Source: Spirochaetaceae bacterium (GTDB lineage Bacteria > Spirochaetota > Spirochaetia > SZUA-6 > Bin103). From it: a stretch of 33,560 nucleotides of DNA. The notes under the pieces were generated by a model. The model saw nothing but the letters and a program-made list of their open reading frames with translations. It made no database searches and was not told where the DNA came from. This document shows positions 1 to 33,560 of this stretch, piece after piece; the stretch's first letter is position 1, and each line of letters starts with the position of its first letter. The DNA lies in assembly GCA_028821475.1 (NCBI GenBank), contig JAPPGB010000070.1, positions 1 to 33,560 on the forward strand, in the 5' to 3' direction. Position numbers and translations under genes: made by a program.

Positions 1-1703
1 GCGACTCGGCAGCCGCCGCCGACAAGAAGTATGTGACCGACCCCACCACCGGCAAGGTGGTGGTCGCGCCAGAGTATGGCGGGACATTGACCTTTGTCTT
101 GGAAGCCGAGCCAGACAATGCTGACACCCATTTCGGGAATCTCGCAGCATTGGTCTCCGGCCACACTGTAGAGAAGCTGGGAAACATGGACTGGGCAATA
201 GATAGGGACGTATTTTCCTTCAAAAGCAATTACCAGCCTCTATCCCTTTTTAGAGGGCATCTGGCTGAGAGCTGGGACACGCCCGACCCACTGACGATCA
301 TCTTCAACATCCGCAAGGGTGTGAACTGGCAAGACAAGGCACCGATGAACGGGAGAGAGTTTACTGCTGCTGATGTCGAATTCAACTTGCAGCGACTGCT
401 GGGCTTGGGCGACTTTGCCGAAGCCGGACCGAGCCCCTATAACTATCAGCGGCCACCTGGCGAGTCGGTCACGGCCACCGACAGATACACGGTTGTTATC
501 AAGCTGGCCGAGCCTAGCAGCGAAGCTCTTATAAAGCATCTCGGCATGAGCCTCGCCTATATGAACGCCCCTGAGGTCATCCAGCAGTACGGTGACGTGA
601 AGGACTGGAGGAATTTGGTCGGTACCGGGCCCTATTCCCTTACTGACTGGACCGAGGGCAGCTCCTTTACCTTGCAGAAGAATCCTGGCTACTGGAAAGA
701 CGACGAGAAGTATCCGGGGAATCGTCTGCCCTATATTGACGAGATGCAGGGCCTTTTCGTCAAGGAGAAAGCGACCCGTCTGGCGGGACTGCGCTCTGGT
801 AATATTGATTTCATCGGTGCCCCTGCTGGTTGGGCTCATATAGTATCGGTCGAAGTAGTCGAAAGCCTCCAGAAGAGCAACCCCGAAATCGTGCTGAACC
901 CGGTGTTTCATCGTTCGGACCAAAGTTATGTTCCGGACGCGACCAAGCCGCCTTTTGACGATGTCAGGGTGCGCCAGGCGATGCAGATGGCACTAGACCT
1001 CGAGGGCATTAACAATACCTACTACAAGGGCACGGCAATGTGGCAGCCTCAGGGCCTGATAGGGGAAGGCATCACCGGGTATTTCACCCCCTTTGAAGAG
1101 TGGCCCGAAGAGGTCAAGAACGGCTATCGGTACGATCCGGATCGGGCGGAAGCCTTGCTGGATGAGGCCGGATATCCGCGCGGCGCCGACGGAACTCGAT
1201 TCAAGACTGTGTTGAACCATTTCCATAGATTTGATTTAGGTTATAGTGAATTAGCTGCCACCTATTGGGCTGATATTGGCGTTGATGTAGAGATCAACGT
1301 ATTGGATGAAGCTAGTGGTAGTGCTACTCGAAGAAACCGTACTTGGGAGGGTCTACTATTTCACCTTTTGGGCAGCAATAATCCTCCGCTGTCTGAACTA
1401 CGCAACAACGTACACTCGAGCGGTGATAACTTACACGGAATCCGGTACCCTGAATTGGATTCCCTTATTGAAGCCGCCGAAGCCACTACTTCCGAAGAGG
1501 AGCGGCAGAAACTGCTCAAAGAGGTGGATATGTACACCATGGAGAACCACTGGTGGATATGGGGTCCTAAAGCTGGAAGCTACATGGCGCACCAGCCGTG
1601 GGTCATCGGCTTTAACGGTGAAGTCTGGCTTTCATTTATGGATCGTTCTATCTTATCCCGCCTCTGGATTGATAGTGCGTTAAAGGCAGAAATGGGCCAC
1701 TAG
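1..1703 (+). CDS. ABC transporter family-5 solute-binding protein, operon 1 (5' end outside window)
   Basis: Extracytoplasmic solute-binding protein of the SBP_bac_5 (peptide/nickel/dipeptide) family, which captures a ligand and hands it to the two permeases encoded next. The frame is open from base 3; the first residues are an Ala-rich linker (DSAAAADKKY) followed by TDPTTGKVVVAPEYGG. The same block follows the signal peptide in the two paralogues at 9438 and 15555, so only the signal peptide and start codon are missing. The family signature 'DWRNLVGTGPYSLTDW' and 'NPGYWKDDEKYPGNRLPYID' are visible, as is the C-terminal 'LWIDSALKAEMGH', which matches the ends of the paralogues (DQDLKAKMGF, DQELKASMGF). 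The visible part is 566 residues. Bases 1200-1490 look richer in A+T than the rest. The ligand cannot be told from sequence; peptides, sugars and opines all occur in this family. Confidence 0.95.
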   Translation, partial: DSAAAADKKYVTDPTTGKVVVAPEYGGTLTFVLEAEPDNADTHFGNLAALVSGHTVEKLGNMDWAIDRDVFSFKSNYQPLSLFRGHLAESWDTPDPLTIIFNIRKGVNWQDKAPMNGREFTAADVEFNLQRLLGLGDFAEAGPSPYNYQRPPGESVTATDRYTVVIKLAEPSSEALIKHLGMSLAYMNAPEVIQQYGDVKDWRNLVGTGPYSLTDWTEGSSFTLQKNPGYWKDDEKYPGNRLPYIDEMQGLFVKEKATRLAGLRSGNIDFIGAPAGWAHIVSVEVVESLQKSNPEIVLNPVFHRSDQSYVPDATKPPFDDVRVRQAMQMALDLEGINNTYYKGTAMWQPQGLIGEGITGYFTPFEEWPEEVKNGYRYDPDRAEALLDEAGYPRGADGTRFKTVLNHFHRFDLGYSELAATYWADIGVDVEINVLDEASGSATRRNRTWEGLLFHLLGSNNPPLSELRNNVHSSGDNLHGIRYPELDSLIEAAEATTSEEERQKLLKEVDMYTMENHWWIWGPKAGSYMAHQPWVIGFNGEVWLSFMDRSILSRLWIDSALKAEMGH

Positions 1704-1710
1704 AAAAATA

Positions 1711-1740
1711 GGAGTTGGGAAGCGCAAGCCTCCCGGCTCC
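1711..1740 (+). promoter_or_regulatory. Stem-loop between binding-protein gene and permease gene, operon 1
   Basis: GGAGTTGGGA at 1711-1720 pairs with TCCCGGCTCC at 1731-1740 over 10 bp, including two G-U pairs, around a 10-nt loop. No T-run follows, so it is not a standard terminator. A stem of closely similar sequence lies at the same place in operon 3 (15487-15520), and an unrelated strong stem does so in operon 2. Such stems often protect the upstream message so that the binding protein is made in excess over the permeases; that role is inferred. Confidence 0.6.
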
Positions 1741-1855
1741 CCATACTCGTTGAATATTTGGAGGGCAACGGGATTGCCACGCCCTTCAGTAGAAGGGCTC
1801 GCAATGGCAAAAGAGGGTTGGCAATGACGGGGGAAATCGCGATGCGGCGTCTCAC

Positions 1856-2818
1856 ATGAGAGCCTATATCATCAGGCGGTTATTGCTCGTAATCCCCACT
1901 CTGTTGATCTTGAGCATCCTCGTCTTTCTCTCGGTCCGCTTCATCCCAGGCGATGTAATAGACGTAATGGTGGGCAGGTTGGCATTCTCGGGGGTGGGTG
2001 GGGTCGACCGTGAAGCGCTCGAGCAGATGCTCGGATTGGACCAGCCGGTCTACGTGCAGTATGGACGCTGGATGGGAGGTATTCTCCTGCACGGCACCTT
2101 TGGCGACTCATTGATGGGCGATTGGTCGGTAGAGGAGAAGATACTAGGTAGATTGCCGGTAACCATCGAGCTGGGTGTGCTGTCCATCGTAATAGGGCTG
2201 TTGATAGCCCTGCCGGTCGGCATCTACTCGGCGATTCGCCAGGATACGGCGGTCGACTACGCCGGCCGCTCCATCGCCATCCTGGGCCTGGCAACGCCCA
2301 ACTTCTGGCTCGCCCTCATGGTCATGATCTACCCGGCCATCTGGTGGGGCTGGTCGCCGCCGATGCGGCTGATCACGTTCAGCGAAGACCCGCTGGGGAA
2401 CCTCGGCATGTTCCTGATTCCGAGCCTGATTCTGGGGACCTACCTTGCTGCGGCTACCATGCGGATGACGCGCACGATGATGCTGGAGGTGCTGAGGCAG
2501 GACTACATCAGGACGGCGTGGTCCAAGGGTCTGAAGGAGCGGGCGGTGGTAGTGCGGCACGCGGTCAAGAACGTCCTCATCCCGGTGGTTACCCTGATAG
2601 GCCTGCAGTTGCCTATCCTGGTAGGCGGCTCGGTTATCATGGAGAACATATTCAACCTGCCGGGGCTGGGTCGTCTCGGGCTGGATGCCCTCAATAACAG
2701 AGACTACCCGGTGGTCGCCGGCATCAATCTGGTGTTCGCCGCCGCGGTGATGGGGATCAACCTGATGATCGACCTGGTCTATGCGTTCCTGGATCCCAGG
2801 GTCCGCTATCAGCAGTGA
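1856..2818 (+). CDS. ABC transporter permease, DppB/OppB-like, operon 1
   Basis: Inner-membrane permease subunit (320 residues, normal for the family) of a peptide-type importer. It begins MRAYIIRRLLLVIPTLLILS, the standard first membrane helix, followed by the family block 'VFLSVRFIPGD'. About six hydrophobic segments follow. The cytoplasmic ATPase-docking loop is seen as 'DYIRTAWSKGLKERAVVVRH' (about residues 217-236), and the C-terminus 'YAFLDPRVRY' is typical. The ATG has no strong Shine-Dalgarno sequence and overlaps the TGA of an 11-codon upstream frame (1824-1859), so coupling to upstream translation is possible. It overlaps the next gene by four bases. Confidence 0.95.
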   Translation: MRAYIIRRLLLVIPTLLILSILVFLSVRFIPGDVIDVMVGRLAFSGVGGVDREALEQMLGLDQPVYVQYGRWMGGILLHGTFGDSLMGDWSVEEKILGRLPVTIELGVLSIVIGLLIALPVGIYSAIRQDTAVDYAGRSIAILGLATPNFWLALMVMIYPAIWWGWSPPMRLITFSEDPLGNLGMFLIPSLILGTYLAAATMRMTRTMMLEVLRQDYIRTAWSKGLKERAVVVRHAVKNVLIPVVTLIGLQLPILVGGSVIMENIFNLPGLGRLGLDALNNRDYPVVAGINLVFAAAVMGINLMIDLVYAFLDPRVRYQQ

Positions 2819-3708
2819 GTCAGGGCAGCGGGCGCACGCGTTTCTTGACCCGGCTGGTCAAGGAGAAGCCGCTCGGCACGGCGAGCGGCGTGGTCGTATT
2901 GATACTGATTCTGGTGGCTGTTTTCGCCGACGTCATCGCTCCCTATCCAATTGGTGAGAGGCACCTTCCCGACCGATTGCAGGGCTCATCAGCCCAGTAT
3001 CTGCTCGGTACCGACCACCTCGGGCGCGACCTCCTGAGCCGCATCATCCACGGCGCCCGTATCTCCCTGACGGTGGGTCTGGCCGCCACCACGCTCAACG
3101 TTCTGATCGCTGTTCTGATAGGCGGCACCTCAGGGTTCCTCGGCGGCAGACTGGACCTGGTGGTGCAGCGGTTCGTCGATGCCTGGATGTCTTTCCCGGG
3201 ACTGCTGCTGTTGTTGACCATCATATCCATCGTGGGCAAGGGGCTGTTGCAGCTCATCCTGGTCCTGGGCATCTCGGGCGGCATCGTCGGCTCGCGAGTG
3301 CTCAGGAGCGCCGTTATCGGCATAAAGGGGAACGACTACTTTCAGTCCGCGCTGGCGATTGGCGCCTCGAAATGGGGGATACTGCTGCGCCATGTGCTTC
3401 CCAATATCGCGGCTCCGATAATCGTTGTCTTCAGTATCAACGTCGGCGGGGTGATTATCTCGGAGGCTGCGTTGAGCTTCCTTGGATTCGGTCTGCCGAT
3501 CGAGATTCCCAGCTGGGGTGGTCTGCTCAGCAGGGAGGGGCGCCAGTACATGGAGGCGGCGCCGCACCTCGCCTTTTGGCCCGGCCTGGCTCTGACGGTT
3601 ACCGTGTACAGCCTGAACATGCTCGGCGACGCGGTGCGCGACCTGCTCGACCCGCGGCTGAGGGGTGGCGGTGGTGGTTTCGGTGCCGGAGCCGCCGGGT
3701 CGGTTTAG
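2815..3708 (+). CDS. ABC transporter permease, DppC/OppC-like, operon 1
   Basis: Second membrane subunit of the importer (297 residues). The GTG start sits in a GTGA overlap with the stop of the DppB-like gene, indicating translational coupling. The N-terminus has the family's short cytoplasmic stretch and first helix, then 'LLGTDHLGRDLLSRIIHGAR', a block conserved in DppC proteins. The EAA-type docking loop is 'LAIGASKWGILLRHVLPNIA' and the end is 'RDLLDPRLRGGGG'. Partner of the permease at 1856 and the binding protein at 1-1703. No ATP-binding subunit gene follows, so ATPases must come from another locus. Confidence 0.95.
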   Translation: MSQGSGRTRFLTRLVKEKPLGTASGVVVLILILVAVFADVIAPYPIGERHLPDRLQGSSAQYLLGTDHLGRDLLSRIIHGARISLTVGLAATTLNVLIAVLIGGTSGFLGGRLDLVVQRFVDAWMSFPGLLLLLTIISIVGKGLLQLILVLGISGGIVGSRVLRSAVIGIKGNDYFQSALAIGASKWGILLRHVLPNIAAPIIVVFSINVGGVIISEAALSFLGFGLPIEIPSWGGLLSREGRQYMEAAPHLAFWPGLALTVTVYSLNMLGDAVRDLLDPRLRGGGGGFGAGAAGSV

Positions 3709-3923
3709 AGAAGCGCAATCAAAGGAACAAAGAAACCAACGGAGCGTGCCGCCCTGCGCACCCGAACGCGTCGAAAGGCGGCTCGGTTATGTTAAAACCT
3801 GCGGAGTTGAAACCGCGAAACTCCCACGGAAAATGCTTGAGCTCGGGATTGGTTCGCTCCAGGCCCTCCGTCGCAGGGCCGGGCGCAACCAGTACAAGAG
3901 GATCTCGTCCGCCAGCTACGCGG
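3709..3923. other. Intergenic region after operon 1
   Basis: About 215 bases between two convergent units. No gene is recognised in either strand. A short hairpin (GGCCCT at 3862-3867 with AGGGCC at 3875-3880) is present without a T-run; it could weakly separate the converging transcripts. Confidence 0.4.
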
Positions 3924-4415
3924 TCAGTCGGAGTCGCGAAAGAGGCGCTGGTCCCACCAGACGGGGGTTTCCAGACCGACCGTCAAGCGATCGAAATCTG
4001 CATGCCGCGTGTTGATGACTATGTTGCGCTCCATACGTGCCACGACCGACGGGACGATCAGGAGTGTACTTCGGATGTCGGCATACCACGCGCGACCGAA
4101 GCGGCGGGCCGCCTCCCCGTCCGGATGGGACCAATCGCGAACGAGATCGGCCGTTACCACCTCATGGCTGGTGCCCGTAGGTATCGTGATCTCGACGAAG
4201 TGCTGGTTCGGCGGCGGCGCTCCGTTCCAATGGGCGAGCGTCTCCAACATGGCTGTCGAATAGGATTCGGAGGCGTAGATTACTTCGGCGCCGGCCTCGT
4301 GCCACCGGCCGGACACGCGTCTGGCGCCTGCCGTGCTCCACACCGGAAACCGGCCAGCAGGATCGCCGATCCGATAGGCACGCATCGTCCGCGGGAGCGT
4401 TCGCGGTTTCGCCAA
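3924..4415 (-). CDS. RES-domain toxin of a type II toxin-antitoxin pair
   Basis: Small RES-family protein; characterised members (MbcT, Res) are NAD+-degrading toxins held inactive by a partner Xre/DUF2384 antitoxin. The domain reads 'MRAYRIGDPAGRFPVWSTAG', then 'SGRWHEAGAEVIYASESYST' and 'LETLAHW', which supply the conserved Arg (GRW), Tyr (IYAS) and Glu (LETL). Later 'LLIVPSVVARMERNIVIN' gives the conserved Ser. Two starts are possible: TTG at 4415 (163 residues) or the internal ATG at 4385 (153 residues), which matches the usual 'MRAYR' N-terminus and is more likely. It overlaps the 3' end of the antitoxin gene by 106-136 nt, far more than the few bases usual for this pair. NAD+ cleavage is known for the family and inferred here. 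Confidence 0.85.
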   Translation of the reverse strand: MAKPRTLPRTMRAYRIGDPAGRFPVWSTAGARRVSGRWHEAGAEVIYASESYSTAMLETLAHWNGAPPPNQHFVEITIPTGTSHEVVTADLVRDWSHPDGEAARRFGRAWYADIRSTLLIVPSVVARMERNIVINTRHADFDRLTVGLETPVWWDQRLFRDSD

Positions 4416-4903
4416 ACAGCCACGCCGGCCTCCGCCCGACGAATGAGATTCAGAACCGCTTCCGCACCTGCCGAGCTGGAGCGCACCATGTCGAACGGCG
4501 TCTCGCCTTCGAGCAATGGGTGTGGACGGCTCAGGAACGCTTCGATTGCGTCCCGGTCTCCGTGGTAGGCGCGGCTGACTGCATCGACGACGCGTCCCAG
4601 TTCATAGAGTCGTTCGCTATGCTGTCTGGACAGCACTTTCCTGCCTCTGCGCACTCGCCGGAGCGTTGCCTCGGGGACTACCGGTCCAACCACCCGATGC
4701 TGCCCAAGCACCTCGGCCAGGGCGACGGCCGATGCCGGAAGCAAACCGCCGGCGACCAGCCGCGCGAGCTGTACGTCACTCCGTATGTCCGGCTCGTCGA
4801 TAGCCAGGAGCATCGCGACGCGCGTGGCTTCGCTCGCCGGCATCTCGGCCGGGTCAGCATATGCTTGCAGAGTCGCGGACCGTTTAGAGGATGCGCGCGC
4901 CAT
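4280..4903 (-). CDS. Xre/MbcA/ParS-type (DUF2384) antitoxin, partner of the RES toxin
   Basis: Antitoxin with an N-terminal helical DNA-binding part (about residues 25-95) and a C-terminal toxin-binding DUF2384 domain (about 100-163: 'YELGRVVDAVSRAYHGDRDA', 'PHPLLEGETPFDMVRSSSAG', 'LNLIRRAEAGVAV'). Homologues normally stop just after the last of these. Here codon 164 is TGG (4412-4414) and the frame runs on for 44 residues of unconserved sequence in the other frame of the toxin gene; a single A-to-G change from TGA would explain it. The ATG lies six bases after a good -10 box, so the message may be leaderless. It is first in the pair, as expected for autoregulated RES/Xre operons. Confidence 0.8.
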   Translation of the reverse strand: MARASSKRSATLQAYADPAEMPASEATRVAMLLAIDEPDIRSDVQLARLVAGGLLPASAVALAEVLGQHRVVGPVVPEATLRRVRRGRKVLSRQHSERLYELGRVVDAVSRAYHGDRDAIEAFLSRPHPLLEGETPFDMVRSSSAGAEAVLNLIRRAEAGVAVWRNRERSRGRCVPIGSAILLAGFRCGARQAPDACPAGGTRPAPK

Positions 4904-4909
4904 ATGACG

Positions 4910-4938
4910 AGTATACAGCGCTCACGCGACGCTTGCAA
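4910..4938 (-). promoter_or_regulatory. Promoter of the antitoxin-toxin pair
   Basis: On the minus strand, TTGCAA (4938-4933) and TATACT (4915-4910) are separated by exactly 17 bases. The -10 box matches the consensus at five of six positions. It ends six bases before the ATG at 4903, so transcription should begin at or next to the start codon. The -35 box lies inside the 8-bp palindrome CTTGCAAG (4932-4939), a plausible operator for autorepression. Confidence 0.6.
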
Positions 4939-5010
4939 GGGTGACAATCGCACACCATCGAAATGGTCTACCTCGCCGAAGCCAATGCTCCTCGTCCCGG
5001 AACAACGAGA

Positions 5011-5154
5011 TCAAACGGACCGGGTGTCTTGCGCGCCCAGGCGGCCGGCGCCGCCGATCAGGTAGAGCGTGTCGCCCTTCTTGACCCTGAGCCGGGCCAG
5101 CGCCGCCGTGGTGAGGATGACGCCGGACGATGCACCTACAGTGGTTACCGCACC
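5011..5154 (-). pseudogene. Relic of an AbrB/MazE-type antitoxin gene
   Basis: The minus-strand reading 'VTTVGASSGVILTTAALARL' followed by 'RVKKGDTLYLI' closely follows the swapped-hairpin DNA-binding fold of AbrB-like antitoxins (usual form VTTVGNSVGVILPKE-LARL-V-KGDTLYL). It has no proper start upstream, and its C-terminus is cut short by a stop soon after the domain. The adjacent 5155-5290 bases hold no recognisable partner. Confidence 0.5.
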
Positions 5155-5290
5155 CCAGCACGCGACCGAGCGGCATGTCCTCGATCCAGCGCGTGACGCC
5201 GGCGTACCGCCGCTCGCAGGCCGCGGCAACGACCTGCCGGGTTTGCGGTCCGGGGCGGCGGCTCGACTCGAGTCGTCGTAATGGCCCACG

Positions 5291-5339
5291 ATGCGGCCGT
5301 AATGCGGCCGTGTTCACCAATCGGCAACTCGGCTATCCT
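5291..5339 (+). promoter_or_regulatory. Candidate promoter/operator of the DUF433-DUF5615 pair
   Basis: Two direct copies of ATGCGGCCGT (5291-5300 and 5302-5311), spaced by 11 bases, precede a weak -10-like TATCCT (5334-5339). The box ends eight bases before the ATG and no Shine-Dalgarno sequence precedes that start, so a leaderless message is plausible. The repeats may be an operator; this is inference. Confidence 0.3.
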
Positions 5340-5347
5340 GAGATGCC

Positions 5348-5575
5348 ATGAACGATTTCCTGGATCACATAGTCATTGATCCGGCCCGGCGTTCGGGCAA
5401 GCCGTGCATTCGTGGGACTCGCATCACGGTCTACGACGTTCTCGAATACTTGGCCGGAGGAATGTCAACGGAGGAGCTTCTCGGCGAGTTCCCCGAGCTG
5501 ACCCGCGATGATGTGCAGGCAGTCCTACAGTTCGCCGCGGCCCGGGAACGAAGGTTGGCCTCCAGTCACGGGTGA
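5348..5575 (+). CDS. DUF433-domain antitoxin
   Basis: 75-residue protein matching DUF433 over almost its full length: 'HIVIDPARRSGKPCIRGTRI', then 'YDVLEYLAGGMSTEELLGEF' and 'LTRDDVQAVLQFAA', i.e. a small beta part followed by a winged-helix-like helical bundle. DUF433 proteins typically sit directly before DUF5615 proteins and are regarded as the antitoxin half of VapBC-like pairs. Its TGA overlaps the GTG of the next gene (GTGA), the expected coupling. Confidence 0.85.
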   Translation: MNDFLDHIVIDPARRSGKPCIRGTRITVYDVLEYLAGGMSTEELLGEFPELTRDDVQAVLQFAAARERRLASSHG

Positions 5576-5913
5576 AGCTTCTTCTCGACCAGAATCTCCC
5601 ACGAAGCCTCATTCAGACGTTGGCCGTCACGTTTCCAGGTTCCGAACACGTAATCGGTCTTGGATTGGACGATGCCCCCGATGCACATATCTACGATTAC
5701 GCGGGACAGAACGGTTTCACGATCGTCTCCAAGGACAGCGACTTCCGACAATTGAGTTTCCTGCACGGGGCACCACCCAAAGTGGTGTGGCTGCGCGTCG
5801 GGAACTGTACGGTGAGAGAGCTTGTTGCACTGCTCACCGAGAACGAGCATCGACTATTGGAGTTCGACACGGCTGTCGAGAGTCTCCTCATTGTCGAGCG
5901 TCCGACCTCGTAG
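5572..5913 (+). CDS. DUF5615 PIN-like protein, probable toxin
   Basis: 113-residue PIN-like protein: 'MKLLLDQNLPRSLIQTLAVT' with the first conserved Asp, a Gly/Asp-rich middle 'IGLGLDDAPDAHIYDYAGQN', and 'GFTIVSKDSDFRQLSF' carrying the later acidic residues. 'VVWLRVGNCT' follows, as usual in this family. PIN-fold members are metal-dependent ribonucleases; activity has been little studied for DUF5615. The GTG start overlaps the DUF433 stop. The frame and acidic residues appear intact. Confidence 0.85.
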   Translation: MKLLLDQNLPRSLIQTLAVTFPGSEHVIGLGLDDAPDAHIYDYAGQNGFTIVSKDSDFRQLSFLHGAPPKVVWLRVGNCTVRELVALLTENEHRLLEFDTAVESLLIVERPTS

Positions 5914-5917
5914 CTCT

Positions 5918-6003
5918 CCTCCGGCCAGGGGTGGTGCGCTCCAGGGACTCCAGGGGATGAACGCCAGTCCGCGCGCTTCGGTAGCGGCCAGGGTGCCGTC
6001 GCG
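5918..6003 (-). pseudogene. Possible relic of an aldo/keto reductase gene
   Basis: One minus-strand frame reads DGTLAATEARGLAFIPWSPW then SAPPLAGG. This resembles the aldo/keto reductase segment around '-LPLCRE-GIAFIPWSPL-GG-LAG'. Nothing on either side continues it, so at best it is a short leftover. The match is short and could be chance. Confidence 0.3.
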
Positions 6004-6089
6004 CTCGGGCTGCCGGGATCAAACGCGCGAGTCCGGTGGCGATGCGGAAGCAGCGTGACCGCCACGCCGCAGGAGGCCTCGCTGGCGGT

Positions 6090-6232
6090 TACCCGAGGTG
6101 CCGTAACTTCCCTGGCCGCCGCGCAGCCGGGGGTCGAGCAGGTCGCGGACCGCGTCGCCGAACATGTTGAGCGCGTAGACGACGATTGGTCAGGCACAGC
6201 CCGGGCCACAGCGCCAGCCGCGGCGCCAGACG
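6090..6232 (-). pseudogene. Decayed C-terminus of a DppC-like permease gene
   Basis: On the minus strand 'LAPRLALWPGLCLT' runs into a frame change and continues in another frame as 'IVVYALNMFGDAVRDLLDPR' and 'LRGGQGSYGTSG'. This is the final part of a DppC permease, as in the intact genes at 7392 and 13485. About one missing base separates the two frames. The upstream part of the gene is absent; homology ends within about 20 bases of the dispersed repeat starting at 6250. Confidence 0.75.
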
Positions 6233-6249
6233 TGATTGACCAGTGGAAG

Positions 6250-6425
6250 GGGGATCCAGGACCGTGGCGGGCGTCAGTGAACGAGTGAACGAACGTGGAC
6301 TGAGCCGGCGCCCGGCGCAGCCGCCCGCTACCCCGGTGCTGAAGGCGAAAGCGCCCGCGGCGCGACCAGCCCGAGCGGTTACGGTTAGTGATCTACCGGA
6401 TAGCCGGCTCTGCAACAGCCGTCAA
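6250..6425. repeat. Dispersed repeat, copy A
   Basis: Starts at GGGATCCAGGAC and includes AGTGAACGA, GAACGTGGACTGAGCC, GCGCCCGC and GACCAGCCCGAGC, all in the same order as in copy B (11538-11672). An 18-base stretch at 6408-6425 (CTCTGCAACAGCCGTCAA) recurs exactly at 11911-11928, where it is separated from copy B by about 240 extra bases. By eye the copies agree at roughly four of five positions. No transposase is associated. It may be a non-autonomous mobile element. Confidence 0.6.
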
Positions 6426-6544
6426 CCGCGTGTCGTCGGTCACGTGATCACCACCATCCCATCGGTCGGGCTTGCCACTCTCAGCCACCGTAACTCACGC
6501 CGCGACCACCTGTTAACAGGCCAACAGCGACATCGCGCTTGCCG

Positions 6545-6665
6545 CTACATCCCCCAGACCGTGACCGGCACGCCAGCTCCCGACGGCGCGCAGCCAAAGA
6601 TCTTCTGCGCCCAGGTTCGGTCCGGCGCGCGGTCGAACACGATCAGGTGGCCCGCCTCCGCCCCC
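6545..6665 (-). pseudogene. Relic: C-terminus of an AAA-ATPase/PD-(D/E)XK family protein
   Basis: The minus strand encodes 'EAGHLIVFDRAPDRTWAQKI' and ends '...VPVTVWGM' with a stop at 6545-6547. This is the characteristic end of AAA_9/DUF1703-type proteins (GHLVVFDR-P-R-W-EKIF ... TVWGM), which fuse an ATPase to a PD-(D/E)XK nuclease-like domain. The rest of the gene is missing. A piece of the ATPase part of such a protein lies at 13227. Confidence 0.55.
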
Positions 6666-6737
6666 GCCCGCCGGCGGGCCTTGCATGCGGTCCCTTTACG
6701 TGGCCGCGGTCGAGCAGACCAGCGCCGGCCGCGCCGG

Positions 6738-6974
6738 CTATGCCGATCGCTGCACGACGGGTCTCACCGACAGAAGGTCAGAATCGCAGACAGGACGCAG
6801 ATCGTTATCCCCCAGCGTCACAACAGCTTCTGTCTTTCCGGACGCGGTGACGAACTCGACTTCAAACCTGTCAGGCTGATAGACCTCAACCACCGCTCCA
6901 ACGTCTCCGCGTCGGAGTCCAAACTCCTCATGATCTCTCGTGAGCACGACCGTATCTAGTAGTCTGAACTTCAT
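6738..6974 (-). CDS. DUF4926-domain small protein
   Basis: 78-residue protein with the DUF4926 pattern: 'MKFRLLDTVVLTRDHEEFGL', 'RRGDVGAVVEVYQPDRFEVE' and 'FVTASGKTEAVVTL', an SH3-like beta-barrel by its Gly and Val spacing. Function is unknown. The ATG shares one base with the stop of the DUF6883 gene (TAATG) and has its own GGGAG six bases upstream, so the two are translated as a coupled pair. The C-terminal dozen residues after 'LRPV' are unconserved. Confidence 0.7.
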   Translation of the reverse strand: MKFRLLDTVVLTRDHEEFGLRRGDVGAVVEVYQPDRFEVEFVTASGKTEAVVTLGDNDLRPVCDSDLLSVRPVVQRSA

Positions 6975-7312
6975 TATCCACTCCCAGGATAGGCCGTCAC
7001 GAAGCGTGGCGAAACCTCGCCGTCACGGACAATCCACACCGTGGTAACGGACGCTTGCGTGCCTGACGGCCCCGTTATCCTGCCGCCGACGACGTACATC
7101 CGACCGTACCCGTTGTGCCCACGATCCACCCCATCGCCAGTCTCGGCAATCCTCTTGAGATCTTCGGCCAGCCTTTGCCAATCGTCACGAGCGTACCCCA
7201 ATTCCTCGAAGAAGGCAGCCTTGAAGCGACCCAGGTGGTGAAACCGAGAGAGGAGGTAGTCCCGGAGTTTCGCGGGCTCGACGACCACGCTTCGTGCATT
7301 GGGTAGCTGCAC
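6974..7312 (-). CDS. DUF6883-domain protein, paired with DUF4926
   Basis: Small protein with the DUF6883 layout: 'QLPNARSVVVEPAKLRDYLL', 'HHLGRFKAAFFEELGY', 'GYGRMYVVGGRITGPSG' and the C-terminal 'VTTVWIVRDGEVSPRFVTAY'. The function of the domain is not established; it also occurs at the C-terminus of large secreted-toxin-like proteins, which with the DUF4926 partner suggests a toxin-immunity or toxin-antitoxin role (inference). I chose the GTG at 7312 because AAGGA lies seven bases before it and homologues start at 'M-LPNA'. A TTG at 7330 would add six residues. Confidence 0.65.
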   Translation of the reverse strand: MQLPNARSVVVEPAKLRDYLLSRFHHLGRFKAAFFEELGYARDDWQRLAEDLKRIAETGDGVDRGHNGYGRMYVVGGRITGPSGTQASVTTVWIVRDGEVSPRFVTAYPGSG

Positions 7313-7391
7313 ACGACAGTCCTTCGCCAAGTGTCACCATGGACAGCCAGCTACCCGGTGTCAACCTGCCGCCGTCAGTCGTCGCGGGCAC

Positions 7392-8384
7392 TCAGGGCGT
7401 GCCAACTCCGCGGCGGCGGGACGTGGAGCCCCCGTAGGGGCCGGCGGTGCCGCGCAGGCGCGGGTCGAGCAGGTCGCGGACCGCGTCGCCCACCATGTTG
7501 AGGCAGTACACCGTCACCGTCAGGAACAGACCGGGCCACAGCGCCAGGCGCGGCGCCAGCTCCATGTACCGCCGCCCTTCGCGGCTCAGCATGCCGCCCC
7601 AGCTCGGCACGTTCACCGGCAGGCCGAAACCGAGGAAGCTCAAGCTGGCCTCGGCGATGATCACGCTGCCGACGTTGATACTGAAGATCACGATCAGCGG
7701 CGCGGCGATGTTGGGCAGCACGTGGCGCACCAGGATCCGGCGCCGGCGCGCGCCGGCCGCCTCCGCGGCTTGGAAGTAGGCGTTCTCCTTGACGCCGATC
7801 ACCGCGCCGCGCACCACCCGCGACGCCGGAATGCCGCCGGTGACGCCCAGCACCACGATCACCGTGACGATGCTGCGATCGACGAACGACATGATGGTGA
7901 GCAGCAGCAGCAATCCCGGGAACGACATCCAGGCATCGACGAAGCGCTGGGTGTAGATGTCGACCCGGCCGCCGATGAAGCCGGTGGTGCCGCCCACCAG
8001 CAGCGCCACGATGGTGTTCAGCAGGGTCGCCATCAGCCCCACCAGCAGCGACACCTGGGCGCCCTTCAGGATCCGCGCCAGCACGTCGCGGCCGGCGTGA
8101 TCGGTGCCGAGCGGGTGCTCGGCGGAGGGCGCCTGCAAGCGGTCCTGCACGCGGCCGATGTCGTACTCGTGCGGCGTCAACTGCTCGGCAAAGACGGCGA
8201 CGAAGATCAGCCCCAACAGGACCACGCCGGCCGCGGCGCCCAGCGGCTGCTGGCGCAGCAATCGACCGAAGAAGTCAGTCAAGGGGCGGCGCCGGCCGCC
8301 GCCCGGGTCACGCGCCGCCTCACCCACCGGACTGCCGCCCGCGTCGACCGAAAGCGGCGCATTCGACGCATTCGACTCACTCAT
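7392..8384 (-). CDS. ABC transporter permease, DppC/OppC-like, operon 2
   Basis: 330-residue membrane subunit with an N-terminal cytoplasmic tail about 30 residues longer than in operon 1. Family blocks are 'HPLGTDHAGRDVLARILKGA', the docking loop 'AEAAGARRRRILVRHVLPNI', 'SFLGFGLPVNVPSWGGMLS', 'MELAPRLALWPGLFLTVTVY' and 'RDLLDPRLRGT'. The ATG lies inside the end of the DppB-like gene (8-base overlap). Last of operon 2; DUF6883 follows on the same strand after about 80 bases. Confidence 0.95.
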   Translation of the reverse strand: MSESNASNAPLSVDAGGSPVGEAARDPGGGRRRPLTDFFGRLLRQQPLGAAAGVVLLGLIFVAVFAEQLTPHEYDIGRVQDRLQAPSAEHPLGTDHAGRDVLARILKGAQVSLLVGLMATLLNTIVALLVGGTTGFIGGRVDIYTQRFVDAWMSFPGLLLLLTIMSFVDRSIVTVIVVLGVTGGIPASRVVRGAVIGVKENAYFQAAEAAGARRRRILVRHVLPNIAAPLIVIFSINVGSVIIAEASLSFLGFGLPVNVPSWGGMLSREGRRYMELAPRLALWPGLFLTVTVYCLNMVGDAVRDLLDPRLRGTAGPYGGSTSRRRGVGTP

Positions 8385-9345
8385 AGCGGATCCTCGGATC
8401 CAGGTAGGCGTACGCCAGGTCGGTGGCGAGGTTGATCAGCACCACCACCGAGGCGAAGAACAGGTTCACGCCGGACACCACCGGGTAGTCGCGCAGGTTG
8501 AGCGCGCTCAGCATCAGGCGTCCGAGCCCGGGCAGGTTGAAAATGGTCTCGATGATCACCGAGCCACCGGCGATGATCGGCAGTTGCAGGCCGATCAGCG
8601 TGACCACCGGGATGAGGGCGTTCTTGACGACGTGCCGGAGCACCACCCTGCGCTCCTGCAGGCCCTTGGCCCAAGCCGTCCTTACATAGTCCTGGCGCAG
8701 CACCTCCAGCATCATGGTGCGGGTCATGCGCATCGTGCTGGCCGCCAGGTAGGTCCCCAGGATCAGGGCGGGAAACAGGAACATGGTGAGGTTCGCCAGC
8801 GGGTCGACGGCGAAGCGGACGTGCGTCAGCGGCGGCGTCCACCCCCACCAGATGGCCGGATAGATGATGACCAGCAGCGCGAGCCAGAAGTTCGGGGTCG
8901 ACAGGCCGACGATCGCCGCCGAGCGGCCAGCGTAGTCGGCCACCGTGTACTGCCGAATCGCCGAATAGATACCGATCGGCACCGCGATGATCAAACCGGT
9001 CAGGATCGCCAGCAGCCCCAGCTCCAGGGTCACGCCTATCCTGGAGGCCATCATCGCCTCCACGGTGTAGCCGCTCGAGCCGCCGTATAGCGAGCTGCCG
9101 AGGGTGCCACGCACGACGATGTTCCCGATCCACCGCCCGTACTGCACGGGAACGGGGACGTCGAGCCCGAGCCGCTTTTTCGCGGCAGCAATGTCGATCG
9201 CGCCGCCGCCTTCGTAGCCCATCCGGGCGACCATCACCTCAATGACGCTGCCGGGAATGAAGCGCACCGACAGAAACACCAGGATGGTGACGATCAAGAT
9301 AGTGGGGATGACCAGCAGCACCCGCCTGATCAAATACGCCCGCAC
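8377..9345 (-). CDS. ABC transporter permease, DppB/OppB-like, operon 2
   Basis: 322-residue inner-membrane permease. The GTG start is preceded by GGAGGTGA seven bases upstream. It opens MRAYLIRRVLLVIPTILIVT and has 'VFLSVRFIPGS', a docking loop 'RTAWAKGLQERRVVLRHVVK' and the end 'YAYLDPRIRY'. A segment of about 50 residues between the first two helices (residues 40-95) is longer than in operon 1, as is normal for DppB variation. Works with the DppC-like protein at 7392 and the binding protein at 9438. Confidence 0.95.
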   Translation of the reverse strand: MRAYLIRRVLLVIPTILIVTILVFLSVRFIPGSVIEVMVARMGYEGGGAIDIAAAKKRLGLDVPVPVQYGRWIGNIVVRGTLGSSLYGGSSGYTVEAMMASRIGVTLELGLLAILTGLIIAVPIGIYSAIRQYTVADYAGRSAAIVGLSTPNFWLALLVIIYPAIWWGWTPPLTHVRFAVDPLANLTMFLFPALILGTYLAASTMRMTRTMMLEVLRQDYVRTAWAKGLQERRVVLRHVVKNALIPVVTLIGLQLPIIAGGSVIIETIFNLPGLGRLMLSALNLRDYPVVSGVNLFFASVVVLINLATDLAYAYLDPRIRYE

Positions 9346-9380
9346 GTCAGCTCACCTCCACACTCCGTTGCGCAAGAAAA

Positions 9381-9409
9381 CGGGGTGGCAGGTCGTCCCC
9401 GCCACCCCG
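9381..9409 (-). promoter_or_regulatory. Stem-loop between binding-protein gene and permease gene, operon 2
   Basis: CGGGGTGGC (9381-9389) and GCCACCCCG (9401-9409) form a perfect 9-bp stem with an 11-base loop in the 92-base gap between the two genes. No U-tract follows on the minus strand. Position matches the stems in operons 1 and 3, although the sequence differs. Confidence 0.6.
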
Positions 9410-9437
9410 CGTTGGTTCGACCCTCTGCCGGCCGGGG

Positions 9438-11258
9438 TCAGAAGCCCATTTTCGCCTTCAGGTCCTGGTCGATCCAGACCCGCACCAGAATCTCGTTGTT
9501 GCTCATATCCGTGAGGAACGTCTCGCCGTTCCAGCCCTTGACCCAGGGGTTGGCCAGCTGGAACGCCGGCGCCTTGTGGCCGTAGACCTGGAAGTGCTGG
9601 CGCATGATGTAATCGTCGAACTCTCGCATGATCGGGATCCGCGCTTCTTGGCTGGTCGCAGCCTGGAACGCCTCGTAGAGCCGACTCATGGTCGCGTCCT
9701 TGAGCCCGCCGGTGTATTCACCCGCCTGGTTCGCCTGCCCTTCGCCCTGGTAGTTGTGGACGTAGCCGTAGTAGCTCATGATGTGCGCGGGACTCAGATC
9801 CCAGCCGGAGTCGCCGGTCGTCATCTCGTAGAGCCCGCGGGCGCGGCGATCGACCCAGGCGCCGGTGTCCATCACCGTGATCTCCACCTCCACGCCGATC
9901 GCCTTCCAGTAGCCGGCCACGATCTCGACCCATCCGAGGTCGATCACGTCGCGGTGGTCGTAGGTGACCTTGAACCGCACCCCGTCCGCGCCGCGCGGGT
10001 AGCCGGCCTCGTCGAGCAAGCGCTCGGCCTCCTGCGGATGGTAGGAGTACTCAGCCTGCAGATCCGCGGACCGCTCCGCGAACGGAGTGTGCATCTCGCC
10101 GAGCGCGGCGCCGACCCAGCCCTGCACCGTCGGGTAGGCATACCCGCCGTAGTAGCTCTCGTTGATGGCATCGCGGTCGATCGCCATGTTCATCGCCTTG
10201 CGCACGCGGATGTCGTCGAACGGCGGCCGGCGGATGTTCAGGCCGGACACCTGCAGTGCGCGACTGTAGAACGGGACTGCCTGCATGTCGGGGTTGGTCT
10301 TCAGGATGGCATCCACCGCTTCGACGGTGGCCAGCGCGATGCCGCCGCCGACAGTAAGCATGTCTACCTGGCCGGTGCGCAGCGCGGCAGTGTAGGTCGC
10401 CTCTTCCTTCATATGGAGAGCCACCAGCTCATCGACGTAGGGCAGCCGGTTGTCCGGGTACTTCTCGTCGAAGCCCCAGTAGTCGGGATTGCGCACCCAC
10501 TGCTTGCGTACCTCGGGTTGGAAGTCAGCCAGCATGAACGGCCCGGTGCCGACCACGTTCCGCCAATCGGAGTAGTTGCCGTGCTGCTCGATGACCTCCG
10601 GTGGCAGGATCCAGACGCCGACCTCGGTGAGCACCTGGTTCTGCAAGTCCAGACGCGGCTCGGTCAGCTTGAACTCGACCGTGTACCGGTCGGTGGCCTC
10701 GATGGATTCCCACGGAAAGTTGCGCAGGGCGTAGGTATACTCCGGCTTCCAGTCGAGGAGGCCACCGATGCGGCGGTAGGTCCAGGCGACGTCTTCGGCG
10801 GTCAGCTCGCGTCCGTTCATCGGCGGCTTGTCGTGCCAGTGAACGCCCTGCCGGACCTTGACGATGAGCGTCTGCAGGTCGGGATTCGACCAGCTCTCTG
10901 CCAGCCACCCGGTGAGGTGCTGGGGCGGCGTGTACCAAAAGGTCAAGGGGTACTCGTCCCGCGGCGTGGCCCAGTTGACGTATGCCAGCTTCTCGTTCAC
11001 CCCCATGATCTGAAAGCCGGCCCAGTGTCCGCCGATCGACGGATCCTGGTCCAGGAGCTCGTTCTTGGATGCGATGGTGAGGGTGCCGCCGTACTCGGGT
11101 GCGGTCACCATCTTGCCGGTGGACGGGTCCATCACCATCTCCTTCTCCATCGCCGCGGCCGGCTCCTCTTCCCCGGCCGGGCTCGCCGAGACGCCAGTGG
11201 CGACCAGGGCGAGGACCAACGCAACCGCGAAGGTCTTTGTAGTCATTACAATGTTCAT
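9438..11258 (-). CDS. ABC transporter family-5 solute-binding protein, operon 2
   Basis: 606-residue exported binding protein. The ATG at 11258 has GGAG six bases upstream and begins MNIVMTTKTFAVALVLALVA, a Sec-type signal peptide; the likely cleavage region is 'GVSASPAGEEE'. After an acidic/Ala linker and 'MDPSTGKMVTAPEYGGTLTI' comes the SBP_bac_5 domain with 'PEVIEQHGNYSDWRNVVGTG', 'NPDYWGFDEKYPDNRLPYVD' and 'LLDEAGYPRGADG'. The frame is open a further 45 codons upstream to 11393, but that stretch would put the hydrophobic segment internally and lies in the conserved leader. First gene of operon 2; substrate unknown. It is visibly richer in GC than its paralogue at 15555. Confidence 0.95.
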   Translation of the reverse strand: MNIVMTTKTFAVALVLALVATGVSASPAGEEEPAAAMEKEMVMDPSTGKMVTAPEYGGTLTIASKNELLDQDPSIGGHWAGFQIMGVNEKLAYVNWATPRDEYPLTFWYTPPQHLTGWLAESWSNPDLQTLIVKVRQGVHWHDKPPMNGRELTAEDVAWTYRRIGGLLDWKPEYTYALRNFPWESIEATDRYTVEFKLTEPRLDLQNQVLTEVGVWILPPEVIEQHGNYSDWRNVVGTGPFMLADFQPEVRKQWVRNPDYWGFDEKYPDNRLPYVDELVALHMKEEATYTAALRTGQVDMLTVGGGIALATVEAVDAILKTNPDMQAVPFYSRALQVSGLNIRRPPFDDIRVRKAMNMAIDRDAINESYYGGYAYPTVQGWVGAALGEMHTPFAERSADLQAEYSYHPQEAERLLDEAGYPRGADGVRFKVTYDHRDVIDLGWVEIVAGYWKAIGVEVEITVMDTGAWVDRRARGLYEMTTGDSGWDLSPAHIMSYYGYVHNYQGEGQANQAGEYTGGLKDATMSRLYEAFQAATSQEARIPIMREFDDYIMRQHFQVYGHKAPAFQLANPWVKGWNGETFLTDMSNNEILVRVWIDQDLKAKMGF

Positions 11259-11460
11259 ACGTAACTCCGTATGTTGGGTTTTGAGAGTATTTTGTAGCGA
11301 ATCGCCACTCCCTAAGCACTCTCGCACCCGCAACGCGGGCGGCTGCGCAGCGACGGCAATCTCGGATCGTCCAGCGCGCGGCACGTCACTCATGGGCTCA
11401 TGGGCTCAGGCCGCGCGCGTTGCGTGGTTGCTCGAGTACCAGCGTGCACCTCCTTTCTGC
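11259..11460 (-). promoter_or_regulatory. Conserved structured leader RNA of binding-protein gene, operon 2
   Basis: About 200 bases aligning with the leader at 17382-17580. From 5' to 3' on the minus strand there is a strong Shine-Dalgarno (AAAGGAGGTG, 11456-11447), then stem I (11410-11418 with 11374-11382, 9 bp of GC). Stem II is CCCGC-AAC-GCGGG on the plus strand at 11327-11339. Stem III lies at 11294-11311, and GGAG then leads into the ATG. Stem II differs from its counterpart by a paired C-G to T-A change. No known riboswitch core is recognised. Confidence 0.6.
11398..11442 (-). CDS. Putative leader peptide, operon 2
   Basis: 14-codon frame LVLEQPRNARGLSP starting at CTG (11442), six bases after AGGAGG, which lies in a sequence almost perfectly complementary to the 16S rRNA 3' end. 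It aligns with MILKEPYARAA in front of operon 3. Its 3' half lies across the 5' arm of stem I, so translation could prevent that stem from forming. The CTG start is unusual; a GTG overlapping the Shine-Dalgarno is the other option but is too close to it. Confidence 0.35.
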   Translation of the reverse strand: MVLEQPRNARGLSP

Positions 11461-11537
11461 TTTTTTCGGGGCCACAGGCCACAGGGTGGCCAGCCAGATA
11501 CCTGACGGCGTTGCGTTGCGACGGTGAGTTGGGGACC

Positions 11538-11672
11538 GGGGATCCAGGACGGTTGCGCTGGTCAGTGAACGAACGTGGACTGAGCCGACGTACACGGAGC
11601 CGGCCGCTACCCCCAGCGCTGAAGCCGAAGGCGCCCGCAGGGCGACCAGCCCGAGCAGTTAGCGATCTACGG
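11538..11672. repeat. Dispersed repeat, copy B
   Basis: Second copy of the element described at 6250-6425, in the same orientation: GGGGATCCAGGAC, GTCAGTGAACGAACGTGGAC, then GCGCCCGC, GACCAGCCCGAGCAGTTA and GATCTAC. The closing 18 bases of copy A recur at 11911-11928. It lies about 80 bases upstream (minus-strand sense) of the operon 2 leader, so it may carry or displace the promoter. Confidence 0.6.
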
Positions 11673-11994
11673 GACATGAAGAGCCGGAGGGGGGGGTAGA
11701 CAGGCGTATCACCGGCCGCTTCGACGGTAGGAGCTTGTCGGCTTCGCCGACGAGGTCCGAGCGTATCGGTGGGATGGGCCACCCGCTTCGCGGCCCTGCG
11801 GGGCGGCGCCTCGGGCGTCGGTTTCGGGGCGGTGACCAGTGGCTGCGCGGGTACGTGTCGTCATGCATCATGCGCATCGGTCGCAATCCCAAGGCGGTCA
11901 CCATAGCCCACTCTGCAACAGCCGTCAAACACCCGATCCTGCGAATCGCAGGCGACCGCCGGAATCCATCCCCACCTCCAGCCGTCGGGAACTG
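11673..11994. other. Non-coding stretch between repeat B and binding-protein relic
   Basis: No gene is recognised in any frame. It holds a run of eight G (11689-11696), a compact hairpin around GTCGGCTTCGCCGAC near 11738-11752, and the 18-base word shared with copy A of the repeat (11911-11928). It may be inserted DNA splitting repeat copy B from its end. Confidence 0.35.
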
Positions 11995-12102
11995 CCCCCA
12001 ACCCTCCGCCACCTCGTAGCGATAGGTCATGGAGCTGTTCTCGACCCATTCGGTCAGCATATAGGGCCCGGCACCGACCATGTTGTCGCAGTCCGTCAGG
12101 TC
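11995..12102 (-). pseudogene. Relic of a family-5 solute-binding protein gene
   Basis: The minus strand reads DLTDCDNMVGAGPYMLTEWV then ENSSMTYRYEVAEGWG. This corresponds to the family block 'DWRN-VGTGP--L-E--EGSS-TY---P-YWG' in the intact paralogues. Only about 36 residues remain; both sides are unrelated. It shows that a further transporter operon once lay here, or was partly copied here. Confidence 0.7.
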
Positions 12103-12175
12103 ATGGCACACGCACGGGCAAGGCGGTCAAGCACCTTTTTCCAAGCACGGTCAAGGTGAGGGGTCCGGTGCGGGT

Positions 12176-13156
12176 TCATCTCTCCGGCGCCAACAGCAGT
12201 TGCACGAAGTGCTCCTCGTCCCGGCACTCCAGCGCCGCAGCCACCAAGTGCTCCGAGACTTGCTCCAGCTCTGCCAACCGCACCGACAGGGAAGCCGACA
12301 CGGCAACGCCGCGGGACTTGAGCACCTGGAGCGCACTCGCACGCTGCGCGTCCGCCCGACCCTCGGCGTGACCCGCGGCCCATCCCGCGGTGTGACTCTC
12401 GCGGCGCTGGCGCCGCAAGAACGGATCGCTATCCGGGCCGGTACCCTCCGCCGCGCCCAATCTACGTCCCACTCGGTTCAGCACGCCGGCGGTTTCCTCC
12501 GACAACTCCGGTTCGTTCAACGCCCGGTGAATCTCCGCCGCCGTCCACCCCGGAAAGGCGCGGCTCGCCGGCGCCGGGCGCAGCCCCGCCCGCTCTCGCG
12601 CGTAGATCGTCAGGCCGGGACCGAGCGCCGCCGGCCGGCTCGGCGCAGGCTCCTCCGGTACCTCCACCCACACCTCCCCAAAGCCCCATGCCTCGTAGCG
12701 TCCGAGCTTGCCGCGGCGTACGTCCGTGGTGTGGTCCACCTCCAGCACCACCTCCGGCAGCGCGTCCGTGCCCACCTCGATAACGTTGCCCCGGGGTATG
12801 GTCTGCGCCGGATGCAGGAACAGGATCTGGTCGGCCTGCATGATCCGCTGTCGCTCGCCGCGGGCATTGCGTACCAGGAGGTCCGTGTGCCCCACCGCCT
12901 CGATCGGCGCGCCACGCGCCGCCGCAATCCGGTCGGCCAGTCGGGCGAGACGGTGGGCCGGGCGTTCGTGGTAGTAGCTGACCGGTTCGCACACCATCGC
13001 AACTTCGGTGTCGGCGCTCCAGTATTCGAAACGCTGCTCGCAATCGGCGATCTCATCGCGCGCGACGCGCACCGGGCGGCAGCCGGGAAACTCGAGCGCT
13101 TCCGGCTCGCGGCGCTCCGCCGGGGGCACACCCGCGGTGATGATCGGCTCAGCCAT
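12176..13156 (-). CDS. Uma2-family (DUF820) PD-(D/E)XK nuclease-like protein
   Basis: 326-residue protein. The central region fits the Uma2 fold: 'PEVVLEVDHTTDVRRGKLGR' (about residues 134-153) supplies the acidic residues and the Lys of a PD-(D/E)XK site, followed by 'YEAWGFGEVWVEVP'. The first 60 residues and the loop 'GHTDLLVRNARGERQRIMQA' also fit the family. The C-terminal 75 residues (repeated 'GHAEGRADAQRA', then 'ALQVLKSRGVAVS') resemble the tail of Rpn/PD-(D/E)XK transposase-like proteins. ATG at 13156 is chosen for AGGA eight bases upstream; ATG at 13165 is possible. These genes multiply in some genomes; the biological role is unclear. Confidence 0.7.
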   Translation of the reverse strand: MAEPIITAGVPPAERREPEALEFPGCRPVRVARDEIADCEQRFEYWSADTEVAMVCEPVSYYHERPAHRLARLADRIAAARGAPIEAVGHTDLLVRNARGERQRIMQADQILFLHPAQTIPRGNVIEVGTDALPEVVLEVDHTTDVRRGKLGRYEAWGFGEVWVEVPEEPAPSRPAALGPGLTIYARERAGLRPAPASRAFPGWTAAEIHRALNEPELSEETAGVLNRVGRRLGAAEGTGPDSDPFLRRQRRESHTAGWAAGHAEGRADAQRASALQVLKSRGVAVSASLSVRLAELEQVSEHLVAAALECRDEEHFVQLLLAPER

Positions 13157-13226
13157 GGAGTTCATCCTGACACAGCCTGCGGCGGCAACGCAACAGCCAC
13201 CCACCAAGCCGTAGCGTAGCCGCAGC

Positions 13227-13364
13227 GTGAACGGCATGGAGGTAGCGACCGGGGTGAGTCAGCGCTACGACACGGCGCCCGAACGGTTCGGCTACCTGAT
13301 CAGGTCGCTGCTCGAGCGCAGCGGGCAGCGGGTGGCGGTGCTGGTGGACGAGTACGACAAGCCT
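13227..13364 (+). pseudogene. Relic: ATPase part of an AAA_9-type protein
   Basis: Plus-strand frame from 13227 gives GVSQRYDTAPERFGYLIRSL, LERSGQRVAVLVDEYDKP. The last part is the Walker B strand of AAA_9 family ATPases (VVVLVDEYDKPILD). Walker A upstream and everything after 'DKP' are missing; the frame then runs into unrelated sequence antisense to the dppC-like gene. An internal fragment only. Confidence 0.6.
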
Positions 13365-13484
13365 GGTCCAGCTCGCCGGTCAGGCGCGCGGACCGATGTG
13401 CGGCTGTGCTCTGCCCGACGCCACGGGTGGAAGTCACCGAGCATCCGGCGTGACGCCCCGCGGGCGGAGCGCACGCGCACTCTC

Positions 13485-14423
13485 TCAAACCGACGCGGTG
13501 CCGCCGCCAGCAAGACGACCGCCCCCGCCCCGCAGCCGCGGGTCGAGCAGGTCTCGCACGGCGTCGCCGAACATGTTGAGACTGAACACGGTGATAGTCA
13601 GGCACAGACCCGGCCAGAACGCCAGCCGCGGCGCTGCCTCCATGTACTGGCGTCCCTCCCGGCTGAGCAGACCCCCCCAATCAGGAGTGCCGGGAGGCAG
13701 ACCAAATCCGAGGAAGCCCAGAGCAGCCAACGACAGGATTACGCCACCTATGGTGACGCTGAACATTATGATTACGATAGGCAGGACATTCGGCACCACG
13801 TGGCGCATGAATGTTCGCAATCTCGACGAACCAACGGCGTCGGCCGCCTGAAAATACACATTCTCTTTGATGCCGATCACGGCGCCTCTGATTACTCGAC
13901 TGCCGCCAATACCTCCTGATATCCCCAGGACCAGTATTATCTGCGGCAGACCTCGCCCGACTATGGACATCATCGTCAACAGCAGGAGCAGTCCCGGGAA
14001 AGCCAGCCAGGCATCGACAAATCGCTGCACACCCAGGTCCAACTTACCGCCAATGAATCCTGAAGTGCCGCCTATCAGGGTACTGACGACAACACTGATA
14101 GTGGTCACGGTCAGACCGACGAGTAGCGAAATACGAGCCCCGTAGATAATGCGGCTCAACAAGTCTCGCCCCAACTGGTCGGTACCCAGCAGATACTGGG
14201 CTGACGGGCCCTTCATCATGTCATGAATGTTTGCTTCATCATATGGATAAGGAGTCAGAACACCGCCAAAGATAGCGACAAAGATCAATATCAATATGAT
14301 AATCCCGCAGGCCGTACCCACCGGCTTCTCCGTTACCAGCCTGATAAAGAAATCAGCCAGCGGGCTACGTCTGTTTGGCTCGATTACTGGTGATGGTACC
14401 CCTGTGGCGTCGCTCATGTGCAC
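13485..14423 (-). CDS. ABC transporter permease, DppC/OppC-like, operon 3
   Basis: 312-residue membrane subunit. Motifs are 'LLGTDQLGRDLLSRIIYGAR', docking loop 'ADAVGSSRLRTFMRHVVPNV', 'GFLGFGLPPGTPDWGGLLSR', 'MEAAPRLAFWPGLCLTITVF' and 'RDLLDPRLRGGGG'. The GTG at 14423 has AGGGG five bases upstream; the ATG two codons later (14417) is also usable. It begins ten bases after the stop of the DppB-like gene. Last gene of operon 3; the AAA_9 relic lies just beyond it. Codon use is less GC-biased than in operon 2. Confidence 0.95.
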   Translation of the reverse strand: MHMSDATGVPSPVIEPNRRSPLADFFIRLVTEKPVGTACGIIILILIFVAIFGGVLTPYPYDEANIHDMMKGPSAQYLLGTDQLGRDLLSRIIYGARISLLVGLTVTTISVVVSTLIGGTSGFIGGKLDLGVQRFVDAWLAFPGLLLLLTMMSIVGRGLPQIILVLGISGGIGGSRVIRGAVIGIKENVYFQAADAVGSSRLRTFMRHVVPNVLPIVIIMFSVTIGGVILSLAALGFLGFGLPPGTPDWGGLLSREGRQYMEAAPRLAFWPGLCLTITVFSLNMFGDAVRDLLDPRLRGGGGRLAGGGTASV

Positions 14424-14433
14424 GATTTCCCCT

Positions 14434-15444
14434 TTAGCTGTATCGGACCCTGGGGTCCAAGTACGGATAAATCAGGTCGATGATCAGATTGGCCGCTACC
14501 ACCACGGTCGCCAAGAACAGGTTGACTCCGGACACCATCGGGTAGTCGCGGTCAACGAGTGCGGTCAGAAAGAGACGACCCACCCCCGGCAGGTTGAATA
14601 TGTTCTCTATGATAACGGAGCCACCCACCAGCAGAGGCAACTGCATGCCGATCACGGTAACTACCGGGATGAGGGCATTCTTGACGGCGTGTCTCATAAC
14701 AACTACCCTCTCATTGAGACCCTTGGACCAGGCAGTTCTGATATAGTCTTGCCTGAGTACCTCGAGCATCGTGGTGCGCGTCAACCGCATCGTGCCCGCG
14801 GACATGCCCGTGCCCAGAATCAGGCTGGGAATGAGTAACCCCTTGAGACTTCCCAGTGGGTCTTCGGTGAACGGAACCCACTCCAGAGGTGGCGACCAGC
14901 CCCACCAGACTACCGGGTAGATCATGACCATGATTGCCAGCCAGAAGTTAGGCACTGACATGCCGATGATGCCCGTGGTACGCCCTGCGTAGTCGGCGGC
15001 CGTATCCTGCCGAATCGCCGAGTAGATGCCGACCGGCAGGGCTATCAGCAGGCCGATTACGATGGCCATCACGCCAAGCTGAATGGTTACCGGCAATCTA
15101 CCTATTAGCCGCTCCTCTATCGAAGCAGCGCTGCCCCCCATTGATTCGCCAAGGGTGCCCTGGAGAAGACCTCTGAAGTAGGGCTCGCCGGTAACCCAGT
15201 CGGGGGTCGGTAACACTCCTATCCAGCGTCCATACTGCACGTACACAGGCACGTCCAAGCCCAGGAAGCGCATGAAATCTTCACGGTCATAGTCCTGGAG
15301 GGCCTCGCCATAGGCCGCCATCTTGGCCACCCACACGTCTATTGCATCGCCCGGGATGAAGCGAACCGAGAGAAAGACCAGGATGCTCAAGATCCACAAC
15401 GTAGGGATCATGAGCAATAACCTCCTGATGATATAGGCTCTCAT
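14434..15444 (-). CDS. ABC transporter permease, DppB/OppB-like, operon 3
   Basis: 336-residue permease opening MRAYIIRRLLLMIPTLWILS and 'VFLSVRFIPGDAIDVW', nearly identical to operon 1 in this part. The docking loop is 'RTAWSKGLNERVVVMRHAVK' and the C-terminus 'YPYLDPRVRY'. A 20-residue insertion with 'PTPDWVTGEPYFRGLLQGTL' lies in the first periplasmic loop. The ATG has only a distant AAAGGA about 20 bases upstream, so initiation may depend on upstream translation or structure. Confidence 0.95.
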   Translation of the reverse strand: MRAYIIRRLLLMIPTLWILSILVFLSVRFIPGDAIDVWVAKMAAYGEALQDYDREDFMRFLGLDVPVYVQYGRWIGVLPTPDWVTGEPYFRGLLQGTLGESMGGSAASIEERLIGRLPVTIQLGVMAIVIGLLIALPVGIYSAIRQDTAADYAGRTTGIIGMSVPNFWLAIMVMIYPVVWWGWSPPLEWVPFTEDPLGSLKGLLIPSLILGTGMSAGTMRLTRTTMLEVLRQDYIRTAWSKGLNERVVVMRHAVKNALIPVVTVIGMQLPLLVGGSVIIENIFNLPGVGRLFLTALVDRDYPMVSGVNLFLATVVVAANLIIDLIYPYLDPRVRYS

Positions 15445-15486
15445 GTGATAATGACCGACCGCGTCCTTTCGCTATTTCAATGGGTT

Positions 15487-15520
15487 GGGGAGCTGGGAAG
15501 CCTGAGCCTCCCAGCTCCCC
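15487..15520 (-). promoter_or_regulatory. Strong stem-loop between binding-protein gene and permease gene, operon 3
   Basis: GGGGAGCTGGGA (15487-15498) and TCCCAGCTCCCC (15509-15520) form a perfect 12-bp stem around AGCCTGAGCC. No T-run is adjacent. The sequence is related to the operon 1 stem (shared TGGGAAGC...AGCCTCCC core), showing that the element was kept while the operons duplicated. Confidence 0.7.
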
Positions 15521-15554
15521 CTTTCAGTAAGGTCAGCGGCAACGGGTGCAACGC

Positions 15555-17381
15555 CTAAAAACCCATCGATGCCTTCAACTCCTGGTCGACCCAGAGGCGG
15601 GGGACGATGGCATTTGTCTTGTTGGATCCCAGCCAAAATTCATTGTTGAGACCTTTAACCCACGGTTGGTGCACGCCGATTAATGGAATCTGCGGGCCCG
15701 AGACGAACCAAACCTGCTCTTTTATGTGCTCAATCAGCTCTCTTACCTGCAGCAAAAACTCCTCTTCCGTGGTTGCATTTCCGGCGGCTTCCAAAATGGC
15801 GTCATAGGCCGGATCGGCGCAATTGCAGCGGTTGGCAGAAGCACCAGTCCCGAGCTGACTCAGAAAACCCAGGGGATTACCATACTTCGCCGCCATTGTC
15901 ATACCACCAAACATGTCCCACTGTGCAGCGTTAATGTAACTTGCCCACTCCGCACCTGGCACTGGCTCAACCTCTACCTCAACGCCAATGTCGCGAAAGT
16001 AGGTAACGGCTACTAATTGTGCATAGTCCAGATCGCCGCCTTCCCAATGTCCCATTGTGAGCTTGAACCTGATGCCGTCGGCGCCGCGCGGATACCCCGC
16101 CTCATCAAGGAGCCTCTCGGCCTCTGCCGGGTCGTAGTCATAGATCTTCTTGAGCTCTTCGGGCCACTCTTCGAATGCGGTGCCAACCACTGGCATATCG
16201 TTGGCCAGCAATGAGTGAGGTGTCCAGCTTCCCCACCCTTTGAAGTAGGTATTGTGAAGTGTCTCACGGTCCAGTGCCATCTGCATTGCCTTGCGTACCT
16301 GGATGTCATCAAATGGCGCCTTCTGCGTGTTCATGCCGATACCATAGTCCGATCGATTAGGATGCTCGGTTATCACGATGTCAGGGTTGGTCCGTTGCAG
16401 CCTCTCCATGTCGTCCTTGTTTTTGAGCGCGTACGTGAGACTGCCCTGGATATCGACCTTGGCGGTGCGCAGCGCGGCAATTTTTGTTGCCGGCTCCGTC
16501 ATGAACACGAACCTCATCTCGTCAACATAGGGCAGGCGGTTGTCCGGGAATTTTTCGTCGAAGCTCCAGTAGTTGGGGTGCTTGGTATAGGTTATTGAGC
16601 TGCCCTCGATATACTCAGCCATCTCAAAGGGTCCGGTGCCGACCGCGTTCCGCCAATCCTTCATGTCACCGTATGTATCGATTACCTCCCTTGGAATCAT
16701 GTAAAACACGGTCGTGTCGATGCTATCCCTCAGCGCCATGGGGTCTGGCTGTTTCAGCTTCATGACAACCGTCCATTCGTCCGTCGCCGTCACCGATTCG
16801 ACCTGTCTAGCCTTCCAAGTACCAATGTGGGGGGAAGGTTCGGTTTCACTGAACTCAGTCCCTGTCAGTTTACTTCCCAACATGCGTTGAAAGCTGTATT
16901 CTACGTCCTTGGCAGTCATCTCCCGGCCGTTCACCGGTGCCTTGTCGTGGAAGTGAACGCCCTGGCGGATCTTGAAGGTATAAGTGAGGTTATCCGAGGA
17001 AATCTCCCAGCTTTCCGCCAGCGCCCCGCGCATGGCACTCATGGGAAAGACCGGGGGGCCCGACCAGTCATATACGTCTCTATCTATTGCCCAGTCGCCA
17101 ATGGCCAGCTTCTCCAAAACCTGGGTGAGATACTGAAGGGCCTGAGGGGCCGAAAAATACGGGTCCATAGTCGTAGGAGCCCAATCATGACTGAGAACGG
17201 TTATTGTCCCGCCATATTGTGGCGCATCCACCATTTCGCCGGTGGTCGGGTCGAGCACCATTTCCTTCTCGGCCGCCGCTGCCGGTGCCTCTTCTTCGCC
17301 AGCGGCCCACAGACCGGTCGCGGTCAGGATGAGGACCAACGCAACCGCGAAGGTCCTCATCACGCTTACGATACCATTCAT
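15555..17381 (-). CDS. ABC transporter family-5 solute-binding protein, operon 3
   Basis: 608-residue exported binding protein. ATG at 17381 has GGAG six bases upstream and gives MNGIVSVMRTFAVALVLILT, a signal peptide ending near 'GLWAAGEEE', then an Ala/Glu linker and 'LDPTTGEMVDAPQYGGTITV'. Domain motifs include 'PREVIDTYGDMKDWRNAVGT', 'HPNYWSFDEKFPDNRLPYVD', 'VRKAMQMALDRETLHNTYFK' and 'LLDEAGYPRGADG'. An ATG at 17393 lies within the Shine-Dalgarno region and is less likely. The same open upstream extension as in operon 2 exists (to 17519). More AT-rich than the operon 2 copy. Substrate unknown. Confidence 0.95.
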   Translation of the reverse strand: MNGIVSVMRTFAVALVLILTATGLWAAGEEEAPAAAAEKEMVLDPTTGEMVDAPQYGGTITVLSHDWAPTTMDPYFSAPQALQYLTQVLEKLAIGDWAIDRDVYDWSGPPVFPMSAMRGALAESWEISSDNLTYTFKIRQGVHFHDKAPVNGREMTAKDVEYSFQRMLGSKLTGTEFSETEPSPHIGTWKARQVESVTATDEWTVVMKLKQPDPMALRDSIDTTVFYMIPREVIDTYGDMKDWRNAVGTGPFEMAEYIEGSSITYTKHPNYWSFDEKFPDNRLPYVDEMRFVFMTEPATKIAALRTAKVDIQGSLTYALKNKDDMERLQRTNPDIVITEHPNRSDYGIGMNTQKAPFDDIQVRKAMQMALDRETLHNTYFKGWGSWTPHSLLANDMPVVGTAFEEWPEELKKIYDYDPAEAERLLDEAGYPRGADGIRFKLTMGHWEGGDLDYAQLVAVTYFRDIGVEVEVEPVPGAEWASYINAAQWDMFGGMTMAAKYGNPLGFLSQLGTGASANRCNCADPAYDAILEAAGNATTEEEFLLQVRELIEHIKEQVWFVSGPQIPLIGVHQPWVKGLNNEFWLGSNKTNAIVPRLWVDQELKASMGF

Positions 17382-17580
17382 GGTTTTCTCCATAGATCGT
17401 TGTTTCGAGCGTATTGCGGAGCGACTTTCCGCTCCCTGGCTACTCTCACGCCTGCAACGCAGGCTGCCAGTCCGAGCCAAGTTGCCAGAAGCGCGCGGCG
17501 TGTGACTCACCGGGTTCACCCGGGCTCACGCCGCGCGCGCGTACGGCTCTTTGAGTATCATTTGCACCCCCTCTCCTGAG
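17382..17580 (-). promoter_or_regulatory. Conserved structured leader RNA of binding-protein gene, operon 3
   Basis: Homologous to 11259-11460. In order on the minus strand: AGGAGAGGGGG ribosome-binding site, leader ORF, then stem I (17527-17538 with 17491-17502, 12 bp) with an inner CCGGG-TGAA-CCCGG hairpin. Stem II is GCCTGC-AAC-GCAGGC (plus strand, 17450-17464). Stem III is GGAGCG with CGCTCC (17418-17435), ending at GGAG and the ATG. All three stems keep position and loop size relative to operon 2. Confidence 0.65.
17526..17561 (-). CDS. Putative leader peptide MILKEPYARAA, operon 3
   Basis: 11-residue frame with ATG at 17561 and a purine-rich ribosome-binding site (AGGAGAGGGGG) about five bases upstream. 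The codons for its last five residues form the 5' arm of stem I and the TGA lies at the end of that arm. The operon 2 counterpart aligns over 'LxLEQP/ILKEP' and the following Arg/Ala codons. No run of one regulatory amino acid is seen, so classical amino-acid attenuation is not obvious. Confidence 0.45.
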   Translation of the reverse strand: MILKEPYARAA

Positions 17581-17909
17581 CTGTTTGCGGAGCTTGCCAC
17601 GACGGTGGCTCGGCCATCGGACCAACCGGTGGCGCAGCTAGCGCGCATCTGTCGTCGACAACTGTGTCGGGCACAGATGGGTCGGTTGTCTGTAATAGTG
17701 GCGTGTACCGGGGGGGGGGTTGCGGCCGACGCGGTCGGCCGTTGGACGCACAGACGCGTGGCGGCTGTGCGCCACACGCGATCAACGGTGCCGCCGTCAG
17801 CACCGGCGCCGCGAGGTCGGCTGCTGCGCGGCTAGCGGTAGACGGCGGCTGGGCTGTATGCTGCCAGTGCCCATTCGCGGACGAGTGTACGCGGCCGCCC
17901 AAATCCGTG
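17581..17909. other. Non-coding stretch upstream of operon 3 leader
   Basis: No gene is recognised. It holds a run of ten G (17710-17719), directly followed by the perfect hairpin CGGCCGAC-GCG-GTCGGCCG (17723-17741). A second hairpin, GTGGCG-GCTGTG-CGCCAC, lies near 17759-17776. The operon 3 promoter should lie in the first part of this region, but no good -10/-35 pair is visible. Confidence 0.4.
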
Positions 17910-18014
17910 TCAAGTCAGCGCCCGCTCGGTGGTGGCGTAGATCTGCTGGAGTGTGTGCCGACGATCGTCAAGAACCGCCAGCAGGTCACGGATCTGCTGG
18001 TTCGTCGCGCTCAT
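17910..18014 (-). CDS. Very short ORF overlapping the nucleotidyltransferase gene, possible truncated partner
   Basis: 34-residue frame MSATNQQIRDLLAVLDDRRH, TLQQIYATTERALT, predicted as one long amphipathic helix. The ATG lies 29 bases inside the end of the nucleotidyltransferase gene, the place where MNT antitoxin operons carry the HEPN toxin gene. It ends far too early for a HEPN domain and lacks the R-X4-6-H motif. It is either a leftover N-terminus of the partner or a genuine micro-ORF. Confidence 0.35.
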   Translation of the reverse strand: MSATNQQIRDLLAVLDDRRHTLQQIYATTERALT

Positions 18015-18384
18015 ACACCAACTTGCCTCGCTCTCGTATCCGCTCGGCCGTGGTGGGCGGGAGCTTCTCCAACTCGACCACGTCGACTGGCAACGTGGAC
18101 CCCTCCATGGCCAGGCCGAGAGCGGCAAAGAAATGCTCAGCGCCGGCCAGCCCTTCGAGCGCGATGTCGATATCAGAGATCTCGGTGAACCTGTCCCGAT
18201 TCAGCAGAGATCCCCACTGATAGATCCGGCGTGGCTTCACCACCCGCGCGATCTCGGCGACGATGGCTTGCGCGTCGAGCGTTGCGCGCTCGAAGCGCTC
18301 ATCGATCTGGGCACGGCGCCCCTCGGCCTTGCCGCGCAAGAACGCCCTGACCCGGTCCAGATCAATGTCGAAGTCCACGGCCAC
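17986..18384 (-). CDS. MNT-type (minimal) nucleotidyltransferase, probable antitoxin half
   Basis: 132-residue protein with the polymerase-beta-like motif 'GSLLNRDRFTEISDIDIALE' (G-S-X11-D-X-D) and a later acidic position in 'STLPVDVVELEKLP'. Family members act as antitoxins to HEPN RNases by adding nucleotides to the toxin. The GTG at 18384 ('VAVDFDIDLDRVRAFLRGKA') is chosen because the upstream open sequence is unconserved. Its expected HEPN partner is reduced to the short ORF at 17910, so the gene may be an orphan. Confidence 0.7.
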   Translation of the reverse strand: MAVDFDIDLDRVRAFLRGKAEGRRAQIDERFERATLDAQAIVAEIARVVKPRRIYQWGSLLNRDRFTEISDIDIALEGLAGAEHFFAALGLAMEGSTLPVDVVELEKLPPTTAERIRERGKLVYERDEPADP

Positions 18385-18497
18385 CCGTGCACTGTAGCAC
18401 GTAGCTGAGGCAGGTGGCGCCACCAACGCCGTCGTGCGTCAACAGCAGTCGCAGGTGGTCCCACCAGGCGGAACGATCGCGCCGCGGCGCGCTGCGG

Positions 18498-20396
18498 CTA
18501 GCGCAGGTGCTCTTCGGCGTAGAGGGAGAGTTCGATCATGCGCTCCAGCAGCTCGCCGCGCTCGTAGCCGGGGAAGTTCTCCAGCACCAGCTCCTTGGCG
18601 TACAGGCGCAGCATGTAGCGCAGCTCGCGCGCCCGCTTCTCGGACGCGTAGCGGAAGTCGCTGTGGCCGTTGTTGACCACGATCAGGTTGTTCTGCGCGT
18701 CGTAGCGCGAGCGCCACAGCTCGCCCGGTGCGTGGCGGAACGTGTAGCGCGGGATGCCGCGCCCGTTGTTCTGCTGCGGGCTGTCGAAGCGGTCGCCGAG
18801 CGACTCGGTGATGGTGACGCTGGCGTCCGCGCGGCATTCGCTGTCCTGCTGGCGGGCGGTTACGCGGATCACCGACAGCCCCGGCTCGGCCGGCGCGGCG
18901 AAGGTCACCACCTCGCGGTCGCGGTCGCGCAGGCTGCCGGCGCCCTCGACCACCTGCCAGCTCACCTCCACCCCAGCCTCGATCGCGCGCCCGCGGCGAT
19001 CCTTGGGCAGGCAACGGATGGTGCAGGTCTCCCCCACCTTCACCACCGCCGAGGCGGGCGACACCGTCACCTTGTACAGCGGCCCCGCGTGCTCGTGGAA
19101 CGCGCGCTCATCGGAAGCGGCCGCTTCGGCGTCGGGAGCGGTGGCATCGGGCTCCGGCACCAGGGAGCCCTCGGCGTCGGTGAGGTCGACGAGCGGCGTA
19201 TCGCCGGGGCCGTCGCCGGGCGCCGAGGTGGCGGTGCCGGCGGCGCCGGCGGCCGTGGTGCGGCGCGGTTCGTTCACCTCCAGCCACTGGTAATCGGCGT
19301 TGGGCAGCGCCAGCAGGCCCTCGGTCAGCGCCTTGCGCACCGAGCGCAGAATGCTGCGGCTGGCCTCCTCCTCGGCCGCGGCCCGCTCGCGCTCCACCTG
19401 CTCGATGACGTGCGGCTCGATCTCCTCCAGCGCCCGGCTCAGGGCCGCGAAGCGCGCGTCGAACACCACCCCGTCGCGGGTGCCGGGGGTAAGCTGCAGG
19501 AACGGCGCGTCGATCAGCCCGCGCAGCAGGTCGGAGGTCCACGGCTCGCGTTCCAGTCCCTGCAGCCGGCTGACGTCCGGCACCACCCTGGTGCCGTTGC
19601 GAAACAGCGCCACCCGGTGCTCGGCCTGCGCCTCCCCGACGTACAACTCGACCTCCACCGAACCGTCCGGCGTGCCCACCGGTCCGATCTCACGCAGCAG
19701 CCTCCCGGTGAACTCCCGCGGCACCACCTCCAGGTCCTTGCGCGCCCGGCGGTCCTTGATGCGAATGCGCACCCCCGAGGAGCGGATCCGTTCGCGCAGC
19801 TCGCTGGCCAGGAACGCCTGGATCCGTTCCGGGTTGAGTTGCCGGATGCCGGGCAGCAGCGGCTTGACCAGCAGTTCGGTGCCGGGCTGCTCGAACAGCA
19901 GCCGCCGCTTGGTGACCCGGTAGTGCGGCTCTTCCCTCACCATCTCCATGTCGTGCACCCGGCTGTCTGAGCCGGCCGAGGACAGCACCATCCGTTCGCC
20001 GACCGTCCAGAAGCTCAACAGGCCGATGCCGAACTCGCCCTGGATCCCCTCGGCGCCGCGCTCCTTGAGCCGGCGCTTGATCGAGTCGCACACGTGGGTG
20101 GCCACGTAGTCGAAGTCGGGCACGCCGTCGTCGTTCAGGCGGATGCCCTCGCCGTCGTCCACCACCCGCAGGTAGGGCTCGCCCTGCTCCCGGCCACGGA
20201 TAATGGTGATGTTCCTGGCGCGCGCGTCGATCGAGTTCTCGACGAACTCCGCAATCGCCTTCAGCGGACTGTTCTGCGACAGCGCGATGATGGTAATCGC
20301 ATTCCACTGGTTGCCGATCCGCAACCGGCCGCGCCCGTCCCGCGAGCCGCGCCGCGTTCGTCCGCCCGTCTTCTTCCGCTGTCCGCGTGCCGCCAT
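18498..20396 (-). CDS. GHKL-type ATPase with C-terminal Ig-like domain
   Basis: 632-residue protein. Residues 38-130 form a GHKL (Hsp90/MutL/MORC-like) ATP site: N-box 'KAIAEFVENSIDARA' (E53/N54), G1 box 'DDGEG' (80-84) and G2 'GEFGIG' (120-125). A transducer-like region reaches about 370 with a Glu/Arg-rich helix (323-360). A Thr/Ala/Pro/Asp linker (380-430) leads to an Ig-like beta-sandwich (441-532: 'YKVTVSPASAVVKVGETCTI'). A conserved-looking tail ends 'LSLYAEEHLR'. There is no signal peptide or membrane segment, so the Ig-like domain is cytoplasmic. The ATG at 20396 follows Lys/Arg-rich-coding sequence closely and is the best start. Function unknown; DNA repair, chaperone or defence roles are all possible. 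Confidence 0.75.
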   Translation of the reverse strand: MAARGQRKKTGGRTRRGSRDGRGRLRIGNQWNAITIIALSQNSPLKAIAEFVENSIDARARNITIIRGREQGEPYLRVVDDGEGIRLNDDGVPDFDYVATHVCDSIKRRLKERGAEGIQGEFGIGLLSFWTVGERMVLSSAGSDSRVHDMEMVREEPHYRVTKRRLLFEQPGTELLVKPLLPGIRQLNPERIQAFLASELRERIRSSGVRIRIKDRRARKDLEVVPREFTGRLLREIGPVGTPDGSVEVELYVGEAQAEHRVALFRNGTRVVPDVSRLQGLEREPWTSDLLRGLIDAPFLQLTPGTRDGVVFDARFAALSRALEEIEPHVIEQVERERAAAEEEASRSILRSVRKALTEGLLALPNADYQWLEVNEPRRTTAAGAAGTATSAPGDGPGDTPLVDLTDAEGSLVPEPDATAPDAEAAASDERAFHEHAGPLYKVTVSPASAVVKVGETCTIRCLPKDRRGRAIEAGVEVSWQVVEGAGSLRDRDREVVTFAAPAEPGLSVIRVTARQQDSECRADASVTITESLGDRFDSPQQNNGRGIPRYTFRHAPGELWRSRYDAQNNLIVVNNGHSDFRYASEKRARELRYMLRLYAKELVLENFPGYERGELLERMIELSLYAEEHLR

Positions 20397-20697
20397 AGCC
20401 TCAGGCGATAGTACGCCACCTGGTCCAGCGCAATCCACATCAGGTCAAAGCTGGTCACAGCTTGGTCACAGCTCAACCGGCCGCGGCCCCGAGCGTGGCC
20501 GGTCGAAGTCGGCATCGTCTCCCACGTCAGGCAACGCCAGGAGATGATCGATGAAGTTCGCCGCCGCCCGATCCAACGACACTGCGACGACGCTCACGCC
20601 CTCTTTCGGGCAGTCCAAGGCATTGCGATCGCCGCCGCCGGGTCGCCTTGCTCGCCGATCACGATCCGGGGGATGCCGCACGTCGCCGGCCGGTGGT
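20397..20697. other. Intergenic region with a possible small-protein remnant
   Basis: The minus strand from about 20590 to 20466 reads 'VSLDRAAANFIDHLLALPDV' and 'GDDADFDRPRSGPRPVEL' before a stop. It resembles the acidic C-terminal tail of VapB/FitA-like antitoxins, but no N-terminal DNA-binding part or start is convincing. The rest shows nothing recognisable. Confidence 0.25.
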
Positions 20698-22296
20698 TCA
20701 GTAGGGGATGGGGAGCTCGCCGACGGGGACCTCGATCAGGGTGGGGACGGGGCTGGCGACGGCGCGCTTGAGGGCCGCCTCCAGTTGCTCCGGGCCGAAC
20801 GCGCGCATGCCGCGTACGCCGTACGCCTCGGCCAGCTTCATGAAGTCGGGGTTGTACAGCTCCGAGCCGTACACCCGGCCATCGAACCGGCGGCGCTGGT
20901 CGCGGCGCACGTTGCCGTAGGCGTGGTCGTTGAACACCACCGCCACGGCGTTGATGCCGTAGCGCACCGCGGTGGCCAGCTCCTGGCTGTTGTACAGGAA
21001 GCCGCCGTCGCCCGAGATCAGCACCACCGCGCGGTGCGGCTGCCCGACCTTGGCCCCGAGCGCCGTGGGATAGCCGTAGCCGAGGGTGCCGAAGTAGGAC
21101 GGGGTGATGTAGGAACGCGGCGCGTAGATCGGACAGTGGGCGCGGCTGTAGTAGCCGAGCTGGGTGAAGTCCTGCACGATGATGCCGTCGTCGGGGGTGG
21201 CGGAGCGGATCGCCCGCATGAACGACTTCAGCGGTTCCGGCTCCTCGGAGCCGTCGAAGCGCTGCGCGTAGAGCGCCTCCAGTTCCGCCTGCCGGCTCGG
21301 GAGCGGCGCCATGCGCTCCTGCAACTGCCGGTGCAGCGCCTCCAGAGTGGCGCGCGCGTCGCCCACCATGCCGGCGGTGTTGGCGTAGTTGCGCCCGACC
21401 TCCGCCGCGTCGATGTCGATCTGTACCACCTGCTGCCCGCCGAGCAGGGCCGGCATCGCCATCCGCGTACCCACCGCCAGGATCACGTCATGCTCGGCGC
21501 GCCGCTCCCGGTAGCTGTCCCGCCCGAAGCTGATCGGCCCCAGGGAAAGATGGTGGCGGTCCGAGATCGCACCGCGCCCCTCGCCGGTGGCGAACACCGG
21601 CGCCTGCAGGTGCTCGGCCACCTTCAGCAGCGCCTCGTGGGCGTCGGACGCATGGACGCCGCCGCCCGCCCAGATCGCCGGGTTGGACGCCGCGGCGAGC
21701 AATTCCGCACCGCGCGCGACCTCCGCGTCGCCGGCGGCCGTACGCTTGCACTCCGCCGGGTCGAGCAACTCGACCTCCGCTTTTTCCGATAGCGCTTCGG
21801 GCGGAATCTCGATCTCCACCGGGCGCGGGCGGCCCGACCGTAACTGCACGAACGCCTCGTGGACGCCCTGCGCGGCGTCGGCGGCGTGCAGGATGCGCTT
21901 GCCCCACTTGATCACCGGGCGCACGGTGTCGAGCTGATCGTTGATCTCGTGCAGCACGCCGCGGTCCACGCCGATCAGGGCACGCTCCACCTGGCCGGCG
22001 ATCACCAGCATCGGCGACGACGCCGAGTAGGCGGTGCCGATGCCCGCCGAGGCGTTCTGCAGCCCGGGGCCCGGCACCACCAACGCCGTGCCGATGCCGG
22101 CGCCGGTGCGCGAGTAACCGTCGGCCATGTAAGTGGTGGCCTGCTCGTGCCGGGTGGTGATAAAGCGGATATCCTCCTGCTCGGCGAGCCCGTCGAGCAG
22201 GTGGTAGAGCTGCACGCCGGGCAGGCCGAAGATCACCCGCACCCCCTCGCGGTGAAGCTGTCGGGCGAGCGCCTGGCCGCCGGTCATCCTGGGCAT
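20698..22296 (-). CDS. Thiamine-diphosphate-dependent enzyme, acetolactate synthase-like
   Basis: 532-residue member of the large-subunit acetolactate synthase/benzoylformate decarboxylase group. The catalytic Glu lies in 'FITTRHEQATTYMADGYSR' (E51). The central domain spans about 190-320. The C-terminal ThDP-binding motif starts at residue 429 (GDGG...) and ends at the 'VVFND' Asn-Asp. No FAD-specific features or partner small subunit are present, and no ilvC neighbours it, so branched-chain amino-acid synthesis is unlikely. A decarboxylase or lyase of another 2-oxoacid is more likely. ATG at 22296 follows GAGGA by ten bases; ATG at 22287 is an alternative. Transcribed away from the gcv operon. 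Confidence 0.85.
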   Translation of the reverse strand: MPRMTGGQALARQLHREGVRVIFGLPGVQLYHLLDGLAEQEDIRFITTRHEQATTYMADGYSRTGAGIGTALVVPGPGLQNASAGIGTAYSASSPMLVIAGQVERALIGVDRGVLHEINDQLDTVRPVIKWGKRILHAADAAQGVHEAFVQLRSGRPRPVEIEIPPEALSEKAEVELLDPAECKRTAAGDAEVARGAELLAAASNPAIWAGGGVHASDAHEALLKVAEHLQAPVFATGEGRGAISDRHHLSLGPISFGRDSYRERRAEHDVILAVGTRMAMPALLGGQQVVQIDIDAAEVGRNYANTAGMVGDARATLEALHRQLQERMAPLPSRQAELEALYAQRFDGSEEPEPLKSFMRAIRSATPDDGIIVQDFTQLGYYSRAHCPIYAPRSYITPSYFGTLGYGYPTALGAKVGQPHRAVVLISGDGGFLYNSQELATAVRYGINAVAVVFNDHAYGNVRRDQRRRFDGRVYGSELYNPDFMKLAEAYGVRGMRAFGPEQLEAALKRAVASPVPTLIEVPVGELPIPY

Positions 22297-22384
22297 GGCT
22301 GGTAGTTCCTCAAGTCCCGCGCGATCGACACGCGCTGCATTTGGTGCGGCCCGCGCCCGAGAGCAACGCCCGCGCCCGCATTGT

Positions 22385-22765
22385 TGCGCCGCCGGCCCGA
22401 TGACGCAAGGTGGGCGCAGGGTCGCCGGGTGGGCGCGCTTGAGACCGCCCTGCGCTGGCTGATTCAGGCCATCAGCCCGTTGACGCAGGGTGGGCTTCGG
22501 GTCGCCATGTGATCGCTTTTGGGGCCGCCGTGCGCTGGCTGATTCAGGCCATCAGCCGTTGACGCAGGTGGGCTTCGGCGCGCCATGTGGTCGCTCTTGG
22601 TGCCGCCGCACGCTGGCCAGAGCAGGCCATCAGCCCGTTGACGCAGGGTAGGCCTCGGGTCGATGTGGGCGCGCTGGGGCAAGGCCCGCGCTGGCTGGGG
22701 CCATGCCATCGGCCCGTTGACGCAGGGTGGGCGCCGGCCGCCGTGCGGGTGCGCTTGGAAGCGGC
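22385..22765. repeat. Tandem repeat block, period about 79 bp, five degenerate copies
   Basis: The landmark word GTTGACGCAGG recurs at 22479, 22558, 22637 and 22716, with a variant GATGACGCAAGG at 22399: intervals 80, 79, 79 and 79. Around each word lie GCGCTGGCTG, AGGCCATCAGCCC, GGGCTTCGGGTCGCC and GTGATCGCTTT-like blocks with moderate divergence. The period is not a multiple of three and no frame persists, so it is not coding. It fills the gap between the divergent ThDP-enzyme gene and gcvT. Confidence 0.8.
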
Positions 22766-22810
22766 TCACGGGCGGCTGAATTGTGCCGGCAGGATCGGTA
22801 TCATGGTGGT

Positions 22811-23902
22811 ATGCGCCGCACGCCGCTGCACTCGGTTCACCAGCGCCTGGGGGCACGCCTGGTGCCGTTCGCGGGCTGGGAGATGCCGGTGCAGTACACC
22901 GGCATCGTCGCCGAGCACCGCGCCGTGCGCAGCGCCGCCGGCCTGTTCGACGTCAGCCACATGGGCGAGCTTGACCTGCGCGGCCCCGGCGCCGCCGCCG
23001 CGGTGGCTCGCCTGACGTGCGCGGACGTGGATCGCATCGAGGAGGGGCAGGCGCGCTATTCGCTGGTGCTGGACGAGGCCGCCGGCATCATCGACGACGT
23101 GATCGTGTACCGGCTCGCCGACCGCCACTACCGGCTGGTGGTCAACGCTTCCAATACCGCGGCGGTGCTCGATCACTCCCGGAACGCCACCGCGGCGGCG
23201 CCCGGTGTCGAACTGGTGGATCGCAGCGCCGAACTCGCCCTGCTTGCCGTGCAGGGACCCCGTGCGACCGACATCGTCGCCCGGCTCGCGGACGGCGACG
23301 TGTCGACCATCGGTACCTACCGCTGCCGGGCGCACCGCGTGGCGGGCCGCGCGGTGCTGTTGGCGCGTACCGGCTACACCGGCGAGGACGGCTTCGAGCT
23401 GTTCGTCGCGGCCGATCAGGCGGAGTCGCTCTGGAACGCGCTGCTGCAGGCGGGCACGGCGTCGGGGTTGCGGGCCGCGGGGCTGGGCGCGCGCGACACG
23501 TTGCGGCTGGAGGCGAGCATGCCGCTGTACGGCCACGAGCTGACCCGCGACGTGTCGCCGCTGGAGGTGGGCCTCGGCCGGTTCGTGTCGCGCGGCGACG
23601 GCTACGTCGGTGCCGCGGCGATCGCCCGGCAGCGCGCCGCCGGTGTCGCCCGCCGCCTCGTGCACCTGCACCTCGCCGGCCGCGCCATCGCCCGCCAGGG
23701 ATTCGCCATCACCACCACCGGCGGCACCGACATCGGGACGGTCACCAGCGGCAGTTATGGTCCGTGGCTGCAACGCAGTATTGCCATGGGGCTGGTTACG
23801 CGCGAGCATGCCGCCAGGGGCAGCGAACTGGCCGTCCTGGTGCGCGGGCGCGCGCAGGCCGCCACGGTGGTTGCGCGGCCCTTCTATCGGAGGAGTACAT
23901 AA
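22811..23902 (+). CDS. gcvT: Glycine cleavage system T protein (aminomethyltransferase)
   Basis: 363 residues, usual length. It transfers the methylene group from aminomethyl-lipoyl H protein to tetrahydrofolate, releasing ammonia. The N-terminus '[20 protein letters not shown]' and '[20 protein letters not shown]' are classic GcvT. '[10 protein letters not shown]' carries the folate/active-site Asp pair, '[14 protein letters not shown]' and '[17 protein letters not shown]' are further hallmarks. The ATG at 22811 fits homologues; an in-frame start at 22727 would add 28 unconserved residues. It is first in a four-gene operon and is followed after two bases by gcvH. Confidence 0.95.
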
Positions 23903-23904
23903 GA

Positions 23905-24285
23905 GTGAGCATTCCCGAGAATCTGCACTACACGGCGGAGCACGAGTGGCTGCGCCAGGATGGCGAACTCGCGGTCATCGGCATTACCGACCATGCCCAG
24001 GCTGAGCTCGGCGACGTGGTGTACCTCGAGTTGCCGGAGGCCGGCAGCGCGATCGTGCAAGGCGAGTCGTTCGGCGTAATCGAGAGCGTCAAGGCGGCCA
24101 GCGACCTGTATGCGCCGATCAGCGGCGAGGTAACGGCGGTGAACGGCGACCTGGAAGCGGCGCCGCAACGGGTCAACGAGTCGCCCTACGACGGCGGCTG
24201 GCTGATCAAGGTACGCCCGAGCCGGTTCGCCGACGAACAGGCCGCCCTGCTCGACGCTACGGCCTACGCCGCCCTGCTGCCCTGA
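23905..24285 (+). CDS. gcvH: Glycine cleavage system H protein (lipoyl carrier)
   Basis: 126 residues. GTG start with GGAGGAG nine bases upstream, overlapping the end of gcvT. 'LHYTAEHEWLRQDGELAVIG', 'ITDHAQAELGDVVYLELPE' and 'VIESVKAASDLYAPISGEV' give the full H-protein fold; K63 is the lipoylated lysine. 'NESPYDGGWLIKV' is the standard C-terminal motif. It shuttles the aminomethyl intermediate between the P and T proteins. Lipoylation needs LipA/LipB or LplA encoded elsewhere. Confidence 0.95.
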   Translation: MSIPENLHYTAEHEWLRQDGELAVIGITDHAQAELGDVVYLELPEAGSAIVQGESFGVIESVKAASDLYAPISGEVTAVNGDLEAAPQRVNESPYDGGWLIKVRPSRFADEQAALLDATAYAALLP

Positions 24286-24297
24286 CCCGAGACGGCG

Positions 24298-25641
24298 GTG
24301 CGCTACACCCCCCACACCGAGGCGGAGATCGCCGCCATGCTGGACGCCATCGGCGTCTACTCGATCGATGAGCTGTTCGCCGACGTCCCGCGCGAGCACC
24401 GCTTCCCGCGCCTCGACCTGCCGGACGGGCTCAGCGAGCAGGAGGTTGCGGCACTGTTCCGCGACCTGGCGGCGCGCAACGGGTCCATGGACGCTCACAG
24501 TTGCTTCCTCGGCGCCGGCGCCTACCACCACTACACCCCGGCGCTGATCCCGCACCTGTTGTTCCGCAGCGAGTTCTACACCGCCTACACCCCCTACCAG
24601 CCGGAGGTGAGCCAGGGCACGCTGCAGACCATCTTCGAGTTCCAGACCATGATTGCCCGGCTGTTCGGCATGGAGGTGGCCAACGCGTCGATGTACGACG
24701 GCTCCACGGCGCTCGCCGAGGCGGCCCTGATGGCGGCGCGGCTGCGCCGCGGGCGCGGCACCATCGCCGTGAGCGAGGCGGTCCACCCGGAGTACCGCGA
24801 GGTGCTGGCCACCTACCTGTCGGGTATCGGCCTGCGCATCGTCACCATCCCGTTCGACCGAACCACCGGGCGCACCGAGCCGGAGGCGGTTGCCGCGGCC
24901 ATCGACTCCGAGACCGCCGCCGTACTGGTGCAATACCCCAATTTCCTCGGTGCGATCGAGCCGGTCGCGGAACTCAGCGAGGCGGCCCACGCCGGCGGCG
25001 CGCTGTCGGTGGTGTCCGCCGACCCGGTCGCTCAGGCGATGCTGCGCCCGCCGGGGGAACTGGGCGCCGACATCGCCACCGCCGAGGGGCAGCCGCTCGG
25101 CCTGCCGCTGTTCTACGGCGGCCCCTACGTCGGCCTGCTCGCCACCTCGATGCGCAACGTCCGGCAGATGCCCGGCCGCCTGGCCGGGCTGGCCCAGGAC
25201 GCTGACGGCCGGCGCGGGTTCGTGCTCACCCTGAAACCGCGCGAGCAGGACATTCGCCGCGAGAAGGCGACTAGCAACATCTGTACCAACGAGGCGCTGA
25301 TCGCCACCGCGGTGACCATCTACCTGGCGGCGCTCGGGCCGGCGGGACTGCGCGAGGTGGCCGACCAATGCTACCACCGCAGTCATCACCTGGCCGCCCG
25401 GCTCGCCGAGCTTCCCGGCATCGACCGCCCGTTTACCGCGCCCTTCTTCCGCGAGTTCGTGGTGCGCCCGCCGCTGCCTCCGGCGCAACTGAACCGCCGG
25501 CTGTGGGAACGGGAGGGCATCATCGGCGGCCTCGACCTGGGCCGCTTCGACCTGGGCCTGGAGGGCTGCTGGCTGCTGACCGCCACCGAGATGAATTCCC
25601 GCGCCGCCATCGACCGGCTGGTAGAGGCGGTCGCTTCATGA
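24298..25641 (+). CDS. gcvPA: Glycine dehydrogenase (decarboxylating) subunit 1
   Basis: 447 residues, typical. It is the N-terminal half of the split P protein, forming a heterodimer with GcvPB. Hallmarks are '[20 protein letters not shown]' (after HSC), '[20 protein letters not shown]', '[20 protein letters not shown]', '[14 protein letters not shown]' and '[20 protein letters not shown]'. GTG start 12 bases after the gcvH stop, with no clear Shine-Dalgarno, implying translational coupling. The stop overlaps the next ATG (ATGA). Confidence 0.95.
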
Positions 25642-27392
25642 GCGCCGCGCAACTCCGCCGCGCGGACGGAGGAGACGCCGGAGCGGGGCTGCCGGGCAAC
25701 GAGGTTGCGCCACCGCCTGGCGCAACGCCCGGCAGCGCACGGTCGGCGGATGCCTCCAGCGGCGCCGAAGCCGGCGCGCCGCCCGCGGCCGGGACACCTT
25801 CGCCACGCGCATCGCCGGACTACGCGCGGTCGTCAGAGACCGGCCGCGGAGCGGGAGCCGGAACGCGGGACGCCGCCCGGACGCCATTCCCAGGCACGGC
25901 ACCGTCGACCGTGGCCGCGCCGGTCGACACCGGGCTGCTGCCCGCGCCGCCGCTGCTGTTCGAGCAGTCGGTGCCGGGGCGCAACGGCGTCCAGCTCGCA
26001 CCGCTCGACGTACCGCGCAGCGCGCTGCTGCCGGACGAGCTGCTGCGCACCGGGCTGCCCCTGCCGGAACTGTCGGAGCCGGAGGTGGTGCGCCACTTCA
26101 CCAACACTTCGCGGCGCAATTTCTCGGTCGACCAGGGCTTCTACCCGCTCGGCTCGTGCACCATGAAGTACAACCCGAAGATCAACGACCGGGTCGCCGA
26201 CCTGCCGGGGCTGGCCGCCATCCACCCCTACCAGGACGAGGCAACGGTGCAGGGCGCACTGCGCCTGCTCTGGGAACTGCAGGAGTGGCTCGGCGAGATC
26301 GCCGGGTTGCCCGCCGTATCCCTGCAGCCCTCGGCCGGGGCGCACGGCGAGCTGACCGGCGCGCTGATCATCCGCGCCTACCACGAGGCGGCGGGCCGGC
26401 AACGCACCACGATGCTGGTGCCCGATTCGGCGCACGGCACCAACCCCGCCACCGCCGCCATGGCCGGCTACCGGGCGCGCACCGTGCCAACCGGCAAGGA
26501 CGGCAGCCTCGACTTCGCAGCGCTGCAGGACGCGCTCGGCGACGATGTCGCCGGCCTGATGATCACCAATCCCAACACGCTCGGCCTGTTCGTGGAGGGC
26601 ATCACCGACATCGCCGCGGCGGTGCACGAGGCCGGCGGGCTGGTGTACATGGACGGCGCCAACATGAACGCCATGGTCGGCGTCGCGCGCCCCGGCGACC
26701 TGGGCACCGACATTCTGCACTTCAACCTGCACAAGACCTTCAGCGTGCCGCACGGCGGCGGCGGTCCCGGCGCCGGGGCCACCGCGGTCACCGCCGAGCT
26801 GGCCCCGTTTCTGCCGCCGCCGGTGGTATGCCGCGACGGCGACCGCTACCGCCACGACTACCGGCGCCCGCGCTCGATCGGCCGGGTGCGTGCCTTCTAC
26901 GGCAACTTCAACAACGCGGTGCGCGGTTACGCATACCTGCGCTCACTCGGCGGCGACGGCCTCGCCGAGATGAGCCGGCTGGCCGTGTTGAATGCCAATT
27001 ACCTGCGCGCCGCTCTCGCCGGCGACCTGGAGCTGCCGTACCCGCGCATCTGCAAGCACGAGGCGGTGTTCAGCGCCCGCCGCGTGGCGAAGGATCATGG
27101 CGTCCGTACGCTCGACATCGCCAAGCGGCTCATCGACTACGGCATTCACCCGCCCACCATCTACTTCCCGCTCATCGTTCCGGAGGCGCTGATGGTGGAA
27201 CCGACCGAGACCGAGTCCAAGCACACCCTCGATCACTTCATCGCCGCGCTGCGCGCCATTCTCGCCGAGGCCGCCGCCACGCCCGAACTGGTCCGCGCCG
27301 CACCGCACTCCACGCCCATCGGACGCCTCGACGAAGCGACGGCGGCGCGCCGGCCGGTGCTGACCTGGCCGCTGCCGGGCGACCGGCCGTAG
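25638..27392 (+). CDS. gcvPB: Glycine dehydrogenase (decarboxylating) subunit 2, with N-terminal extension
   Basis: Catalytic, PLP-binding half of the split P protein. The conserved part begins near residue 105 ('[20 protein letters not shown]') and includes '[19 protein letters not shown]', '[19 protein letters not shown]', '[17 protein letters not shown]', '[12 protein letters not shown]', 'DGANMNA' and '[20 protein letters not shown]' with the PLP lysine at K366. The total is 584 residues against about 480-500 usual. The excess is an N-terminal stretch of about 100 residues made mostly of Ala, Gly, Pro, Ser and Thr, presumably disordered. The ATG overlaps the gcvPA stop. No lpd gene follows, so the L protein is encoded elsewhere. 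Confidence 0.95.
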
Positions 27393-27420
27393 CACCCCGG
27401 CAAGCGGTTCGGACGATAAC

Positions 27421-27448
27421 TGGACGCCGCGTGCAGTCTGGGCATAAT
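27421..27448 (+). promoter_or_regulatory. Candidate promoter of the antiporter gene
   Basis: TGGACG (27421-27426) and CATAAT (27443-27448), 16 bases apart, match the -35 and -10 boxes at four and five of six positions. It would give a leader of about 40 bases to the ATG at 27496, with TAAGG ten bases before that ATG. The region is locally AT-rich compared with its surroundings. Confidence 0.4.
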
Positions 27449-27495
27449 AGGATTCAGTATCGCAATGCTCGATAGACGGATAAGGTTTCCATAAC

Positions 27496-29151
27496 ATGTT
27501 GCTGGACGTTCTGCTCCCACTTGGTCTTCTCATCGTCGTAGCGAAGCTGGTCGAAGGCTTCCTCGGGCGCTTCGGGCTGAGTTCCATCATCGCCTACACC
27601 GCGACCGGCCTCCTCCTCGGACCGGTACTCGGGATCGTGGAGCCGTCGCCCGAGATTCAGTTGTTCCTCGGGCTCGGCATCTTCGTGCTGTTCTTCCTGG
27701 TCGGTCTCGACGAGATCGACATCCAGGGGTTCGTGGCTACCATCCGCGGACGCTATTTCGTGGCCGCGGTGCTGTCGGTGATCATCTCGCTGGCGGCCGC
27801 CATGCTGGTCACCTCCGATCTTGCCGGACTCCCGTTCGCGCTTGGCCTGCATTTCACCGAGGCACTGGCGCTGGCCGGCATCCTGTCGCTGTCGAGCCTC
27901 GGGCTGGTGGCCAAGGTGCTTGCCGACTCCGGCCACCTAAAGGAACCGATCGGCCTGAAGATCTTCACCATCGTGGCGATCGCCGAGGTGGCCGCGCTGC
28001 TGGTGGTGGGGTTCACCATCGGCGAACACCACGAGCCGAGCCTGATGGGGATGGTCACCCTGCTGCTGCAGATCTTCGGGTTCGTGGTGATCACCTGGGT
28101 GCTGTCCACCCGGGTGCTGCCGCCGGCGATCGTGTTTCTGCAGCGCTTCCTGAATGTTCCCGAGCTGTCGTTCGGACTGCTGCTCGGCGGGCTGTTCCTG
28201 ATCGTGGTCGGGGCCGAGAAGATCGGTCTGCACGGCACCATCGGGGCGCTGTTGTTCGGCGTCGCGCTGTCCGGACTGCCGCAGCGCGTCCACTGGGAGA
28301 TCATGCCGGGGATGCGCAGTGCGTCGGAAGGACTGTTCGTGCCGCTGTTCTTCGCCTCGGCCGGCCTGCAGTTCGACCTGTCCTTCACCGCCCTGCCGCT
28401 GGCCACGATTGCCGCGCTGGCGGTGATACCGCTGGTGGGCAAGTTCGTGGGGGCGTTCCTCAGCACCTACCTGACCCGCATCGAGGCGCCGTTCACGCTC
28501 GCCACCGGGTTGATGTCGAAGGGGGTGGCCGAAATCGCGCTGCTCCTGGTCCTGCTCGAGTTCGGGGTAATCGGGCAGGACGTGTTCTCGCTGTTCGTGC
28601 TCATCATGTTCGGCTACATCCTGTTCATGCCGCCGATCCTCGGCTTCGCGATCAAGCGAACCCGCCTGACCAGCACCGCCGAGCTGCCGCAGTCGGTGCC
28701 GCTCTCCTACGTCCGCGCCGCGCTCGGCGACGTCAAGGTGAGCTCCGTTCTCGACCGCACCCGCGCCTACCCGGGGCCGGACGTGACGGTGCAGAGTTTC
28801 GCCGACGACTGGGTGGTGCCGAAGGAGCGCGACTACGTGGTGGTCGACGACGGCAAGGTGGCCGGCATCGTGTCACTGAGCAGGATCCGTTCGATCGCCA
28901 AGGACCAGCGCGCGACCACGACCGTGGCCGAGGTGCTGCGCGCCAAGATCCCGCCGGCGTGGTCCGACGAACTGATCGTCGACGTGATGGAACGGATGAA
29001 CGAACACTCACTGGCCGTGATGCCGATCAATGACCGCGAATCGGGCGACTTCGTCGGCACCGTCGAGAGCCAGAACCTGCTCGACTTGGTCGTGTTGATG
29101 GACGAAATCAAGAAAGAGGCCGAGAATATGCAGGAAGCGGAATCCGACTGA
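27496..29151 (+). CDS. CPA2-type cation/proton antiporter with CBS domains
   Basis: 551 residues. Residues 1-395 contain about 12 hydrophobic segments of the sodium/hydrogen exchanger (KefB/NapA-like) family: 'FGLSSIIAYTATGLLLGPVL', 'GIFVLFFLVGLDEIDIQGF', 'ALAGILSLSSLGLVAKVLAD' and 'HGTIGALLFGVALSGLPQ'. 'TLATGLMSKGVAEIALLLVL' matches the helix after the crossover. The last 150 residues are cytoplasmic, with two CBS motifs ('VDDGKVAGIVSLSRIR' and 'MPINDRESGDFVGTVESQNL'), suggesting control by a nucleotide ligand rather than a TrkA-N domain. Transported ion (Na+ or K+) unknown. It is transcribed alone. Confidence 0.85.
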   Translation: MLLDVLLPLGLLIVVAKLVEGFLGRFGLSSIIAYTATGLLLGPVLGIVEPSPEIQLFLGLGIFVLFFLVGLDEIDIQGFVATIRGRYFVAAVLSVIISLAAAMLVTSDLAGLPFALGLHFTEALALAGILSLSSLGLVAKVLADSGHLKEPIGLKIFTIVAIAEVAALLVVGFTIGEHHEPSLMGMVTLLLQIFGFVVITWVLSTRVLPPAIVFLQRFLNVPELSFGLLLGGLFLIVVGAEKIGLHGTIGALLFGVALSGLPQRVHWEIMPGMRSASEGLFVPLFFASAGLQFDLSFTALPLATIAALAVIPLVGKFVGAFLSTYLTRIEAPFTLATGLMSKGVAEIALLLVLLEFGVIGQDVFSLFVLIMFGYILFMPPILGFAIKRTRLTSTAELPQSVPLSYVRAALGDVKVSSVLDRTRAYPGPDVTVQSFADDWVVPKERDYVVVDDGKVAGIVSLSRIRSIAKDQRATTTVAEVLRAKIPPAWSDELIVDVMERMNEHSLAVMPINDRESGDFVGTVESQNLLDLVVLMDEIKKEAENMQEAESD

Positions 29152-29348
29152 GAGGCCGGCTGGCAGAAAGCGGGCCGAAAGCGCCGACTTCGGGGCGCGA
29201 GATCGGGAAGCTCACGACGGCCGCCGTCCATGCGAACGGGCAGCCGCCACGCCGCGATCATCCCGGGCGGCCGCTCCGTCGCCGAGCATGCGCCGGCTGC
29301 GAATCCGCGGCGAAACTGGTACCATCAAGGCGAGCGAGGGCGCGCGTC

Positions 29349-30914
29349 TTGAAGTTGTACATATTCCACTACCACCTGCTGCCCGGCGGCGTCACCACGG
29401 TGATCCGCGACGGCGCCCGCGCCATGCTCGCCCATCGCGGGCTGTTTCCCGGCCTGACCCGGCTGGTCGTGGTCGCCGGTGGGGAGAACGACGGGGGGCT
29501 TGGCGCGCATGGCGGGTGCGACCAGCCGCTGGGTCGCCGCCGACTCGATGCAGTGGCGTACGACGACGCGCCGGCCACCATCGGCGGGCGGCGGCAGCTC
29601 GCCGACCTGCTGCTGCGCCGTTTCGGGGACGGCGTGTGGTGGATCCACAACCACCATCTGGCCAAGAACACACGCTTCACCGGCGCGGTGTTGATGGCCG
29701 CCGCGGCCGGGCATCCGATGATTCTGCAGATTCACGACTTTCCGGAGAACGCGCGGCCGGCGAACCTGGCACGCCTGCACGACGAGGTGCCCGCTTCTCC
29801 CTACCCGAGCGGCGACAACGTGCGCTACGCGGTGCTGAACCGGCGCGATCACGACGCTCTCGCCGGCGCCGGCTGTCCGGGCGAACGCGTCGCCCTGCTC
29901 GCCAACCCGGTGCGACCGGCTGCCCCGGTTCCGGCGCCCGCAGCGGCAACGGCGCGGGCGGCGCGCGCCCGGTTGGCCGAGTCCGGCGCGGCCGGCCGCT
30001 CGGCCGGGACCGGTACGCTCGATCGCGGCCGGCCCCTGTGGCTCTACCCGGTGCGCGTGCGGCGCCGCAAGAACGTGCTGGAGGCGGGCCTGCTGGCACG
30101 GCTCGCCGGCGCCAACCTGGTAGTCACGCTGCCCGCCTCATCCGCTGCCGAGACCGCATATTCGCGTGAAGTAGAGCGGCTTTACGGCGACGGCGCCATC
30201 CCCGGCCTGTACGGCGTCGGCGATCGGCTGGACGCTCTCGGGCTGGCATTCGACGACCTGCTGGCCGCGGCCCACCTGATTGTGTCGCCGTCGGTGGAAG
30301 AGGGGTTCGGCTTCCAGTTCGTCAACGCCCTGCAGTGGCGGCGTCCCCTGCTGGCGCGCCGGCTGCCGGTGCTCGACGACCTGCAGGGGCTGCTCGACGG
30401 CTATCCGGCCGCCCTCTACGACGCCGTGCGCTGTCCGCTGACGAGCAGCGAAAGGAACGGCCTGCGCGCCGCCTACGAACCGGCCGCCCAGCGCGCCACG
30501 CGCCTGCTCCCGGGCGCCGCCGGCGAACACCTGCGCGCCGAACTGGACACCATCCTGTCGGGCGACACCGTGGACTTCTCCTACCTCGGCACCGCGCAAC
30601 AGGCCGCCCTGCTGCGGCGCTGCGGCGACCGCGGCGTGGCGCGCGAGTTGCGCCACGCCAACGCCGCGTTACTCGACACCGTACGGTCGCTGCCGCAACG
30701 GCCGCTTCCCGACCGCGACCAGCCGATCGAGGCGGCGTTCGGCGAGGCGGCATTCGCCCGGCGCGCCGCCGCCCTGCTCGCGCCGCTGCTCGCACGCGGC
30801 GGAGCGAGCCGGACGCCGCCCGCGGACGGCGCAACACGCGCCGTCATCGACCCCGCTGCCGTGCAGCGCACGTTCGCAAAACCTGCCGCGCTGCGGCTGC
30901 TCATGGAGCGTTGA
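29349..30914 (+). CDS. Glycosyltransferase, GT-B fold (family 1/4-like)
   Basis: 521 residues. The N-terminal half starts 'KLYIFHYHLLPGGVTTVIRD', the glycine-rich acceptor-side loop of GT4 enzymes. The C-terminal half has 'LYPVRVRRRKNVLEAGLLAR', corresponding to the R-x4-K motif, and 'SPSVEEGFGFQFVNAL', corresponding to the E-x7-E motif, in which the second Glu is replaced by Asn. A further 170 C-terminal residues after the catalytic part, rich in Ala, Arg and Leu, are not recognised. TTG start with GAGGG eight bases upstream. Cytoplasmic; acceptor and donor unknown. A small membrane protein gene follows after 16 bases. Confidence 0.7.
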   Translation: MKLYIFHYHLLPGGVTTVIRDGARAMLAHRGLFPGLTRLVVVAGGENDGGLGAHGGCDQPLGRRRLDAVAYDDAPATIGGRRQLADLLLRRFGDGVWWIHNHHLAKNTRFTGAVLMAAAAGHPMILQIHDFPENARPANLARLHDEVPASPYPSGDNVRYAVLNRRDHDALAGAGCPGERVALLANPVRPAAPVPAPAAATARAARARLAESGAAGRSAGTGTLDRGRPLWLYPVRVRRRKNVLEAGLLARLAGANLVVTLPASSAAETAYSREVERLYGDGAIPGLYGVGDRLDALGLAFDDLLAAAHLIVSPSVEEGFGFQFVNALQWRRPLLARRLPVLDDLQGLLDGYPAALYDAVRCPLTSSERNGLRAAYEPAAQRATRLLPGAAGEHLRAELDTILSGDTVDFSYLGTAQQAALLRRCGDRGVARELRHANAALLDTVRSLPQRPLPDRDQPIEAAFGEAAFARRAAALLAPLLARGGASRTPPADGATRAVIDPAAVQRTFAKPAALRLLMER

Positions 30915-30930
30915 ACCAGGAGGATAACCG

Positions 30931-31542
30931 ATGCTTGCCAAGCTCTCTCAATACCTGCCCTTCGTACTGATCGCCATACTGCTGCTCAGCCAGTTTCAGC
31001 GCGGCCTGACCCGTTCCGGCACCGGCTCGCCGAGCGCCGCGCGGCGCACCGTCACCATGCTGGGGGCCGGCATGGTGCTCGGCATGTGGATCGCGGTGCT
31101 GTTCCTGATACGTATCGGCGCGCCCGACTGGACCGGCGTCCTGCCGTTCGCCGCCGCCGCGGGGGTGGTCTACCTGCTGCGCAAGAAACTCACGGCATTC
31201 CCGACCCACTGCCGGTACTGCGGCATCCGCCTGCCGCTGCGCATCACCTTCGGCCTCGACGCGGCCGCCACTGCCCGCTACGAGGAAGGCTCCTGCCCCG
31301 CCCCCGGGTGCACCGGCGCCGGGCCGGCCGAGTTGGCCATCCCCGAAGCCGGGCCGGCCACCGTCGAGCCCGCGCCCGGCGCACCGGACGCCGCGCAACC
31401 CGGTGCCTCACCTGCGCCGCCTGCCGCCGGTGAGGCACCGCCCGAAGAGGGCGCGCCGTCCGGCGGAACGGGAACGACCACGCCTGACGCCGGCGACGCG
31501 CCGGACCGGCCGCGGGACGTGCCGCCCGGCCCGCCGGCATAG
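30931..31542 (+). CDS. Small membrane protein with Cys4 motif and disordered tail
   Basis: 203 residues, no named family recognised. Three hydrophobic segments (about 9-22, 41-63, 67-84) are followed by 'THCRYCGIRLP' (C94, C97) and 'SCPAPGC' (C122, C127), a possible zinc ribbon just after the membrane. Residues 128-203 are nearly all Pro, Ala, Gly, Glu and Asp. The start is secure: AGGAGG lies seven bases before the ATG. It probably forms an operon with the glycosyltransferase. The last 265 bases are antisense to the 3' end of the dehydrogenase gene. Confidence 0.6.
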   Translation: MLAKLSQYLPFVLIAILLLSQFQRGLTRSGTGSPSAARRTVTMLGAGMVLGMWIAVLFLIRIGAPDWTGVLPFAAAAGVVYLLRKKLTAFPTHCRYCGIRLPLRITFGLDAAATARYEEGSCPAPGCTGAGPAELAIPEAGPATVEPAPGAPDAAQPGASPAPPAAGEAPPEEGAPSGGTGTTTPDAGDAPDRPRDVPPGPPA

Positions 31543-33239
31543 CCGAACGCGGCGCGGCACAGCTCCTCTGCCGCGGAGGTCCAGCGGCATCCGCTGCCCA
31601 GCGCGCGCCGCCACTCCGGGCGCTTGGCGGCCAGTTCGTCGAGCGTGCTGAGCCCCAGGCCGCGCGCGAACGGCAGCACCACCATCTTGCCGGTGATGCG
31701 CCCCTCGGCCACCGCCTGCACCGCGGCGCCGCCGTGACCGAGGTCGGCCAGGGCGCCGAGCACGGCGGCCGTGTCCAGCGTGCCGTCCGCTACCCGCGCC
31801 AGGGTCTGCTCCGTGACCGCGAGCGGCGACCCGGTGGTCCCCGCCACGCGCACGCCGCCGCCGGCGACCAGGTGCAGCGGGATGCGCGCCACGCTGCCCT
31901 CCGCCACGCCGGCAAACACGTTCAGGTAGCCGCCGCCGCGCAGGAACGGGGCCGCCTGTTCGGCCGCGACGGCGGAAGGTGCCAGCAGCACGACGTCGTC
32001 GAACCCGTCACCGGCGAGGCCCGACACTCGCTGCTCCAGGGGACCTCCCTCGCCGCCAACCTGCAGCAGGTGGGGCGCTGGCAGGCCGAGTGCCGCGACG
32101 CGCTCGCCGAGCGCAGCCAGCCGCCGCTCGGACAGATCGGTAACCAGCACCGTTGCCGGCGGATGTGGCTGCGACAGGGCGAGCAGCACGTGCATCTGGC
32201 CCATCGGGCCGCCGCCGCCCACGAACCACGCCCGCCCGCCCGGCACCAGTCCCTCGCGCGCCGCACCAGCGTATGCCGGCGCCACGCTGCCGTCGCCGCG
32301 ACCAACCACGCGAATTCCCTGGTAGTGGATGCGCCCGATGTCGCACGCCAGGTGGCGCCGTTCGCCGCCGGCGGCGTCGGCGACGTGCACGCTGACCACG
32401 GCGTGGCGCGGCAGGTCCGCGAACAACCGCGCCATCCACCGGTCTCCGGGCGGCGTGCCGGCGACCACCACGTCGTCGGCGCCGCGCGGAACAGGTTCGT
32501 CCCGGCACTCCAGCGGGATGTCCAGCCGCGCGCACCACGCCTCGACGGCCGCCCGGTTGGCGCGGTTCAGACCGCCGGCCTGCACCTGCCGCGGCGGCGG
32601 AGCATCGCGCTCGGGCGGCGGCAGAGGCACACCGAGCCGCTCCGGGACCGCGCCGAACGCGACCCCGGCAAGGTCGAGCGGCGGCTGATCGGCGAATCCC
32701 GCCAGGCGCAGCGTTCCACCGCTGCGCAGGTGGGTGCGGGCAGCGATCCGGTAAGCCGCCAGCACGCAGGTCCAGGGCTCGATCAGCGCCGCCTCGACCG
32801 TACCCACCCGGTCCGGCAGCGGCACCAGGTAGCAGCCCTCGTCGCCGTCCAGCACCTCCTTGCCCAGTACCACGTACTCGGCCAGCGCGCCGGCGAGCTG
32901 GTAGCCCACCGCCAGCGTGCGTCCGCGGTAGTAGACATCCGGCTGCAGGATGTAGCGCCCGCCGAGCCGCACCTGGCCGCGGCGCCGCTCCCCGACCCCG
33001 ACCACGGTGAGCGCCACCTCGTGCCCCGGCGTTACGGGCCGTGCCGCCAGGTCGCGGCCGCGCAGCCGGGCGTGGCCGGCGCCCGCGCGCACCAGCTTGG
33101 CGTCGGAGAAGCACACGCCAACCGCGTCCACGCGCGCCACCACGTCGTCCTCGCCGTGCTCCGGAAACGGTATCTCGTCGGGGGCGTCTCCACGTCCGAA
33201 GCGTTCGAAGCCGGTGCCCTTGATCTGCCAGGCGCGCAT
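31278..33239 (-). CDS. Zinc-type alcohol dehydrogenase-like protein, large form
   Basis: 653 residues from the ATG at 33239 (GGAG close upstream; ATG at 33269 also possible). The GroES-like part has 'VGVCFSDAKLVRAG' (C43), 'PVTPGHEV' (H73/E74) and 'EPWTCVLAAYR' (E154), the catalytic-zinc ligand pattern of medium-chain dehydrogenases. The NAD(P)-binding Rossmann fold is 'GGRAWFVGGGGPMGQMHVLL' (residues 335-354). Between them lie about 170 extra residues, including a second Rossmann-like strand-turn ('SGGTLRLAGFA') and 'GADDVVVAGTPPGDRW'. Conserved sequence ends near 568 ('AAFGYAGG'); an 85-residue Gly/Ala/Pro/Ser tail follows, antisense to the membrane protein gene. Substrate unknown, perhaps a sugar alcohol or sugar phosphate as in sorbose-phosphate reductases. 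Confidence 0.75.
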   Translation of the reverse strand: MRAWQIKGTGFERFGRGDAPDEIPFPEHGEDDVVARVDAVGVCFSDAKLVRAGAGHARLRGRDLAARPVTPGHEVALTVVGVGERRRGQVRLGGRYILQPDVYYRGRTLAVGYQLAGALAEYVVLGKEVLDGDEGCYLVPLPDRVGTVEAALIEPWTCVLAAYRIAARTHLRSGGTLRLAGFADQPPLDLAGVAFGAVPERLGVPLPPPERDAPPPRQVQAGGLNRANRAAVEAWCARLDIPLECRDEPVPRGADDVVVAGTPPGDRWMARLFADLPRHAVVSVHVADAAGGERRHLACDIGRIHYQGIRVVGRGDGSVAPAYAGAAREGLVPGGRAWFVGGGGPMGQMHVLLALSQPHPPATVLVTDLSERRLAALGERVAALGLPAPHLLQVGGEGGPLEQRVSGLAGDGFDDVVLLAPSAVAAEQAAPFLRGGGYLNVFAGVAEGSVARIPLHLVAGGGVRVAGTTGSPLAVTEQTLARVADGTLDTAAVLGALADLGHGGAAVQAVAEGRITGKMVVLPFARGLGLSTLDELAAKRPEWRRALGSGCRWTSAAEELCRAAFGYAGGPGGTSRGRSGASPASGVVVPVPPDGAPSSGGASPAAGGAGEAPGCAASGAPGAGSTVAGPASGMANSAGPAPVHPGAGQEPSS

Positions 33240-33487
33240 GCGCTCCGGAAGCGGTTCGGCAAGCAGCATGAAGCAATGAGCGTCACGCACCGCCTCCCGG
33301 TCAAGCTGAACCACCCGTACCGCGGTTAGGCACCGTGTTGGATCATTTCTTCCCAACGTCGCGCGGGCGGACCCGAGTCGCCGGCATCCGCACCGGGAAC
33401 GGAGGCGCTGCGAGGCCAGGAATCGCTCACCGCCGGTGCCCGAGCCCCTGGTGGCACGGAGTTTGCTTGTTTGTCGGCAGGAGAACC

Positions 33488-33560
33488 TGACCGTGAGACC
33501 TTCCATGACCGTGAGACCTTCCATGACCGTGAGACCTTCCATGACCGTGAGACCTTCCAT
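33488..33560. repeat. 18-bp perfect tandem repeats at window edge
   Basis: The unit TGACCGTGAGACCTTCCA repeats four times without a mismatch (33488-33505, 33506-33523, 33524-33541, 33542-33559) and runs off the window. On the minus strand it would read as repeated MEGLTV, but it lies upstream of the dehydrogenase start and need not be coding. The preceding 33240-33487 shows no gene. Confidence 0.95.

Follow-up and report, generated by a model that had tools for sequence, protein, structure and literature searches.

GHKL ATPases power very different machines, including gyrase, MutL, Hsp90, MORC and some immune proteins, and in eukaryotes the GHKL protein SMCHD1 also carries Ig-like domains. 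MORC proteins have been defined by the S5 motif GhXhhpXXRhl, and paraMORC families 1-5 combine GHKL and S5 domains with a C-terminal extension of their own, mostly in restriction-modification operons (Iyer and co-workers, PMC2292703). As far as the available part of that account goes, paraMORCs are regarded as acting on DNA, and some members of paraMORC3 stand alone; paraMORC3 contains a nuclease of the RE fold, paraMORC4 a TIR domain and paraMORC5 an HxH motif. In the available part of another study, VcSduA was described as a defense system made up of one GHKL protein that includes an effector domain (PMC12137116). The accessible portion of PMC8011034 contains no mention of Ig-like domains or spirochaetes, and in such parts of the literature as were accessible, no publication was found that deals with an Ig-like domain in a GHKL protein of bacteria.

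Here, we analyzed a stretch of 33,560 nucleotides (the window) from the 5.73-Mb draft genome (183 contigs) of a Spirochaetaceae bacterium, in which a single-copy GHKL gene was confirmed exactly at 18498-20396 on the minus strand. It encodes 632 residues, from an ATG at 20396 to a TAG stop, and a GTG located upstream in the same frame would extend the protein to 646 residues. All 28 full-length homologs compared could be aligned over their whole length and share one architecture, in which the GHKL ATPase is followed by a middle domain that may be S5-like, a helix, a linker of variable length, the probable Ig-like domain and finally a tail of about 90 residues. In these 28 sequences, the commonest residue had a mean frequency of 0.74 in the ATPase, 0.68 in the middle domain, 0.15 in the linker, 0.54 in the Ig-like region and 0.73 in the tail. 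We conclude that this GHKL family is real, conserved and uncharacterized, and that its C-terminal half is unusual.

This layout resembles that of the paraMORCs, at least as described in the available part of PMC2292703: a GHKL domain and a second domain, predicted to be S5-like in the paraMORCs and possibly so here, are followed by a family-specific C-terminal domain, the MORC-specific motif is lacking, and the gene stands alone as in some paraMORC3. Unlike paraMORC families 1-5, no restriction-modification linkage was found at the homolog loci and no nuclease motif was seen; the tail has NxxHxD rather than the HxH of paraMORC5, and a probable Ig-like domain is added. VcSduA is also a single gene that has an N-terminal GHKL domain, a clamp-like middle domain and a C-terminal domain of its own, whereas it ends in a DUF4263 nuclease of the PD-(D/E)xK type (according to the accessible text of PMC12137116), for which neither the motif nor a Pfam match was present here.

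The protein begins with a basic and unconserved extension (residues 1-22, 20331-20396, minus strand as for all features of the gene; pI 12.0). It lacks a signal peptide, as already stated in a preliminary description of this DNA, and no N-terminal hydrophobic segment was found in the 28 homologs, the highest 19-residue Kyte-Doolittle mean being 1.32 in the first 60 residues and 1.72 anywhere in these proteins. The GHKL (Bergerat) ATPase domain follows (residues 23-186, 19839-20330), with 54 of 164 positions invariant in the 28 homologs. The Pfam family HATPase_c_3 matched residues 45-147 with 39.8 bits (cut-off 25) and was detected in 21 of 21 homologs. In the alignment of these 21 rows, the motifs EFVEN (E50/N54), D80xG82xG84, QGEFGIG (119-125) and G172-T173 were all invariant; the count of 13/28 for D80, G82 and G84 in the 28-row alignment reflects gap placement. 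The Pfam match over its cut-off and these invariant motifs place the protein in the GHKL superfamily, with N-box, G1, G2 and G3 all present, in agreement with the full motif set that had been read from the single sequence.

To identify the closest relatives of the ATPase half, the conserved N-terminal part (residues 23-375) was compared by hhalign with four proteins of the same genome. The P-values were 8e-7 for a MORC-like (MzaB-like) protein, L067, 1.8e-6 for HtpG over 121 columns (the longest alignment), 8.4e-5 for GyrB and 1.3e-4 for MutL. MutL, HtpG and GyrB were each identified by an NCBIfam model of their own family above its cut-off, and L067 matched MzaB at 8.8e-21, yet far below the cut-off of that model. 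L067 (103-1974, minus strand, of contig C112) is a second MORC/MzaB-like GHKL protein of 624 residues in this genome. These comparisons place the ATPase half nearest to MORC-like and Hsp90 proteins, so the MORC/Hsp90 kinship proposed in the preliminary description stands. On the other hand, similarity to each of these proteins is limited. The MORC S5 motif was absent from all 28 homologs (0/28), and L067 has no match to the tail (P 0.53). The HSP90-family model PRK14083 matched 21 of 21 members, but only in the ATP domain, and the Hsp90 middle and C-terminal domains were unmatched both in profile scans of the members and in the HtpG alignment. Similarly, the mutl model matched the N-terminal ATP motif in 21 of 21 members, and the full-length MutL model gave 34.7 bits, below its cut-off of 180. 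Two phage protein families (phrog_6203 and phrog_24466 of PHROGs) also matched the ATP domain only.

The conserved middle domain (residues 187-330, 19407-19838) has 31 of 144 positions invariant in the 28 homologs and may be S5/transducer-like, judging from its position; no significant Pfam family was found for it. It contains R307, invariant in 28 of 28 homologs within a TPxTRxG motif, which may correspond to the basic residue needed for catalysis in Hsp90 and S5 domains. Behind it, conservation and a low-confidence model (helix at residues 314-362) point to a long helix with LPxxxYxW at its end (residues 331-375, 19272-19406), followed by an acidic and unconserved linker (residues 376-428, 19113-19271) whose length varies from 29 to 80 residues among homologs. 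Structures were predicted by AlphaFold2 for four sequences (the window protein and L002-L004), both as the whole protein and as residues 429-632, and the models were of low confidence (mean pLDDT 36.3 and 45.1, respectively). For this reason, the structural searches with these models were set aside as meaningless: Foldseek gave nothing under E 0.27, and VIA-align gave no Z >= 5 and listed, at Z 2-3, some antibody and receptor chains of the Ig fold amid unrelated folds.

An Ig-like sandwich had previously been proposed at residues 441-532. Here, residues 437-530 (18807-19088) appear to be a probable Ig-like (Big-type) domain, a conclusion drawn from sequence profiles. By hhalign, this region matched seven aligned Big_2 domains taken from related genomes with a P-value of 0.0016 (21 rows) or 0.00063 (30 rows), compared with 0.74 when the tail was used as a control. 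The first rows of the PDB sequence search (E 0.05-0.6, below significance) included a teneurin-like protein, Big2 domains of LigB (E 0.44, with the 21-row profile only) and an Ig-like bacterial receptor. Pfam detected Big_1 in two of 30 members (best E 0.04, below significance) and aBig_2, Pom152 Ig-like and K319L PKD in one member each; these Ig-like or PKD-type families were among ten weak families in all, the remainder being unrelated and none significant on its own. Both AlphaFold2 models had beta strands at roughly the right places, but with a mean pLDDT of only 36 and 45. Thus, the earlier proposal is weakly favored by repeated Ig-like matches, all below significance, and a confident fold was not obtained. 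The combination of an intracellular GHKL ATPase with Ig-like folds (probable here) recalls SMCHD1 in design; SMCHD1 is far larger and has an SMC hinge at its end.

The C-terminal domain (residues 545-632, 18501-18764) is basic and contains a WRS motif and NxxHxD, followed by two helices predicted in both low-confidence AlphaFold2 models. It is as conserved as the ATPase: 20 of 88 positions were invariant in the 28 homologs, and NxxHxD was present in every one of them. Neither Pfam nor other homology searches matched the tail to a known family, and no PD-(D/E)xK nuclease motif was seen in it. When its profile was searched against 392 Spirochaetota genomes, 13 genomes (including its own) had matches at E <= 0.01. 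Nine of these were strong (E up to 3.4e-42) and located in open frames as long as the full protein (595-648 residues), and four were weak (E 0.002-0.009). Occurrence of the tail in other proteins received no support from the two weak matches that were examined (L063 and L066), which fall in or beside unrelated ORFs. In these genomes, strong matches were restricted to full-length members. The tail, previously noted as specific-looking, is real, and its conservation makes it stand out more strongly than had been claimed.

The family was detected in 25 of 98 genomes (the own genome and 97 relatives), in 18 of them over full length; the others were cut by contig ends or were fragments, some with stops. 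The gene is absent from the two further genomes of this set that share the genus of the window. One organism (G007) has, besides an intact copy, a second and decayed copy with in-frame stops on contig C151 (L029/L032). No matches were observed in 72,556 plasmid records, in 50,697 phage records or, with three queries, in viral contigs. A search of all phyla used patterns from one sequence only and missed most of the spirochaete members as well. The family is uncharacterized and patchily present in Spirochaetota. MutL was also present in 24 of 25 carrier genomes (the exception being 87% complete), which rules out a MutL substitute; since the own genome also has HtpG and GyrB in addition to MutL, the GHKL protein is no replacement for any of these.

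In the protein tree of the 25 genomes, we counted three changes of order, class or phylum labels, compared with a mean of 11.4 for shuffled labels. When all classes were considered, sequence identity within the family was poorly correlated with that of RecA (Spearman 0.10; 370 of 2000 permutations as high) and MutL (0.14; 196 of 2000), whereas RecA and MutL were well correlated with each other (0.77; 0 of 2000). Wide horizontal spread, which might be read from these values, was dropped because within the class the family tracked RecA (0.29; 11 of 2000) and MutL (0.50; 0 of 2000) to a degree similar to that between RecA and MutL themselves (0.42; 10 of 2000), and only five rows from other classes broke the vertical pattern. 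The gene is therefore mostly inherited vertically within Spirochaetia, with frequent losses. A single clade of the five other-class members was rejected (AU p 1.2e-25), and thus some transfers between classes, or old paralogs, are likely; one member (G133) may sit inside the order of the genome analyzed here (AU p 0.095).

The closest pair (G008/G018) shared 572 of 612 residues, with dN 0.031 and dS 0.279 (dN/dS about 0.11 over 612 codons); for the tail, dN was 0.005 and dS 0.256 (about 0.02). Purifying selection on the family is strong, and strongest in the tail. Mobility of the single gene was ruled out for this pair, because the same AAA_14 gene lies 3' in both genomes and in the same convergent orientation, adjoining the family gene in G018 and about 7 kb away from it in G008. 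Comparison of a carrier locus (L049 of G067) with the corresponding locus of a genome of the same genus without a copy (L145 of G047) revealed conserved flanks, between which the latter holds about 16.7 kb of ORFs that looked metabolic by eye, and hence not a clean empty site. The 12-kb surroundings of the gene in G030 had no match at all in two genomes of its genus.

With regard to genomic context, the gene had been described as standing beside defense-like modules and its homologs had been suggested for examination in defense islands; neither idea was borne out. No conserved neighbor was found in 24 loci, whether defense genes, the SFII helicases and methylases linked to prokaryotic MORCs, or housekeeping repair genes. 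Apart from the homolog and its shadow ORFs, no cluster extended beyond six loci, and the six-locus cluster consists, by eye, of ABC-type ATPases located kilobases away from the gene. Other neighbors recognized by eye were genes for arginine biosynthesis, dnaX-recR, hydrogenase-type and molybdenum-cofactor genes; toxin-antitoxin genes were seen at some of the loci. Within the window, the gene has oligopeptide transporters on its flanks, together with a TPP enzyme and glycine cleavage P-protein. Oligopeptide-binding proteins of the SBP_bac_5 type occur three times (6-1700, 9438-11393 and 15555-17519), as separate ORFs lying with permeases in one 17-kb stretch, and two overlapping ORFs on the plus strand (24298-25641 and 25368-27392) correspond to halves of the P-protein (GDC-P and GcvP2_C).

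PADLOC was applied to nine ORFs of the window; the GHKL protein itself was unmatched, and the only ORF with (weak) matches is the P-protein according to Pfam. A small ORF on the minus strand 71 bases downstream of the GHKL gene (17986-18426) has by eye a GS...DID pattern, a motif by which we liken it to a minimal nucleotidyltransferase antitoxin; it may be what was taken for a defense-like module, and a PDB search with it gave nothing. It is followed by a short ORF (17910-18128), possibly a truncated partner, and the end of an open stretch upstream of the gene (20466-20735, minus strand) resembles by eye an antitoxin C-terminus, perhaps a remnant. For the homologs, we scanned 135 of 207 neighboring ORFs (the nearest ones, within 2.7 kb, in 32 loci, five loci with gene fragments only being left out) and 127 of 209 control ORFs. 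PADLOC families numbered 26 in the former and 17 in the latter, which is not clearly different; the control stretches were hand-picked on longer contigs and are therefore no matched random sample, and in this GC-rich DNA some ORFs of both sets are surely spurious. The one visible difference was PDC-S01 (AAA_14/DUF4143), found in 6 of 135 neighbor ORFs and 0 of 127 control ORFs; such ATPases lie beside the homolog in at least three of 32 loci (L035 3378-4625, L037 244-1437 and L039 3554-4762). This excess is too little to call a defense island.

Considering the ATPase signature, the fixed architecture, purifying selection, the lack of conserved neighbors and the patchy distribution that were observed, the best reading is an accessory function rather than a housekeeping one, and not that of a subunit of a linked operon. 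As to its nature, we see about an even chance that the protein is a clamp of the MORC/paraMORC-Hsp90 kind that is driven by ATP, stands alone in the cytoplasm and probably forms a dimer; since homology was found for neither the middle domain nor the tail, it is only the ATPase half that argues for a clamp. The dimer, the clamp cycle and the binding of a target are what we infer beyond these observations. By analogy with the superfamily, ATP binding to the GHKL domain would close the dimer, and the middle domain would sense the gamma-phosphate through R307. The probable Ig-like domain, borne on the helix and the flexible acidic linker, may then serve for spacing or docking, and the conserved basic NxxHxD domain might bind or act on a target, which could be DNA, RNA or a protein complex. 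Defense is one of several possible uses of such a clamp.

Other explanations have to be weighed against this clamp. It appears rather unlikely that the protein is a MutL- or paraMORC-like accessory of the chromosome or of DNA repair acting on DNA superstructure: the matches to the mutl model in all 21 members are consistent with it, as are the paraMORCs, which are regarded as acting on DNA and of which some paraMORC3 stand alone (in the available part of PMC2292703), whereas the tail has no nuclease motif, repair genes are not linked and MutL is present besides.

One previous suggestion was a defense role, and a single-gene anti-phage system would be one in which phage DNA or protein is detected by the GHKL half, or gates it, and effector function resides in the tail, on the model of VcSduA. 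We consider this improbable. The unmatched protein in PADLOC, the similar numbers of PADLOC families in neighbors and controls and the absence of a conserved defense neighbor in 24 loci all argue against it, as do the largely vertical inheritance within the class, a tail without PD-(D/E)xK and the absence from plasmids, phages and viral contigs. Patchy presence, the transfers suggested by the scattered other-class members, broken copies such as that on G007:C151, the toxin-antitoxin-like ORFs seen by eye and the PDC-S01 neighbors point the other way, and defense by one GHKL gene with an effector has a precedent in the accessible text of PMC12137116. A specialized Hsp90-like chaperone, whose probable Ig-like domain and tail would dock a particular client with no role in DNA, is equally improbable, as the long HtpG alignment and the PRK14083 matches that favor it are limited to the ATP domain and the MORC-like protein scores as well as HtpG.

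A more far-reaching version of the ATP-driven clamp can also be considered, although its chance is small. The protein might be a single-protein ATP-gated clamp of a new type, whose cytoplasmic Ig-like domain would form the link between a MORC/Hsp90-type ATPase and a new NxxHxD effector or nucleic-acid-binding domain; it could then be a bacterial counterpart, in design, of chromatin proteins with GHKL and Ig-like domains and take part in genome conflict or in control of the nucleoid.

New GHKL ATPases keep emerging in bacterial immunity and DNA handling. Considering that the architecture is fixed and strongly selected, that the tail is without kin and that MutL, HtpG and gyrase are already there, this family should do something else in the spirochaetes that carry it. 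Should the Ig-like domain be confirmed, it would represent an intracellular use of a fold that is mostly known from the cell surface.
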